A DNA stretch of 64,000 bases from Sulfurimonas sp. (GTDB taxonomy: Bacteria > Campylobacterota > Campylobacteria > Campylobacterales > Sulfurimonadaceae). A program made the position numbers and the translations under genes. The notes beneath the pieces are model-generated. The model made no database searches, was not told the DNA's origin, and saw only the letters and a list, made by a program, of their open reading frames with translations. Below, one piece after another: positions 1-64,000 of this stretch. Every line of letters starts with the position of its first letter. The stretch's first letter is position 1. The stretch is taken from the NCBI RefSeq assembly GCF_026196735.1, contig NZ_JAPHUF010000007.1, positions 124,001 through 188,000 of the forward strand. The letters are read 5' to 3'.

Positions 1-101
1 ATTGTAACATATTGTGTTTAAATAGGCTTATACTTTATTCAATATAAGGTTAATATAATAATTTGTAATGTAGTATAGTTTATTATTATTAAGGTTATTA
101 A

Positions 102-443
102 ATGAATAAATTTTTTCTTTTCTTATTTTCAGTATTAGTTTTAACATCACTAACAGCAAATGCAGCGATTTATAAGGGTCAACGAGAATTTGTAAAAAGA
201 TGTATAAAATGTCATAAAGCCGGTCAATCTTTTGTTGCTACGAAGAAAAAAAGAGAGTGGAAAAAGTTAATGGCTAAAAAAGGAAAAAAACTAGCTGAAA
301 TACATATAAACAGTAATGATAGAAAAGCTAAAAAATCCAAAAGATACTTTGAGAGTAGAAAGTACATAAGAAAAACTAAACATTTAAAGCAATTCTTGAT
401 GGAGTATGCTCAAGATAGCGGGAATGTGCCTGCTTGTAATTAA
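102..443 (+). CDS. small secreted monoheme c-type cytochrome-like protein
   Basis: A 113-residue protein with a signal peptide (hydrophobic residues 4-18, likely cut after the ANA near residue 21) and one CxxCH heme c motif at C34-H38, so it is probably periplasmic. The rest is very lysine-rich. It is a paralogue of the protein at 47118-47480: both have a KGQ just before the heme motif, a conserved EW about 15 residues after it, His68, and a YFxSxKY followed by HLKxF near the C-terminus. No conserved Met is evident, so the second axial heme ligand could be His68 or His94 (inference). AAGG lies about 9 bases before the ATG. The electron partner is unknown. Confidence 0.75.
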   Translation: MNKFFLFLFSVLVLTSLTANAAIYKGQREFVKRCIKCHKAGQSFVATKKKREWKKLMAKKGKKLAEIHINSNDRKAKKSKRYFESRKYIRKTKHLKQFLMEYAQDSGNVPACN

Positions 444-574
444 CTAAGCACCTAAACATCTTCAAGATAGAGACTTGCTCTGTCTTATTTACTTCACTTT
501 GTAAAATCACTTAATTTAGCTAAAATACCAAACTTTTAAAATAACTATTATGAAATAAAATCAAGGAAATTACA

Positions 575-1954
575 ATGGATAAAATGTGGTCAGGCCGTTT
601 TTTGGCAAGTGCATCAAATCTCTTAGATGAGTTTAATGCCTCAATCATGTTCGATAGAAAACTTTATCAAGAAGATATAGAAGGTTCACTCGCACATGCT
701 GCAATGCTTGCAAAACAAGGTATCTTAACAAAAGAAGAACTTACTCAAATAACTGACGGGCTTAATCAGGTTAAAGCTGAGATAGAATCCGGAGAGTTTG
801 AGTGGAATATTTCTGATGAAGACCTTCATATGGGTATTGAGAAAAGATTGACTGCAATTATAGGTGATGCCGGTAAAAAACTCCATACTGCAAGAAGCAG
901 AAATGACCAAGTTGCTGTTGATTTTCGCCGCTTTGTTTTAAAAAGAAATCTTGAAATAGTAGATGCTCTTAAACTTTTAATGAAAGAGATTTTAGTTGTT
1001 GCAGACAAGCACACAGAGACTCTTATCCCCGGTATGACACATCTGCAGCACGCCCAGCCGACCAACTTTGGTTTTCATCTAGGTGCTTACCTTTCTATGT
1101 TTAAAAGAGACATCGCTAGATTTGAAGACTCATACAAAAGAAATAATGTATCTCCGCTTGGTTGCGCTGCACTAGCCGGAACACCACACAATATAGACAG
1201 AAATATGACAGCTGAGCTTTTGGGCTTTGATAGTGTAAGTACTAACTGTTTAGATACTGTAAGCGATAGAGATTTTGCACTGGAGATTTTGTTTAATATA
1301 TCAACTATGATGATGCATATTTCGAGACTTTCAGAAGAACTTGTCATGTGGTCAAGTTACGAGTTTAGTTTTGTTGAGCTTAGTGATGAGTACTCTACAG
1401 GCTCATCTATTATGCCTCAAAAGAAAAATCCTGATGTTCCTGAGCTTCTTCGTGGTAAAACAGGTCGTGTCTATGGTTCACTAATGGGACTTTTGACTGT
1501 TATGAAAGGTCTTCCACTAGCGTATAACAAAGATACTCAAGAAGATAAAGAGGGTGTTTTTGATTCAGTTGAGACGGCTCTTATATCTTTAGAAATTTTA
1601 AAAGAAGCTATAAAAACAATGGAAGTGAAGGCTCACAATATGGAAGCAGCATGTTCAGTAGGGCATTTGGCCGCTACTGATTTGGCCGATTATCTAGTTG
1701 AAAAGTGTGATATTCCTTTTAGAGAGGCTCATTTTATTACAGGTCGTGCCGTAGCCAAAAGTGAAGAGTTAAAGATTGACTTGAGTGATATTGAATTTAA
1801 ATATCTTAAAGAGATTGATTCTAGAATAAGTGAAGATGTACTGGACTTTTTAGTACTGAGAACATCTATGAATGCTAGAACATCCGAAGGCGGTACTTCA
1901 ACTGCAAGAACAAAAGAGCAGTTAGAGAGCTTTAAGACTTTTTTACAAGGATAA
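575..1954 (+). CDS. argH: argininosuccinate lyase
   Basis: Cytoplasmic enzyme that splits argininosuccinate into arginine and fumarate, the last step of arginine synthesis. At 459 residues it has the usual family length. The fumarase/aspartase superfamily signature [12 protein letters not shown] is near residues 276-288, and the N-terminal MWSGRF and SRNDQVA motifs of ArgH are intact. The start has AAGGA about 8 bases upstream. An OsmC-like gene follows after 4 bases, so the two are probably co-transcribed. No other arginine genes are nearby. Confidence 0.97.
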
Positions 1955-1958
1955 GAAG

Positions 1959-2423
1959 ATGAACATAACTGTTTCACATCAAGATGGGATGAAGTTTGAA
2001 GCTAAAACTGCTAATAGCAGTTTTATAATCGATTGTCCTGTAATCTCTCCAATTGAGTATTTTTTGGCTGGGATTATTACATGTAGTGCAAGTGATATGG
2101 TTTTAATACCAAAAAATCAAAATAAAACTGTAACTGACTTGGTAATTGATGGTGATGTTGTTAGAAACGATGACCATCCAAGAAAGTTCAACACTCTACA
2201 CCTTGATTATAGGTTTAATTCAGATGCAGATGACATAATGGCAGCTCGTTGGGTTATGGCCTCTTTGGAGACATACTGCTCAACAATAAACACTATCAGA
2301 GATTCTGTTTGTATATCTTACTCTATAAGACACAATGGAAATCTTATCAAAGAAAATGAAAAGATGATTTCCGGTGCCGGATCAAATATAGATATGGGTG
2401 AAATTGAGAGTTGTCCAAGCTAA
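1959..2423 (+). CDS. OsmC/Ohr-family protein
   Basis: A 154-residue protein with the OsmC-like layout: an N-terminal beta region, a helix carrying a cysteine (C42 in the ITCSASD segment), and a second cysteine in the ETYCSTIN segment. In OsmC/Ohr proteins these two cysteines reduce organic peroxides, and both are present here. It starts 4 bases after argH, suggesting one transcript. Its 3' end faces the HIT gene across 6 bases. The substrate is not predictable, since many OsmC-like proteins have no tested peroxidase activity. Confidence 0.8.
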   Translation: MNITVSHQDGMKFEAKTANSSFIIDCPVISPIEYFLAGIITCSASDMVLIPKNQNKTVTDLVIDGDVVRNDDHPRKFNTLHLDYRFNSDADDIMAARWVMASLETYCSTINTIRDSVCISYSIRHNGNLIKENEKMISGAGSNIDMGEIESCPS

Positions 2424-2429
2424 AAATTT

Positions 2430-2786
2430 TTATAAAAAAGACTTAGGATTTGAGTCACTGAGGTGTTCCCATCTTAATTTTGCACCACCAAGTATGTGAA
2501 AGTGCAGATGTTTAACCTCTTGTCCGCCATTGTCACCAATGTTTGTAATGATTCTATACCCAGATTTTTCAATATCCATCTCTTTGGCAACATTTTGCAT
2601 AAAAGTAGTCATGCCAGCCATTGTGTCAGAGCTTACATCATTAAAACTTTCTACATGAATTTTCGGTATAGCCAATATGTGAACAGGAGCCTTTGGATTG
2701 ATATCGTGAAAAGCTATAAAATTGTCATCCTCTAGGATAATTTCTGATGGTATTTCTTTATTAATTATTTTACAAAATAGACACAT
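2430..2786 (-). CDS. HIT-family (HinT-like) nucleotide phosphohydrolase
   Basis: A 118-residue histidine-triad protein. It has the N-terminal CLFCKI zinc-type motif of bacterial HinT proteins and the catalytic HLHFHIL triad near residues 94-100. HinT proteins hydrolyse AMP-lysine or AMP-amine type purine phosphoramidates in the cytoplasm. An AAGGAAG ribosome site precedes the ATG. It stands alone on the reverse strand, converging on the OsmC gene and diverging from pheS. Confidence 0.92.
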   Translation of the reverse strand: MCLFCKIINKEIPSEIILEDDNFIAFHDINPKAPVHILAIPKIHVESFNDVSSDTMAGMTTFMQNVAKEMDIEKSGYRIITNIGDNGGQEVKHLHFHILGGAKLRWEHLSDSNPKSFL

Positions 2787-2856
2787 TTAACTTCCTTTTT
2801 TTATTTATTGTAACACATAAATTGATAAATGAAGCTATATATAAATTATATTTGAC

Positions 2857-2862
2857 TATAAT
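2857..2862 (+). promoter_or_regulatory. candidate -10 box for the pheS operon
   Basis: A perfect TATAAT in the context TTTGAC-TATAAT sits about 50 bases before the pheS start, in the divergent gap with the HIT gene. No -35 box is evident, which is normal for sigma70 promoters in Campylobacterota. It probably drives pheS-pheT-aroA. Confidence 0.55.
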
Positions 2863-2910
2863 CTCTTTTAAAATTTAAGAGGGTATATCCCTCAATTACG
2901 GGTGAATCTA

Positions 2911-3903
2911 TTGAGAGAGTGGTACGATGCAATAAAAGATGCACAGAGTGTTGAACAAATAGAAGAGATTCGCATATCTGTGTTTGGTAAAAAAGGTGTT
3001 TTAGCAGAACAGTTTGCTAAGATGAAAACAGCACCTAATGAAGAAAAATCAAAGATAGCACAAGAGTTAAACACTCACAAAAGTGCACTTATGAATGAGC
3101 TGACCGCAAGAAAGATTACTCTGCAGACTTTAGAGTTAAAAGAAGCTATGAAAGCAGAGTCTATTGATGTTTCTCTTTTTAGTTCAAAAAGTGAAGCTGG
3201 CGGTCTGCATCCTGTTATGGAGACAATGGATAGAATTGTCGAGTATTTCTCTTCTATGAATTTTGCTGTTAAAACTGGCGGGATGGTCGAAGATGATTTT
3301 AATAATTTTGAAGCTCTAAACCTTCCAAAATATCATCCGGCTCGTGATATGCAAGATACATTTTATTTTAAAGATGAGATGCTTCTTCGCACTCACACTT
3401 CTCCTGTGCAAATTAGAACAATGATGAATACACAACCGCCTATTCGTATGATAGCTCCGGGTGCAGTTTTTCGTCGTGATTATGATATTACGCATACACC
3501 GATGTTTCACCAGATTGAAGGTCTCTTAGTAGATGATGAGGGAAAAGTCTCTTTTGCAAATCTAAAGTTTATTTTAGAGGATTTCTTAAAATACATGTTT
3601 GGTGATGTAGAAGTTAGGTTTCGTCCATCTTTCTTCCCATTTACAGAGCCATCAGCAGAGGTAGATATCTCTTGTGTATTTTGTAAAGGCAAGGGCTGTC
3701 GAGTCTGTTCTAAAACTGGTTGGCTGGAAGTATTGGGATGTGGAATTGTTGATCCTAATGTATTTGAAGCAGTTAAATATAAAAATGTTAGTGGATACGC
3801 ATTTGGTTTGGGTGTTGAGAGATTTGCGATGCTTATTCACCAAATAGGTGACTTGCGCTCACTTTTTGAGGGAGATATTAAATTGTTGGAGCAGTTTCAA
3901 TGA
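2911..3903 (+). CDS. pheS: phenylalanyl-tRNA synthetase alpha subunit
   Basis: Alpha subunit of the (alpha-beta)2 enzyme that charges tRNA-Phe. It has an N-terminal coiled coil and the class II catalytic core, with motif 2 around [18 protein letters not shown] and motif 3 [11 protein letters not shown] place the start at TTG 2911 (330 residues) rather than the in-frame GTG at 2902. The GTG lies inside GGTGA, which reads as the ribosome site 5 bases before the TTG, and the protein then begins MREWYDAI. The gene overlaps pheT by 4 bases (ATGA), so the two subunits are translationally coupled. Confidence 0.95.
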
Positions 3904-6233
3904 TAGTTACTAAAAGTTGGTTAAACGAGTGGATAGATTTAGATGGAATCTCAACAGATTATTTAGCTAAGACATTAAACTCTATAGGTTTAGAAGTAGA
4001 CAGAATCCAAAGTTATAGCGTTCCCAATAAAATAATATTTGGTAGAGTGTTAGAATGCGAAAAACATCCAGAAGCTGACAAGTTAAATATTTGTCAAGTG
4101 GATATTGGAGCAAGTACCCGTCAAATTGTATGTGGTGCATCAAATATTAGAGCTGGACTTGATGTCGTAGTTGCAACTATAGGTGCGACTATGCCAGATG
4201 GTACGATAATCAAACCTGTTAAGCTTCGTGGTGTTGAATCTGATGGCATGATTTGCTCCGCTAAAGAAATTGGTCTTGAAGATACTCAAGATGGAATCCT
4301 TGAACTTGACAGCAGTATCGGTGAGTATACTTTAGGTCAAGAAGTTAGTGAAAATTCTACTTTATGTGATGACCTTATCGAAATAGAGTTGACGGCTAAT
4401 CGTGGGGATTGTTTAAGTGTTAGAGGTATAGCAAGAGACCTTAGTGCCGCATTTGACAGACCTCTAAAAGATAAAAGTGTAGAAGAAAATGAAGATAAAA
4501 GAGTTGGGATAGGGAGAATATTGTCTCTTTCTCATGAGCCCAATCTACATGTTAATCTCCGCTATAAAGCAGTTGATCTTAAGGATTTGGTTTTACCTTG
4601 TATAGTTAAACTTAGACTTGCCCAAATAGAAGAAAAAAGAGAAACGGATATAGAGTCTGTAATGCTATATGCAACTCACAGTAGTGGCGTTATTTTGAGA
4701 GCATATAACTATAGTTTTTTCTGTGAAGACAACAATACTTTAGCAAAGGCTCATTTAGCATCTGATGATAATGGTTATGCATCGATAATGGCAAAAGAGA
4801 AAGCTTCTACTGTTGGAATTATTCAAGAAGATGTATCTAAGGTCACATATGATGAGGGTACCGTTCTTATAGAAGCTAGTTATATCCCGCCAGATATAAT
4901 CTCTAGAAAAATGCAAGAGGTTAAAATGCCTTCTGGTCCAATGTACTACAGAACATCAAGAGGTAGTGAACCTGAACTTGACCAAGGACTTGATTTTTGT
5001 CTTAGGCTGATTGATTCAAATTCTAATTCATCATTATATGGCGGTAATATAGAGCTTGGTAATGATTATGAAGATACAGTTATCAGTGTAAGTAAAAAAG
5101 AGATTGATAAAATTATAGGTGCAGATATTGATAAAGTTAAAATAACTAATATACTAAATAATTTAGGTTTTAGCACAACTAAATCATCATCAGATAAATT
5201 TGTTATATCTGTTCCAAGATACAGACATGACATATCTCATAAGCAAGATATAGTTGAAGAGATTGTCCGTCTTGTAGGAATTGATAACATCCCATCAAAA
5301 GCCTTTTGTTTTACAGAAGACAACAGACTAGGAGATGATTATTTAACTTATAAAAAAAGACAATCCTACAGACATAAAGCTGCTTTTAGCGGATTTTTTG
5401 AGTCTGTGCATTTTGTTTTTGATGAAAAAAAAGTTTTACAAAAATACGGTTTTGAAACACTCAATGAAGAGCTTGAGCTTCTTAACCCGATTGTAAATAC
5501 ATTAGATACTTTAAGGTCTACGCTTCTAACCGGTTTATTAAAGGCTGCATCTCACAATAGTAAAAACGGTTATTTATCGATAAAACTATTTGAGATTGGT
5601 TCGCTGTTTAATTCAAAAAGAGAAGAATCACTAAAGATGGCAATGCTGTTCTCGGGAGACAGAGAGTCTCAAAATTTATCTAATGCCGGAAAACCTGCTA
5701 AAGTTGATTTTGGATTTTTTGCTCAAAAATTATCTGATATTATCGGTGATTTTAAACTTCGTGAGTTTGAGACTTCTCATTCGTTGTCGCATATTTATCA
5801 ATGCGCAGAAGTAATGATAGACGGCAAGCCAGTTGGAGAGTTGTTTCGTGTTCATCCTACTGTTGAAGATGATTATGATTTAGATGTTACATATATGTGT
5901 GAATTAGATTTTGGGAAACTTCCCTATGGTCTTAAAACTGCTACAAACACATCAAAATATCAAGCATCTTTTAAAGATTTAAGTTTGATAATGCCTCAAG
6001 ATATGAGTTATGAAAAAGTAAAAACTACTATAGAATCAGCTAATGTAAATAATTTGGTTCGTTTTTACCCTGTAGATAGATATAGCGATGAGTCTTTGGG
6101 TGAAAACATGAGTCTATCAATTAGATTTGTGCTTCAATCATCTGAAAAAACATTAGAAGAAGAAGACATTACTTCTTCGATGGATAGTATTTTAGAATCG
6201 CTTCAGAGTAGCTTAGGAATTGGCTTAAGATGA
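3900..6233 (+). CDS. pheT: phenylalanyl-tRNA synthetase beta subunit
   Basis: A 777-residue beta subunit partnering PheS. The order is an N-terminal tRNA-binding OB domain (around residues 40-150, with the [15 protein letters not shown] segment), B3/B4 editing region, B5 domain, catalytic-like core, and a C-terminal anticodon-binding (FDX-ACB) domain. It begins in an ATGA overlap with pheS and ends in an ATGA overlap with aroA, so three unrelated pathways share one tightly coupled transcript. The family is clear and nothing is missing. Confidence 0.97.
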
Positions 6234-7510
6234 GTAGTGTAGAAGTTAGTAGAGCGACAGAATTTTCATTGTCAATATCTGAAATAGCACCTGATAAGTC
6301 TATATCTCATCGTAGTGCAATGTTTTCTATGCTAGCAAATGGAACTAGCGAGATTAAAAATTTCTTGCGTGCTGAAGACACTATGAACTCTTTGGAGATA
6401 GTAAGAAATCTGGGTGCAACAATCGAAGATGATGGTGTAACTATTAAAATATCTTCAAATGGCATACAAGAGCCATCTGAGATACTTGATTGTGGTAATT
6501 CTGGTACAGGAATTAGACTTTTTTGTGGACTTTTAAGTTCCGCAAATGGTCATTTTGTATTAACTGGAGATAAATATCTTCGTCACAGACCTATGAAAAG
6601 AGTTACTAATCCACTTCGTGATATCGGTGCAAAACTTGATGGCAGAAACGATGGTGATTTAGCTCCGCTTAGTATAAGAGGTGCTTCACTTAAAGCATTT
6701 AATTATGAGAGTAAAATAGCTTCTGCACAAGTAAAATCTTGTATGATTTTAGCAGCTTTACACGCAGATGGTGTTTGTACATACAGTGAACCTGAACTCT
6801 CTCGTGACCATACTGAGAGAATGTTAAAAGGCATGGGTGCTGATTTACATGTAGATGGTCTAAAAACCACTATAAAACCAATGAAAGAGCTTCTTTCACC
6901 TTTAAACATAAGAGTTCCTGCCGATCCATCAAGTGCATTTTTCTTTGCAGTTGCTGCTGCTATTACTCCAGACTCAAATGTGACTTTAGAAGGTGTTACA
7001 CTTAATTCTACTCGCATAGAAGCTTTTAAAGCCTTAGAGAGAATGGGTGCAGATATAAGATATGAGCAAATTGATAATAAATATGAGCCAATTGGAAATA
7101 TACATGTAAAATATGCACCACTAAAAGCTATTACGGTTGAAGATAATATCTCTTGGCTTATAGATGAACTTCCGGCGCTCTCGATAGCTTTTGCTTGTGC
7201 GGACGGTGTAAGTATTGTTAAAAATGCAGAGGAATTAAGAGTTAAAGAGAGTGACAGAATTTCTACTGTTGTAAATGGTTTAAATGCTTGTGGTATAACT
7301 ACCACAGAGTATGAAGATGGCTATACGGTAACCGGCGGCAAGTTAAGTAAAGCTAGCGTTGATAGTCATGGTGATCATAGAATTGCTATGAGTTTCATCA
7401 TTGCAGGGCTTAGATGTGGCATGAATGTGACAGATTTAGAGTGTATAAACACATCATTTCCAAACTTTTTTGAACTGTTACAAAAAATCACAAAAGTAGA
7501 ATTTAAATAG
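6230..7510 (+). CDS. aroA: 3-phosphoshikimate 1-carboxyvinyltransferase (EPSP synthase)
   Basis: Joins shikimate-3-phosphate and phosphoenolpyruvate in the chorismate pathway. At 426 residues it is normal length. Active-site segments are present in order: DKSISHR near the N-terminus, NSGTGIRL around residues 88-95, LSRDHTERM near 187, KESDR near 340 and GDHRIAMS near 382. Its ATG overlaps the pheT stop by 4 bases, and ispH follows 20 bases later. Placing EPSP synthase with pheST links aromatic amino acid supply to tRNA-Phe charging. Confidence 0.97.
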
Positions 7511-7530
7511 ATTCTCGGAGATACATAATT

Positions 7531-8361
7531 ATGAAGATAGAATTAGCGGAAAATTATGGCTTTTGTTTTGGTGTAAAGCGGGCTATAAAAATAGCAGAAG
7601 AGAATAAAAACTCTTCAACATACGGACCTCTCATTCACAATAATAAAGAGATTGCAAGACTTGAAGAGGATTTTAAAGTTGGCTTAACAGATGACCATAA
7701 AAGCTTTAAATCTGGAGATAAGGCAATTGTGCGAACTCATGGGATTCCCAAAGATGAACTAGCAGAATTAAAAGAAAACAGAGTCGATGTTGTCGATGCA
7801 ACATGTCCGTATGTTACAAAACCGCAGCAGATCTGTCAAGATATGAGCGAAGAGGGTTACGATATTATTATCTTTGGAGATGAGGCTCACCCTGAGATAA
7901 AAGGGGTAAAAAGCTATGCAACACACGGCGCAAGAGTTGTTACCTGCCCAAAAGATTTAGAAGATTTAAAATTAAAAGACAAAATTGCTTTAGTTGCGCA
8001 AACGACAAGAAAAGTTGAAGATTATATGGAAGTAGCAAATTATTTAATACCTCGTTATAAAGAGGTTAGGGTGTTTAATACTATATGTAATGCGACATTT
8101 GAAAATCAAGAAGCTGTAAGAAAAATTTCAACTCAAGCTGATGTTATGATAATTATTGGCGGTAAAAACTCATCAAATACAAAGCAATTATTTAGTATTT
8201 CACATGACAATTGTCCAGATAGTTACCATATAGAAGACGAAAATGACTTAGATTACTCTTGGTTTATAAATAAAGAGTTTTGTGGGATAAGTGCCGGAGC
8301 ATCTACACCGGATTGGATTATACAAAATGTCGTTAATTCAATACAAGAACAGATAAAATAG
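7531..8361 (+). CDS. ispH: 4-hydroxy-3-methylbut-2-enyl diphosphate reductase
   Basis: Last step of the MEP isoprenoid pathway, making IPP and DMAPP from HMBPP with a [4Fe-4S] cluster. The three cluster cysteines are present: C12 in YGFCFGVKRA, one in DATCPYV, and one in NTICNAT. The conserved THG, TTR and GxxSSNT segments are also visible. The protein has 276 residues. It lies between aroA and rpsA; an ispH-rpsA pairing is common in Campylobacterota. rpsA has its own promoter. Confidence 0.97.
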   Translation: MKIELAENYGFCFGVKRAIKIAEENKNSSTYGPLIHNNKEIARLEEDFKVGLTDDHKSFKSGDKAIVRTHGIPKDELAELKENRVDVVDATCPYVTKPQQICQDMSEEGYDIIIFGDEAHPEIKGVKSYATHGARVVTCPKDLEDLKLKDKIALVAQTTRKVEDYMEVANYLIPRYKEVRVFNTICNATFENQEAVRKISTQADVMIIIGGKNSSNTKQLFSISHDNCPDSYHIEDENDLDYSWFINKEFCGISAGASTPDWIIQNVVNSIQEQIK

Positions 8362-8393
8362 ACAATTTAATTCCAAAATAATCAATATTTAGA

Positions 8394-8399
8394 TATAAT
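8394..8399 (+). promoter_or_regulatory. candidate -10 box for rpsA
   Basis: A TATAAT in GATATAATC lies 32 bases before the rpsA ATG, in the 69-base gap after ispH. This suggests the ribosomal protein gene has its own strong promoter besides read-through from aroA-ispH. Confidence 0.5.
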
Positions 8400-8430
8400 C
8401 ACGAAATTTTTATGTAACAGAGGATAGGTA

Positions 8431-10086
8431 ATGGCGTTCGATAACGAATCATTTGAAGAAGAAGAAAATTTTGCAGAGATGTTTGCTGCAAGTGAGAAAA
8501 AGCAAGAAACAACTCGCATTGTAGAGGGTGAGATTGTTGAGATCCAAGCGGATGAAAATAGAGCATTAGTTGGTGTAGGCGACAAGCTAGAGGGTATTTT
8601 AAGTTTAGACGAAATCAGTGAAGATGGTGTTTTAAAGTTTAATACCGGCGATAAAATTAAAGTAATGGTTACAGGATACTATAATGAGCGTCCTAAAATA
8701 TCATACAAAAAAGTTTTAGAGCAACAAAAAACTATTGAATTTATTGATGCACACAAAGAAGACTTCGAAGACATAGTTATTGAAGGTGTTATCACTAAGA
8801 AAAATCGTGGTGGTTATGTGGTAGAAGCTGATGATGTTTCATTTTTCATGCCTCGTTCATTAGCGGCTTTTAAAGAGAGTGATGAAGTTGTTGGTCGTAC
8901 GATTAAGGCACAAGTTGTTAAAGTTGATGCAGAGCAAAATTCAATTGTAATTTCTCGTCGTAAACTTTTTAACGATGAGCGCAAGAAGAAAAAAGAAATC
9001 ATTGACAAATTGATGGAAGATGATGCTGTTATCGAAGGTACAATCAAAAAAATCACTAGCTACGGTATGTTTGTTGATGTTGGCGGTGTTGATGGTTTAG
9101 TACACTACAATGAAATCAGCTATAAAGGACCTGTTAATCCGTCAAAACTTTATAAAGAGGGCGACAAAGTAACTTGTAAAGCCATCTCTTATGATAAAGA
9201 CAAAAGACATCTTTCATTATCAATCAAAGCTGTTCAGCCAGACCCGTGGGCAGAAGTAGAGAGTGAATTAGATGAAGGTGATACTATCACTGTTACTGTT
9301 TCAAATATTGAAGCTTACGGTGTGTTTGTTGACCTTGGAAATGATATTGAAGGCTTCTTACATATATCAGAAATTTCTTGGGACAAAAATGTAAAAAATC
9401 CTAATGATTACCTAAGTGTTGGTCAAGAGATTGATGTTGAAGTTATTGAGATTAATTCTAAAACTCATAAGCTTCGCGTTTCTTTAAAAAGACTTTTACC
9501 AAAACCTTTTGATGAGTTCATTAAAAACCATAACGAAGGTGATGTTGTAACCGGTACAGTTACTTCTTTAACTGACTTTGGTGCATTTGTTCGTATAGAT
9601 GGCGTTGAAGGTCTTTTACATAATCAAGATATCTCTTGGAATAAAAATGACAAATGTAAAGATATATTAAAATCTGGTGAAGAGATTGAAGTTAAAATTG
9701 CTAAAATCAATGCCCAAGATCAAAAAATATCTTTAAATAGAAAAACTCTTTTAGAGTCTCCAATAGATAAGTTTGCTACAACACATAAAGTAAACAGTAT
9801 CGTAACTGGAACTATCCGTGATATTAAAGATTTCGGTGTATTTGTATCATTAGAAGATGGTGTTGATGCTCTTATCCGTGATGAAGATTTAGATCCATTA
9901 GTGAAAGAAGAATTAGAATCAGGGCAAGAGATAGAAGCTGTAATAGCTGTGATTGACACTCGTCGTGACCGTATTCGTCTTTCTGTTAAAAAATTAGACT
10001 ATATAAAAAGTCAAGCAATGCTTGAAGAGATTAATGATGATGCATCACACTCTTTAGGTGATCTTATTAAAGATAAATTCAAGTAG
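8431..10086 (+). CDS. rpsA: 30S ribosomal protein S1
   Basis: A 551-residue protein built from repeated S1 (OB-fold) RNA-binding domains. About six copies run end to end, recognisable by recurring GxVxxxxxxGxFVxxGxxxGLxH and DxxxxRxxLSxK patterns. S1 brings mRNA to the small ribosomal subunit. The acidic N-terminus (a run of Glu around residues 8-13) is like other Campylobacterota S1 proteins. The ATG follows GAGGATAGGTA. A small membrane protein gene and serA follow closely. Confidence 0.95.
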   Translation: MAFDNESFEEEENFAEMFAASEKKQETTRIVEGEIVEIQADENRALVGVGDKLEGILSLDEISEDGVLKFNTGDKIKVMVTGYYNERPKISYKKVLEQQKTIEFIDAHKEDFEDIVIEGVITKKNRGGYVVEADDVSFFMPRSLAAFKESDEVVGRTIKAQVVKVDAEQNSIVISRRKLFNDERKKKKEIIDKLMEDDAVIEGTIKKITSYGMFVDVGGVDGLVHYNEISYKGPVNPSKLYKEGDKVTCKAISYDKDKRHLSLSIKAVQPDPWAEVESELDEGDTITVTVSNIEAYGVFVDLGNDIEGFLHISEISWDKNVKNPNDYLSVGQEIDVEVIEINSKTHKLRVSLKRLLPKPFDEFIKNHNEGDVVTGTVTSLTDFGAFVRIDGVEGLLHNQDISWNKNDKCKDILKSGEEIEVKIAKINAQDQKISLNRKTLLESPIDKFATTHKVNSIVTGTIRDIKDFGVFVSLEDGVDALIRDEDLDPLVKEELESGQEIEAVIAVIDTRRDRIRLSVKKLDYIKSQAMLEEINDDASHSLGDLIKDKFK

Positions 10087-10091
10087 ATATA

Positions 10092-10571
10092 GTGCAAAAG
10101 ATTTTAAAATGGCTTACTCCACTCATTGCAGCTGGAGTTGCTGTTTTTATAATCAATTTTCTCATTTCAATTAACTCAGATGAAACTCTTATTACACTTG
10201 CACCAATTGAACAAAGAAGTGAAACTGTTACAGAAAAAACAAAGAAAGTTTGGTTAAATCACTTCTCTAAAACTGAAAGATTAGGATATTTTTATCCTGT
10301 AAATGAAGTTTTAATTCAAGTTGATTTAGATGAAGAAGTACCTAGTCAAACCATATATAAATTATCAGCGCCTCTTTTAGATCCATATCAACTTTTTTGT
10401 TTAAAAGAAGAGCTAAAACAACATCAATTAAAGTATTATCTAAAACGAGATAAAAATGGTGTAGAATTGCTTATATATTCAAAAAATAGAGATAAGTTAG
10501 ATTCTCTTGTCAAAGTATTAAAAAATTATCAAATTTTAGCCAAAATCGGGCTACATAAAAAGGATACATAA
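10092..10571 (+). CDS. single-span membrane protein of unknown function
   Basis: A 159-residue protein starting at GTG 10092, only 5 bases after rpsA. It ends immediately before the serA ATG, so it sits inside one transcript. It has one N-terminal membrane helix (about residues 9-27) and a soluble, probably periplasmic domain of mixed helix and strand. The C-terminal stretch with two lysine-rich helices (LKEELKQHQLKYYL, then KLDSLVKVLKNY) loosely recalls small SPOR- or ACT-like folds, but I cannot assign a family. No catalytic motif is seen. Confidence 0.75.
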   Translation: MQKILKWLTPLIAAGVAVFIINFLISINSDETLITLAPIEQRSETVTEKTKKVWLNHFSKTERLGYFYPVNEVLIQVDLDEEVPSQTIYKLSAPLLDPYQLFCLKEELKQHQLKYYLKRDKNGVELLIYSKNRDKLDSLVKVLKNYQILAKIGLHKKDT

Positions 10572-12161
10572 ATGAAAAAACATACTGTAGTAGTTTGTGA
10601 CCATATACATGAAGCAGGGTTAAAAATGCTTCAAGAAGATGAAAATATAAATTTTATAATGGCAGCAGATGTTGATAAAACAGAATTAGTAGAAAAAATT
10701 ATTCCAACAGCAGATGTAGCAATAACAAGAAGTTCAACTGATGTTGATGAAAAGTTTATAGCAAATGCTAAAAATATGAAAGCTATTGTCCGCGCGGGTG
10801 TTGGTGTTGACAATGTAGACATCCCTGGTTGTTCAAAAGAGGGAATCATTGTAATGAATGTTCCTACTGCCAACACTATTGCTGCAGTAGAGCTTACAAT
10901 GGCACATATGCTTTCATGTATGAGAATGTTTCCGTATTCACATGATCATCTTAAAAACCAAAGAATATGGAAAAGAGAAAAGTGGTATGGACATGAGATG
11001 AAAGGTAAGAAGCTTGGTGTTATCGGTTTTGGTAATATCGGTTCTCGTGTAGCAAAGCGCGCTAAAGCATTTGAGATGGATATTGTTGCATACGATCCAT
11101 ATATCAGTCCATCTAAAGTTACTGACCTTGATATGGAGTACACTAAAAACTTTGATGATATTTTAGCTTGTGATATTATTACAATTCACACTCCTAAAAA
11201 TCAAGAAACTATCGGTATGATAGATGAAGCAGAATTTGCTAAAATGAAAGACGGTGTAGTCGTAATCAACTGCGCTAGAGGTGGTCTTTATAATGAAGAA
11301 GCGCTTTACAACAATCTAAAATCCGGTAAAATTCGTTTTGCCGGCATAGATGTGTTCAACAAAGAGCCTGCAACTGATCATCCCCTGCTAGACCTTGATA
11401 ATGTAACCGTATCTCCCCACTTAGGTGCAAATACATTTGAATCTCAGTATAACATCGGTACACAAGCTGCTGAGAATGCAATCGCTGCTGCTAAGGGAAT
11501 GTCATATCCACATGCAATGAATCTACCGATAGATGAGAGTAAAATACCATCATTTGTTAAGCCTTTCTTAGAGATGGGACAAAAGATTGGTTTCTTAGAG
11601 TCTCAGATGAGCAAGTCTCAGATTATAGCAATAAAAGTTAGCGGGCAGGGTGAAATATCACAATATGTGGATTCTCTTGCTACTTTTGTTGCAGTTGGTG
11701 CAATGAGCCAAAACAGCGGTGATACAATTAACTATGTAAATGCTGATTTCGTTGCAAAAGAAAAAGGCATTAAAATAGAGTCTGAAGCTTTAGCTGACTC
11801 ATCTGTATTTAAAAATCTTATTACAGTTAAGCTTACAACTTCAGAGGGTACTACAACAATCTCTGCTACTATCTTTGATGATGGCGTAAAGCGTATTGTT
11901 GCTATTAACGGCTTTGACATCGAAGTGGCACTTAAAGGCGATATGATTTTATTGAAAAACAGTGATGTCCCCGGTGTTATAGGCAGTATCGGCTCAATAT
12001 TAGCAAAAAACAATGTTAATATTGCTGACTTTTCACTTGCTAGAAATGAGCATTCAGAAGCATTAGCTGTTATTTTAGTTGATAATGCAGTTAATGAAAC
12101 AACTTTGAAAGAACTTTCACAACTTGATGCTTGTCTAAGCGTTAATTACGCAAAACTTTAA
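10572..12161 (+). CDS. serA: D-3-phosphoglycerate dehydrogenase (long form)
   Basis: First step of serine synthesis, oxidising 3-phosphoglycerate with NAD+. At 529 residues it is the long form: substrate domain, Rossmann domain (GVIGFGNIGSRVA near residues 148-160), catalytic Arg in NCARGGLYNE, Glu in FNKEP and His in SPHLGA, an intervening domain, and a C-terminal ACT domain (about residues 455-529, DVPGVIGSIG) that in relatives binds serine as feedback inhibitor. AAGGA precedes the ATG. A hairpin at 12171-12196 ends the transcript. Confidence 0.97.
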   Translation: MKKHTVVVCDHIHEAGLKMLQEDENINFIMAADVDKTELVEKIIPTADVAITRSSTDVDEKFIANAKNMKAIVRAGVGVDNVDIPGCSKEGIIVMNVPTANTIAAVELTMAHMLSCMRMFPYSHDHLKNQRIWKREKWYGHEMKGKKLGVIGFGNIGSRVAKRAKAFEMDIVAYDPYISPSKVTDLDMEYTKNFDDILACDIITIHTPKNQETIGMIDEAEFAKMKDGVVVINCARGGLYNEEALYNNLKSGKIRFAGIDVFNKEPATDHPLLDLDNVTVSPHLGANTFESQYNIGTQAAENAIAAAKGMSYPHAMNLPIDESKIPSFVKPFLEMGQKIGFLESQMSKSQIIAIKVSGQGEISQYVDSLATFVAVGAMSQNSGDTINYVNADFVAKEKGIKIESEALADSSVFKNLITVKLTTSEGTTTISATIFDDGVKRIVAINGFDIEVALKGDMILLKNSDVPGVIGSIGSILAKNNVNIADFSLARNEHSEALAVILVDNAVNETTLKELSQLDACLSVNYAKL

Positions 12162-12170
12162 TCTTTAAGG

Positions 12171-12196
12171 CTTCTACATGTATCTACATGTAGAAG
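12171..12196. terminator. bidirectional terminator between serA and the RND pump genes
   Basis: A perfect inverted repeat, CTTCTACATGTA (12171-12182) and TACATGTAGAAG (12185-12196), lies in the 50-base gap between convergent genes. It is followed by a pyrimidine-rich tract on the + strand. The arms carry the ACATGTAG word that also builds the hairpin after katA. Confidence 0.75.
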
Positions 12197-12211
12197 TTTC
12201 TTCTCTTGTTT

Positions 12212-13894
12212 CTAATTTAAATTAAAATGTCTCTGTAAATCTGAATTAAAAAGTAGTATAGGAACAACTATCAATGATGCTACAACTGCGGCAATTGTTC
12301 CAAATATTAAAGCAACTCCAAGACCACCAAAAACAGCGTCACCAGCAAGAAGTGTTGAAGCCAGTATAATAGCCGCGGCTGTTAAAAAGATTGGCTTAGC
12401 ACGAGTTGCTGTTGCATATGCAATTGCCTCAGCTTTTGGCATATTTTTATCGCTCATTAAAGATTTTGTAAAGTCTATTAAGAGTAGAGAGTTTCTTGAA
12501 CTGATACCAATTAGTGCAATAAAGCCTATAAGTGATGTGGCAGTTAAAAAGAATGTGTCTGTGGTGAAAATATCCATAATATAGTGCCCGACAATCACTC
12601 CGATTATTGATAAAAAAGATCCTAAAAGTATAATACCGCTGAGAGTGTAGCTTTTATAGTAAACCACCATAAGCAAAAATATCAGTACAAGAGCAGCAAT
12701 AAAAGCAGCACCTAATTCTACAAATGTATCTAATGTGACTTCCATCTCTCCATCCCAAATAAGTTTATATACTTTAGCGCTCTCTTTTTCTGTAAGTTGC
12801 AGGTTAAACAGACCGATTTTTTCTATCTTATATTTATCATTAAAAGTGTTTAATATTACATCTCTAGCATCCATAAGAGGGTAAACTTGAGAAACCATAT
12901 CGGTCTTTGCCATTACATTTGTCATTTGGTGAAGATTTTTACTCATAATCATCGGATTTGATTTTTTGGGATAAAAACTTACCAATTCGGTTAATGGTAT
13001 CATCATACCCATCTTATTCATTAGTTTAAGAGAAGTTAACTTGGCTTTGATTGAGTTTAGATCTTTAGATGAAAATTTCTTAGACTCTTTACTCAAGGAT
13101 AAATATATAGGTATCTGATCGCTTATAACATCAGAATTTTTAACGGCTATCTGCATACCTTCAAATGCGAGATAAAGTATATCATTTAACTGTTTTATAT
13201 CTACCCCAGATAGAGCAACTTTGGTGCTGTTGACATGTAACTCAAAGGTGTCATAAATTTCATCTTGCATTACTTCTACATCAACTAAGCCATCAGTATT
13301 TTTAAAGACTTCTTCTACTCTATTTGACAACTCTCTGATACCGTCTGCATCATCTCCATAAATTTCAGCTACGATTGCAGCTAAAACAGGAGGACCCGCC
13401 GGCGGCTCAACAAAAGAGATTGTTGTGCCTTTATGTATGGAAGCACATGTTTTTTGTATATCAGGTCTCATTCTTTGGACCATAAAGTAAGATGGCTCAC
13501 TTCTGTCATGTGCTTTTGATAGATTTAGAACTATCTCTGCAACATTCTCAGAGTTTTTAAAGTGCGAGCCTTTTATCAAACCTGCAAAATCAAGAGGTGC
13601 ACCCATACCAAGAAATACTTCTAAGTCTTTGACCTCTTTTTCTTTTTGTACAAAAGAGACTACACAGTCTGTTACTTCTTTTGTCTGCTGAATCGAACTT
13701 CCTTCACTAAGTGTAGTATAAATCGTAAATGTGTCATTGTTTTTTCCAGGCAGCATCTTTGCTAAAACCATTTTGCTTGGAGCTATCATAAGTACGGAGA
13801 GTATGAATGCTAAAAGAGTTGCAAAAAGTATCAGGTTTCTTTTTTTAGGATTTTGTATGCCGTTTAAAACAGTATCTTGAAATTTTTCAAACAT
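12212..13894 (-). CDS. RND efflux pump, C-terminal half (split gene)
   Basis: A 560-residue protein matching the second half of an RND inner-membrane pump. It begins just before transmembrane helix 7 (about residues 20-40), then has the second periplasmic porter/docking region, then helices 8-12 (about 390-555). The N-terminal half is the upstream gene at 13894-15477. The junction reads TAATG, so stop and start share a base, and the ATG has its own AAGGAG 8 bases upstream. This argues for two real genes rather than a sequencing frameshift. Together they make 1087 residues, the size of one intact pump. Substrates are unknown. Confidence 0.88.
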   Translation of the reverse strand: MFEKFQDTVLNGIQNPKKRNLILFATLLAFILSVLMIAPSKMVLAKMLPGKNNDTFTIYTTLSEGSSIQQTKEVTDCVVSFVQKEKEVKDLEVFLGMGAPLDFAGLIKGSHFKNSENVAEIVLNLSKAHDRSEPSYFMVQRMRPDIQKTCASIHKGTTISFVEPPAGPPVLAAIVAEIYGDDADGIRELSNRVEEVFKNTDGLVDVEVMQDEIYDTFELHVNSTKVALSGVDIKQLNDILYLAFEGMQIAVKNSDVISDQIPIYLSLSKESKKFSSKDLNSIKAKLTSLKLMNKMGMMIPLTELVSFYPKKSNPMIMSKNLHQMTNVMAKTDMVSQVYPLMDARDVILNTFNDKYKIEKIGLFNLQLTEKESAKVYKLIWDGEMEVTLDTFVELGAAFIAALVLIFLLMVVYYKSYTLSGIILLGSFLSIIGVIVGHYIMDIFTTDTFFLTATSLIGFIALIGISSRNSLLLIDFTKSLMSDKNMPKAEAIAYATATRAKPIFLTAAAIILASTLLAGDAVFGGLGVALIFGTIAAVVASLIVVPILLFNSDLQRHFNLN

Positions 13895-15477
13895 TAGTGA
13901 CTCTCCTTTTCTTTATGGTCTGGTTTTTTTAGCATTCTCAGAGCTAGATAAGGAGTGAAAATATATGCTACAAAGAGTGAAGCTATAAGAGCAACAGGAA
14001 CATTTGCAGGGATTGGTTTCATGAACTGACCCATCATCTGTCCAACAAATGCCATCGGAACCATAGTCATTATGATAGCAAGAGTTGCAATATTTGTTGG
14101 TGGACCAATCTCATCTGTTGCTTCGACCATAATGTTTTCTGGAGTTTTGTCTGCAGACTCCTTAGAATGATAGTGTCTATGAATATTTTCAATAACAATA
14201 ATAGCCGCATCAACCAAAAGACCAAGCGAGAGTAAAAATGCAAAAAGGGTAATACGATTGATTGTCTGATCTGTTAGATAAGCAACAAAAAGCGTAATTG
14301 CAAGAATAGCCGGAACGGTAAAAGTAACGATTAATGATTCTCTCCAGCCAAGGACAATTACAAGTAAAATTGCAATTATGACAATAGATAAAACAAGATG
14401 ATAAACAAGTTCATTAACCGCTTCGTTAGCTCTTTGACCATCATTTCTAGTTATTACAAAGTTGATTCCGTCTTTGTTTAGAGTCTCTTTGTAAGTTTCT
14501 AGCTCTGTTTTAACTGCATCTGCAATGATTACAGCATTGGTTCCTTGAAGTTTTGATACGGTTAAAGTAACTTGTTCTTGAAGAGGTGTAAACTCTCCTT
14601 TTTCATCTCTTTTACTTATTAGAGCTGATTTGAAGTTTTGTATATCGTATGAGGCTTGTACTTTAGCGATTTGTTTTAGATAAACCGGAGAACCCATGTA
14701 CTTAGCAACAATAATATTTCCGATATCGTCTGCACTCTCTATGGCATTTTTTACACCAAGCATGATTATCTCGTTCTCTTTAGTTCTGTTTTTTACGGCT
14801 GGAACACTATATGAAAGGGATTTTACTCCCTCTACTATCTGACCCATAGAGATGTTATAGCCTGATAGTTTATTGATATCTACTTCAATGTTGAACTGGT
14901 GACGATTACCGCCCTTTAGCTCTGTCACGGCCACATTATCAAGTCCATTTATACGGTGCTGAATATCTTTTACTTTATCATAGAGTTCAGTTTTACTCAT
15001 ATCTTTATTGTTTGAGTAAAACGCAACTGTAACAACAGGAATGTCAACATCGATATCCAGAGGCTTTATGATAGGATTCATTGCACCTTTTGGAAACATG
15101 CCGGAATTTTGCATAATCTTGTCATACACTTTAAGGTTTGAATCTTCCTTGGCTTCACCTATAAAAAAAGCAGCATTAACGATACCTACATTGTCCATTG
15201 CCATACCGGAGATATGCTCAACTCCTTTTACTTCTTTGAGCTTTCTCTCAAGCGGTTTGACTATTACTTTTTGTATCTCAGATGCACTGGCCCCTGGCAG
15301 CGCAACGATGACAGTTGAGCCACTTACAACCATTTGAGGGTTCTCTTCGCGAGGCATAATAACAAGTGATAAATATCCAATAGCTAATAAGAATATACCC
15401 AGAACAATAGTTAATGGGTTTCGTAAGAATCCAGATGCAAGCTTTCCAGCTATATCTGTGGGTTTATATGAGTTCAT
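13894..15477 (-). CDS. RND efflux pump, N-terminal half (split gene)
   Basis: A 527-residue protein matching the first half of an RND pump. Transmembrane helix 1 is around residues 20-40, followed by the first porter/docking domain, then helices 2-6 (about 340-515). It ends with a short charged tail exactly where intact pumps continue into helix 7. The conserved helix 4 acidic segment is visible as LGLLVDAAIIVIENI, consistent with proton coupling. It follows the adaptor gene by 10 bases, with AAGG before the ATG. It probably pairs with the next gene to form a trimeric pump joined to the adaptor and TolC protein of this operon. Confidence 0.88.
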   Translation of the reverse strand: MNSYKPTDIAGKLASGFLRNPLTIVLGIFLLAIGYLSLVIMPREENPQMVVSGSTVIVALPGASASEIQKVIVKPLERKLKEVKGVEHISGMAMDNVGIVNAAFFIGEAKEDSNLKVYDKIMQNSGMFPKGAMNPIIKPLDIDVDIPVVTVAFYSNNKDMSKTELYDKVKDIQHRINGLDNVAVTELKGGNRHQFNIEVDINKLSGYNISMGQIVEGVKSLSYSVPAVKNRTKENEIIMLGVKNAIESADDIGNIIVAKYMGSPVYLKQIAKVQASYDIQNFKSALISKRDEKGEFTPLQEQVTLTVSKLQGTNAVIIADAVKTELETYKETLNKDGINFVITRNDGQRANEAVNELVYHLVLSIVIIAILLVIVLGWRESLIVTFTVPAILAITLFVAYLTDQTINRITLFAFLLSLGLLVDAAIIVIENIHRHYHSKESADKTPENIMVEATDEIGPPTNIATLAIIMTMVPMAFVGQMMGQFMKPIPANVPVALIASLFVAYIFTPYLALRMLKKPDHKEKESH

Positions 15478-15487
15478 TTCTACAACC

Positions 15488-16321
15488 TTATGGTACTATG
15501 ACAGTGGCATACATACCAGGATATACAGACTTATATATGTTTTTAAACGATACTTTTATTTTAAAAGTGTGTGTCATAGGGTTTGAACTTGGGATTATTG
15601 CGCTTACTTTTCCTATGGTGCTAATATTTAAAGAAGGTATGTTTACAGTTACTCTTGTTCCATGTTTTATGCGTGATAAATCATTTTCTGCTATTTCAGC
15701 AGATATTTTTAGATTGCTTAAATCTGATAAAACAATTGCCGGCACACCAGGCATAGCCATTTCGCCCACTTTAATATTTTTGGCAACTATAACACCAGAG
15801 TTTGGAGCTTTTATGTTTAAGTACTTATATTGATTCTTAACTTCTGCGAGTTGTGCTTTTGCTTGTTCAACCTGCTTGGTTGCTATAATAATCATATTAG
15901 CGAGATTTTGTTCAGCTAAGGCAAGATTTTCAACTTCAAATTTTGAGACCATGTCTTTTGCCAAAAGCCTTCTGTGTCGCTCTAAATTTAGTTTTATATT
16001 TGTATATTGGTTTTGGTACATTTGAAGAGAAAGCTGTGCTTGTGAAATACCAAGTTGAACTTGTGTAAGAGCAGAGTCAATCTCTTTTGAATCGATTGTA
16101 TATAGCAGTTGACCTTTGTCTACATAATCGCCTTCTGAAACTTTTACTTCAGTAACAAAACCCATAAAACGGCTTGTAATCATTTTTTTGTTATCACTAA
16201 TAACAGTTCCGGAGAGAGTTATGCTCTCTGCTATTAGTGAAGCTGTAAGTGCTAAAAGTATTAAAAGTTTGTTACTGAAACCATTTAGTGGTTTCATGCA
16301 TTGCAATTTATTGCTTATCAT
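15488..16321 (-). CDS. RND periplasmic adaptor (membrane fusion protein)
   Basis: A 277-residue adaptor linking the inner-membrane pump to the TolC-like channel. It has an N-terminal membrane or signal segment (about residues 17-31), a biotinyl-lipoyl half (GFVTEVKVSEGDYVDKGQLL, around 54-73), a short helical hairpin (about 80-165), the second lipoyl half (IKAPNSGVIVAKNIKVGE), then beta-barrel domain. The ATG overlaps the tolC-like stop as ATGA with GGAG 8 bases upstream, so I keep the first Met. At 277 residues it is shorter than typical AcrA-type adaptors. Confidence 0.9.
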   Translation of the reverse strand: MISNKLQCMKPLNGFSNKLLILLALTASLIAESITLSGTVISDNKKMITSRFMGFVTEVKVSEGDYVDKGQLLYTIDSKEIDSALTQVQLGISQAQLSLQMYQNQYTNIKLNLERHRRLLAKDMVSKFEVENLALAEQNLANMIIIATKQVEQAKAQLAEVKNQYKYLNIKAPNSGVIVAKNIKVGEMAMPGVPAIVLSDLSNLKISAEIAENDLSRIKHGTRVTVNIPSLNISTIGKVSAIIPSSNPMTHTFKIKVSFKNIYKSVYPGMYATVIVP

Positions 16322-17670
16322 TGTAAATCTCCATTTGCTAGTTTTTCAAGTGCGAAAATTCTCTCGTTGCGCTTATTTCTTGTTTGTTGCAGTTGCAATA
16401 TCTTCTCTATTTGTTCAGACTGTTTAATGATAACATCAGCCATAGAAGAGAGTTTTTCTCTGTATCTTCCCTCATAGTTTTTATATATCTCATCAGCGAG
16501 TGCCAACTCTTTTTCAAGTGATTCTATATCTTTATCAAAGGTCTCAATCTCTGTTCTTATTTTTTGTACTTTAAGAGAGATTCCACTTTTTGCAAGAGCG
16601 ACTTGTGTTTTACTCTTTAAAAAATCCAGGCGTGACATCTCAACATTTGCACTGTCTATACCACCATTAAAAATATTCCAAGTAAGTCTTGCTCCAACAG
16701 TATAAGATGCATGATCTGATGCATCGCCAAGAAAATTATCATCAGCTGTTGACACCTCTGCGAAAGCTCCAAGTGTCGGATAGTACGATGATTTTGAGAC
16801 ATCAATCATGCTCTTTCTTACATTCAATCCACTAGCTGCTCTTTGAATGTCTAGATTAGAATTTAGTATCTCCTCATTTGACAACAGAGGCATTGTGACA
16901 TTAATAGATGGTGTTTTTATATCAGTTATTTTTTGATTTAGCAAAAAACTTATGTAGTGATATAAAAGTTTTTGATTTGAGTGCATTTGAGATATAAGTC
17001 TCTCAACATTACCTTTTTTTGCTTTAACTTCCAGCAAGTCTACTTTTTTAGCATAACCGACTTCAATCATATTTTGCGTAATATTTTGCAGAGTGTTGAT
17101 ATTTTGTAAAATTATATTTAGATTAAGAGTTGATTCACGCAAAAGAGCCATATCGTAAAAACTTTTTCTCAGTTCATATATTTTTTCATGTATAACTTTA
17201 GATTTTTCAAGTTTTTTTAGTTTACTCATAGATTTCATAACATCTACATAACTTGAAATTTTAAAACCCGTAAAGAGTGGAATCTCATACTTTAGTTTAC
17301 TTTGAAAAAAGTTTCTCGAATCAGGATAGTTTAAATCTTGAGGAGGTGTGTCATTGCTTATAGTTCCAAAATCTGCAAATCCAAAGTCGTTAAATGTAGC
17401 TTCTCTAGAGGCAAGTTTAAAACCAAAAACATTTCCGGCATCATCAGAAGTTGCAAAATCTTGTATAAAATCAAGTTTCCCCCAATGATTACCCGAAGCT
17501 GTATATATGTTCTCTTTTGCATTTTGAACATCAAGAGAAGCAGATTTTATTTCTAGGTTATTTGATTTTAAAATCTCTATCGCTTCATCTAGGCTCAAAG
17601 CTGATGATGCAGCTAATATAGAAGTATTTAGTATAAAGATGGTGAGTAGTATGTTAAATATTTTTTTCAT
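16318..17670 (-). CDS. TolC-family outer membrane efflux channel
   Basis: A 450-residue outer membrane factor and the first gene of the efflux operon (channel, adaptor, split RND pump). The signal peptide covers roughly residues 1-20. Two tandem OEP repeats follow, with long heptad-rich helices and the conserved LTWNIFNGG segment in the second repeat. AAAGGAAA precedes the ATG. The outer membrane channel coming first, and 4-base coupling to the adaptor, are typical of metal or solvent RND operons in Campylobacterota, but sequence alone does not give the substrate. Confidence 0.92.
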   Translation of the reverse strand: MKKIFNILLTIFILNTSILAASSALSLDEAIEILKSNNLEIKSASLDVQNAKENIYTASGNHWGKLDFIQDFATSDDAGNVFGFKLASREATFNDFGFADFGTISNDTPPQDLNYPDSRNFFQSKLKYEIPLFTGFKISSYVDVMKSMSKLKKLEKSKVIHEKIYELRKSFYDMALLRESTLNLNIILQNINTLQNITQNMIEVGYAKKVDLLEVKAKKGNVERLISQMHSNQKLLYHYISFLLNQKITDIKTPSINVTMPLLSNEEILNSNLDIQRAASGLNVRKSMIDVSKSSYYPTLGAFAEVSTADDNFLGDASDHASYTVGARLTWNIFNGGIDSANVEMSRLDFLKSKTQVALAKSGISLKVQKIRTEIETFDKDIESLEKELALADEIYKNYEGRYREKLSSMADVIIKQSEQIEKILQLQQTRNKRNERIFALEKLANGDLQ

Positions 17671-17698
17671 AAATTTCCTTTATGTATTTAAAAATAAG

Positions 17699-17738
17699 TA
17701 AGTTAAGTTGATATTATAACCTATATATCTTTAACTTA
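17699..17738 (-). promoter_or_regulatory. candidate promoter and operator dyad of the efflux operon
   Basis: On the reverse strand a TATAAT occupies 17718-17713, about 43 bases before the tolC-like ATG. It is flanked by an inverted repeat, TAAGTTA at 17699-17705 and TAACTTA at 17732-17738, with 26 bases between the arms. A repressor dyad spanning the -10 box would fit a regulated efflux operon, but no regulator gene is adjacent. Confidence 0.4.
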
Positions 17739-17778
17739 TATTAATTATTAAAGCCCTACTTTTTTAGATAAATACCCC

Positions 17779-18738
17779 TTAAGTTATAGATTTAAGACCA
17801 AGCATTAGATACTTTTGGTTGAATTTATTCATCATTGATGTATCTTTGATCATCATTTTTAAAGCATCAAAAGAGCTGTACTCTTTTCTGTGAGGTCTAT
17901 TATTTGTTAGTGCATCAAAAACATCACAAATTGCTAAAATAGACGCAAAGTCACTTATCTCATCACTCTGTAAGCCCTCTGGATAGCCGCTGCCGTCGTA
18001 TCGTTCGTGATGATGAATAATTGCATCAAGTATGTATGGGTCATGTATATGATTTTTTTTGACAATATCAACACTGTATTGGCTGTGTTTACGAATCTCT
18101 TTGGTCTCTTGTGGTGTGAGTTTGTTTTTTTTATCTATTATCATTTTATCGATTTTTTTATAGCCAACATCGTGCAGAAGTGCTGCGATACCGACTTGTG
18201 TTAATTTCTCTTTAGTAAAATTGAGCTGCACACCGAGTTTTACTGCATAAATAGCTACATGTATTGAGTGAGTTGATAATTTATTGTCATTTAGTAAAAA
18301 CGGCAGTGTCTTTTTCATAAAATTTTCATCGTACTTTATTAGATAGATAATGGATTGAACAATCAAATTAGCGCAGTTTGAATCAAATTTATCATCTTTA
18401 TTTGAGAGGTACATGTCAAAAAACTCATTAGCAATTTCATATAGTAATTTAACTCTTTTGTCTGTGTTTTCACGGTTATATCTGATATAGTATTTTAATG
18501 TTTCACAAGTTAGTATCTGTTTATCTTTATCTTTTGACAACATATAAAGTTTTTCTTGTTTTTTTAATTTGGTATATAGCGACTCAGAGAGCAGGGTTCC
18601 CGCTTCTATAATAATCACATAATCTTTGTCTTTGTTTATGAAAATATCAAATGGCACTGTGTCGCCAACTTCTACAGAATTTACATCAAACAGCAGATAT
18701 GATTTAAGATAATTTAATTTCGTTTTTACAATTTTCAT
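17779..18738 (-). CDS. HD-GYP domain protein (probable cyclic di-GMP phosphodiesterase)
   Basis: A 319-residue cytoplasmic protein without membrane segments. The N-terminal ~120 residues are of unclear fold, and the C-terminal half is an HD-GYP domain: LLHDVGYKKID (HD), KHSQYSVDIV, then HHHERYDGSGYPEGL (the GYP motif), and CDVFDALTNNRPHR. HD-GYP enzymes hydrolyse cyclic di-GMP with a metal centre, and the ligands I can see are intact. It is adjacent to a GGDEF-EAL gene on the same strand across a 76-base gap, forming a likely signalling pair. Confidence 0.9.
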   Translation of the reverse strand: MKIVKTKLNYLKSYLLFDVNSVEVGDTVPFDIFINKDKDYVIIIEAGTLLSESLYTKLKKQEKLYMLSKDKDKQILTCETLKYYIRYNRENTDKRVKLLYEIANEFFDMYLSNKDDKFDSNCANLIVQSIIYLIKYDENFMKKTLPFLLNDNKLSTHSIHVAIYAVKLGVQLNFTKEKLTQVGIAALLHDVGYKKIDKMIIDKKNKLTPQETKEIRKHSQYSVDIVKKNHIHDPYILDAIIHHHERYDGSGYPEGLQSDEISDFASILAICDVFDALTNNRPHRKEYSSFDALKMMIKDTSMMNKFNQKYLMLGLKSIT

Positions 18739-18814
18739 AACAAGAGTATATCACTATTAATGTAAAAAGTTGATGATAAATTTTGTTCATGCTACGCATA
18801 AAGTAGAGCTATAT

Positions 18815-21295
18815 TTATGAGTTTTTAAAGAAATTCATCCAAGTAGTGTGATTTTTCAAAAGTTCTACAAAATCATGACTTGAAAGTGCTTTTGAACATA
18901 TATGTCCTTGCCCTTCATCACAATCAAGTTCTTGCAAGAAACTGACTTGTTCTACTGTTTCTATTCCTTCTGCTGTTATTGATAACTCCATCACTTTTGC
19001 AAGTGCAACAATGATTTTTGTAATCTTTACATCATCATTGTTATGAGGGATGTCATCTATAAACGATTTGTCAATCTTCAAGCGAGTAATTGGCAGGCGC
19101 TTTAGATAGCTCATAGATGAGTAACCTGTTCCAAAATCATCTATGGCCAAATCTATCCCAAGCTCGCGCAGTTGGTGTAATTTTTTTATAGCCTCTTCAC
19201 TATTGTCTTGGATATAACTCTCTGTAATCTCAACTTCTAACGAACTTGGAGAAATACCGCTGTTTTTAATGTTGCGTTTTAAAACTTTTACGACATTGTC
19301 CTTGGCAAATTGTATATTTGATACATTTATGCTGACTTGCTTAATATTTAGTCCAAGCTCTTTCCATAAAGCAAAATCTTTACATGCCTGCTTTATAATC
19401 CATGCTCCAATACTTACAATTTCTCCGCTCTCTTCGGCTAAAGGGATAAAAGCATCAGGTGATAAAAATCCAAGTCTTTTGTTGTTCCATCTAATGAGTG
19501 CTTCAGCACTACATATGCTACCGTCTTTGAGTGAAAATTTTGGTTGATAAAAAAGGTCAAACTCACCCTTTTTGAGTGCTGATTTTAGCTCACTGAGCAT
19601 AAGAGCTCTATTTTTAAGAGAAACACTAAGCTCTTCACTGAAGAATTGGTAAGTGTTTCTACCTGTATCTTTAGCATGGTACATTGCCAAGTCGGCATTT
19701 TTTAGCAGTGATGTAGCATTATTTGCGTCATGTGGATAAATAGATATACCGATGCTGCCGGTTATATTAATCTTGTGATTATCAATAATAATCGGTAAAG
19801 TAAGCTGTTTAAGAATTTTTTGAGCTATCTCTTCAGCTACAACAATTGAGTTTAAATCTTCTATAAGCACATTGAACTCATCCCCTCCGATTCTAGCTAA
19901 GAGATCGTTTCTTCGCATTATCTCAACTAGGTTTGAAGAAACTTGCACAAGAAGTTTATCTCCAAAATTATGACCAAAAGTATCGTTTACATTTTTAAAG
20001 TCATCAATGTCTAAAAAGAAAACCGCTATTTTAGTGCCTAGTCTGTCTGCTCTGCTTATTGCATCTTCTAGGCGCGCGTTAAACATGTATCTGTTTGGAA
20101 TTTTAGTGAGCAGGTCTTGCTGGACCATAGAATCAAGAGCATACTCACGCTTTTGAATTTCATTGGCCATTTCGTTAAAGCGAGTAGAGATTAAACCAAA
20201 TTCATCATTATTTTTTATTTTTGATCTATATGTATAGTCGCCATCAGCAATAATATCAATTCCTTTAATTAATCGGCGAAGAGGGATGGATAAGAGTCTA
20301 TTTAAGATGATAAGACTGATCAACACTGTTATTACAACGATAATAAGTATGTTTTCTACCAGATTGTATCTGCTTTTTAAAAGTGCAGAATAAAGTTCCG
20401 TCTTATCCATTGTTGCAGTAAAAACTACATGCTGAGTGTCCAAAGGAATGCTTGCTTTGCTAAAATATTTATATTTATCTTCATTCAAGGGCAGGTCAAT
20501 TATTGTAAATCTTGAAAAAATCGAGGGTGTGTTTCTCTCTTCTTTGCTGTCGTTAAAATAGTAATCAACAGTTATATTTTCTTTGTATACTTGTTTATTT
20601 AGATATTTAGTTGAAATATTATTGTTTATTTTTACATATCCGATTATCTCATCTGGCTTATTTTGGTTTTCTTTGATGATAGTGTGAGTAGTCTCTAGAT
20701 TTAAATAGTTAAGTGAATGTTGATAAAGTATTTTTTTGTTGTTTTTTAATGTAGCTGCTTTGTAGAGCTTAGTAGCTATATGATCCGGCGCAGAAGACAG
20801 ATGATACGGGCTGTTTGCGCCGATTTTTTTTGTATGATAGCTTGCTTTTTTATTTTTGTAAGATACAAATCCTTGAAATAGCTCATATTCTTCATGATCT
20901 GTATAAGCAAGTAGCTCGTGTTGGCTGTTGTATATTGCTATATGATCATTAAAATTCTCTTGTCCTTTATCTAAAATTATTTTGAGCAGCTTTTTTTTCT
21001 CTTTATCAATCTCTCTGCTGCTTGCTGTTTTTTGATAGTTTTGTATAGTATCCAATGAGTCTATTATTAATTTGTTTTTAGAAATGAAGTAAGCATCTGA
21101 AAGTACTTGTTTTTCGGTGCGTTTAAGTTCTGAAGAGATACTGTAAAAGACTTCTTTAAAGTTATCTTTTAAATCTTTATGAAAAAAAGAGTGTATATAA
21201 CCATCAGCAGTCAGACCCATTGTGACAGAAGAAGCTATAATGAAAAAGAGAGTGTAAAACATAAGTTTATATTTTAGTGGAAAAAAAACTTTCAA
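18815..21295 (-). CDS. membrane GGDEF-EAL cyclic di-GMP enzyme with periplasmic sensor and HAMP
   Basis: An 826-residue protein: transmembrane helix (about residues 9-29), a large periplasmic sensor region (30-310), second helix (about 315-335), HAMP (around 335-390), GGDEF, then EAL. The GGDEF motif is intact (RIGGDEF), with an RxxD inhibitory site (RRND) five residues before it. The EAL domain keeps EALIRW, the catalytic Glu in EITE, DDFGTGYSS, LKIDKSF and AEGIET. Both synthesis and hydrolysis of cyclic di-GMP therefore look possible. The ligand of the periplasmic region is unknown. Confidence 0.92.
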   Translation of the reverse strand: MKVFFPLKYKLMFYTLFFIIASSVTMGLTADGYIHSFFHKDLKDNFKEVFYSISSELKRTEKQVLSDAYFISKNKLIIDSLDTIQNYQKTASSREIDKEKKKLLKIILDKGQENFNDHIAIYNSQHELLAYTDHEEYELFQGFVSYKNKKASYHTKKIGANSPYHLSSAPDHIATKLYKAATLKNNKKILYQHSLNYLNLETTHTIIKENQNKPDEIIGYVKINNNISTKYLNKQVYKENITVDYYFNDSKEERNTPSIFSRFTIIDLPLNEDKYKYFSKASIPLDTQHVVFTATMDKTELYSALLKSRYNLVENILIIVVITVLISLIILNRLLSIPLRRLIKGIDIIADGDYTYRSKIKNNDEFGLISTRFNEMANEIQKREYALDSMVQQDLLTKIPNRYMFNARLEDAISRADRLGTKIAVFFLDIDDFKNVNDTFGHNFGDKLLVQVSSNLVEIMRRNDLLARIGGDEFNVLIEDLNSIVVAEEIAQKILKQLTLPIIIDNHKINITGSIGISIYPHDANNATSLLKNADLAMYHAKDTGRNTYQFFSEELSVSLKNRALMLSELKSALKKGEFDLFYQPKFSLKDGSICSAEALIRWNNKRLGFLSPDAFIPLAEESGEIVSIGAWIIKQACKDFALWKELGLNIKQVSINVSNIQFAKDNVVKVLKRNIKNSGISPSSLEVEITESYIQDNSEEAIKKLHQLRELGIDLAIDDFGTGYSSMSYLKRLPITRLKIDKSFIDDIPHNNDDVKITKIIVALAKVMELSITAEGIETVEQVSFLQELDCDEGQGHICSKALSSHDFVELLKNHTTWMNFFKNS

Positions 21296-21405
21296 GTAAC
21301 ATCAACCTTTTTTAAAAAAAATTATACCAATATTATGAAAAATATAGCTTAATAAGCATTGTTTAGATAAAATCATAAAATTAATCAAAAGGTGAAAACA
21401 TAGAT

Positions 21406-21726
21406 ATGCAAATGGTAGTTGACTCCCTAAGAGCCAAAGGGAAAATTTATAAAAAAATGCAAGAAGTAGCTCCTAAAGACTTAGGTATAAGAAATAAAAT
21501 AAAAATATATAAAGCTACGGATGTATCTGGCTATTTTTGGGCAATTTTTGCAGTTAGTCAAAAGAGTAGAGTGCTGATGAAAGATGTTCACAAATTTGAA
21601 GAGATTTATGCAAAGCTGACTCTGTTTTGCGAACATAATTTTAAGCATAAGATTATCTTTATCGATGCACCGCTTTGCTCTAAAGCTAAAGATGCCTTTA
21701 AAACTCAAGGCTGGAAAATCCAGTAA
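21406..21726 (+). CDS. conserved small protein of unknown function, coupled to coaX
   Basis: A 106-residue basic, cytoplasmic protein. I recognise no family. It has a DLGIRNKIKIYKATD stretch, a central aromatic segment (YFWAIFAVSQKSR) and two C-terminal cysteines. A domain of alternating strands and helices is likely. Its stop overlaps the coaX start as TAATG, so it is translated with coaX and heads the run coaX-hisG-methyltransferase-lipoprotein. TAAAAT-type -10 boxes lie around 21366-21373. Confidence 0.75.
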   Translation: MQMVVDSLRAKGKIYKKMQEVAPKDLGIRNKIKIYKATDVSGYFWAIFAVSQKSRVLMKDVHKFEEIYAKLTLFCEHNFKHKIIFIDAPLCSKAKDAFKTQGWKIQ

Positions 21727-22343
21727 TGCTCCTATGTGATATTGGAAACACCTCGTACCATTTTTTAAAAGATGAGCAGGACTTTAAAGAAGATGCTCTT
21801 TCGTTTAATCCCTCAAGTATCAAAGAGAGAGTTTTTTACATCTGTGTAAATCCACATGTCAAAACTGCTTTAAAAGAGTTGCAAAACTGGATTGATTTGT
21901 CTCTACATGTAGATATGTCAAAGTACTATGAAACCATGGGTATTGACAGAGCGGTTGCTTGTGAAGCGATAAGTGATGGAATCATTATAGATGCTGGAAG
22001 TGCCGTTACTGTTGATGTAGTGAATAATAAAAAATATGAGGGTGGTTTTATCTATCCGGGTATTAAAGCTATGCATGAAACTTATAAAAATATTTCATCC
22101 GCACTCGATTATTCATTTAACTTTGAGTGTGACTTAGATATAATGCCAAAAAATTCCCAAGATTCCATAAGTTATGGATATCTAAAAACATTTTATAGCG
22201 AAGTTATGTCACATAATAAAAAGATATTTTTAACAGGCGGAGATGCAAAAAAGTTTGCAAAAATATTTCCAGACGCTAAAATAGATGATAAACTGATATT
22301 TAACTCAATGAAAAAGATAATAAAAAAGGCTGATTTATGCTAA
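21726..22343 (+). CDS. coaX: type III pantothenate kinase
   Basis: Phosphorylates pantothenate in the first step of coenzyme A synthesis. At 205 residues it is a short CoaX. Visible motifs are the N-terminal phosphate-binding DIGNT, GIDRAVA near residues 76-82, the IIDAGSAVTVDV segment near 92-103, and GGFIYPG. The ASKHA-fold C-terminal TGGDA is also present. It overlaps the unknown gene before it by one base and hisG after it by 7 bases. Confidence 0.92.
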   Translation: MLLCDIGNTSYHFLKDEQDFKEDALSFNPSSIKERVFYICVNPHVKTALKELQNWIDLSLHVDMSKYYETMGIDRAVACEAISDGIIIDAGSAVTVDVVNNKKYEGGFIYPGIKAMHETYKNISSALDYSFNFECDLDIMPKNSQDSISYGYLKTFYSEVMSHNKKIFLTGGDAKKFAKIFPDAKIDDKLIFNSMKKIIKKADLC

Positions 22344-22963
22344 CAGTTGCACTTCCAAAAGGTCGTATTGCAAAAGAGACTTTAGAGATTTTTGAGACTA
22401 TCTTTGGTAATAGTTTCAAGTTTGATGATAGAAAACTTATTTTAGATACACCAAAATTTCGTTTTTTACTTGTAAGAAACCAAGATGTGGCAACCTATGT
22501 TTATCATCAAGCAGCTGATATCGGAGTAGTTGGACTAGATACTTTAGAAGAGCAGGGCTTGGATGTCATTAGATTGCTTGACTTAAAGCGCGGTATCTGT
22601 AAAGTCTCTATCGGTATGAAAAAAGGTGAAAAACTTGACCTTAACAAGCCCGATATAAAAGTGGCATCTAAGATGGTAAACATCACTAAGCGTTACTTTG
22701 AAGAAAGAGCTGTTTCTGTTGACATCATCAAACTTTACGGTTCAATTGAGCTTGCTCCAATCATCGGGCTTGCAGATATGATAGTTGATGTTGTTGAGAC
22801 CGGCGCTACAATGAAACAAAACGGTTTGGAAGTTGTAGAAGATATCATGACATCATCAACTTATCTTATAGCTAACAAAAACAGCTATATCGCTAAAAAA
22901 GATGAAGTTTTAGACATCTATGAAAAAATCAACAAAGTTATTCAAGCGGAACAAAAAGCCTAG
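22337..22963 (+). CDS. hisG: ATP phosphoribosyltransferase, short form
   Basis: First step of histidine synthesis, joining ATP and PRPP. At 208 residues it is the short form lacking the C-terminal regulatory domain. Short HisG enzymes work with a HisZ regulatory subunit, which is not in this window. The N-terminal LPKGRI, the DIGVVGLDTLEE segment and the PRPP-binding DVVETGATMKQNGL are intact. It overlaps coaX by 7 bases, and the next gene starts immediately after its stop. Confidence 0.95.
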   Translation: MLTVALPKGRIAKETLEIFETIFGNSFKFDDRKLILDTPKFRFLLVRNQDVATYVYHQAADIGVVGLDTLEEQGLDVIRLLDLKRGICKVSIGMKKGEKLDLNKPDIKVASKMVNITKRYFEERAVSVDIIKLYGSIELAPIIGLADMIVDVVETGATMKQNGLEVVEDIMTSSTYLIANKNSYIAKKDEVLDIYEKINKVIQAEQKA

Positions 22964-23662
22964 ATGACAAATTTAGACCTTTATGCAAAAGCTGAACATC
23001 TTCTAGGAATCGAAGAAGCTACTGAGGCTCTTTACGACCTCTACCGCTCAGAACTAGATGATTACAATATAAAAACACTATTAGATGTTGGTTGCGGTCG
23101 CGGCGGATTTATGCAACGAATGATAAGCGACGGAGTGACATGTAGAGGTGTTGACCTTAGCTCTGTTATGGTTGAAGAGTGTAAGCAGCAGGGTCTTGAC
23201 GCTGAGTGTATAGATGTAAGTGAAGTGCAGGGCAAATATGATGCTGTTGTCAGTATATTTGATGTGCTGAACTTTTTGAATGAAGAGGAACTTGTTAAAT
23301 TTTTAGATGCAGTTGCCCAAAGATTAAATGATGATGGAATCTTTATAGCAGACATTAATACCCGTTATGGTTTTAGTGATGTTGCAGAAGGAACTATGAG
23401 CAATGATACAGACAAAGAGTTTTTGGTTGTTGATGCTGCATTTGAAAATGATGAATTACACACAAAATTTACTCTGTTTCAAAAAGAAAATTCAGAAAAA
23501 AACCAAGATAACATGTATAAAAAGTACCAAGATACTATAGTTCAGTATTTTCATAAAATAAAAACATTTCAAAATCTTTCAGGCTTAAAACTTATAGATA
23601 AACAGACTTTTTCACTTTATGACACAGAAGATAAAACACTTCTTATATTCAAGAAGAGATAG
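22964..23662 (+). CDS. class I SAM-dependent methyltransferase
   Basis: A 232-residue Rossmann-type methyltransferase. Motif I is LLDVGCGRGGFMQ around residues 39-51, followed by GVDLSSVMVEECKQQGL (motif II region) and YDAVVSIFDVLNFL (motif IV region). It starts directly after the hisG stop. The substrate is not predictable; the Methyltransf_25/11 style suggests a small molecule. It is followed by a lipoprotein gene whose start lies only 7 bases after its stop. Confidence 0.88.
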   Translation: MTNLDLYAKAEHLLGIEEATEALYDLYRSELDDYNIKTLLDVGCGRGGFMQRMISDGVTCRGVDLSSVMVEECKQQGLDAECIDVSEVQGKYDAVVSIFDVLNFLNEEELVKFLDAVAQRLNDDGIFIADINTRYGFSDVAEGTMSNDTDKEFLVVDAAFENDELHTKFTLFQKENSEKNQDNMYKKYQDTIVQYFHKIKTFQNLSGLKLIDKQTFSLYDTEDKTLLIFKKR

Positions 23663-23669
23663 CATTTTG

Positions 23670-24080
23670 TTGCGTTTTGTTTTTGTTCTTTTGTTAGTGC
23701 TGCTAAGTGGCTGCAGTGATAACTCCATTGTTAAAATCTACGATAACAGCATCTCAGATAAAAAAATAACATGTATGCGGCTTGTAGTTTTTCCTCCCAA
23801 TGAAATGATTGAGATCACTCTTAAAAACAAATTTACATTTGAAGATAGTTGTGATTTAAGATTGGAAGTTTTTACAAAGGGAAATATACATTGCAACTCA
23901 AATCAAAACTCACAAACAAAAGCCTTAGGTAGTATGCCTAGTTCTTATCTGCGCATGAAGATAACTAAAGATAACAAAACACTATACAGTTACTATATAG
24001 ATATAAAAGATGAGATAAAAGATACACATATAAAAGCCGGATTCTCAAAGATGCAAAAAGATTTGATTATTGTTCGTTGA
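23670..24080 (+). CDS. small predicted lipoprotein
   Basis: A 136-residue protein. I start it at TTG 23670 rather than at the upstream in-frame ATG 23619, which lies within the methyltransferase gene. The TTG start gives a clean type II signal peptide, MRFVFVLLLVLLSGC, with lipobox LSGC and lipidated Cys15, and AAGAAGAG lies just upstream. The mature part is soluble and mostly beta (CMRLVVFPPNEMIEITL, then CDLRLEVFTKG). No family is recognised. Asp is at +3 after the Cys, so its final membrane is uncertain. Confidence 0.75.
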   Translation: MRFVFVLLLVLLSGCSDNSIVKIYDNSISDKKITCMRLVVFPPNEMIEITLKNKFTFEDSCDLRLEVFTKGNIHCNSNQNSQTKALGSMPSSYLRMKITKDNKTLYSYYIDIKDEIKDTHIKAGFSKMQKDLIIVR

Positions 24081-24097
24081 TTACAGACAATTAGTAG

Positions 24098-24103
24098 TAT
24101 AAT
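24098..24103 (+). promoter_or_regulatory. candidate -10 box for the gene at 24129
   Basis: TATAAT in AGTAGTATAATTT lies 25 bases before the ATG of the small HicA-like gene, in the 48-base gap after the lipoprotein gene. Confidence 0.45.
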
Positions 24104-24128
24104 TTAAAATAAAACATAAGGAAATAAA

Positions 24129-24389
24129 ATGAGTCATAAACATCAAGTTAAAATAGAAAAATTGTTCGAGCACCCGGCATCAGGTAATATAGATGTAAGA
24201 AGATTGATAAGTGCGTTAGAGCATTATGGTGCAGAGGTTGAGATTACAAAACATAACAAGGCTAAGATTCATATTCGCGGTAAAGAGCATGTTTTGGCAC
24301 TTCCTCATAATAACGACATGTCAAAAGACAGTCTTTCACAGTTAAAACACTTCTTAGAAGAAATTGATTTAGTTCCGGGTAAGCTGTAG
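24129..24389 (+). CDS. small HicA-like (dsRBD-fold) protein, orphan
   Basis: An 86-residue protein. The pattern RRLISALEHYGAEVE, then a basic strand (HNKAKIHIRGKEHVLALPH), then a helix (KDSLSQLKHFLEE), resembles the HicA mRNA-interferase fold. The usual GSH-type catalytic His segment is not clearly kept, though H in KIHI or LPH might substitute. No HicB antitoxin is adjacent, so a toxin role is doubtful. It has AAGGAAA before the ATG and its own TATAAT. The fold assignment is inference from pattern only. Confidence 0.7.
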   Translation: MSHKHQVKIEKLFEHPASGNIDVRRLISALEHYGAEVEITKHNKAKIHIRGKEHVLALPHNNDMSKDSLSQLKHFLEEIDLVPGKL

Positions 24390-24412
24390 GTTCGCAAAAC
24401 AGTTTTAAAATA

Positions 24413-25057
24413 GTGAAAAAATGTAAAATCTGTCAAAGTGACACAGATGTTATTAGTGATAAAAAAACACAAAAAATCTACCACACCTGTTTGACATGTG
24501 AGTATATATTTTTGGATGAGAAGTTTTACATAGATGAAACTCATGAGAAAAAACACTACGATAAACATCACAATAATTTTGAGTCGCTTGGATATGTCCA
24601 AATGTTCGATAATTTAATAGATGAGTTTATAGAGCCGAATAAAAACAGTATAAATACTGCGCTTGATTTTGGTTGTGGCGAAGGTGAAGTCTTGCCCATT
24701 TTATTAGAAAACCGAAATATTAGCTGTGACAGATATGATCTGTTTTATTTCCCCAAAAAAATATATGAAGACAAAGAGTATGATTTAATCACTTCAACGG
24801 AAGTCGTTGAGCACTTGGCAAATCCACTAGAGATGTTAAAAAAGTTACTCTCACATGTAAAAAGAAACGGATACCTGCTTCTTATGAGTGCCTTTCATCC
24901 AAGCGATGATGAAAAGTTCTTAAAATGGTGGTATATTCGTGATATAACACACATAGGTTTTTTTAACATGTCAACATTTAAGTACCTTGCAAAAGAGTTA
25001 AATATGAAAATAATCAACCACAATAATAAGAATATTATTATTTTTCAAAAACAATAA
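24413..25057 (+). CDS. class I methyltransferase with N-terminal zinc-ribbon
   Basis: A 214-residue protein starting at GTG. Residues 4-27 hold two CxxC pairs (CKIC and CLTC), a likely zinc ribbon, followed by a SAM-binding domain with ALDFGCGEGEVLPIL near residues 80-94 and a TSTEVVEHLANP segment typical of Methyltransf_23/UbiG-like enzymes. Zinc-ribbon methyltransferases of this type often act on sugars or polyketides, but the substrate is unknown. It lies 23 bases after the HicA-like gene. Confidence 0.85.
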   Translation: MKKCKICQSDTDVISDKKTQKIYHTCLTCEYIFLDEKFYIDETHEKKHYDKHHNNFESLGYVQMFDNLIDEFIEPNKNSINTALDFGCGEGEVLPILLENRNISCDRYDLFYFPKKIYEDKEYDLITSTEVVEHLANPLEMLKKLLSHVKRNGYLLLMSAFHPSDDEKFLKWWYIRDITHIGFFNMSTFKYLAKELNMKIINHNNKNIIIFQKQ

Positions 25058-25122
25058 AATAGTTTACTTTATTGTAAGAATGAGCAGTTATACTCACACT
25101 GAAAAATAATTTAAGGAAAATC

Positions 25123-25752
25123 ATGAAAAAAATAATTCTTTTGTCGTTAATGATAATAGCTATGGGTGCTTCTGCGAGTGCGAGTGCAAAAAGTAGTTGT
25201 GAACTCTCTCAAGTTGGAGCTGTTAATGTGAGCTGGGAAGCATACAAAACAGCTTCAAAAGCCGGTGTTGGCGGAATATTTGACTCTGTTAAATATACTC
25301 CAATTGAAAAAATGGGAAAAAACTTTAGTTCTATTTTAGTTGGTTCAACAGTTAGTATAGATACTACAAGTGTTAACACTAAAAATAAAGGTCGTGATGA
25401 TACGCTGGTTAAATTCTTTTTTGAGCAGATGAGTAGTAAAAATATAGATGCTAAAATAGTAGATATTAAAGCTGATAAAAGAATCAAAGATGCTCCAAGA
25501 ACCGGAGTAGTAACAATAGATGTTACAATGAACAGTGTTACTAAATCAGTACCGATGAAGTATAGCTTTAGCAAAGGACTCTTTACAGCAAAGGGTGTTA
25601 TTGATATTTTAGATTTTTCTGCCTCTAAAGCATTAAATTCAATAAACAAAGCATGTTACGATCTTCATGCCGGTAAGACTTGGAGTGATGTAGCAATAAG
25701 TTTTAATACTAAAATTGAAGCAGTTCTTTGTAATACAAAACCATTAGAATAG
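25123..25752 (+). CDS. YceI-like periplasmic protein
   Basis: A 209-residue exported protein: signal peptide (residues 1-22, ending in an ASASASA run), then a domain that reads like the YceI/lipocalin-like beta barrel (VSWEAYKTASKAGVGGIFDSV, SVSIDTTSVNTKN, VVTIDVTMNSVTKSVPM). YceI proteins bind polyprenoid or other amphiphilic ligands in the periplasm. Two cysteines (near residues 26 and 173) could form a disulfide. AAGGAAAA precedes the ATG. It is a single gene between a methyltransferase and a chemoreceptor. Confidence 0.8.
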   Translation: MKKIILLSLMIIAMGASASASAKSSCELSQVGAVNVSWEAYKTASKAGVGGIFDSVKYTPIEKMGKNFSSILVGSTVSIDTTSVNTKNKGRDDTLVKFFFEQMSSKNIDAKIVDIKADKRIKDAPRTGVVTIDVTMNSVTKSVPMKYSFSKGLFTAKGVIDILDFSASKALNSINKACYDLHAGKTWSDVAISFNTKIEAVLCNTKPLE

Positions 25753-25831
25753 TTTTAATATAGGTTTTACCACCACTTAAGTTGTTTTGTGCCAATATTG
25801 TCATATAAATAACTTAAGGAACTTCCCTCCA

Positions 25832-27589
25832 ATGTATAAAAATCTCTCAATAAAGATGAAAATCTTTGTCCCTGTAATACTCGGCTCTATTATAAGTATA
25901 ATATTTATAGCATATACCGTTAATGTTATTAATGAAAAAAATATGCTCCAGCAGAGTGTAAAAGCAGGTGCTGCCACAGTTGAGCAATACAAAAAAATTC
26001 GTGAATATTACACAAAAAAAGTTGTTGTTCCTGTTAAAAAAGAACAAGCTATGAAGATTAATTTTGACCATGCATCAAAAGCAGATACTATCCCACTTCC
26101 GGCAACTATGGTTCATGATTTGAGTGAAATAATCTCTGAAAACGGCGATGGAATGCAGCTAAAACTTTATAGTAGCTATCCATTTCCTAATCGTGCTTCA
26201 AGAGAACTAGACTCATTTGCTAAAGATGCACTTGCTAATTTTGACAAAGGCTCTACGGAAGCTTTTTCAAGGTATGAAACCTTAAACGGTAAAGAAGTAA
26301 TCAGGGTGGCTATAGCTGATTATATGGTCGCTGATGCTTGTGTTAAGTGTCATAACACAAGAGCCGATACTCCTAAAAATGATTGGAAACTTGGGGATGT
26401 GCGCGGTGTTTTAGAAGTTGTCGTTCCGATTGAAGACCAAATAGCTGCATCAAATAATATTATTAAGATAACTGTTGCTTGGATATTTTTACTTGAAGTC
26501 CTTACATTTATATTGCTGTATTTTGTTATAAACAGATATGTAATAAAAGAGCTTAATAATTTTTCAGGCGGATTGGCTAATTTCTTTAAATTTTTATCAA
26601 AAGAAACGAACGAAGCTGAAACGATCAAAGTTAACAGCAATGATGAAATTGGTAGAATATCTGCCTCTATTAATGAAAATATTGAAATGGTTAAGAAAAG
26701 TATTGAAGAAGATATCGCTCTAATAAATAATGCTACATTGATTACTAAAGCTATATCTGATGGAGATATATCTAAAAGAATAAGTGTAGGAACATCAAAT
26801 CCAACTCTTACAAACCTAAAAAATGTGTTTAATTCAATGTTGGATAACCTAGAAGCTAATGTTGGTTCAGATATAAACAGTATTGAAGAAAGTTTGACTT
26901 CGTTTACAAATATGGATTTTACGGCAGGATGTCCTGATTGTAATTCAAAGCTTGATGATATGATATATCAACTGGGTGAAGATATATCCAAAATGTTGGT
27001 TAACAATTCAAATAACGCACATGAACTTCAAAATAGATCAAGTTCGCTAAACGAATTTGTAAAAGAACTTATTGAAGCTGCCAATAATCAGTCAGAAAAC
27101 ACTCAAAAAACTTCAGAAGCAACTCATGATATTACAGTAAGTATTAACAGCATGGTTGAGCAGGCAAGTGAAGTTGGCGTGCAGTCTCAAGAGATTAAAA
27201 ATGTCATTAATATTATTGGAGATATTGCAGAACAGACAAATTTATTGGCTTTAAATGCTGCTATTGAAGCTGCTCGCGCCGGAGAACACGGTCGTGGATT
27301 TGCTGTTGTAGCAGATGAAGTTAGAAAGCTTGCTGAGAAAACTCAAAAATCACTCTCAGAGATTAATATTAGTGTTAACACTTTAGTTCAATCAATCTCT
27401 ACTATTGTCGAAGGTTTGGAAATACAAGCAGATAAGCTAGATAGTTTTAATGAGTTTATAGACTCAATGAACAGTAGTACTCAAAACTCATTGGATGTTG
27501 CCACTAAAACAGGCTCTCTGGCTAAAGAGTTAGACAATAGTGCTACTGTAATCCTTGATGATATAAATAGTAAGAAGTTTAGGCAATAA
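25832..27589 (+). CDS. methyl-accepting chemotaxis protein with c-type heme sensor domain
   Basis: I start at ATG 25832 (585 residues), because this Met directly precedes the first membrane helix (about residues 9-31). The longer reading from 25787 only adds a non-conserved leader. The periplasmic domain carries a CVKCH heme c motif at C170-H174 and resembles the DUF3365/Tll0287-like heme sensor fold. The second membrane helix is near residues 213-235, followed by HAMP and the chemotaxis signalling tip ([19 protein letters not shown]). It probably reports redox state or a heme ligand to CheA. No CheR-binding pentapeptide is seen at the C-terminus. Its end overlaps pdxA tail to tail by 11 bases. 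Confidence 0.9.
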
Positions 27590-28496
27590 AACCAATAGCA
27601 CTCTTAATCGCATTTATATAGCTAAGAGTATTTGCCTCTCCCTTATATGCGATATCAAAAGCAGTTCCATGATCAACTGATGTTCTGATGATTGGCAGGT
27701 TTAGTGATATATTTACACTCTCATCAAAGTAGAGTGCTTTTAGAGGCGTTAAACCTTGGTCGTGATACATTGCAGCAAAGTATTTGAATTTTTCTCTATT
27801 GTGTGGTGTGAAAGCAACATCCGGAACAAGGGGACCGACAAACCGCTCAAAACCAATTTGTAGATTTGCGCTTTTTATTGCTTTTGTGATTCTAAGCTCT
27901 TCATTACCTAAAACACCGTTGTCACCGGCATGTGGATTTAGTCCAAGAACAGCTATCTGCTCTTTTGGGATGGATTCATTTAAATCTAAAAAGAACTGTT
28001 TTAATTTTTTGTATTGTATCTCATGAGCGACATCTTTTAGTGGAATATGTTCAGTATATAGAGCAACAAACATCTTTTCGCACCCAAGCATCATAATGGC
28101 ATCTTTTTTAAAGTACTGACGCAAAGCATCGGTATGCCCTTTGAATTTTAATCCTGATTCCATCCATGCCTCTTTATGAATCGGCATAGTTACAAGAGCA
28201 TCAGCTTCTTCGCGTTGACAAAGAATAACTCCGTGCATAAATGACTCAAAAGAGTAACGACCAGAAGGAACTGAAATTTCTCCCGGTTTGATATCAAAAT
28301 CACCATCAACAAATGATACTTCTAAGTCATCGGGCAAATCTACATGTAGAAGTTTGGCAGCTTGACTTAACATGTATTTGTTTATGCAGTATATTGGAGT
28401 ACATAACTCTGATATCTCTTTATGGGCTTTTAGAGCTATCTCTATTCCAACCCCGTTTAAATCACCAACACTTATAGCAATTTTAGGCTTACTCAT
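27579..28496 (-). CDS. pdxA: 4-hydroxythreonine-4-phosphate dehydrogenase
   Basis: Oxidises 4-phosphohydroxy-threonine in pyridoxal phosphate synthesis. The 305-residue protein has the N-terminal [16 protein letters not shown] motif, the [12 protein letters not shown] metal-site segment, [21 protein letters not shown] and the C-terminal [16 protein letters not shown]. Its product condenses with deoxyxylulose phosphate through PdxJ, encoded just upstream and overlapping by 4 bases. The coupling is the usual one for the DXP-dependent vitamin B6 route. Confidence 0.97.
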
Positions 28497-29284
28497 CTAG
28501 TTGTTAACTTTTTCATCTCTTTAACAGCTTCTGCCAAGCCGCTAAAAACACTTCTTGCAATGATACTTTGCCCGATATTTAACTCTGTTATCTCTTGTAT
28601 ATTCATCATATGTGAAACATTATGATAGTTAAGACCATGTCCGGCTGCAACTTCAAGTCCAAGTTTTTTTGCATGTTTAGCTGCTATTTCAATATCTTCT
28701 AATGATTTTTCAAGTCTGCTTTGAAGCTCATAGCGGGGAAGCTGTAACTCTTTTATAGAGTGATTTGAGTAAGAAAGTGATGAGTTAAGCATAGCAAATA
28801 TATTTGCAAATGAACCGGTATGAAGTTCAACCATCTCTGCTCCCAACTCTTTAGACTTATCCATAGCTTCTATAGTCGGGTCAACAAAGAGTGAAACAGG
28901 GATGATAGAATCGTGCAGCTGTTCTATAGCATATCTTATCTCATCTTCATAAGTAAAAACATCAAGTCCGCCTTCAGTAGTTACTTCTTCTCTTTTTTCA
29001 GGAACAAGAGTAGCACGGTGCGGTTTTAAACTAGAGACTATATTTAAAATATCTTTATCTATCGCACATTCAAGGTTTACAGGCAGAGTAGAATGCCGTA
29101 TGATATCTTTTACATCAATATCTTGTATATGACGCCTGTCTTCTCGCAAGTGTATAGTAATTTGATCAGCACCATTTGCACATGCAACATAAAGTGCATT
29201 TAAAATATCCGGATCATTTACTCTTCTTGCTTCTCGAAGCACTGCTACATGGTCTATATTTACACCAAGTGTCATTTTGTTCAT
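28493..29284 (-). CDS. pdxJ: pyridoxine 5'-phosphate synthase
   Basis: A TIM-barrel enzyme that forms pyridoxine 5'-phosphate from the PdxA product and 1-deoxyxylulose 5-phosphate. It has 263 residues and opens LGVNIDHVAVLREAR, which holds active-site residues. It also has the HLREDRRHI segment, an EITELNIGQSIIA phosphate site and AGHGLNYHN. The first Met is 3 bases after the stop of a 34-residue lipoprotein gene and has no clear ribosome site, so translation may be coupled to it; Met4 is an alternative start. Confidence 0.97.
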   Translation of the reverse strand: MNKMTLGVNIDHVAVLREARRVNDPDILNALYVACANGADQITIHLREDRRHIQDIDVKDIIRHSTLPVNLECAIDKDILNIVSSLKPHRATLVPEKREEVTTEGGLDVFTYEDEIRYAIEQLHDSIIPVSLFVDPTIEAMDKSKELGAEMVELHTGSFANIFAMLNSSLSYSNHSIKELQLPRYELQSRLEKSLEDIEIAAKHAKKLGLEVAAGHGLNYHNVSHMMNIQEITELNIGQSIIARSVFSGLAEAVKEMKKLTTR

Positions 29285-29287
29285 ATA

Positions 29288-29392
29288 TTATTTAGATCTG
29301 TGTAAAGGATGCTGATAATCATTACGCTCACAAGCAGTAAATATAGATGCGATTCCAAGTGCTAATATAATAGCTAAAGTAATTTTTTTCAT
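29288..29392 (-). CDS. 34-residue predicted lipoprotein, upstream of pdxJ
   Basis: A tiny gene of 34 codons between the DUF255 gene and pdxJ. It reads MKKITLAIILALGIASIFTAC followed by a 13-residue mature tail, ERNDYQHPLHRSK. The lipobox FTAC gives lipidated Cys21, and AAGGA lies 6 bases before the ATG. The small mature part recalls entericidin-like or other short anchored peptides, but I cannot name a family. Its stop is 3 bases before the pdxJ start, so it is probably co-translated with it. Confidence 0.75.
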   Translation of the reverse strand: MKKITLAIILALGIASIFTACERNDYQHPLHRSK

Positions 29393-29407
29393 TTTAATCC
29401 TTTGTTG

Positions 29408-31342
29408 TTAAAAAGTATTTGAGATTATATCATTAATTTTATTTATACTGTCTGTATTGGCAAAACAGCTTTTAGAGCCACAAATCATGTAGTCTGTATC
29501 ATCGGTTGATTTTTTCAGAATAAACGGATACTTAAGTGAAGCAAGCTCAAAAGAGTTTGCTTCTATATTGTTTTTAGTTGATTTTATAATTCTGTCACCT
29601 TTTAAATACCTTAGTGTTTGTTTTAACATGTAAGGATAGATGACAGGTCTGCGTCCAAGTTCATAAGAGTTGTATTCTAAAGTTTTAAATGCAAAATGAG
29701 TATACTTGTCATCTTCAAGAAGTGTCGTTAAAGATATAAGTACATCAATCATAATACTAACTGAACTTGTGTAAGTGTTGTCTGCTATGTCCGCTTTTGT
29801 TTCAAACTCTCCAATGCTAAACTTCCAAGTACCATTTTTGTAAAATTTTTCTAACGCTATATTTGTCAGATGCTGAGCACGGATTAGATAAACCTCTTCA
29901 GATGTTGCAGTATATGCAGATATTAAAGCTTGTGAAAGATAAGCATAGTCTTCAAGAAAAGCTTCAATTTTTGGAGTTTTATGTATAAGAGTTGTGTGGT
30001 AAAGTTTGCCGTCAATATACATAGTGTTTAAAAGAGCATTTAAGCTATCAATGCCCCTTTGCTTGTAATTTTTAGATATATTCCCTAAAGAAAAAAGTGC
30101 CTTAATCATCATACTTGACCATGATGTTTGAACTTTTCTATCTACAAACGGATACTCTCTTTTAGACCTAATGCTGCTTAGTAAGATCTTGATATTATCA
30201 AAATCCTTTGGTATTTGACCTTCTTCAAAACGAATGATGTTTTTGCCTTCAAAGTTTCCATCTTTTGTAACACTGAGTGATTTTAAAATATCTTCTATAT
30301 TTTCATAATCGTTTTGTTTTAAAATCTTGTAAACTTCATCGTATGTGTATGTAAAGTATGTTCCCTCTTCACCTTCGCTATCTGCATCACTCGCAGAGTA
30401 AAAGAGGTCATCTTCACTCATAAAATTATGCCAAAAGTCAGCAATCTCTTTTGCTACATGTAGATGTGCTTCGTCTTTGTATGTCAGGTAACTATTTGTG
30501 TATAATTCACAAAGCAGGGCGTTATCGTAAAGCATCTTTTCAAAATGAGGTACTATCCACTCGTTATCCACAGAGTAGCGGCAAAATCCGCCGTCAACCA
30601 AATCATACATACCGCCTTTTTTCATACTGTTTAGGGTGTGTGTCAGCATTGCTTTGGCCGCTTTATCATCATAGAGTTTATCAATTGTTAAGAGTGTACC
30701 GAGTGTACTTGCATGTGGAAACTTAGGAGCAACGGAAAAACCGCCGTCTTTTGTTTCATAGTTGTTTTTTACTTGAAGCATAAAGTTTTTAACAAAGTCC
30801 TCTTTTAAAACAGTTGCTTCTTTTGGATGCTCTTCGTGGTTTAAAAAACCTTCAACTTCATCGGCATTTTTATACAGCTGCTCATCATTTTGAGAGATTT
30901 TTTCACCTATAAGTCTTGTCAGTTCCTTAAAACCCATCCCCTCAATACTGCCTTGCTTTGACTCAGGCGGTATGTAAGTTCCAGCAAAAAATGGTTTGTT
31001 TTGAGGTGTACAAAAGATAGAAGTAGGCCATCCTCCCGGTCTACGGTTTAAGAGCATGTGAACTTCTTGATAGTGTTTATCTATATCTGGTCTCTCTTCG
31101 CGGTCAACTTTTATAGACACAAAGTGCTCATTTAAAATATCTGCACACTCTTGGTTTTCAAATACTGTCTCTTCCATTACATGACACCAGTGACAAGAGG
31201 AGTAACCTATACTTATAAAGATTGCTTTGTTCTCATCCTCTGCTTTTTGAAATGCCTCGTCACACCATGGGAACCAATCTACAGGGTTGTTTTTGTGCTG
31301 TTGTAAATATGGACTATCTTCTTTTTCTAGTCTATTTGACAT
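29408..31342 (-). CDS. thioredoxin-domain DUF255 (YyaL/SSP411-like) protein
   Basis: A 644-residue protein of the YyaL/SPATA20 family. The N-terminal thioredoxin-like domain (about residues 1-165) has the CHWC redox motif in [13 protein letters not shown] near residues 48-60, followed by an (alpha/alpha)6 glycosidase-like barrel (about 200-600). No signal peptide is visible, so it is probably cytoplasmic. The biochemical role of the family is unsettled. It leads the run lipoprotein-pdxJ-pdxA on the reverse strand. Confidence 0.9.
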
Positions 31343-31475
31343 GTTAAATTCTTTATATTAATTTATTAATTGTAGAGTATGAAAATATTGATGATGTTTT
31401 GCTTAAAATTTTTATTATTAATTTAATTTTTGTTTTCCTTGATACAAGCACCGTTATTTACTATAGGAAATTCGT

Positions 31476-31481
31476 TATAAT
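31476..31481 (+). promoter_or_regulatory. candidate -10 box for the GGDEF-EAL gene at 31536
   Basis: TATAAT in CGTTATAATTACTAC lies 55 bases before the ATG, within the 193-base divergent gap between the DUF255 gene and this gene. The rest of that gap is AT-rich without other recognised signals. Confidence 0.45.
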
Positions 31482-31535
31482 TACTACATTGTTCTTACGG
31501 TTGGTAGCTAATACAATTTATAACAAGAGAGACAT

Positions 31536-33839
31536 ATGAGCTTTAGTAAAAAAATAATAATAAGTATTTTGTTTTTGCATTTTGTAACTTCTGCAGTTCT
31601 TATGTATCTAGGTCATTATCAATATATTACAGTGTTAGATATGACTGTCAAAAAGAAAGAGCGGGATGCTGTTTACTTGGTTAATAGTGTTTTTGATGAA
31701 ATAAAAAATGAATACACCTCCATAGGTCATGAAATATCAACAAATAAAGATATTGTTGCAGCTTTTGCCAATAAAGACCGAAAAAAACTTTTAAATTTGA
31801 CACTTCCAATCTATAAAGAATTAAAAAAAGAAAATGAATATTTATATGTAATGCATTTTCATACTGTTGATACACATAGTTATTTACGCGTACATAAACC
31901 AGAAAAATTTGGAGATGACCTTTCTCTTTTGCGACCGCTTATTGTTAAAACAAACGAATCAAAAAAAATGCAAAAAGGTTTAGAAACAGGGAAGTTTGGT
32001 ATTTATTATAGAGTGTCCTTTCCTGTATTTAAAGAGGGAAAACATATAGGTGCTTTTGAATTGGGTGTCGATATAAAATACTTAATGTCAAGAATTTCGA
32101 CATTAAATATATTTAAACCTGTTTTAGTTCTAAGAAAAAAAGCTGTTGAGCCGATACACAAATATAATAATAATTCCAATGAATATCTGAGTGAATATAC
32201 AAAAGATTATTTCATAGTTAACTATGAATCTGAGATTAAAGATAAAATACATGTAATTGATATTATGGATAAAAACATAATTGATGATAGTTATTATATT
32301 ACAACAGTCAATAATGAAAAATATTTAGTTTTTCATAGTGTCTCTTTAAAAAATTATAAAAACGATTCAATAGGTTATTTCGTATTTATAGATAAAATGG
32401 ACTACTATATGGATACCATAATGTTTTTAAGATATTTTTCTATTATAACTTCGTTTGTACTTATTTTAATAATTGTTGTATTAATTATTAAACTAATCAG
32501 TAAATATACCTCTGCGCTTAATAAACAAAAAGATATTTTAGCTTATCAGGCGCATCATGATGTTCTTACAGGCTTGCCAAACCGTATACTATTTAATGAT
32601 AGATTAATGCAGTCGATTAAAAACGCAAAACGAAATAAAGAAGAAGTAGCACTACTGTTTATCGACCTTGACAGATTTAAACATATTAATGACTCTTTGG
32701 GTCATGTGGTTGGAGATAAAGTTCTTCAAGTAATAGCAGGCAGACTTAACAATATTGTTCGTGATGAAGATACTGTAGCACGCTTGGGAGGCGATGAGTT
32801 TACAATTATTTTACATGGACTCAAAAAAGAAACAGATGCATCTCTTTTGGCGCAAAAAATACTTCGATCAATAGCTGAAGTAATGTTTATTGACAGTCAT
32901 ACTTTATATATTAGTACAAGTATTGGAATTAGTGTATATCCGGAAGATAGTAAAGATATAAACCATCTTATAAAGTATGCTGATGTTGCCATGTATAAAG
33001 CAAAAGAAGAGGGTAGAAATAATTTTCAGTATTATTCATCAAATATGACAGACCTTGCATTTGATAGAGTTGTTATGGAGACAAATCTTCGTATAGCATT
33101 AGAAAAAGAACAGTTTGTCGTCTATTATCAGCCGCAGGTAAATGCTCAAAACAATAAAGTTATCGGTATGGAAGCTTTAGTTAGATGGCAGCATCCAACT
33201 ATGGGACTGCTGCTTCCCGATAAGTTTATCCCATTAGCTGAAGATACGGGATTGATTGTTCAACTCGATAGATGGGTTATGAAACAAGCTATGCAACAGA
33301 TTGCAAAATGGAATAAACAGGGTATAAATACCGGAGTTCTTGCTCTGAATCTCGCGATGAGACAACTTTATGAAGAAGATTTTATTCATATGTTTAAAAA
33401 AATGATAAATAAAACAGGGTGTAAACCGGAATGGCTTGAACTTGAAGTTACTGAGGGAGACATAATGAAAAAACCTCAAAATACAATTGAAATTTTAAAT
33501 CTAATCAGTGATATGGGTGTAGAATTGGCAATTGATGATTTTGGAACAGGTTATTCATCTCTATCTTATTTGAAACGCCTGCCAATAAATAAATTAAAGA
33601 TTGACCAGTCATTTATTAAAGATTTACCAAATGATGAAGAGGATGCCAGTATAACAAAAGCAATAATATCTTTAGCAAAAAGTTTAAAGCTAAGTGTGAT
33701 TGCCGAAGGTGTAGAAAATGAAGAACAAAAAGAATTTTTACTAGAAAATGGTTGTACAAACATCCAAGGTTACTTCTACGCTAAGCCGATGCAAGCGCAA
33801 GATATTGAACAGATTTTAAAAGACGAATACATAATATAA
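31536..33839 (+). CDS. membrane GGDEF-EAL protein with Cache-like periplasmic sensor
   Basis: A 767-residue protein: transmembrane helix (about residues 7-28), a periplasmic region of double-Cache type (LYVMHFHTVDTHSYLRVH, then YRVSFPVFKEGKHIGAFELGVD), second helix (about 290-318), GGDEF, then EAL. The GGDEF motif is intact (RLGGDEF), with RxxD (RDED) five residues before it. The EAL side keeps MEALVRW, LEVTE, DDFGTGYSSLSYLK, LKIDQSFI, AEGVEN and QGYFYAKP, so both activities look possible. There is no HAMP between membrane and GGDEF, unlike the enzyme at 18815-21295. Confidence 0.92.
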   Translation: MSFSKKIIISILFLHFVTSAVLMYLGHYQYITVLDMTVKKKERDAVYLVNSVFDEIKNEYTSIGHEISTNKDIVAAFANKDRKKLLNLTLPIYKELKKENEYLYVMHFHTVDTHSYLRVHKPEKFGDDLSLLRPLIVKTNESKKMQKGLETGKFGIYYRVSFPVFKEGKHIGAFELGVDIKYLMSRISTLNIFKPVLVLRKKAVEPIHKYNNNSNEYLSEYTKDYFIVNYESEIKDKIHVIDIMDKNIIDDSYYITTVNNEKYLVFHSVSLKNYKNDSIGYFVFIDKMDYYMDTIMFLRYFSIITSFVLILIIVVLIIKLISKYTSALNKQKDILAYQAHHDVLTGLPNRILFNDRLMQSIKNAKRNKEEVALLFIDLDRFKHINDSLGHVVGDKVLQVIAGRLNNIVRDEDTVARLGGDEFTIILHGLKKETDASLLAQKILRSIAEVMFIDSHTLYISTSIGISVYPEDSKDINHLIKYADVAMYKAKEEGRNNFQYYSSNMTDLAFDRVVMETNLRIALEKEQFVVYYQPQVNAQNNKVIGMEALVRWQHPTMGLLLPDKFIPLAEDTGLIVQLDRWVMKQAMQQIAKWNKQGINTGVLALNLAMRQLYEEDFIHMFKKMINKTGCKPEWLELEVTEGDIMKKPQNTIEILNLISDMGVELAIDDFGTGYSSLSYLKRLPINKLKIDQSFIKDLPNDEEDASITKAIISLAKSLKLSVIAEGVENEEQKEFLLENGCTNIQGYFYAKPMQAQDIEQILKDEYII

Positions 33840-33872
33840 GCAATTGAGTGTATTGGTTGGTACTTAATTTGG

Positions 33873-33878
33873 TATAAT
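33873..33878 (+). promoter_or_regulatory. candidate -10 box for dsbD
   Basis: TATAAT in TTTGGTATAATTGC lies 32 bases before the dsbD ATG, in the 70-base gap after the GGDEF-EAL gene. Confidence 0.5.
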
Positions 33879-33909
33879 TGCATATGTTATATTAATTGAA
33901 AGATATTTT

Positions 33910-35679
33910 ATGAAAAAACTTATTTTGCTTCTGTGTTTACCGCTATTTTTATTTGGAGCGCAGCCAAAATTTTTGATGCCAGATGAAGCATTTATCCCAA
34001 CTGCTAAACTTAATGAAAAGATGCAGATTGAAGCTACAGTTGGAACCGGTAAAGATATATATCTATATGCGGATTCAATTAAATTCAAAATCAAAGACGG
34101 AAGCGGCATAAGCGTTAAAGATTTTACGGGTCCAAAGAGTGTAGACCATGATGGTGAGATAGTTTATTTAGATTCACCTACTTTTACGATAAATTTACAA
34201 AAAAATGCTGATGTAACCGGCATTAAAACTGCAGAGTTTCAACTATCTTATCAAGGCTGTTCAGAGCAGGGACTATGTTATGAGCTATATACAAAAGCCT
34301 TTAAATTTGACATAGACAGTTCAAAACTCCCATTATCCTTATCTGCTTCTACAAAACCAACAGAAGATAAAAATGTAAAATCAGACTCTAAAACTGAGTT
34401 ATCCACTACGGATAGTATTGCTGAGAGTATAAAATCAGGTAATGTATTGGTTGTTCTTTTGACTTTTTTTGGATTTGGACTTCTTTTGTCGCTTACTCCA
34501 TGTGTTTTTCCTATGATACCAATTATCTCCGGTGTAATAATGAGTCAAGGCGAGGGTATTACAACTAAAAGAGCATTTATGTTATCAGTTGTATATGTTC
34601 TTGCTATGGCAGTGGCATATACGATAGCGGGAGTTTTAGCAGGTCTGTTTGGCTCAAACTTACAAGCTGCTCTTCAAACTCCTTGGGTTATTTACTCTTT
34701 CTCGGGCGTCTTTGTCGCACTTGCTTTGAGTATGTTTGGTTTTTATGAACTTAAACTTCCAGACTCTCTTGTAGCTAAAGTCAGCGCAACTAGCAAACAC
34801 GGCGGCTACATCGGCGTGGCGATAATGGGCTTTTTGTCTGCTCTTATAGTCGGACCTTGTGTTGCTGCTCCTCTGGCTGGTGCTTTAGTATACATAGGTC
34901 AAACCGGTGATGCTATGTTAGGTGGCGGTGCGCTCTTTTTTATGAGTATAGGTATGGGACTTCCTCTTATTGCAGTTGGTGTTAGTGCAGGTAAGTTTAT
35001 GCCTCGTCCAGGTGCATGGATGAATATGGTAAGTGCTATATTTGGTGTTATGATGCTTGGAGTTGCTATTTGGATGCTAGAGCGAATTGTTGACAACTCT
35101 ATAACAATGCTTCTGTATTCAATGTTAGGAATAGGTTTTGCAACCTACTTGAACTCTTTTGACAAAGAAGAGTCTCATACATTTAGTAAAAGTATGGCAG
35201 TTATAATTTTTATCTACTCCGTTGCTCTGTTCATCGGTGTGCTTGGCGGCTCAACAAGTATGACAAAACCTTTAGAGTTTTTAAAACCACAAGCTGGCTC
35301 TTTTTCTGCAACTTCTGATAGAGAACATCTCAAGTTTACTAAAGTGACTTCTATAGAGCAATTAAATGTAGTTTTGGCAAAAAACAAGGGTAAAAAAATC
35401 TTGCTTGATTTTACTGCTGAGTGGTGTGCTGTATGTAAAGAGCTAGACGAAATAACATTTGCTGATAAAAAGGTAAAAGCTAAAATGGGTGAGTTTGTTC
35501 TTGTTAAAGCGGATGTTACCGAGAATAACAAAGCCCAAAAAGACTTAAGTAAAAAGTACGGTGTCTTTGGTCCGCCGGTAATAATGTTCTTTGACGAGGA
35601 TTCAAAACTTCTAAAAGCTAAGACAATTGTTGGATTTATAGGGCCAGATGAGTTCTTAACTCATCTAAGCGGTATATAG
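33910..35679 (+). CDS. dsbD: thiol:disulfide interchange protein DsbD
   Basis: Moves electrons from cytoplasmic thioredoxin across the inner membrane to periplasmic thiols; in cytochrome-rich bacteria this keeps heme-binding CxxCH cysteines reduced. The 589-residue protein has a signal peptide (residues 1-17), an N-terminal alpha domain with a Cys pair (YQGCSEQGLCYE), eight membrane helices with cysteines in LTPCVFPM and VGPCVAAP, and a C-terminal thioredoxin domain with WCAVC near residues 504-508. All three cysteine pairs are present. It fits with ccsBA and the CxxCH proteins of the window. Confidence 0.95.
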   Translation: MKKLILLLCLPLFLFGAQPKFLMPDEAFIPTAKLNEKMQIEATVGTGKDIYLYADSIKFKIKDGSGISVKDFTGPKSVDHDGEIVYLDSPTFTINLQKNADVTGIKTAEFQLSYQGCSEQGLCYELYTKAFKFDIDSSKLPLSLSASTKPTEDKNVKSDSKTELSTTDSIAESIKSGNVLVVLLTFFGFGLLLSLTPCVFPMIPIISGVIMSQGEGITTKRAFMLSVVYVLAMAVAYTIAGVLAGLFGSNLQAALQTPWVIYSFSGVFVALALSMFGFYELKLPDSLVAKVSATSKHGGYIGVAIMGFLSALIVGPCVAAPLAGALVYIGQTGDAMLGGGALFFMSIGMGLPLIAVGVSAGKFMPRPGAWMNMVSAIFGVMMLGVAIWMLERIVDNSITMLLYSMLGIGFATYLNSFDKEESHTFSKSMAVIIFIYSVALFIGVLGGSTSMTKPLEFLKPQAGSFSATSDREHLKFTKVTSIEQLNVVLAKNKGKKILLDFTAEWCAVCKELDEITFADKKVKAKMGEFVLVKADVTENNKAQKDLSKKYGVFGPPVIMFFDEDSKLLKAKTIVGFIGPDEFLTHLSGI

Positions 35680-35688
35680 TATATCTAG

Positions 35689-36432
35689 TTAAATATTGCT
35701 ATTGGCAATAAAAGAAGTGAATTTTTTAACATACTCATTTTCGTGAGTATCTGCTATTTCACGAGCAAGCTTTTTATCTACACCGTCACCTAAAACTTTT
35801 TTATATATAGCTTTAATCTCTTCTATGTCATCTTTATTTTCCAGTCTCCTTCTGAGACCGATTATGTTAAGACCTTTTACTGTGGCAGTATTGCCCTCAA
35901 CAAGAGTAAAGGGAGGTATGTCGTGATTTACAACTGATGCACCACCAATCATAACTCCCGTGCCGATTGTGTTATTTGCTTCAACAGTGCTAAGTCCTCC
36001 GACGATAACCCTCTCTTGACATTTTACATTTTCATAAAGCTTAACAGCATTTGTAAGTATGCAAAAATCACCCATCTCTACACCTGAGAGTATTTGAACA
36101 TAGCCCATTAAAAAGTTATTTGCACCGATAATGATTTTTTTATTGGTTCCATCATCAGCTTCTTGAGCCCCTATTTGAGAAAATTCTCTAATATGTGTTT
36201 TGGTGCCTATTTCTATTTCTGAGTCTTCGTTTCCAATAGCAGTAAAACTAAATATCTTAACATCTTCATCAACTGTGAGTTTGCCTTTTAAGATAACATT
36301 TGATTCAAGTCTGCATCCGGATTTTAGTTCAACATCTTTGCCGATGTTGCAAAAATGTCCTATAACTACATCAGACGCTATCTTGGCACCATCTTCAATA
36401 ACAACTGATTTGTGTATGTTAGCTTTTGACAT
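35689..36432 (-). CDS. LpxA-like left-handed beta-helix protein lacking catalytic histidines
   Basis: A 247-residue hexapeptide-repeat protein aligning along its length with E. coli LpxA: IHxSxxIEDGAKI start, an IREF segment like IRES, an IPPFTLVEGN segment like VPPYVIAQGN, GLRRR and the C-terminal helices. The LpxA catalytic His125 is Ser116 here. LpxA His122, His144 and His160 are Gln113, Asn135 and Glu151. All fall at one constant offset of 9, so this is not a misalignment. It is last in the operon with lpxB and GnnA/GnnB-like genes, in TAATG overlap with the oxidoreductase. It may bind rather than acylate a UDP-sugar, or use another mechanism. Confidence 0.85.
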   Translation of the reverse strand: MSKANIHKSVVIEDGAKIASDVVIGHFCNIGKDVELKSGCRLESNVILKGKLTVDEDVKIFSFTAIGNEDSEIEIGTKTHIREFSQIGAQEADDGTNKKIIIGANNFLMGYVQILSGVEMGDFCILTNAVKLYENVKCQERVIVGGLSTVEANNTIGTGVMIGGASVVNHDIPPFTLVEGNTATVKGLNIIGLRRRLENKDDIEEIKAIYKKVLGDGVDKKLAREIADTHENEYVKKFTSFIANSNI

Positions 36433-37340
36433 TATTTGCTCGCAATTTCTAGTGTTATTATGCTGTCTTGTACAGAAGCCAACGAACCAATATCTCCAGT
36501 TTCTAAGTAATGCACAAATGCTTCAAGTTCATCTTGCAGGGCATTACTTCTTTGAACAAAGCAGTTTTTAGTTATGTGAGAATTGGCATTTATATTTATG
36601 CGCTCTTTAAGGCTTTGAGACAGCAAATCAGCCTCAAAATATTTTATCTTGCTCTCTTTGTCAACCCTACATGCTACTGCAATACTTCTTTTTCTGTACG
36701 GAGTAAGCCAGTTTGTAGTTATATCTCCGACTATCTCATCTTCTAGTTCAAATGCCAGTATTGCATTGTCTTCGTGAGTTTTATGGATTTTTTGAGATTT
36801 AAATACGGCACTTTTTACAATATTTTTATTTGTGATAAATCTAATCAAGTCGCTGTCGTGTACTGAAAGGTCAGTTAATATCCCAACATCTGCGATGCGC
36901 TCTGGAAAAGCACCGCTGCGGGTAATAGAGATAGAGAGTATCTCATGGTCTTTGATTTCATTCATTAAAGATTTTACAACCGGATTGTATCTTTCAATAT
37001 GTCCTACACAGCTTTTGAGGTTGTGTGCCTCTATAGCTTTTAGCATCTCTTTTGCATCTTCTACACTTGAAGCTGCCGGTTTTTCGATGAACATGTGGAT
37101 TTTTCTGTTTGCACAGTTTATAGCTATATCTTTATGTAAAAAAGTTGGAGTAACTATTATGATGGCATCAGGTAAGGTTTCATCTAACATAGTATCGAGG
37201 TCTGTAAAAAATGGCTCTTCATATTCATCGTTTTTTACTACATCACAAAGACCTACAATTTTTACGCCGTTTATTTTTTTTAGAGTATTGTAATGGTTTT
37301 TGCCCATTACACCAAGACCAACAATTGCTATGTTTTTCAT
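36432..37340 (-). CDS. Gfo/Idh/MocA-family oxidoreductase (GnnA-like)
   Basis: A 302-residue NAD(P)-dependent sugar dehydrogenase. It has an N-terminal Rossmann fold ([11 protein letters not shown] near residues 4-14), the family EKP motif (near residue 90) and GHIERYNP. Beside a DegT aminotransferase and lpxB it matches the GnnA role, oxidising UDP-GlcNAc at C3 so that the partner can install an amine, giving UDP-GlcNAc3N for amide-linked lipid A. A WbpB-like role in surface sugar synthesis is the alternative. It overlaps the LpxA-like gene as TAATG and follows the aminotransferase by one base. Confidence 0.82.
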
Positions 37341-37341
37341 A

Positions 37342-38436
37342 TTAACCTTTTATCGCTTGGACTATAAAGTCTTGTTCTGCTTCTGTAAGATAAGGACTCA
37401 TCGGAAGAGACATTATTTGAGAAGAGACTTCTTCGCTAATTGGAAAGTCTCCCTCATCATAATTTAAATTTTTAAATGCTTCTTGCAAGTGAAGAGGAAC
37501 AGGGTAATGTACAGCAGTTGGAATATCCAAGGCAGATAATTTTGCAATCATCATTTCTCTATCTTTAACTCTTATAGAGTACTGAGCATATACGCTTGTA
37601 TTTGATTCTGCAATTTTTGGAGTAACTACATCAGCATCTTCTAAGAGATCGCTATATCTTGACCCGATCTCATCTCTGAGTTGTACCTCTTTGTCAAAGT
37701 GGCGAAGTTTTACATTTAAAATTGCTGCTTGAACTGCATCAAGACGACCATTGATACCGATATATTTATGTTTGTATCTCTCATTTTGTCCATGATTTAA
37801 GAGCATTCTTATTTTGGCAGCTAGTTCATCATCGTTTGTAAATATTGCTCCACCGTCACCATATGCACCAAGAGGTTTAGACGGGAAGAAACTTGTACAG
37901 CCTATAGTCGAAAGATTACATGACTTTTTGCCATTGTAAGTTGCGCCAAAACTCTGACATGCATCTTCAATAACAGGTATATCGTTATGTTTCTTTGCTA
38001 TATCATTTATAGCATCCATATCTGCACATTGACCATAAAGAGAGACAGGTATAATAGCTTTTGTTCTGTCAGTTATGGCAGCTTCAATTTTAGACGGGTC
38101 AATATTGTAACTATCCTTATCTATGTCAACAAACACACTTTTTGCACCTAAAAATGCTATAACTTCAGCAGTTGAAATAAATGTAAACGGAGTTGTTATG
38201 ACTTCATCACCATGACCAATATCTAAAGCCATAAGAGAGAGTAAAAGAGCGTCAGTACCACTACTGCATCCAATAGCGTGTTTGGCACCTGTATATGTAG
38301 CTAAATTGTTCTCAAATGAGTTTAGTTTTTCTCCGCCAATAAATTGTGCTGAGCTAAAAACTTCTAAAACTTCACTATCTATCTCAGATTTATACTCTCT
38401 ATATTGTGCTTGTAAATCTATAAAATTAATCTTCAT
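37342..38436 (-). CDS. DegT/DnrJ/EryC1 aminotransferase (GnnB-like)
   Basis: A 364-residue PLP-dependent sugar aminotransferase. The PLP lysine is in [24 protein letters not shown] at the N-terminus and [15 protein letters not shown] near residues 57-71 are typical of the family. With the Gfo/Idh partner it would transaminate a 3-keto UDP-sugar. The pair corresponds to GnnA/GnnB in lipid A or WbpB/WbpE in O-antigen synthesis, and the lpxB neighbour favours lipid A. It overlaps lpxB by 11 bases. Confidence 0.85.
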
Positions 38437-39496
38437 TTTTATCCTCTATAATATTTGCTACTGTTTTTGAACTTCCATGTTTCAGGTAAGCTCTTAGTGC
38501 TTTTGAGTCTCTTAAAAATTTATCTCTGTCATAATTATTGAAAGCTTCTGCAAGATTATCAACTCTCACATCCTCTTGAATAAATTCAGGGTGCAGCTCT
38601 CTGTCGTTAAACTGAGTGAACATAATGTTACTAAGTCCTATATGGCTTAACTTAACCAATTTGCTTGCTATGAAGTAATCAAGAGGTTTAGCAATATAAG
38701 TCAAAACAAAAGGTATTCCTATTAGTGATGCCTCCAAAGTAGCTGTTCCGCTACATATAAATGCAAAATCTGCTTCAAGAAGCGTCTTATGTGCGTTATG
38801 AGCTATTTTAAAATCCGATAGGGTACCATAAAGTTTGTTTATATCTTCTTTATTGAAGTGTTTTGGGATGATAATCGTAGCCTGAATATCAGGATTTTTT
38901 TCTCTAAGAGTGTGAAGCAGCTCTTTAAAAATAGGCATAAGCTTTTTGATTTCGCCTTTTCTGCTTCCGGGCATAAATGCAATCTGTTTTACTTCTTTGT
39001 TTAACTCTTCTTTATACTCTTTTATGATATCCAAAAGAGGGTGTCCTACATAAGTTATTGGAGCTGTTTTTGAGTAGTAATCTTTTTCAAAAGGAAGAAT
39101 AGAAGCCAAGTGATCTATAGTCTTTTCTAGCACAGGGATTCTTTTTGGTTTCCAAGCCCAAGCCTGAGGTAAAATATAGTAGATTATCTCTTTATCCGGG
39201 TATCTCTTTTTGATTTTTTTAGCCAGAGGCAGATTGAAACCTGATGAGTCTATAAGTAAGACCTTGTCTGCTTCTTTTGCCAAGTCTGCCATTTGCGAAT
39301 TTAGTTTAAAAAAGAATCTAAGTTTTTTTATAGCATCCACAAAGCCCATGATTGCCAAGCTTCTCAAATCAATAATACTGTTGCCTAATTCATTGTCAAA
39401 TATACCTATAAACTCTACATCTTCACTGAGCTCTTTTTTTAAAGATTTTAAATGCATATTTGCTGAATGTTCTAAGGCGCTTATCAATATTTTCAT
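38426..39496 (-). CDS. lpxB: lipid-A-disaccharide synthase
   Basis: A GT19 glycosyltransferase that joins UDP-diacylglucosamine and lipid X to make the lipid A disaccharide. The 356-residue protein opens with an ISALEHSANMHLKSL segment standing in for the usual GExSGD region, and has LIDSSGFNLPLAKK, YILPQAWAWKPKR, the MPGSRKGEI motif and FICSGTATLEA near residue 245. It begins in a 4-base overlap with the cytochrome gene and overlaps the aminotransferase, in one lipid A operon. Confidence 0.93.
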   Translation of the reverse strand: MKILISALEHSANMHLKSLKKELSEDVEFIGIFDNELGNSIIDLRSLAIMGFVDAIKKLRFFFKLNSQMADLAKEADKVLLIDSSGFNLPLAKKIKKRYPDKEIIYYILPQAWAWKPKRIPVLEKTIDHLASILPFEKDYYSKTAPITYVGHPLLDIIKEYKEELNKEVKQIAFMPGSRKGEIKKLMPIFKELLHTLREKNPDIQATIIIPKHFNKEDINKLYGTLSDFKIAHNAHKTLLEADFAFICSGTATLEASLIGIPFVLTYIAKPLDYFIASKLVKLSHIGLSNIMFTQFNDRELHPEFIQEDVRVDNLAEAFNNYDRDKFLRDSKALRAYLKHGSSKTVANIIEDKNED

Positions 39497-39855
39497 GAAC
39501 CGCCGTCTCCTTCTAAGCGAAAACTGTCATCATATCTCTCTGCACTCTCTTCATCTACATATTCGCTGAAAAATGTTGTCAAATTGTCTATGTCCTCATC
39601 GCTTAAGTCTACTGCGTAAGCTATCATCATCTCTTGCTGCTGGTTATCAGATATTTTTGAGCGTAAGCGTTTTAGTTTGTAAGTCATATAGCCCTTAGCT
39701 CTGTTTGCAAGTGCAGGGTACGCATGCATGCCCTCAGCCTTGTGTCCGTGACAACTATAGCATCCTTTTTGTTTATATAAATCTTTGCCTATCTCATATG
39801 AAGTTTTTGCCTGTAAAAATGATAGCAGCAAAGAATAAATAAGAAAAAAACGCAA
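39493..39855 (-). CDS. class I cytochrome c (c553-like)
   Basis: A 120-residue exported monoheme cytochrome. The signal peptide is around residues 1-17, CYSCH is near residues 34-38, and an Asp/Glu-rich C-terminus follows. A Met in the MMIAYAVDLSDEDIDNLT segment could serve as the second ligand, as in c553-type cytochromes. It is the first gene of the lpxB operon (4-base overlap), an odd functional pairing. It is divergent from the dihydroorotase-like gene across a 54-base gap. Confidence 0.85.
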   Translation of the reverse strand: MRFFLIYSLLLSFLQAKTSYEIGKDLYKQKGCYSCHGHKAEGMHAYPALANRAKGYMTYKLKRLRSKISDNQQQEMMIAYAVDLSDEDIDNLTTFFSEYVDEESAERYDDSFRLEGDGGS

Positions 39856-39909
39856 TCTAAGCCTTTATGATTTATAATACTGAAATTATATCTAAGGTGG
39901 TCTGAAACA

Positions 39910-41127
39910 ATGGTTATATCAAAAGCAATTATTTGTGATGTAAACGGTGAAAGAAAAGTTGATATTCGCATAGAAGACGGGGTTATTAAAGAGATAGGTT
40001 CAAATCTCTGTTCAGATGAGACTATAGACGCAGATGGTTCATATTTTATGCCGCTTTTAGTTGATACAAATGTCAGGCTTCAAGATTCTACTCTTAATTC
40101 AAAAAATATAAAAATAATCTCTGATGAAGCACTTACAGGAGGTGTTGGACATGTCATCCTGAATGCAGATAGTTCACCTGCTATAGATAGTGAGATTGTT
40201 CTGGAATTTGCTCAAAATGGACTGCATAATCTAAATGGAGCAAAAGTAGACTTAATGATAAACACACTAAAAGAGGACTCTACACTTAGCAATATAGCTA
40301 TTTTGCTTAAAAGAGGGGCAATAGCACCATATATGAGCACTATCGCTAAAAATGACATAGCAATAAAAATAGCTGAGTATTGTCAAATGTATGATGTGAC
40401 TCTATTTTGTAAAGCAGAAGACAACTCGCTTATAAACTCTGGTGTGATGTTAGATGGAGATGTTAGCTCAAAGCTTGGTCTTGCAGGAATCCCAGACCTC
40501 AGTGAAGTTCTACATGTATCAAGGATGATAGAGATAGCAAGACACTTTAAAATAAAAATTCTTTTTAAATCAATAGCTTCACCTCGTTCAATATATCTAA
40601 TCGATAAAGCAAAAAAAGATGGTGTAGATGTTAGATGTGAAGTCTCAATTCATCATCTTGTAAATTCAGATGAAGCCTGTGAAAATTTCAATACAACAGC
40701 AAAACTTGACCCTCCTTTGGCATCAAAAGATGATATGGAGCTTTTAAAAGAGGCGCTTAAAAATAACCAAATTGACATATTGACAACTCTGCATCAACCA
40801 AGTTCTCCGCTAAATAAAGAGGTTGCATTTTATGACGCTGCATATGGATGTGAAGCACTTAGCGATGCACTGCCGCTTTATTACACTAAGCTAGTTCAAA
40901 CCGGATTGATAACAATGAGTGATTTACTAAAGTTGACAGTTCAAAACAGTGCTAAAAGCATAGGTCAAAAAGCAGGAGTTATTGAAGTTGGAGCTAGTGT
41001 GAATGCTATGGTGTTTAATCCTAATAAAAAGAGTGTTATTTCAAACAAACAGTCTTTATACAGTGATGAAGAGTTAAGTGGTAAAGTTATTATGACATTT
41101 CAAGAAAAAAGAGTAACCAAGTTTTAA
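39910..41127 (+). CDS. dihydroorotase-like protein, probably catalytically inactive
   Basis: A 405-residue amidohydrolase-fold protein close to class I dihydroorotases. The metal motif DxHxH, which follows the PG/PL strand near the N-terminus, reads D52-T-N54-V-R56, so both histidines are replaced. The catalytic DHAPH segment reads LHQPS. The IHHLVNSDE segment and the N-A-K-P-P-type substrate loop (TTAKLDPPL) remain. Such pseudo-dihydroorotases (PyrX/PyrC') are known as structural partners of aspartate carbamoyltransferase, so a scaffold role in pyrimidine synthesis is likely. pyrB is not in the window. Confidence 0.85.
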   Translation: MVISKAIICDVNGERKVDIRIEDGVIKEIGSNLCSDETIDADGSYFMPLLVDTNVRLQDSTLNSKNIKIISDEALTGGVGHVILNADSSPAIDSEIVLEFAQNGLHNLNGAKVDLMINTLKEDSTLSNIAILLKRGAIAPYMSTIAKNDIAIKIAEYCQMYDVTLFCKAEDNSLINSGVMLDGDVSSKLGLAGIPDLSEVLHVSRMIEIARHFKIKILFKSIASPRSIYLIDKAKKDGVDVRCEVSIHHLVNSDEACENFNTTAKLDPPLASKDDMELLKEALKNNQIDILTTLHQPSSPLNKEVAFYDAAYGCEALSDALPLYYTKLVQTGLITMSDLLKLTVQNSAKSIGQKAGVIEVGASVNAMVFNPNKKSVISNKQSLYSDEELSGKVIMTFQEKRVTKF

Positions 41128-41130
41128 AAC

Positions 41131-42255
<1,125 letters not shown>

Positions 42256-42409
42256 TTATTAGTTCCTAAAGCGTATGATTTTTCGACATTATAACATTAA
42301 CTGCAATGATGGCTGACTGATACCTTCTTCTCTTTAATTGTATAGAGAATATTATGGTAAGATACAATCAAAGGATAATTGTTATTCCTTAGAAATAAAG
42401 GAGAGTAAA

Positions 42410-43846
42410 ATGAAGAAAAAACTTACAACTGCTTTTGGCGCACCCGTTGCTGATAATAATAATTCACTTACTGCAGGAGCTAGAGGACCAATGCTCCTTC
42501 AAGATGTATGGTATTTGGAAAAAATGGCACATTTTGATAGAGAGGTTATTCCTGAGAGGCGCATGCATGCAAAAGGTTCTGGTGCATTTGGAACATTCAC
42601 GGTTACACATGACATAACAAAATACACTAAAGCAAAAATTTTCTCTGAAATTGGCAAAAAAACAGAGATGTTTGCAAGATTTTCAACTGTTGCTGGCGAG
42701 AGAGGTGCTGCGGATGCTGAGAGAGATATTCGTGGGTTTGCTCTTAAATTTTATACAGAGGAGGGAAACTGGGATTTAGCGGGTAACAATACTCCTGTTT
42801 TTTTCCTAAGAGACCCACTAAAATTTCCAGACTTAAATCATGCTGTCAAACGAGATCCAAAAACAAATATGAGAAGTGCAAAAAATAACTGGGATTTTTG
42901 GACTAGCTTGCCAGAAGCTCTGCACCAAGTAACAATAACAATGAGCGATAGGGGGATTCCTTATTCGTACCGTCATATGCATGGCTTTGGCAGTCACACT
43001 TTTAGTTTTATAAATGATAAAAATGAAAGAAACTGGGTTAAATTTCACTTTGTTAGCCAACAAGGCATCAAAAATTTAACAGATGAAGAAGCTCAAATAT
43101 TGGTTGGAAAAAATAGAGAAAGCCATCAGCAAGACTTATTTGAGAGTATAGAAAAAGGTGATTTTCCAAAATGGAAAATGTTTGTACAGATAATGAGCGA
43201 AGAAGATGCAAAACACTATAAATTTAATCCTTTTGATTTGAGTAGAGTATGGCTTAAAAAAGATTATCCACTTATTGAAGTTGGAGAATTTGAGCTAAAT
43301 CGCAATCCAGAGAACTATTTTGCAGATGTGGAACAATCAGCTTTTAACCCTGCAAGTGTCGTCCCAGGTATTGGTTTTTCGCCTGATAAGATGCTTCAAG
43401 GAAGACTTTTCTCATACGGCGATGCGCAAAGATACAGACTAGGTGTCAATCATAACCTAATCCCGGTCAATGCTCCAAAATCTCCAACAAACAGTTACCA
43501 CAGAGATGGTGCTATGAGAGTTGATGGCAATGCGGGAGCTACTATAGGGTATGAGCCAAACTCATATGAGGAGTGGCAAGAGCAAAAAGAGCATGCAGAG
43601 CCGACACTAGATATTGATGGTGGAGCTAATAGATGGGAGATGGATGATGATAACTTCACACAACCTAGAATGCTGTTTCAACTTATGAGTAAAGAACAAC
43701 AGCAGGTTCTTTTTGAAAATACAGCAAGAGCGATGGGTGATGCTCCAGAGATGATTAAACAAAGACATATTGACAACTGTTCAAAAGCAGATCCTGCTTA
43801 TGGAGCAGGTGTTGCAAAAGCTTTAGGTATGATGACAAAATCTTAA
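42410..43846 (+). CDS. katA: monofunctional heme catalase
   Basis: Breaks down hydrogen peroxide. I start at ATG 42410 (478 residues), which has AAGGAGAG 5 bases upstream; the in-frame ATG at 42338 has no ribosome site and adds an unconserved leader. The distal His is in [12 protein letters not shown], the distal Asn in FFLRD and NTPVFFL context, and the heme-ligating Tyr in [14 protein letters not shown]. It is a small-subunit clade 3 enzyme by length. A TACAAT at 42363-42368 may be the -10 box. A GATAAT-rich stretch at 42373-42388 could bind a Fur/PerR-type repressor, but the match is weak. A hairpin follows the stop. Confidence 0.96.
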
Positions 43847-43855
43847 ATTCAACTA

Positions 43856-43885
43856 TCTACATGTAAAAGTTTTTTTACATGTAGA
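43856..43885 (+). terminator. intrinsic terminator after katA
   Basis: A perfect 13-base stem, TCTACATGTAAAA (43856-43868) and TTTTACATGTAGA (43873-43885), with loop GTTT, starts 10 bases after the katA stop. It shares the TCTACATGTARAAGTTT word with the terminator at 12171-12196. Confidence 0.8.
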
Positions 43886-43943
43886 TTATTCATAAACAGA
43901 CCTCTCTATAGCTGGTTAGATATTTTCTTAAGTCCACTTATTG

Positions 43944-43949
43944 TAGAAT
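43944..43949 (+). promoter_or_regulatory. candidate -10 box for efp
   Basis: TAGAAT in TTGTAGAATTC lies 32 bases before the efp ATG, downstream of the katA terminator. Confidence 0.4.
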
Positions 43950-43980
43950 TCATAAAAATAATTAACCAAAGGGTCTGTTT

Positions 43981-44547
43981 ATGGCAACTATCTCAATGAG
44001 TGATATCAAAAAAAATGTTCGTCTAATTGTAGGCGAAGTTCCTTGCAAAGTAGTAGAATTTCAGCATGTTAAACCAGGTAAGGGTGCAGCCTTTGTTCGT
44101 ATGAAGGCAAAAAGTTTTTTAAACGGCAGAATAGTTGAAAAAACTGTTCATGCAGGCGATAAATTTGAAGTTCCTGTAATTGACTACAAAACTATGCAGT
44201 ATCTTTATGATGATGGTGAAATGTACCAGTTTATGGATAATGAGACTTACGATCAGCTGGGTCTCACTTATGATCAATGCGATGATGCAGCTAAATGGTT
44301 AAAAGACGGAACTAATGTTGATATGATTTTTTATAAAGGTGATGCAATAAGTGTTGCTGTTCCCGATACAATGGAACTTATAGTTACAGAGACTCCTCCA
44401 AACTTTAAAGGTGATACTTCAAGCGGAAGCAAAAAGCCTGCTACTTTAGAGACCGGCGCAGTTGTTCAGGTGCCTTACCATGTGCTTGAGGGTGATCTTA
44501 TTAAAGTAAATACAGTTGATTGTGAGTTTTTAGGAAAAGTTAAATAA
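43981..44547 (+). CDS. efp: elongation factor P
   Basis: Relieves ribosome stalling at proline runs. The 188-residue protein has three beta-barrel domains. The tip lysine is K34 in KPGKGAAF, the residue beta-lysylated by EpmA/EpmB in many bacteria. The C-terminal EP signature region (VQVPYHVLEGDLIKVNT) is intact. AAAGGGTC precedes the ATG. It is followed after 21 bases by the PAS/PilZ-like gene. Confidence 0.97.
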   Translation: MATISMSDIKKNVRLIVGEVPCKVVEFQHVKPGKGAAFVRMKAKSFLNGRIVEKTVHAGDKFEVPVIDYKTMQYLYDDGEMYQFMDNETYDQLGLTYDQCDDAAKWLKDGTNVDMIFYKGDAISVAVPDTMELIVTETPPNFKGDTSSGSKKPATLETGAVVQVPYHVLEGDLIKVNTVDCEFLGKVK

Positions 44548-44568
44548 TTATTTTCATATTCAAGGTTA

Positions 44569-45546
44569 ATGATGACAGATTTTTCACTTTTTGATATTTT
44601 ACCAAATGGTGTGCTTATATTTAAAAACAAAAAAATAGAGTATATAAATCAGCATCTTACAGATATTTTGAGTATTGGTTATTTTAGCAGAAAAAATTCC
44701 GTTGAAATTATTCTCAGAATATTAAATGTCAAAAGCGAAGATGATTTATTTGATTTTTTTATTAATCATGATTATTTCAGTTCGAAAAAAAAAGTTATAC
44801 AGATAGAACACTCTCGTCATGCTGAATATGATGTTTTCACATTTACGCTGATTAATGACTTGTTGCTAAAAAAAGACCTACAAGTAAATGCAACGACTCA
44901 AAAAGTATATATAGACGAAAAAGTTGCCAAACATTTTAAACTAAACAACATACAAAAAGTTAATGTTCTAACCTTTTACAAGGGTGTTCCTATAAAAAAT
45001 ATTGGAAAAATAATTAGAATAAAAACGGACTCTATAGAAGTTGTAGTGAACTCAAAACATTCTATTTCCCTGCTGGAGAGAGATGATATTTTGTTAATGA
45101 TGAATACAAAAAAAGGTGCATCAGTACTGCATGGAAGTGTTGTAGATCATAACAAAAATACTTTTACAATTAAAAATTTTTATCTTTCAAATGATGATAT
45201 GCACCTCAGAAACGGACTAAGGGTTAAGTCTGACAACAATATGATAATAAATGTCAATGAACAAAACTTTAGAGTCTATGATATATCGACAAGAGGAATA
45301 AGTATTTATATAAGCAGTACTGAAGAGGAAGAGCTGTTAAAAAGTACAAAATCTGCGAAGCTTTTTTTAGATGACAAGGTATTGAACTTGAGTATGAGAT
45401 ATCTTAAAACAATCACTGAAAATGATAAAATATTGAAAATAGTATTTATCATATCATCTACAGAAAACGACAAATCAATTCTTAATCAGTATATAGTCAA
45501 CAAGCAAAATAAAATATTACGCGAAATTCACGACTATGTCGAATAG
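44569..45546 (+). CDS. PAS-like / PilZ-like signalling protein
   Basis: A 325-residue soluble protein. Residues 1-95 read as a PAS-like domain (FDILPNGVLIFKNKKIEYINQ). Residues ~120-200 form a beta-rich YcgR-like linker. The C-terminal ~110 residues resemble a PilZ domain, with GLRVK as the arginine half and YDISTRGISIYI as the D/NxSxxG half. If the RxxxR pair is really reduced to one Arg, binding of cyclic di-GMP may be weak. The ATG pair (44569, 44572) follows AAGGTT. The cellular target is unknown. The call is inferred from pattern. Confidence 0.7.
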   Translation: MMTDFSLFDILPNGVLIFKNKKIEYINQHLTDILSIGYFSRKNSVEIILRILNVKSEDDLFDFFINHDYFSSKKKVIQIEHSRHAEYDVFTFTLINDLLLKKDLQVNATTQKVYIDEKVAKHFKLNNIQKVNVLTFYKGVPIKNIGKIIRIKTDSIEVVVNSKHSISLLERDDILLMMNTKKGASVLHGSVVDHNKNTFTIKNFYLSNDDMHLRNGLRVKSDNNMIINVNEQNFRVYDISTRGISIYISSTEEEELLKSTKSAKLFLDDKVLNLSMRYLKTITENDKILKIVFIISSTENDKSILNQYIVNKQNKILREIHDYVE

Positions 45547-45614
45547 GGTTTTGTATCCATATTGAAACATAAGTATGTTATATTACGATTTAAATATTCA
45601 TAGATAGGAAGAAA

Positions 45615-47036
45615 ATGGGATTAAGCAACAAAAAATTACCAAAATTAGGGTTTTTATATCTTGATTATGTACTTAGGTTTTTCGATTATTCAAACTTTAA
45701 AGGGTGGCCGAATAAAATTGAAACTGTAACTTATCATTGGAAAAATGATAAAGATAGATTCATCAAAGAAGTTAAAAGAAAAAAAATCGATGTACTTATC
45801 GGTAATATTCCCGCTACTGCATATGAAACATTTAGAGAGATAGCTCGCGAACTTCCTCATGTTAGATTTATCCCCTCAATGGATACGCAATTTTCTAATA
45901 AATCTAAAGAAAATGTTACAAGATTTGCTTGGAAATACGACCTTCCAATTCCTAAAACATATATCTATTACAAGCATAAAAATGCAGATAAGTTTTTAAA
46001 AGAGTGCAAATATCCTAAAATAATAAAAAAATCTTACGGACCTTCAAACTACGGCGGATATTTTGTTCATAAAGTCGATAATTATCAAGAAGCAAGAGCG
46101 CTTTTTGACGAGAAGAAGTATCATCCACAGTATTTTCAAGATTTTATACCAATGGAAGCAGATATCCGTGTAATGCTGATAGGGCACAAACCGGTTTGTG
46201 CATTTTGGAGACGCGCGCCTGAGGGAGAGTGGTTGACTAACACTTCTCAAGGTGGTAGTATGGATTATATGAATGTTCCAAAAAGCGTACTTGACCTTGC
46301 TGTAAAAACAAGCAAAGCTGCAAAAGCTGAGTATTGGGCTTGTGATATTGCTTATGGAAGAGATGGTAAAGTAAGAATTTTAGAGTGTGCTACTGCATTT
46401 GCCGCATTTCCATACATACGAGACTGGATTGGTCAGTATATAATGTGGAGTCTGAGCGAAGGCAGATTTAAAAAGCCGCATATGCCAATGTTTAACTGGG
46501 AAGAGTTAGGCAAATTAGACAGCTCTATTCTTAGAACTCTTAGACATATCACTTTTGGCAAGTACACCCCAAGTTATGATAGTGAATACTTTGGCAAAAA
46601 GAAAAAAATTTATGGCAATAGTGAAGTTTATCTGCACACTCTGGATGAAAAATATAAAGTTTATGATATTAAACCAAGAACTGAAGAAGAGTGGCCAAGT
46701 GAAACATTTAATTATCAAGATAATCTTGCCCTAAAAGTATCAAAAAAATCATCAAAACTAAAATTGCCCAAAAAGCAAGATGTGCCCAAGCCAACGGATG
46801 AATCATCAGAATCCGTTGAAGTTGCTATATCTATGACAGAAGATGAAGTGCTAGATTTTTTGACATCTGTCAATGGTATAGGAGCAGCAAAAGCTAAAAA
46901 CATTGTTCAACACTTTGGAGGCGCTTATGAGGTTGTAGGTGCATTAAGTCAAAACCCTATGCTAATAGCGGATGTTAAGGGTATAACTGAAAAAATAGCC
47001 AAAAATATTTCACAAAAGTGGAGTGAACTAAACTAG
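45615..47036 (+). CDS. ATP-grasp (RimK-like) protein fused to a C-terminal helix-hairpin-helix domain
   Basis: A 473-residue soluble protein. Residues ~1-95 are a pre-ATP-grasp domain. Residues ~100-290 form the RimK-like ATP-grasp fold: nucleotide Lys in IKKSYGPSNYGG, FIPMEADIRVMLIGHKPV, RAPEGEWLTNTSQGGS, then CDIAYGRDGKVRILE257. The metal motif ExN reads E257-C-A259, so the usual Asn is Ala. A variable linker (about 335-410) leads to two helix-hairpin-helix units (NGIGAAKAKNI and KGITEKIAKNI) like those of RuvA or XPF, which bind DNA. I know of no function for this combination. It is monocistronic. Confidence 0.88.
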   Translation: MGLSNKKLPKLGFLYLDYVLRFFDYSNFKGWPNKIETVTYHWKNDKDRFIKEVKRKKIDVLIGNIPATAYETFREIARELPHVRFIPSMDTQFSNKSKENVTRFAWKYDLPIPKTYIYYKHKNADKFLKECKYPKIIKKSYGPSNYGGYFVHKVDNYQEARALFDEKKYHPQYFQDFIPMEADIRVMLIGHKPVCAFWRRAPEGEWLTNTSQGGSMDYMNVPKSVLDLAVKTSKAAKAEYWACDIAYGRDGKVRILECATAFAAFPYIRDWIGQYIMWSLSEGRFKKPHMPMFNWEELGKLDSSILRTLRHITFGKYTPSYDSEYFGKKKKIYGNSEVYLHTLDEKYKVYDIKPRTEEEWPSETFNYQDNLALKVSKKSSKLKLPKKQDVPKPTDESSESVEVAISMTEDEVLDFLTSVNGIGAAKAKNIVQHFGGAYEVVGALSQNPMLIADVKGITEKIAKNISQKWSELN

Positions 47037-47117
47037 CAAACAAGTTCATACAGGTTAAGATACTTATTAGAAATAATGATGTATCATCCTTTAATTAGTA
47101 TAAGTAAAGGTGATTAG

Positions 47118-47480
47118 ATGCTTAAATTAATATTTTTATCAGCTTTTTTTACTCTTATTCTTATTATGCCTTTGAACGCCAGAGGCACATTTAAGGGACA
47201 AAAAATCTACCTAAAAGAGTGCAGAACCTGTCATATGGGCAGTAAGATTTTTTTAAACAAGTATACATTAGATGAGTGGGAAAAAGCACTAAGAAGCTCT
47301 GATACGCTGGCTTATGTGCATTTAAGCAAAAATGTAAAAAATGTTAACTCCAAAGATGGAACTATTAAAGATTCTCACTCTTATTTTAAAAGTAATAAAT
47401 ACAAAAAACAATACCATCATCTTAAAAACTTTATAATAGAATTTGTCAGAAAGAATGATAAAAATTTTTATAATCAATAA
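47118..47480 (+). CDS. small secreted monoheme c-type cytochrome-like protein (paralogue of 102-443)
   Basis: A 120-residue protein with a signal peptide (residues 1-21, ending LNA) and heme motif CRTCH at C35-H39. It shares KGQ (residues 26-28), EW (53-54), His68 and YFKSNKY followed by HHLKNF with the protein at 102-443, so both belong to one small family. Its TAAAGG ribosome site is 9 bases before the ATG. It lies alone between the ATP-grasp gene and dnaE. The redox partner is unknown. Confidence 0.75.
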   Translation: MLKLIFLSAFFTLILIMPLNARGTFKGQKIYLKECRTCHMGSKIFLNKYTLDEWEKALRSSDTLAYVHLSKNVKNVNSKDGTIKDSHSYFKSNKYKKQYHHLKNFIIEFVRKNDKNFYNQ

Positions 47481-47510
47481 ATAAATTACTTCATATTAAG
47501 ACAACTTTAC

Positions 47511-47516
47511 TATAAT
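47511..47516 (+). promoter_or_regulatory. candidate -10 box for dnaE
   Basis: TATAAT in TACTATAATCAGG lies 34 bases before the TTG start of dnaE. Confidence 0.5.
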
Positions 47517-47549
47517 CAGGCTAATAATTTTTGATTTTTAGGACTTGAT

Positions 47550-50500
47550 TTGAGTGCACAACCTTTCACACATTTACATCTGCATACAGAGTACTCATTA
47601 CTAGATGGCGCAAATAAACTTACAAATTTGGTTTCACAGGTTAAAGAACTTGGTATGACATCTGTAGCTATGACAGACCATGGCAATATGTTTGGGGCGA
47701 TAGATTTTTACCAGCAGATGAAAGCAGCCGGTATTAAGCCTATTATTGGGATGGAAGGCTATATTCATAATGGAGACACTCTTGATGACAAGAGTACAAA
47801 GCAGCGTTTTCACATCTGTCTTTTTGCTAAAAACCAAAAGGGTTATGAAAATCTTATGTACCTGTCTTCAAAAGCATTTATTGATGGCTTTTACTACTTT
47901 CCCCGCATAAATAAAAAAGAGCTCAGAGAGCATAGCGAAGGTTTGATTTGTACCTCTGCCTGCCTTCAAGGTGAGGTCAACTGGCATCTAAACCTAGAGA
48001 ATGAGAGAAATGTAAGAAATGGTGCTTTAGGGTATGAAGGAGCTATAGAAGTAGCTCGTGAGTATCAAGATATATTTGGCGATGATTTTTACTTGGAGCT
48101 TATGCGTCACGGGATAGGGGATCAGCTTTTTATTGACGATCAGATACTTCGTATTTCAAAAGAGACGGGCATAAAAGTTGTTGCAACAAACGACACGCAC
48201 TATACATATCCAGATGATGCACAGTATCATGAAGCGTTTATGTGTATAGGAATGAATAAACTATATGATGATCCAAATCGTATGCGTCATTCAGTTCATG
48301 AATTTTACCTGAAATCACCACAGCAGATGGCAAGACTCTTTGCTGATATACCAGAGGCAATTACACACACTCAAGAGATAGTAAATAAGATTGAAGACTT
48401 TCCTTTAACAGTAAAAGAACCAATACCGCCAAACTTTAAGTTTACTCCGGAGTATGCTAAGAATGACGGACTTAACATAAACCATGAAGATGATGCTCCT
48501 CTTAAAGATGATGCTTCAGAAGCTCAAAAGAAAGCTTGGAGAAGCGCAATTGATAAAAATGATGCTGAGTATTTTATATACAGATGTGAATTGGGACTTA
48601 CACAGAGACTTAGGCATGTGCCACAAGAGAGACATCAAGAGTATAGAGATAGACTAAAGTTTGAGATGGATGTTATAAACTCTATGAAGTTTCCGGGCTA
48701 CATGTTAATCGTCTGGGACTTTGTAAAAGTTGCTAAAGAGATGGATATAGCCGTTGGTCCGGGGCGTGGTTCAGCAGCAGGAAGCTTAGTTGCATATTCA
48801 CTTAATATTACAGATATTGACCCTATGAAGTATGACCTGCTATTTGAGAGATTTTTAAATCCTGAACGCGTAAGTATGCCAGATATCGATATGGACTTTA
48901 TGCAGGCTCGCCGCGGTGAAGTAATAGATTATGTAGTACAGAAGTATGGTCGCAATCAAGTAGCGCAAATCATCACTTTTGGCTCACTCCTGGCAAAAGG
49001 GGTTATTCGTGATGTCGCCAGAGTTTTAGATATGCCACTCTCTCAAGCCGATAAGATGGCAAAACTTATTCCTGATGAGTTAGGCATTACTCTTAACGGC
49101 AAAGAGAAGAAGGGCGAGTATATTGACGGAGCTTTTCAAAAAGAGCCAAAACTTCGTGAACTTATTGAAAGTGATGAAAATTCCAAGAGAGTTTGGGAGT
49201 TTGCAAAGAAGCTTGAAGGACTAAAGAGAAACTCCGGTATTCATGCGGCAGGTGTTGTGATAAGTAATGAAGAGCTATGGAAAAAAACACCTATATACAA
49301 ACCATCGGGTGAAGATGTTTTTGTAACTCAATACTCACTTAACTATCTTGAGGATGTAGATCTCATTAAGTTTGACTTTCTTGGACTTAAAACTCTTGAT
49401 GTAATTGACAATGCTATAAAGCTTATAAAAAGAAGATATGACAAAGATATTATCTGGCATGAAATAAATGAGAATGACCCTAAAGTTTATGAGGTAATTA
49501 GAACAGGTGAGACAGTTGGAATGTTTCAGATAGAGAGTTCGGGAATGCAAGATTTGAACAAGCGTTTAAAACCGGATAACTTTGAGGACTTGATTGCGGT
49601 CTTGGCATTATATCGTCCTGGACCGATGGAGTCTGGGATGCTCGATAGTTTCATCGAGCGTAAACATGGCCGTGAGACAATTGAGTACACCTTTGATGTT
49701 ATGAAACCGATTTTAGAAAATACTTACGGGGTCATTGTATATCAAGAACAGGTTATGCAGATTGTTCAACATGTAGGCGGTTTTTCTCTTGGTTATTCTG
49801 ATATTATCCGTCGTGCCATGGGTAAGAAAAAAGATATGGCAACATACAATGCAGAGTTTTCTAAGGGTGCTGAAAAACAAGGCCATTCATATGAGGAAGC
49901 TTCCAAACTCTTTGATTTGATTGAAAAGTTTGCCGGTTACGGTTTTAACAAATCTCATTCAGCTGCTTATGCTATGGTTACCTTTCAGACTGCATGGTTA
50001 AAGACTTACTATCCAAATGAGTTCATGGCTGCACTTCTTACATCAGATAAAGACAATACAGAAAAAGTTGTAAGATACATCGATGAGGTTAAAAGGATGG
50101 GCATAGAACTCTCTCCTCCAGATGTCAATGATTCTTATTTAGAGTTTTCAGCAATAACAAAAGATGATAAAGAGATTATTCTTTTTGGTCTTGGTGCCAT
50201 TAAGGGTGTTGGCGGTGCCGCAGTTGAATCGATTATACAAACTCGCGAAGAAGATGGTGAGTTTACCTCTATTGAAAATTTTGTAAACAGAATTGACCCA
50301 TCAAAAGTAAATAAACGATTTATTGAGTCTACTATTAAATCAGGTGGTTTTGACAGATTTGGATACTCAAGAAAGGCTCTTTTAGACCAACTTGAGAAGA
50401 TAGTTGAAACTGCTAAAAAAGCGAGTGATGCAAAGAAAAATGCAGTAGGTTCTCTTTTTGGTGATGATGATGAGATTACAACCGTAAAGCTGCCTCTTAC

Positions 50501-51158
50501 AAACTCAGATGAGTATGAGTTAAAAGAGATTTTAGAGTTTGAAAAAGATACCTTAGGCTTTTATGTATCAGGACATCCGCTTGATAAGTTTAGAGAGATG
50601 ATGGATGAATTAGAATATACTATGTCATCTGAAGTTGAAGGTGCAAAAGACGGTTCAACTGCTATATTTATAGGTAAGGTTGAGGATATACAAAAGAAGA
50701 TTTCTAAAAAAGGAAATCAGTTTGGTATTGTAAATCTTATGGACTTTCATGGAAATATAGAGATTATGCTTTTTGCAGACAAACTTGAACAGTTAGATGA
50801 AATGAACTTAGAAGAGCCGGTAGCTTTTAAAGCAAAAATAACACACACTGAGATGTTTACCCGTATAGGTGTGAGTAAGATAATGACACTAAAACAAGCT
50901 GTAAAAGAGACTAAAAAAGTTAAAAAAGAGGTTCGCGAAGTACCTTTGGAACCGATACATTTAGCAATAAGACTTGATACAGAGACAACAATTTTAGACC
51001 AGTTATATACTTTAGTCAGACAAAATCCTGGAAACAGGGAGCTAAAACTTACAATTATTTCTAAATTACAAAATGTTCTTATTGATTCAGCTATTAGAGT
51101 TGATTCTAAAATTTTAACTGCCTTAGACGGCAATGAACATGTAGATATATTGAGCTAA
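47550..51158 (+). CDS. dnaE: DNA polymerase III alpha subunit
   Basis: The main replicative polymerase subunit, 1202 residues. It has an N-terminal PHP domain (FTHLHLHTEYSLLDGANK at residues 6-23), a palm domain with the catalytic acidic motif PDIDMDF near residue 445, fingers with PGPMESGM, a helix-hairpin-helix segment (GLGAIKGVGGAAVESI, about 885-900) and an OB domain (AIFIGKVEDIQKK). The start is TTG 47550 with TTAGGA upstream; no ATG fits the conserved N-terminus. The gene is followed after 9 bases by an aminopeptidase. Confidence 0.97.
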   Translation: MSAQPFTHLHLHTEYSLLDGANKLTNLVSQVKELGMTSVAMTDHGNMFGAIDFYQQMKAAGIKPIIGMEGYIHNGDTLDDKSTKQRFHICLFAKNQKGYENLMYLSSKAFIDGFYYFPRINKKELREHSEGLICTSACLQGEVNWHLNLENERNVRNGALGYEGAIEVAREYQDIFGDDFYLELMRHGIGDQLFIDDQILRISKETGIKVVATNDTHYTYPDDAQYHEAFMCIGMNKLYDDPNRMRHSVHEFYLKSPQQMARLFADIPEAITHTQEIVNKIEDFPLTVKEPIPPNFKFTPEYAKNDGLNINHEDDAPLKDDASEAQKKAWRSAIDKNDAEYFIYRCELGLTQRLRHVPQERHQEYRDRLKFEMDVINSMKFPGYMLIVWDFVKVAKEMDIAVGPGRGSAAGSLVAYSLNITDIDPMKYDLLFERFLNPERVSMPDIDMDFMQARRGEVIDYVVQKYGRNQVAQIITFGSLLAKGVIRDVARVLDMPLSQADKMAKLIPDELGITLNGKEKKGEYIDGAFQKEPKLRELIESDENSKRVWEFAKKLEGLKRNSGIHAAGVVISNEELWKKTPIYKPSGEDVFVTQYSLNYLEDVDLIKFDFLGLKTLDVIDNAIKLIKRRYDKDIIWHEINENDPKVYEVIRTGETVGMFQIESSGMQDLNKRLKPDNFEDLIAVLALYRPGPMESGMLDSFIERKHGRETIEYTFDVMKPILENTYGVIVYQEQVMQIVQHVGGFSLGYSDIIRRAMGKKKDMATYNAEFSKGAEKQGHSYEEASKLFDLIEKFAGYGFNKSHSAAYAMVTFQTAWLKTYYPNEFMAALLTSDKDNTEKVVRYIDEVKRMGIELSPPDVNDSYLEFSAITKDDKEIILFGLGAIKGVGGAAVESIIQTREEDGEFTSIENFVNRIDPSKVNKRFIESTIKSGGFDRFGYSRKALLDQLEKIVETAKKASDAKKNAVGSLFGDDDEITTVKLPLTNSDEYELKEILEFEKDTLGFYVSGHPLDKFREMMDELEYTMSSEVEGAKDGSTAIFIGKVEDIQKKISKKGNQFGIVNLMDFHGNIEIMLFADKLEQLDEMNLEEPVAFKAKITHTEMFTRIGVSKIMTLKQAVKETKKVKKEVREVPLEPIHLAIRLDTETTILDQLYTLVRQNPGNRELKLTIISKLQNVLIDSAIRVDSKILTALDGNEHVDILS

Positions 51159-51167
51159 GGAGCAGAT

Positions 51168-52427
51168 ATGGATAAAAATGATTTTAATGAAGGACTACTT
51201 GGCTTTTTAGATGCTTCGCCAACACCTTTTCATGCTACAAACAACATGTCAATGATGTTTAAAAATGCCGGATTTGTTAAACTTGAAGAGTCTGATAAGT
51301 GGGAGTTGGAGCATGGCAAAAAATACTTCGTTACTCGCAATGACTCTTCTATAATTGCTTTTACATATCCAAAAAATAAAAACTATGTAATGTTTGGCGC
51401 GCACACTGATTCCCCAAATCTTAAACTAAAGCCAAACCCTGTTATAAAAGAGCATGGCGTAGTTAAGTTTGGGGTTGAGCCGTATGGTTCATTGCTTTTA
51501 AATCCTTGGTTTGACAGAGACTTGTCACTGGCTGGAAGAGTGTCGTATTTGAACTCTCAAAATGTTGTAAAAGATGCTTTGATTGATACAAAAAAAGCTA
51601 TTGCAATTATTCCATCACTAGCTATTCATTTGGATGAAAATGCAAATAAAGAGAGAACTGTAAATCAGCAGAGTGACATGTGCCCAATCTTGACAACAAA
51701 TGAAGAATTTGAATTTGATGAATTTTTAAAATGGCAGCTATCAAAACTTGATATATTAGATGTAAAAAATTTTTATGCAAGCGAACTTAGTTTTTATGAT
51801 ACGCAAAAGGCTTCTTATGTTGGACTAAGCGATGATTTTATAGCAAGTGCAAGACTTGATAATCTTCTAAGTTGTTATACCGGAATGCTTAGCATTTGTA
51901 GTATAAGCGATGAAAAACCTATGCTTTTTATCGCTAGTGACCATGAAGAAGTAGGTAGTGCAAGTACGAGCGGGGCTAGTGGAAGTTTTTTAGAAAATAC
52001 ACTAAAGAGAATGTATAGCGATTATGATGAGTATATGAATATGATTAGTACATCTATTATGATAAGTGCAGATAATGCACACGCAATACACCCTAACTAT
52101 TCAGATAAACATGATAAAAATCATGCTCCGTATATAAACAGAGGCAGCGTAATTAAGGTCAATGCAAATCAACGATATGCTTCAAACTCTAAAACTATTT
52201 CAAGGTTTATGAATGTAGCTTCCTCGCTGGATGAGCCTATACAGCAGTTTGTAACAAGAAGTGACATGGGTTGCGGTTCTACTATAGGTCCTCTAACTGC
52301 AACAAGATTAGGTATAGATACTTTGGATGTTGGACTCCCGACATATGCGATGCACTCTATAAGAGAGCTTTGCGGCAGTGACGATGCGTACTCTTTGTAT
52401 AAAATCATTTTAGGTTTTTCTGAGTAA
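51168..52427 (+). CDS. apeB: M18 family aminopeptidase
   Basis: A 419-residue dimetal aminopeptidase of the M18 (aspartyl aminopeptidase) family. Metal-site motifs are GAHTDSPNLKLK near residues 83-94, SDHEEVGSAS near 262-271 and the C-terminal MHSIRELC. It is cytoplasmic, removing N-terminal residues from peptides. AAGGAGC precedes the ATG. Its stop overlaps the start of the sensor kinase as TAATG, so the two are translated together. Confidence 0.92.
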   Translation: MDKNDFNEGLLGFLDASPTPFHATNNMSMMFKNAGFVKLEESDKWELEHGKKYFVTRNDSSIIAFTYPKNKNYVMFGAHTDSPNLKLKPNPVIKEHGVVKFGVEPYGSLLLNPWFDRDLSLAGRVSYLNSQNVVKDALIDTKKAIAIIPSLAIHLDENANKERTVNQQSDMCPILTTNEEFEFDEFLKWQLSKLDILDVKNFYASELSFYDTQKASYVGLSDDFIASARLDNLLSCYTGMLSICSISDEKPMLFIASDHEEVGSASTSGASGSFLENTLKRMYSDYDEYMNMISTSIMISADNAHAIHPNYSDKHDKNHAPYINRGSVIKVNANQRYASNSKTISRFMNVASSLDEPIQQFVTRSDMGCGSTIGPLTATRLGIDTLDVGLPTYAMHSIRELCGSDDAYSLYKIILGFSE

Positions 52428-53410
52428 TGTCCGGAGTAACAGCTGAGGAGTTAAATCTTTTAATTGAGCAGACTTACAAGGTTGAAAAAGAGTTCAATGA
52501 ACTAAAGTCATCTTATGCTCATCTTCAAGATACTGTTGAGGAAGTTGTTGAGTTTTTACCAAATGCTATCTGGATTTTAGATGAGGACGGTGATGTTTTT
52601 TTACAAAATTCACAGGCAAAATCACTTAGTGAATTACTTGAACTTTTAGAATCAAAAAATAATGATTATGAGGTCAAGTTTAATTCCTCTTCCTACCTTA
52701 TAAAAAGTTCGTCATACAAAGATAAGATTATGCTCAGTGCAACAGATATTACAGAGCAAAAAAGAAAAGAAAACCTTGCAACGATGGGACAGATGGCGGC
52801 GCACCTTTCTCATGAGATTAGAAACCCGATAGGCTCTATATCGCTTTTAAGCTCGACTTTAAAAAAGAGAGTTATCCCTGAAAATGTTTCTATAGTTGAG
52901 GAGATACAAAAGTCAGTTTCTCGTATCGAGAGAATTATAAAAGCTACTTTGATGTTCTCTAAAGGTGTTGATGCAAATATGACTCAATTTGAATGGAATG
53001 AACTACAAGAAGAGCTAAGCAGCGACATTGGATACTATAGTTACTCTAAAGATATTACATTTATTTTTCCACAGCAGCAATTCACACTATATGCAGACAA
53101 AGGTCTATTGGAGATGCTGTTTTCCAACTTTTTAACGAATGCTATAGATGCGATAGAATTGGATGATAACGAAGATGGAGTAGTTGAGATAATCTATGAA
53201 ACAGATGATAAATATCATATATTTTACATCTATGACAGCGGCATAATGATTGAAAACACTAAAGAGCTGTTTGAGGCCTTTAGAAGTACAAAAGTTAAAG
53301 GTAATGGATTGGGGCTTGTTCTATCAAGACAGATTGCTGAGGCACATGGTGGCAGCGTAGAACTTTTAAGCGGAGATAAAAAAGGTTTTGAAATAAAATT
53401 AAGTATATAA
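52427..53410 (+). CDS. flgS: PAS-containing sensor histidine kinase, FlgS-like
   Basis: A 327-residue soluble kinase: N-terminal coiled coil and short PAS-like domain (NAIWILDEDGDVFLQ), then HisKA with the phosphorylated His129 in HLSHEIRNPIGSIS, then HATPase_c (NFLTNAIDAIE, GNGLGLVLS). Cytoplasmic location, size and the IRNPIGSISLL segment match the FlgS kinases that act through FlgR on sigma54 flagellar genes in Campylobacter and Helicobacter; the assignment is by resemblance. Linkage to an M18 aminopeptidase suggests co-expression only. No response regulator is adjacent. Confidence 0.75.
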   Translation: MSGVTAEELNLLIEQTYKVEKEFNELKSSYAHLQDTVEEVVEFLPNAIWILDEDGDVFLQNSQAKSLSELLELLESKNNDYEVKFNSSSYLIKSSSYKDKIMLSATDITEQKRKENLATMGQMAAHLSHEIRNPIGSISLLSSTLKKRVIPENVSIVEEIQKSVSRIERIIKATLMFSKGVDANMTQFEWNELQEELSSDIGYYSYSKDITFIFPQQQFTLYADKGLLEMLFSNFLTNAIDAIELDDNEDGVVEIIYETDDKYHIFYIYDSGIMIENTKELFEAFRSTKVKGNGLGLVLSRQIAEAHGGSVELLSGDKKGFEIKLSI

Positions 53411-53468
53411 TTTTATTTTGGATGGAATATTTATTGCTGATGTCAAATAAATAACTTTAGGATTAGAC

Positions 53469-53810
53469 ATGTTAAATCGTGAAAATAATGTAGTTAATTT
53501 ACTTGATTTTATTAAAGTTGATAGATTTTATGTAGTTTGTCACTTTAAATGTAGAGTTAAAAACAAAACAGTTGTTTCTACAGTTCCATTTGAGCCTTAT
53601 GATGGTAAAATAGAAATAAGCTGGAAAGAAATGCTTTTGCATCCTATAAAGTCATATAATAGGTATTATCACACTCCTATAAAAATTTATGGAAGTGACT
53701 GCCACGAAACAATAGTTTTAAAGGCTTTTGAGAAGGTTTCAAAGTATTTTGAGTGGAATTCTCAAGAGCAAAAATATATTTATCATTACACAAGGTTAAT
53801 AAAACAATGA
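53469..53810 (+). CDS. small protein of unknown function (first of a coupled pair)
   Basis: A 113-residue soluble protein of unrecognised family, with a beta-rich middle (FYVVCHFKCRVKNKTVVSTVPFEPYDGKI, quoted in part) and a C-terminal helix. It is tryptophan- and tyrosine-rich. TAGGAT precedes the ATG, and it starts 58 bases after the kinase. Its stop overlaps the next ATG as ATGA, so the two proteins are made together and may interact (inference). Confidence 0.7.
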   Translation: MLNRENNVVNLLDFIKVDRFYVVCHFKCRVKNKTVVSTVPFEPYDGKIEISWKEMLLHPIKSYNRYYHTPIKIYGSDCHETIVLKAFEKVSKYFEWNSQEQKYIYHYTRLIKQ

Positions 53811-54091
53811 AAAAAGAATTAATAGAAGTACCAAGAGCGACACTGGATTTTTACAAGTATGAAGAAGATGGATTGACTTTTTATGAGTTTAATGTAACAG
53901 GTTGTCAGCCGCCAGAACCGATGGTAAATACTTTGTGCGGACTTAGTCTGCTTAAAAGTGATAATGACAGACTTGTCGGTATTTATTTTCATGAGCCGTT
54001 TCCTCTGTATGACAGAATACCGTTAACTATTTCTCATGAAGCAAAAGAACTCGAAAATGGTGATTTCAGAATAACTTTTAAAATAGCTTAG
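53807..54091 (+). CDS. small protein of unknown function (second of a coupled pair)
   Basis: A 94-residue protein beginning at ATG 53807. The ORF extends upstream in frame, but that extension overlaps the previous gene. It opens MKKELIEVPRATLDFY and has a CQPPEPM segment followed by NTLCGLSLL, with Cys and Pro at its centre, then strands ending KELENGDFRITFKIA. I recognise no family. It sits between an FlgS-like kinase and ccsBA; its own role is unknown. Confidence 0.7.
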   Translation: MKKELIEVPRATLDFYKYEEDGLTFYEFNVTGCQPPEPMVNTLCGLSLLKSDNDRLVGIYFHEPFPLYDRIPLTISHEAKELENGDFRITFKIA

Positions 54092-54166
54092 TTATATATT
54101 TATGAAATTCTAAAATTATATAAAGTGTTTAAGAAATAATTTAACCCTCTATTAGCTAACTTTAAC

Positions 54167-54172
54167 TAGAAT
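54167..54172 (+). promoter_or_regulatory. candidate -10 box for ccsBA
   Basis: TAGAAT in ACTAGAATATC lies 24 bases before the ccsBA ATG, in the 104-base gap after the coupled pair. No terminator is obvious there. Confidence 0.4.
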
Positions 54173-54195
54173 ATCTTTTTAATTAAGGGATATAA

Positions 54196-57100
54196 ATGAA
54201 ACAATTTTTTAATATTGTGGGTTCTATGAAAACGATGGCAGTTATGATGCTTATTTTTGCATTTGCCATCGGGTATGCAACATTTGTTGAAAACGACTAT
54301 GGTACGATTACATCAAAAGCAGATGTTTATAACGCAAGATGGTTTGAAATCCTCCAAGCACTACTTACAATCAATCTTATTTACAATATGATTAAGTATA
54401 AAATGTTTAGTATAAAAAAAGCTCCAATCTTTATATTTCACTTATCTTTTATTATTATTGTTATTGGTGCTGCAATAACTCGTTTTATCGGTTTTGAAGG
54501 AACCATGCATATTCGCGAAGGTGATACGGCAACAACTATGATAAGTTCAAATACTTACTTTAAAGTTAGTGCAAAAATGGATGATAAAGAAGTTTCATCT
54601 TCTGAGATAGTTTACCTGTCTAAAAAAACAACAAACTCTCTAACATCATCTTTAAATGTTAAAGATAAAGATGTACATGTAGAACTTGTTAATTATATTC
54701 CAGATGTTATTGAAGCATTAGAAGAGGGAAGTGAAGGTGGATTTGAAGTTCTTGATTTGATGGTAGCAGGTCAAGGTTCAAGTGAGCCGGTGAAGCTGAA
54801 AAAAGGCTCTTTTTATGAGAATGAGTCTATAGCGATAGACTTTGGTTCAGGCAAAATGTTTTTAAGACCTGTTATTTCAATATTTGAAGAAGATGGTAAG
54901 CTTTTTTTGAAGCATGATATACCATTGAGATTTCTAAAAATGGAAGATAAATCAGATGGCGAAATAGCACCTTCAGAGAAGACTTTCTTAGCTAAGAGAA
55001 CTCTTTTTGGTGTTAAAGAGAGTAATTTTGTTTTACGCAAACACTACAAAAATGCAAAAACAAAACTTATATCCAATCCAAATGCCTCACCAATGAGACC
55101 CGAACAGGATGCTTTAGAGTTTGCTGTTACTGTGGATGGTGTTACAGAAAATGTCATGATTTTTGGACAAGCGGGAAGAATGGCAAAAGAGTCTCATAAT
55201 GTGATTAACGGAGTAGATGTTCGTATAGCTTATGGTTCAAAAAAATTAACTCTTCCTTTTGGTGTAAAACTGATTGATTTTCAATTAGACAGATACCCTG
55301 GTTCAATGTCTCCTGCCTCATATGCTAGTGAAGTTGAACTTGTAGATAATGAGAAAAATATTTATATGCCATATAGAATTTTTATGAATAATATTTTAGA
55401 GCATCGCGGATATAGATTTTTTCAGTCTTCGTATGATCAAGATGAAAAAGGAACTATTTTGTCCGTAAACAATGACCCTGGAACACTTCCAACATATATA
55501 GGATATTTTCTTCTAGGATTGGGGATGTTTTGGGCACTTTTTTCAAGAGGAAACAGGTTTGCAAAACTCTCTGAAAAAGCAAGAAAAGCCAGCGAAGCTA
55601 AAACTCTTGGATTTCTTTTAACTTTAGGTTTACTCTTTAGTGTAACACCGTCTTATGCCGAAAATTTAAATCCGGTAATAAAAACTGTACTCTCTTTTGA
55701 TAAAGAACATGCCAAAAAGTTTGGTCAGTTGATTATTCAAGATAGCGCAGGTAGAATGAAACCAATGGATACTCTCACGACAGAGATATTGGCAAAAATT
55801 CATAGAGCCTCACACATAAGTGTTGGTAGTGAAAAATTGAACCCAAACCAAGTAATACTGGGAATGATGGCAAAACCAGATGCTTATAGAGAACTCAAAA
55901 TAATTAGAACAAAAGATGAAGAGATAAACAGATTAATTGGCGCAAAAGCTGATGCTAAATATGCTTCATTCTCCCAGTTTTTTGAAGAGCCAGGTTATTT
56001 GCGTGGCTATAAACTTGAAGAAGCAGTAAATGAGGCTATAAGAAAAGAACCTAAAAATAGAGATCTCTTTGATAAGGCAGTGTTACAAGTTGACGAGCGT
56101 GTAAACATCTCATACTCTGTTTATTCAGGCGATTTGATGAAGCTCTGGCCAAAGCCCAATGATGAAAATAACAAATGGTATCCTACGGTAGAGGCACTTA
56201 AAACATTTAGCCCCGATAATATCCTTAAAATAAGAAATATCGCATTTGAATACTTCACAGCTTTAGATGCTGCAACAACAAGTGGAGATTGGAGTGCAGC
56301 AGATGTTGCTGTTGAAAAAATTTCTGAATATCAAAAATTTTACGGAGCATCGATTATGCCTTCTGAAGGTAGAATAAAAGCAGAGATGTTCTATAATTAT
56401 GCAAATATATTTGAGAATATTTATCCTATATATCTTCTGGTGGGTTTTATACTTCTTATTTTTAGTTTTACAAAGATATTGAAACCAAAATTCAACTTAT
56501 CTATATTTTCAAACATCTCTTTAGGAATCTTAGTTATTCTGTTTATCGCTCATACATTTGGCTTGGGTATTAGATGGTATATATCCGGTCACGCTCCATG
56601 GTCAAATGGTTATGAGTCAATGCTTTATATCGCTTGGGCAACAGTTTTAGCAGGCTTTATGTTCTCTAAGCGATCTGCTATGACTATGGCATCGACATCT
56701 GTGCTTACAGGTTTAATCCTTTTTGTTGCACATTTAAACTGGATGGATCCTCAAGTTACTAACTTGGTTCCTGTACTTAACTCATACTGGTTAAGTATAC
56801 ATGTATCGGTTATTACGGCAAGTTACGGTTTTCTCGGTCTTGGAGCACTTCTTGGATTTATTGTAGTATTACTCTACATACTTATAAATGATAACAACAA
56901 GAGACAGATATCTCTATCTATAAAAGAGCTTAATGCCATAAATGAAATGAGTCTCTTGATAGGCTTGGCACTTCTTACTTTAGGTAACTTTCTTGGTGGT
57001 GTTTGGGCAAATGAGTCTTGGGGTAGATATTGGGGCTGGGATCCAAAAGAGACATGGGCACTTGTAACAATTCTTATTTATGCAGTGGTAGTTCACTTGA

Positions 57101-57321
57101 GATTTATCAAATCAGTTTATAGTGAGTTTAATTTCAGTGTAATATCTTTACTCTCGTTTACATCTGTACTTATGACTTATTTTGGAGTAAACTATTATCT
57201 TGCAGGAATGCACTCATATGCAAAAGGTGATCCGGTTCCTGTTCCAGACTTTGTACCTATTACTTATGCAATTTTATTTGTTGTAATCGCGCTTGCATTT
57301 AGAAATAGAAAGTTAGTATAA
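54196..57321 (+). CDS. ccsBA: fused cytochrome c synthase CcsBA (system II)
   Basis: A 1041-residue fusion of CcsB/ResB and CcsA/ResC that exports heme and attaches it to CxxCH cytochromes in the periplasm. The N-terminal ResB half has helices near residues 15-110 and a large periplasmic domain (about 110-430). The linker around 470-700 is hydrophilic. The ResC half carries the heme-handling WGxxWxWD motif in ESWGRYWGWDPKETWAL, plus conserved histidines around HAPWSNGYE. This fusion is typical of Campylobacterota. It would mature the four CxxCH proteins and the chemoreceptor of this window. Confidence 0.96.
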   Translation: MKQFFNIVGSMKTMAVMMLIFAFAIGYATFVENDYGTITSKADVYNARWFEILQALLTINLIYNMIKYKMFSIKKAPIFIFHLSFIIIVIGAAITRFIGFEGTMHIREGDTATTMISSNTYFKVSAKMDDKEVSSSEIVYLSKKTTNSLTSSLNVKDKDVHVELVNYIPDVIEALEEGSEGGFEVLDLMVAGQGSSEPVKLKKGSFYENESIAIDFGSGKMFLRPVISIFEEDGKLFLKHDIPLRFLKMEDKSDGEIAPSEKTFLAKRTLFGVKESNFVLRKHYKNAKTKLISNPNASPMRPEQDALEFAVTVDGVTENVMIFGQAGRMAKESHNVINGVDVRIAYGSKKLTLPFGVKLIDFQLDRYPGSMSPASYASEVELVDNEKNIYMPYRIFMNNILEHRGYRFFQSSYDQDEKGTILSVNNDPGTLPTYIGYFLLGLGMFWALFSRGNRFAKLSEKARKASEAKTLGFLLTLGLLFSVTPSYAENLNPVIKTVLSFDKEHAKKFGQLIIQDSAGRMKPMDTLTTEILAKIHRASHISVGSEKLNPNQVILGMMAKPDAYRELKIIRTKDEEINRLIGAKADAKYASFSQFFEEPGYLRGYKLEEAVNEAIRKEPKNRDLFDKAVLQVDERVNISYSVYSGDLMKLWPKPNDENNKWYPTVEALKTFSPDNILKIRNIAFEYFTALDAATTSGDWSAADVAVEKISEYQKFYGASIMPSEGRIKAEMFYNYANIFENIYPIYLLVGFILLIFSFTKILKPKFNLSIFSNISLGILVILFIAHTFGLGIRWYISGHAPWSNGYESMLYIAWATVLAGFMFSKRSAMTMASTSVLTGLILFVAHLNWMDPQVTNLVPVLNSYWLSIHVSVITASYGFLGLGALLGFIVVLLYILINDNNKRQISLSIKELNAINEMSLLIGLALLTLGNFLGGVWANESWGRYWGWDPKETWALVTILIYAVVVHLRFIKSVYSEFNFSVISLLSFTSVLMTYFGVNYYLAGMHSYAKGDPVPVPDFVPITYAILFVVIALAFRNRKLV

Positions 57322-57330
57322 GGTCTAAAT

Positions 57331-58029
57331 TTGGATTTTAAAGGCTTTAGCAAAAAAACTTTACCTTTTTTAGAAGCTATCCGCAAAAACAACAATAAAG
57401 AGTGGTTTGAAGCGCACAGAAGTGAGTATGAGAAAGTTATTTTAAACCCTTCACGCACTTTTGTTGTAGAAATGGGTGAACATCTTATGGCGCTTGAGCC
57501 GACAATCGACTTTGAGCCAAAGATAAACAAAGCACTCTTTAGAATATACAGAGACACTCGCAGAATGGGTGCAAATAAAGAACCTTTAAAATCAAGAATT
57601 GGGATTATTTTCACACAAGGAAAAGGCAGCAGACTTCAAAGATCCTCTTTTTATATGCACTTCTCGCCTGATGAGCTTTTTATATCTGTTGGTGTAAGAT
57701 GGTTTGAAAAACCTATGTTGAATGCTTATAGAGAGTATATAAACGACTCTCGCAAACGAGAAGAATTAAATAAATTACTTCACAATTTAATGGATAAAGG
57801 GTATAGTGTTATTGATAAGGGTTATAAAAGATTTCCTAGAGGTGTAAATGCAGATATGATGTACTCACATCTGTTTTTATACAAAGGTATGGCGACCTAC
57901 AAGATTTTAGACCCAAAACTTATAGAAGATGGTGAGAAGCTCATTGATACACTTTATAAAATCTATGAAGATATGTTGCCGCTTCAACAAATAGTTTATG
58001 ATATTAGTTTAAGAGTTAAAGAGGAATAA
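57331..58029 (+). CDS. DUF2461 family protein
   Basis: A 232-residue soluble protein of the DUF2461/TIGR02453 family. The N-terminal LPFLEAIRKNNNKEWFEAHRSEYE and the FRIYRDTRR and KEPLKSRIG segments are typical. The start is TTG 57331 with AAGG about 8 bases upstream. It follows ccsBA by 9 bases and its stop is directly before the hemH ATG, so it is part of a ccsBA-DUF2461-hemH run. The family has no agreed biochemical activity. Confidence 0.88.
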   Translation: MDFKGFSKKTLPFLEAIRKNNNKEWFEAHRSEYEKVILNPSRTFVVEMGEHLMALEPTIDFEPKINKALFRIYRDTRRMGANKEPLKSRIGIIFTQGKGSRLQRSSFYMHFSPDELFISVGVRWFEKPMLNAYREYINDSRKREELNKLLHNLMDKGYSVIDKGYKRFPRGVNADMMYSHLFLYKGMATYKILDPKLIEDGEKLIDTLYKIYEDMLPLQQIVYDISLRVKEE

Positions 58030-58983
58030 ATGGCAAAAAAAGAAGCTGTAATACTGCTAAATATGGGCGGACCAAACAATCTTGAAGAGGTTGAAGTCTT
58101 TTTAAAAAATATGTTCAATGATAAAAATATTTTGACTATGAAAAGTGACCTGCTTAGAAAAATTGTTGGAGGCCTGATAGTTTTTAATAGAACAGAAAGT
58201 TCACAAGAAATATATCGTCAACTTGGTGGAAAATCACCAATTGTAGGACATACAAAATCTTTGGTAAAAAAACTTCAAGATAAGTTGGGTGATGATGTCA
58301 TAGTTGATTTTGTTATGAGATATACACCGCCGTTTGCTCCAGAAGTCATAGAAAAACTCAACAAAGAAAAAGTCGAGAAGATTTATCTGATTCCGCTTTA
58401 TCCGCAGTTTTCAACAACAACAACAAAATCATCACTTGAAGATTTTGAAGAGCATTATCACACAATGGGCGGCGATGCAATTCTTGTGGAAGTTAAACAT
58501 TTTTTTCAAAATAATACTTACAACAAAGCAATCATACAGAGAATAAAAGAGAGAATCGGAGATACTGAGTATCAAGATTTTGACATTATATTTTCTGCTC
58601 ATGGACTTCCTCAAAAGATAGTTGACGCTGGAGATGTTTACCAACGACATGTAGAAAAACATGTAGATATACTAAAAGATATGCTAAAAGAGCAAAAGAT
58701 GGATTTTCGTGAAGTACACTTGGCATATCAGTCAAAAGTAGGGCCGATGGAGTGGCTAAAGCCATCATTGGACGATAAGCTTAGCAGCGTTAGAAATAGA
58801 GGTGTTATAATTTTTCCATTAGCATTTACAATAGATAACTCTGAAACAGATTTCGAGCTAGAGATAGAGTACAGAGAAATAGCAGAGGAACAGGGTTTTA
58901 AGGATTACAGGGTGTGTAGATGTCCAAATGACAGTGAGCTTTTTGTTGATGCGCTTTGTGAGATATATGAGAAGATGAAATAG
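58030..58983 (+). CDS. hemH: ferrochelatase
   Basis: Inserts iron into protoporphyrin IX, the last step of heme synthesis. The 317-residue protein opens with LLNMGGPNNLEEV, has the LIPLYPQFSTTTT segment, and the catalytic His in SAHGLPQKIVDAGD near residues 195-208. The conserved Glu is in SETDFELEIEYRE. It begins directly after the DUF2461 stop and lies just downstream of ccsBA, so heme production and cytochrome maturation are co-located. Confidence 0.96.
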   Translation: MAKKEAVILLNMGGPNNLEEVEVFLKNMFNDKNILTMKSDLLRKIVGGLIVFNRTESSQEIYRQLGGKSPIVGHTKSLVKKLQDKLGDDVIVDFVMRYTPPFAPEVIEKLNKEKVEKIYLIPLYPQFSTTTTKSSLEDFEEHYHTMGGDAILVEVKHFFQNNTYNKAIIQRIKERIGDTEYQDFDIIFSAHGLPQKIVDAGDVYQRHVEKHVDILKDMLKEQKMDFREVHLAYQSKVGPMEWLKPSLDDKLSSVRNRGVIIFPLAFTIDNSETDFELEIEYREIAEEQGFKDYRVCRCPNDSELFVDALCEIYEKMK

Positions 58984-58991
58984 GCCATATA

Positions 58992-59621
58992 GTGAAAGTT
59001 GTTATATTTGATATGGACGGTACTCTTTTAGATTCCAAAAAAGATTTGACTATATCTGTTAATCATGTGCGAAAACATCACTACAATCTTGCACCACTCA
59101 GCGAAGAGTTCATTGTAGAAGCAATAAATATGAAAGTTAGAAACCTTTCACAGCTTTTTTATGAAACAGATGTTTATCATGACAAAGATAGAGAACTGTT
59201 TGAGATTCACTATGCAATGCAGTGTGTACAAAATCCGTATCTTTATGATGGAGTAAGAGAGACACTTAACAAACTGGTTGTAGCAGATGTTAAAATTTCA
59301 GTGGCTACAAATGCCCCGACACCATTTGCAAAAAGAATGCTAAAACACTTAGAAGTCGACCATCTGTTTGATGTCATTATCGGTGCTGATAAAGTACAAG
59401 AGTCAAAGCCAAGTCCTGAAATGTTAAATAAAATATTAGAACATTACAAGTTTGATAAAAACAGCCATAGAGCGTGGATGGTCGGCGATAATATAAAAGA
59501 CATGTTAAGCGCTCAAAGTGCCGGTATAGACTCTATGTTTGCAACATGGGGATTTAGTCCAAATAGCGATGATAAAGTTGTTATAAGAAGGCCTAGTGAA
59601 ATACTAGATATTGTTTTGTAG
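58992..59621 (+). CDS. HAD-superfamily phosphatase (phosphoglycolate phosphatase-like)
   Basis: A 209-residue haloacid dehalogenase-fold phosphatase starting at GTG 58992, 8 bases after hemH. The motifs are DMDGTLLDS (residues 6-14), NAP for motif II, KPSPE for motif III and GDNIKD for motif IV. A helical cap lies between motifs I and II. By layout it is Gph/PGP-like, but substrates of such proteins cannot be read from sequence. It has the catalytic Asp pair. Confidence 0.88.
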   Translation: MKVVIFDMDGTLLDSKKDLTISVNHVRKHHYNLAPLSEEFIVEAINMKVRNLSQLFYETDVYHDKDRELFEIHYAMQCVQNPYLYDGVRETLNKLVVADVKISVATNAPTPFAKRMLKHLEVDHLFDVIIGADKVQESKPSPEMLNKILEHYKFDKNSHRAWMVGDNIKDMLSAQSAGIDSMFATWGFSPNSDDKVVIRRPSEILDIVL

Positions 59622-59664
59622 GTTATTATGATAGAATATCTGTAAATAAATTTAAGGACTTGAT

Positions 59665-60915
59665 GTGTTTGATGGTGATTTGTTAATTGCTTTTGCATTT
59701 ATGGTTATATTATTTTTAAGACAGATTTCTATTATAAAAGAACCTAACAAGATTAACTATGCACCCTTGATGATTGGTATTGGTGTTACTAGTAGTGTTG
59801 TTCATTTTATTATTCATCCGGAGATTAATGACTTGCTCCTTATTTTAAGGGAGAGCTTTTTCCCTCTCTTGGTTTCAATCCTTTTATATATCGTTATGAA
59901 TATACTTCATCAGACTCAACAAACACAACAAGCTAAAACTCAACATGAATTTACAAAATTATTAATTGATCAAATAACACAGTTAAAAGAATTTACATCA
60001 GAGTTAGAAAAAAAGATGATTCAAAATCAAAATGATGATAAAAAAGCTCAAGAAGAGATAAGAGAAAAGTTTAAACATGATATCAAAGCATTGGAAAAAA
60101 TTCATCAAAATCAAGATAAATTTCTAGAAAAATTTGATGAAATGCAACTGTGGCACAGTGATGTAACAAATACATTTGAAAATTTCACTAAAGTTCAACT
60201 TCCATCACTAGACGATGTTGTACATAAGCATATAGATATTTTAAGAATTGAAGAACAAGACCACTTCAACAAAGTCAAGGCAACGCTGGCAAAAGCCGTA
60301 CAGAGCAGAGGTGATATAATAGAAGAGATTGATGAGCTCAAAGAGAGTTTGAAAAATATGAGCAATATATCAAAAAATATAGCAAATGAAATTACAAAAA
60401 CAACATTGCAGCAACTCTCTGAAATCACTAAACCTTATGAAAAACAAGTTGTATCGCTTAAAACACATACTGAAGGCGTTAATACATCTTTATATGAGAG
60501 CGAAAACAGACTAAACGGCATAAAAGAGCAGAGTGAGATGATAATGAAACAGATGATTCTTTCATCGAACAAAATGAGTGAACTCAAAGATCAAAATAGC
60601 GGTTTACATGATATATATGCAACTATGAAAGAAGTGATGAGCGACATAGAGGTTATAAAGTCTGAATATGTTAAATCACAGGCACAGCTTAGTATGATTA
60701 TTAAAGATTTCAAAGATTCTAAAGATCAAGAAATAGACAACATAAAAGAGCAGATGGAATCATTGATTGTTGCACTGACAACGAAGATAGACAACTCTTT
60801 AGAAAAACTTCATAAACATTATCATATAGCAAATGAAGATATATCAAAAAGTGTACAGTTTTTGGCTAAACAAGCGCAGATTAAAAGTAGTTATTCAGAC
60901 CTAGATAAGAGCTAA
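59665..60915 (+). CDS. membrane-anchored long coiled-coil protein, unknown function
   Basis: A 416-residue protein starting at GTG 59665 with AAGGAC upstream. Three hydrophobic segments occupy about residues 5-20, 32-50 and 57-80. The remaining ~330 residues are a nearly continuous charged heptad coiled coil, interrupted near 150-180. The arrangement suggests a membrane-tethered cytoplasmic rod such as a structural, chemosensory-array or envelope-spanning scaffold element. No catalytic motif is present and I recognise no family. Its 3' end overlaps the small membrane protein gene tail to tail by 15 bases. Confidence 0.8.
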   Translation: MFDGDLLIAFAFMVILFLRQISIIKEPNKINYAPLMIGIGVTSSVVHFIIHPEINDLLLILRESFFPLLVSILLYIVMNILHQTQQTQQAKTQHEFTKLLIDQITQLKEFTSELEKKMIQNQNDDKKAQEEIREKFKHDIKALEKIHQNQDKFLEKFDEMQLWHSDVTNTFENFTKVQLPSLDDVVHKHIDILRIEEQDHFNKVKATLAKAVQSRGDIIEEIDELKESLKNMSNISKNIANEITKTTLQQLSEITKPYEKQVVSLKTHTEGVNTSLYESENRLNGIKEQSEMIMKQMILSSNKMSELKDQNSGLHDIYATMKEVMSDIEVIKSEYVKSQAQLSMIIKDFKDSKDQEIDNIKEQMESLIVALTTKIDNSLEKLHKHYHIANEDISKSVQFLAKQAQIKSSYSDLDKS

Positions 60916-61293
60916 AACAATAAGCGGTGGATAAAATAATAAACCAAGATATGGTAAAAAACTATTCATAGGAGCTAAAAGAACAAGACTCAGATCTTGA
61001 GACAGCTTCCTTTTTGTGAATACTTGCTCTATGAGAAGTATTTTTGTAACCACATCAGCTGTTTTTATAAAAAGTAAAATTCCTGCATAAAAATTATAGT
61101 TGCTCAATATAAAAAAACCTATGCTGAAGTAAAAAGTCGGCTGCATAACTAAAAATAGAAAAATACTTTTAGAGTAGTACTTATGCATGCGGATTATCAT
61201 ACCCATAATACTAGGTGCTTTTTGCCAAGTAACTTCATAAAACTCAAGAAAAACAAAAAGAAGTATGTAGTTTAAAACTAAATCATTTATCAT
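60901..61293 (-). CDS. small integral membrane protein, unknown function
   Basis: A 130-residue protein with four hydrophobic segments (about residues 5-17, 42-62, 66-82 and 104-128), so most of it is in the inner membrane. I recognise no family. It is divergent from the thioesterase gene across a 58-base AT-rich gap that must hold both promoters. The coding overlap with the coiled-coil gene (15 bases, tail to tail) is consistent with two real genes. Confidence 0.7.
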   Translation of the reverse strand: MINDLVLNYILLFVFLEFYEVTWQKAPSIMGMIIRMHKYYSKSIFLFLVMQPTFYFSIGFFILSNYNFYAGILLFIKTADVVTKILLIEQVFTKRKLSQDLSLVLLAPMNSFLPYLGLLFYPPLIVLALI

Positions 61294-61351
61294 AGATTAG
61301 ATTCTACAATAAATATTTAGATAAAATGATAAAAATTATAAAGGTTCCAAT

Positions 61352-61735
61352 TTGAATATACGAGTATATTATGAAGATACAGATACCGGAGGAGTTGTTT
61401 ATCATTCAAACTATCTAAATTTTTGTGAAAGAGCTAGAAGCGATGCATTTTTTGAGCGTGGATTAAGTCCGGTTTTAAGTAGTGGTCATTTTGTAGCCAG
61501 AAAGCTTGAAGCAGACTTTTTTTCATCTGCAAAACTTGGAGATATGCTTGAAGTTGAAACAAAATTAATAGATATGAGAGCAGCTTCGTTTAGATTGTCG
61601 CAAATCATTTTTAAAGATGCCAAGAAGGTATTTGAGTTAAATATTACTTTGGCTTACATAACTTTTGAAGGAAAGCCTCAAAAAATCAGCAGTGATGTCA
61701 AAGAGCTTATAAAATCAATCTTCGCTGCTGGATGA
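61352..61735 (+). CDS. YbgC-type acyl-CoA thioesterase
   Basis: A 127-residue hot-dog-fold thioesterase. It starts at TTG with AAAGG 9 bases upstream, reading MNIRVYYEDTDTGGVVYHSNYL, where the catalytic Asp and His loop are visible. YbgC hydrolyses acyl-CoA or acyl-ACP and in many bacteria is encoded with Tol-Pal, but no tol genes are here. The stop lies inside the 3' end of the reverse-strand gene, overlapping it by 21 bases. Confidence 0.88.
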   Translation: MNIRVYYEDTDTGGVVYHSNYLNFCERARSDAFFERGLSPVLSSGHFVARKLEADFFSSAKLGDMLEVETKLIDMRAASFRLSQIIFKDAKKVFELNITLAYITFEGKPQKISSDVKELIKSIFAAG

Positions 61736-63004
61736 TGCATATGGTATAAATCTTGATAAAGATGGCTGTATGAGCTTTATAGGATACATCATCTGGTTAT
61801 CTACTACTTCAATATCATACTCTCTGTCTTGTCCGCTTATATGATGGAAAAAATAATCAATACCAACGGTAGTAGTATAGTTTATCCAGTCAAAAACTAT
61901 ATCGTTTCCTAGAAGTGAATTTGTTTCTATCAATACATCTTTATTGTGGGTAATCGAGTTTGCAATAATCATGTTTTTTCTGTCGTGGTATTGAGTCATA
62001 GATAATATGAGAGGATTATAGTTTGTTTGGGTTGATAAAATATTTGTTGCATTTGTGTCATAGAGCGTTAGTTGAGACATAATCATACCACTTTTTATAA
62101 TTGGTGTATTTATCATGAATGAGCCCATATTTATATCTTGATTCTCTTTTAACTGTTTTTCAAGATTTGTTTTTCTTTTTGGTATTGAAAATTTAACAAC
62201 AGTTCTGTTGTTGTCTAAAAGTTCTGGTGTAGTTTTAACTTCTTCTATAACATTATTTACGAGTGTAGTGTTTACATCAACAAACTTTTTATTTTTAAAT
62301 TCTTCTTCTTGATAATCTGATAGTTTTTTTCCTATATTTGACTTATCGTAAAATATCACTAAAGGTGATTCGGCTTCATTTAAGAGCAAATCACTTTGTG
62401 CACGATAGTCAATACCGCCAAAGTATAAATTTTGAGATGTAGTGTTTGCATCTTTTTTATTAATTGTTGGGAAAAAGATATTTAGTTCAGGTTTGATAAT
62501 TGACATTGTGTCAGAGCCTGATTGAGTTAATGGAGCTATAACATAATAAAAACCGTCGTCTTGTATTTTTTTGATTGCATTTAAAATATCTTCATGGCTC
62601 TCAGTCTCTATTTTATAGCTTTTAAGCTCAAAAGGAAGGTTCTTTGCAATAAGGTATGCAAATGCGGCATTTGTTGTGGAAGCTGAGTATCTGCCTATTA
62701 TTTTATATGGTAAAAGTAGGGCGATACGAAGTTTTTTGCTTATTATTCTAGATTTTAAATTTAAGGCGAATGCATACTCTTGTCTTGCAAGTTCAAGTTC
62801 TTCATCATCTAGTTGAGAGTAGCTATGAGCTAAAAAAGAGAATATTTGACCATTTTCTAGATACTCTTTTAAACAATCCTCATCACACGGGTAAGGGTCT
62901 AGATTTAATATTTTCGTATTTGGAAGCGGAATGTTTGATATTAAGAAACTCTGCGCAAACAGGGCAAATGGAAATAGCAAAGTAATATAAAATATTTTTT
63001 TCAT
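61715..63004 (-). CDS. predicted periplasmic protein with PBP-type (LpoA-like) fold, unknown function
   Basis: A 429-residue exported protein. I start at ATG 63004, because AAAGAG lies 6 bases upstream and the preceding in-frame TTG is weaker. The signal peptide is about residues 1-18. A short helical region follows, including a Cys pair near residues 41 and 45 (CDEDC). Next is a segment reading like a type 1 periplasmic-binding fold (IALLLPYKIIGRYSASTTNAAFAYLI, quoted in part, then FYYVIAPLTQSGSD). LpoA/LppC-like proteins, which regulate peptidoglycan synthases, are the nearest style, but identity is not established. Confidence 0.75.
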   Translation of the reverse strand: MKKIFYITLLFPFALFAQSFLISNIPLPNTKILNLDPYPCDEDCLKEYLENGQIFSFLAHSYSQLDDEELELARQEYAFALNLKSRIISKKLRIALLLPYKIIGRYSASTTNAAFAYLIAKNLPFELKSYKIETESHEDILNAIKKIQDDGFYYVIAPLTQSGSDTMSIIKPELNIFFPTINKKDANTTSQNLYFGGIDYRAQSDLLLNEAESPLVIFYDKSNIGKKLSDYQEEEFKNKKFVDVNTTLVNNVIEEVKTTPELLDNNRTVVKFSIPKRKTNLEKQLKENQDINMGSFMINTPIIKSGMIMSQLTLYDTNATNILSTQTNYNPLILSMTQYHDRKNMIIANSITHNKDVLIETNSLLGNDIVFDWINYTTTVGIDYFFHHISGQDREYDIEVVDNQMMYPIKLIQPSLSRFIPYASSSSED

Positions 63005-63039
63005 ATGCAACTCTTTATAGTTTTTTGTAAATCTTATTA

Positions 63040-63114
63040 AAGCACCTATTTCTAGTGCTTATTGGATATATTATATCCCTACTATATTATATTTTTTTAT
63101 CATAGAGTAGGGAT
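63040..63114. promoter_or_regulatory. cluster of three inverted repeats upstream of the periplasmic protein gene
   Basis: Three dyads lie side by side. AAGCAC/GTGCTT is at 63040-63045 and 63055-63060. The palindrome GGATATATTATATCC is at 63064-63078. ATCCCTACT/AGTAGGGAT is at 63075-63083 and 63106-63114, with a T-rich loop. They occupy part of the 283-base gap between the divergent genes at 61715-63004 and 63288. They could be operators or a terminator for the distant + strand. Confidence 0.5.
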
Positions 63115-63212
63115 TTATTTATAATGTATATTATATCTGATGGAATTTAATATGAGTATAAATAGTTGAGACTATTAAAAAGTATTTTAAAATAGATATG
63201 CAAGAATTACTA

Positions 63213-63276
63213 ATGATACTATTATAAGTAATAATAGACTCATATTATGATACTATTATAGTGAATATTCGACTCA
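63213..63276 (+). repeat. tandem operator-like repeat directly upstream of the Fic gene
   Basis: Two copies of a roughly 30-base unit are offset by 34 bases. ATGATACTATTATA is at 63213-63226 and 63247-63260, and GACTCA is at 63237-63242 and 63271-63276. The first copy contains a perfect dyad, CTATTAT (63219-63225) and ATAATAG (63231-63237). A related AATAGT/ACTATT dyad lies at 63161-63166 and 63171-63176. The last copy ends 11 bases before the Fic ATG and overlaps any promoter there. Confidence 0.7.
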
Positions 63277-63287
63277 AAAGGTAAATT

Positions 63288-64000
63288 ATGGATAATACAA
63301 TTATAAAATGGATATGGCAACATAAAGATTATCCGCATTTTAAATATGATAAAACAAAACTTTCAACACTTATAAGCGAAATAGATTATCAAAGAGGTAT
63401 ACTCGATGGCATGTCTAAACTTTTTAGCCAAGATGATATTAGAGATATAGAGATAGAGACTTTAACAGATGAAGCAATAAATACATCTTTAATAGAGGGT
63501 GAAATATTTAAAAGGGAAAGTGTACACTCATCATTTAGAAAGAAACTTGATAAAGACTTTGATGGAAGAAGTGATAAGTATTCAACAGCTGCAACAGATT
63601 CTCTTGTAGAGATACTTTTAGACTGTAGTTTAAATAAAGACCCTCTGACACTAGATAGGCTTCATGGTTGGCATAACTGCCTCTTTGAAAATAGATATAG
63701 TAAGTTAGATCGAATTAATATTGCTCAATTTAGAACTCATGATGACATGGAAGTAGTCTCTGGCGCAATAGGATATGAAAAAGTACATTATAAAGCTGTA
63801 CCATTATCAAGTATGGATGAAGATATTGAAAACTTTCTAGAATATTGTAATAGCAGTGATGAAAATATTTATATTAAGTCTGCAATAGCTCATCTTTGGT
63901 TTGTATCTATCCACCCTTATGATGATGGAAATGGAAGGATATCAAGAGCAATAACTGATTCCATTTTATCTAAACAGACACTTCATACAGAGTTTAAACT
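63288..64000 (+). CDS. Fic-family protein with DUF4172 N-terminus (partial, runs off the window)
   Basis: The first 237 codons are visible; the gene continues beyond base 64000. The N-terminus (MDNTIIKWIWQHKDYPHFKY) matches the DUF4172 domain that precedes some Fic domains. The Fic core has H209-P-Y-D-D-G-N-G-R, the AMP-transferase motif HPFxDGNGR. An N-terminal inhibitory motif of the (S/T)xxxE(G/N) type is present as T66-S-L-I-E70-G71, so activity is probably held in check (class II). AAAAGG precedes the ATG. Full-length relatives usually end in a winged helix domain. Likely an adenylyltransferase; its target is unknown. Confidence 0.9.
   Translation, partial: MDNTIIKWIWQHKDYPHFKYDKTKLSTLISEIDYQRGILDGMSKLFSQDDIRDIEIETLTDEAINTSLIEGEIFKRESVHSSFRKKLDKDFDGRSDKYSTAATDSLVEILLDCSLNKDPLTLDRLHGWHNCLFENRYSKLDRINIAQFRTHDDMEVVSGAIGYEKVHYKAVPLSSMDEDIENFLEYCNSSDENIYIKSAIAHLWFVSIHPYDDGNGRISRAITDSILSKQTLHTEFK

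Follow-up and report, generated by a model that had tools for sequence, protein, structure and literature searches.

The gene at 45615..47036 on the forward strand of the window, meaning the whole 64,000-nucleotide stretch of Sulfurimonas DNA that was analysed, encodes a RimK-like ATP-grasp protein with a helix-hairpin-helix (HhH) tail, here termed B. Most relatives of B were found in a module of four genes, coding for an M20 peptidase, a RimK-like ligase (A), B itself and an M14 carboxypeptidase, and the copy in the window is a detached B near efp. The computation establishes that B belongs to this module, that the genes co-occur, which domain families are present and which residues are conserved. 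The explanation we favour, with moderate confidence, is that the four genes form an intracellular writer/eraser module, probably glutamyl, in which B would be a second ATP-grasp subunit with an (HhH)2 tail. The enzyme families are known ones, and the combination was not found recorded among the open-licence literature matches listed, where neither the module nor a fusion of a ligase with HhH appeared in the titles or the starts of the abstracts. A term search of an ATP-grasp survey (PMC4431377) found no M14, M20, carboxypeptidase or helix-hairpin. Among the relatives of B, none was found that has an established function.

Mapping of the four query proteins covered the window and 131 loci (132 records), and open reading frames (ORFs) of 80 aa or more were clustered in part of the window and in the 76 loci that reach 7 kb. 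In many of these loci M20, A, B and M14 are adjacent to one another. One genome may enter the mapped loci twice from two collections, so the locus counts are not independent. The M20 gene is on the same strand as its neighbours or, in Sulfurovum-type and gammaproteobacterial loci, divergently oriented. In the genome to which the window belongs, contig C16 has the order RimM-TrmD-RplS-M20-A-B-M14, a complete module with a second B. The original prediction had stated that no genomic neighbour explains B, and this holds inside the window, but the four-gene module is evident in relatives and elsewhere in the genome of the window. The comparison of orthologues and neighbourhoods proposed there brought out a second ligase with E-x-N, two metallo-carboxypeptidases and near-perfect co-occurrence. 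Among the clustered ORFs (at least 80 aa), no gene for a target, carrier or precursor was found between the module genes.

Co-occurrence was assessed in 298 Campylobacterota genomes, using cut-offs of E ≤1e-20 for B, E ≤1e-50 for A and E ≤1e-80 for M14. B was present in 32 genomes, A in 31, M14 in 32 and all three in 30, with pairwise Fisher p values of 1e-37 to 8e-40 that are uncorrected for relatedness. The genomes with B span 15 of the 58 genera. One exception, G088, contains a B remnant with two stops (contig C1:157173-157475) and no match for A or M14, suggesting that the entire module has been lost there. Another genome (G263) has B and M14 and no A, one (G045) has A with an adjoining M20 on a 4.2 kb contig and neither B nor M14, and one (G299) has M14 only. 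M20-A-M14 with no B match was also found in G019, a 93% complete genome outside the 298-genome sample.

When 60 genomes, the window's own and those of relatives, were searched, 34 yielded a match, in many cases to an ATP-grasp gene other than B. A collection of genomes yielded 142 candidate stretches, 92 of which encode a relative, and the best 80 of the 92 were retained. These were mainly from Sulfurimonas, Sulfurovum, Campylobacteraceae and Arcobacteraceae, together with one Pseudoalteromonas (L123) and one Endozoicomonas (L124). Among gammaproteobacteria, all four genes are present in the Pseudoalteromonas locus and in a Photobacterium (L131), and the Endozoicomonas locus, a contig of 3.1 kb, has A, B and M14. 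Plasmid records gave two matches, one in Photobacterium sp. DA100 (2.1 Mb, labelled as a plasmid) that covers the query (55.7%), the other a partial match in a Deinococcus record, annotated lysX. A viral origin was rejected, as no relative of B turned up in a single scan of viral contigs, and membership of a known anti-phage defence system was likewise rejected, with 0 PADLOC families matched by each of the four module proteins at E ≤0.001.

The partners of B point to addition and removal of amino acids. A retains the metal motif as E-V-N in 69 of 69 sequences, and its best curated matches were MptN (3.3e-40) and the RimK family (1.5e-36), both below their cut-offs (138 against 350 for the MptN model). 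The M20 peptidase has carboxypeptidase G2 as its best PDB match (1.7e-25) and metal-site motifs in 57 of 57 sequences, and the M14 protein is nearest to carboxypeptidases T and A4. The Ile255 position of carboxypeptidase A (CPA) sets the S1' preference. The M14 column aligned with the Ile of carboxypeptidase A4, which we take to be CPA position 255, holds Arg in 55 of 55 sequences, and carboxypeptidase O has Arg at the same place. Carboxypeptidase O prefers acidic residues, according to part of PMC6214572, a source in which neither arginine nor Arg275 was found by term search. From the relatives and one specificity residue only, we infer that glutamate is the likeliest residue: the curated models matched by A are for glutamate ligases, the M20 resembles carboxypeptidase G2 and the M14 has the Arg.

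The upstream stop and the catalytic domain of M14 are separated by 4–29 residues, and by no more than 20 in 50 of 55 sequences. A signal peptide could scarcely be accommodated, and the protein is apparently leaderless and cytosolic. One M14 and its relatives (L041 9264-11852) gave matches to fn3 and DNRLRE-like domains, both just below the cut-offs; such domains are usual for secreted proteins.

Under the favoured explanation, A would be an active RimK-type ligase that uses ATP to place an amino acid, most likely L-glutamate, on a carboxylate of the target. The carboxylate would be activated as an acyl phosphate and the amine then joined, a course of reaction established for RimK-type enzymes. 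B would pair with A, either as a second ligase or as a regulatory subunit with an impaired metal site, and M14 and the carboxypeptidase G2-like M20 would take the added residues off again.

RimK and RimB, a bacterial pair of RimK-type ATP-grasp ligase and remover, would be a parallel to the module, and the Pseudomonas RimB strips Glu from RpsF and stimulates RimK, as described in part of PMC11957791. However, the module has two ligases where RimK/RimB has one, its removers are M14 and M20 metallopeptidases whereas RimB is a retropepsin, B has the HhH tail and an altered metal motif, and the C-terminus of ribosomal protein S6 in module carriers does not fit. S6, the protein classically modified by RimK, is disfavoured as the target, with a C-terminal Glu in 9 of 30 carriers versus 11 of 20 non-carriers, a rough comparison in which the carriers span several families and the non-carriers are all of the window's family. 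The S6 proteins of the window's genus (L135 1336-1782, L137-L185) frequently end in an extended stretch rich in Ala, Glu and Pro, whose length varies. A second parallel would be the eukaryotic TTLL glutamylases and cytosolic carboxypeptidases (CCP), the former ligase writers with an ATP-grasp fold and the latter erasers that belong to M14. Some TTLLs are inactive alone and are probably part of complexes, according to part of PMC10499314. The module differs from TTLL/CCP in that there is no tubulin, the kinship is at superfamily level at most and glutamate is presumed.

B itself starts with an ATG at 45615, preceded by a putative ribosome-binding site read in the sequence (AGGAAG, 45606..45611, +), and its stop ends at 47036, giving a protein of 473 aa in which a RimK-like ATP-grasp region is followed by a linker and the (HhH)2 tail, all features lying on the forward strand. 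The Pfam RimK model matched residues 107–251 (8.8e-14, 52 bits against a gathering cut-off of 21), and B is a member of the RimK-like ATP-grasp superfamily. The best curated model was the RimK family alpha-L-glutamate ligase (4.8e-23), for which the score of 81.9 bits is below the cut-off of 143.4. Scores were also below the cut-offs for the LysX model TIGR02144 (76.8 bits, cut-off 275.6), the S6--L-glutamate ligase model PRK10446 (20.9 bits, cut-off 331) and the GAK system ATP-grasp model TIGR04356 (39.6 bits, cut-off 300).

Sequence relatives of B with solved structures include LysX, synapsin and RimK. A full-length AlphaFold model of B was poor overall (mean pLDDT 62.8, pTM 0.41), although the tail was for the most part scored around 90 or higher, and we make no claim from this model on the geometry of the active site. 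The modelling alignment was hand-picked from the 66 sequences listed and omitted 13 Sulfurovum-type B, leaving that clade under-sampled; alignments A1, A3 and A4 are also hand-picked subsets. L131 and L129 (a fragment) were among the rows left out. The best Foldseek matches of the full-length model were LysX and ArgX (3vpd, 3vpb), which are ligases of the amino-group carrier type, and RimK, at rmsd values of about 10–16 Å. The LysX pathway includes LysK, an M20-type hydrolase, but B scores far below the LysX cut-off.

An alignment of 46 B sequences revealed where conservation is concentrated. Invariant columns make up 53 of 105 in the N-terminal domain (residues 1–105, 45615..45929) and 102 of 225 in the ATP-grasp core (residues 106–330, 45930..46604). 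The linker (residues 331–404, 46605..46826) has 4 invariant columns in 74, and the low-conservation linker of about 75 residues described in the original prediction is thus present. The tail has none in 69 and is the most variable part of the protein.

The residues E257-C258-A259 (46383..46391) stand in place of the E-x-N metal motif, as had been pointed out from the sequence. All 99 distinct B proteins have E-C-A, the window copy included, and the extended motif E-C-A-T-A-F-A-A-F-P has no exception in this set, so the altered motif is a trait of the family. With the Asn of E-x-N absent in every member, catalysis by B is doubtful. The very strong conservation of the core does not look like decay, and K138, D183, R185, T208-N209-T210, D244 and E257 do not vary in any of the 46 sequences.

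These findings bear on whether B is a pseudoenzyme, binding ATP without ligation and acting as a scaffold that regulates A or adapts it to a target, with the HhH tail as a docking element. This reading overlaps with our favoured explanation and we hold it, tentatively, to be a serious possibility. It accords with the uniform difference between the E-C-A of B and the E-V-N of A, with the ability of B to sit far from A and with the presence of two B copies in two genomes (G000 and G030). The set of invariant residues, however, goes beyond the apparent need of a mere scaffold, and the loss of one metal ligand need not end activity. The earlier suggestion that B may be a regulator using nucleotide binding could thus hold, with B as a possible partner of A that is itself a pseudoenzyme.

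It is also possible, though somewhat doubtful, that the module works on a small molecule, with A and B extending a coenzyme or forming a di- or oligopeptide solute, M20 and M14 trimming or recycling the product, and HhH serving for dimerisation or packing only. The best curated match of A is a coenzyme ligase, MptN, and the module includes no gene for a protein target. Many carriers are Sulfurimonas and Sulfurovum metagenome-assembled genomes (MAGs), belonging to marine or hydrothermal lineages in which solutes matter. A precedent is found in MyfA and MyfB, a pair of ligases acting on one coenzyme, which build the polyglutamate tail of methylofuran (part of PMC8141765). On the other hand, no coenzyme or other core-biosynthesis gene is conserved in the module, and two trimming peptidases beside the ligases suggest reversal and not synthesis alone.

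The position of the window copy suggests that B need not lie beside its partners. B was counted as alone if no A, M20 or M14 was centred within 3.5 kb, and by this rule 29 of 98 B are alone, some of them near contig ends. A core tree of B, built with FastTree from 98 of the 99 distinct B, placed the window copy in a set of nine (support 98), all without module neighbours. The alone state required 5 changes on the tree compared with 25.3 in shuffles. Six relatives of the same genus have a module without B, and the only B found in them is located elsewhere. Three of them (G001, G025 and G034) have M20-A-M14 with no B between and one B elsewhere, a fourth (G011) has M20-A-M14 and a B that follows efp instead, and in the remaining two (G062 and G175) the matches to A and M14 are separated by 37 and 35 bases, with B at a distance. 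Since B is separated from the module in several genomes it apparently works in trans, and the detached B of the window could serve A, M20 and M14 in this way.

The efp gene for elongation factor P (EF-P) is upstream of B in the window (43981..44547, +), and an ORF of 325 aa with a weak PAS match (0.036) lies between the two (44569-45546, +). A small gene between B and dnaE (47118-47480, +) gave weak cytochrome c matches (7.5e-4, below cut-off). Both efp and B were found in 21 mapped loci, and in 20 of these efp precedes B on the same strand, the exception being L090. The stop-to-stop frames of efp and B are 62 or fewer bases apart in 14 of these 20 loci and 350 bases apart in L061, and four ORFs lie between them in L055. 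No ORF of at least 80 aa separates them in 15 of the 21, and the order efp-M20-A-B was found in three loci (L087, L088 and L092). The simplest history, we infer, is that the module once lay beside efp and B alone remained there.

This neighbourhood raises the question of whether the window B modifies EF-P, which has a Lys in its KPGKG loop, particularly as no EpmA or EpmB was found over cut-off in the window genome. We consider this improbable: most other mapped loci (many on short contigs) show no efp near B, one gene separates efp and B in the window, and B is in just 32 of 298 genomes whereas EF-P is, to our knowledge, near-universal. A search for EarP carries no weight, as no control was matched.

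The tail of B (residues 405–473, 46827..47033) was examined using both sequence and structure. Pfam HHH_5 matched residues 415–466 of the window B at 7.8e-6, with 26.7 bits just below the cut-off of 27, and it matches 44 of 46 B of the wider family at E ≤0.1. Among 21 hand-picked, more diverse B, HHH_5 was found in 15 and HHH_3 in 8 (best 4.4e-27) at E ≤0.5. Modelled alone, the tail (73 aa) has a mean pLDDT of 89.3 and five helices. A Foldseek search with this model placed XPF, Hef and RuvA near the top, with no E-value under 0.001. The superposition on RuvA or XPF that had been proposed as a check was performed with VIA-align, giving for RuvA a Z of 11.1 and an rmsd of 2.1 Å over 67 residues, and a Z of 7.0–7.8 for XPF, ERCC1, DisA, UvrC and Hef, of which XPF/ERCC1/Hef lie at 7.4–7.8. 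SAM domains gave a Z of 6.1–7.5. For helical bundles a Z under about 13 can reflect a common arrangement and is ambiguous, and the assignment as HhH therefore rests on the fold and the sequence matches jointly.

The tail is predicted to be an (HhH)2 domain with two hairpins in a five-helix fold, the arrangement of RuvA, XPF/ERCC1 and DisA, from which it differs in being attached to a ligase. With the Pfam RimK match to residues 107–251, the HHH_5 match and the tail model, the fusion of ATP-grasp and HhH put forward in the original prediction is real. The first hairpin is G421-I-G423 (46875..46883), followed by A424-A425-K426, and a second, K455-G-I457 (46977..46985), was assigned by visual inspection of the sequence and of the helix boundaries. 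G421, G423 and W469 are conserved in 98%, 98% and 93% of the 46 B, and lysine occupies the columns after the first hairpin at 74%, 96% and 91%. At those columns the window B has Ala-Ala-Lys, so two of the hairpin lysines are missing, and the net charge of its tail is -2 versus a family median of +4.

The type of tail is not uniform. The clade of the window B has the HHH_5 type, and a ComEA-like tail is found in the clade to which the second B of this genome belongs (P0005: HHH_3 3.3e-4, with 21.1 bits against a cut-off of 27). B stops before the tail in three loci (L094, L098 and L124; about 390–412 aa), with no HhH in the three forward frames downstream, and A and M14 adjoin it in L094 and L124. 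G328 perhaps has a fourth tail-less B, with a match ending at profile position 390 of 471 in a frame of 418 aa. With some B lacking the tail and one clade having another type, the HhH tail is usual and not obligatory, and its type has changed. Three longer B of 506–514 aa (L020, L021 and L130) show, on visual inspection, a degenerate HhH stretch that is followed by a ComEA-like one; L074 is absent from the tail alignment (A6).

The divergence of the tail and the partial loss of lysines in the window copy weaken the DNA-binding reading, and nucleic-acid binding by the tail may not be essential. That the HhH-like tail is a functionless product of chance fusion, as its variability, its absence from three loci and structural matches within the Z range open to helical bundles might suggest, is highly improbable given the conserved hairpin glycines (98%), two lysines at 96% and 91%, W469, the RuvA Z of 11.1, the HHH_5 matches in 44 of 46 B and the second HhH type in another clade.

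Returning to the explanation of a reversible writer/eraser module, the HhH tail would bring the A-B pair to a nucleic acid or to a target protein associated with nucleic acid, and a ligase working at nucleic acid, one of the roles first suggested for B, is possible. A fuller version would have reversible glutamyl tagging anchored to DNA or RNA by the (HhH)2 tail of one of two paired ligases, with a nucleoid or translation protein gaining and losing acidic residues like tubulin in eukaryotes; we consider this version unlikely though worth stating. If the explanation is correct, Campylobacterota and a few gammaproteobacteria would have a four-gene module of ligases and carboxypeptidases for reversible tagging. 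It would include a near-obligate pair of ATP-grasp proteins, in one of which the metal site is altered without exception and a tail of nucleic-acid type is usual. There would be a direction for genes whose curated matches go no further than broad ligase and peptidase families, and the module would be a compact, testable bacterial counterpart to tubulin glutamylation.
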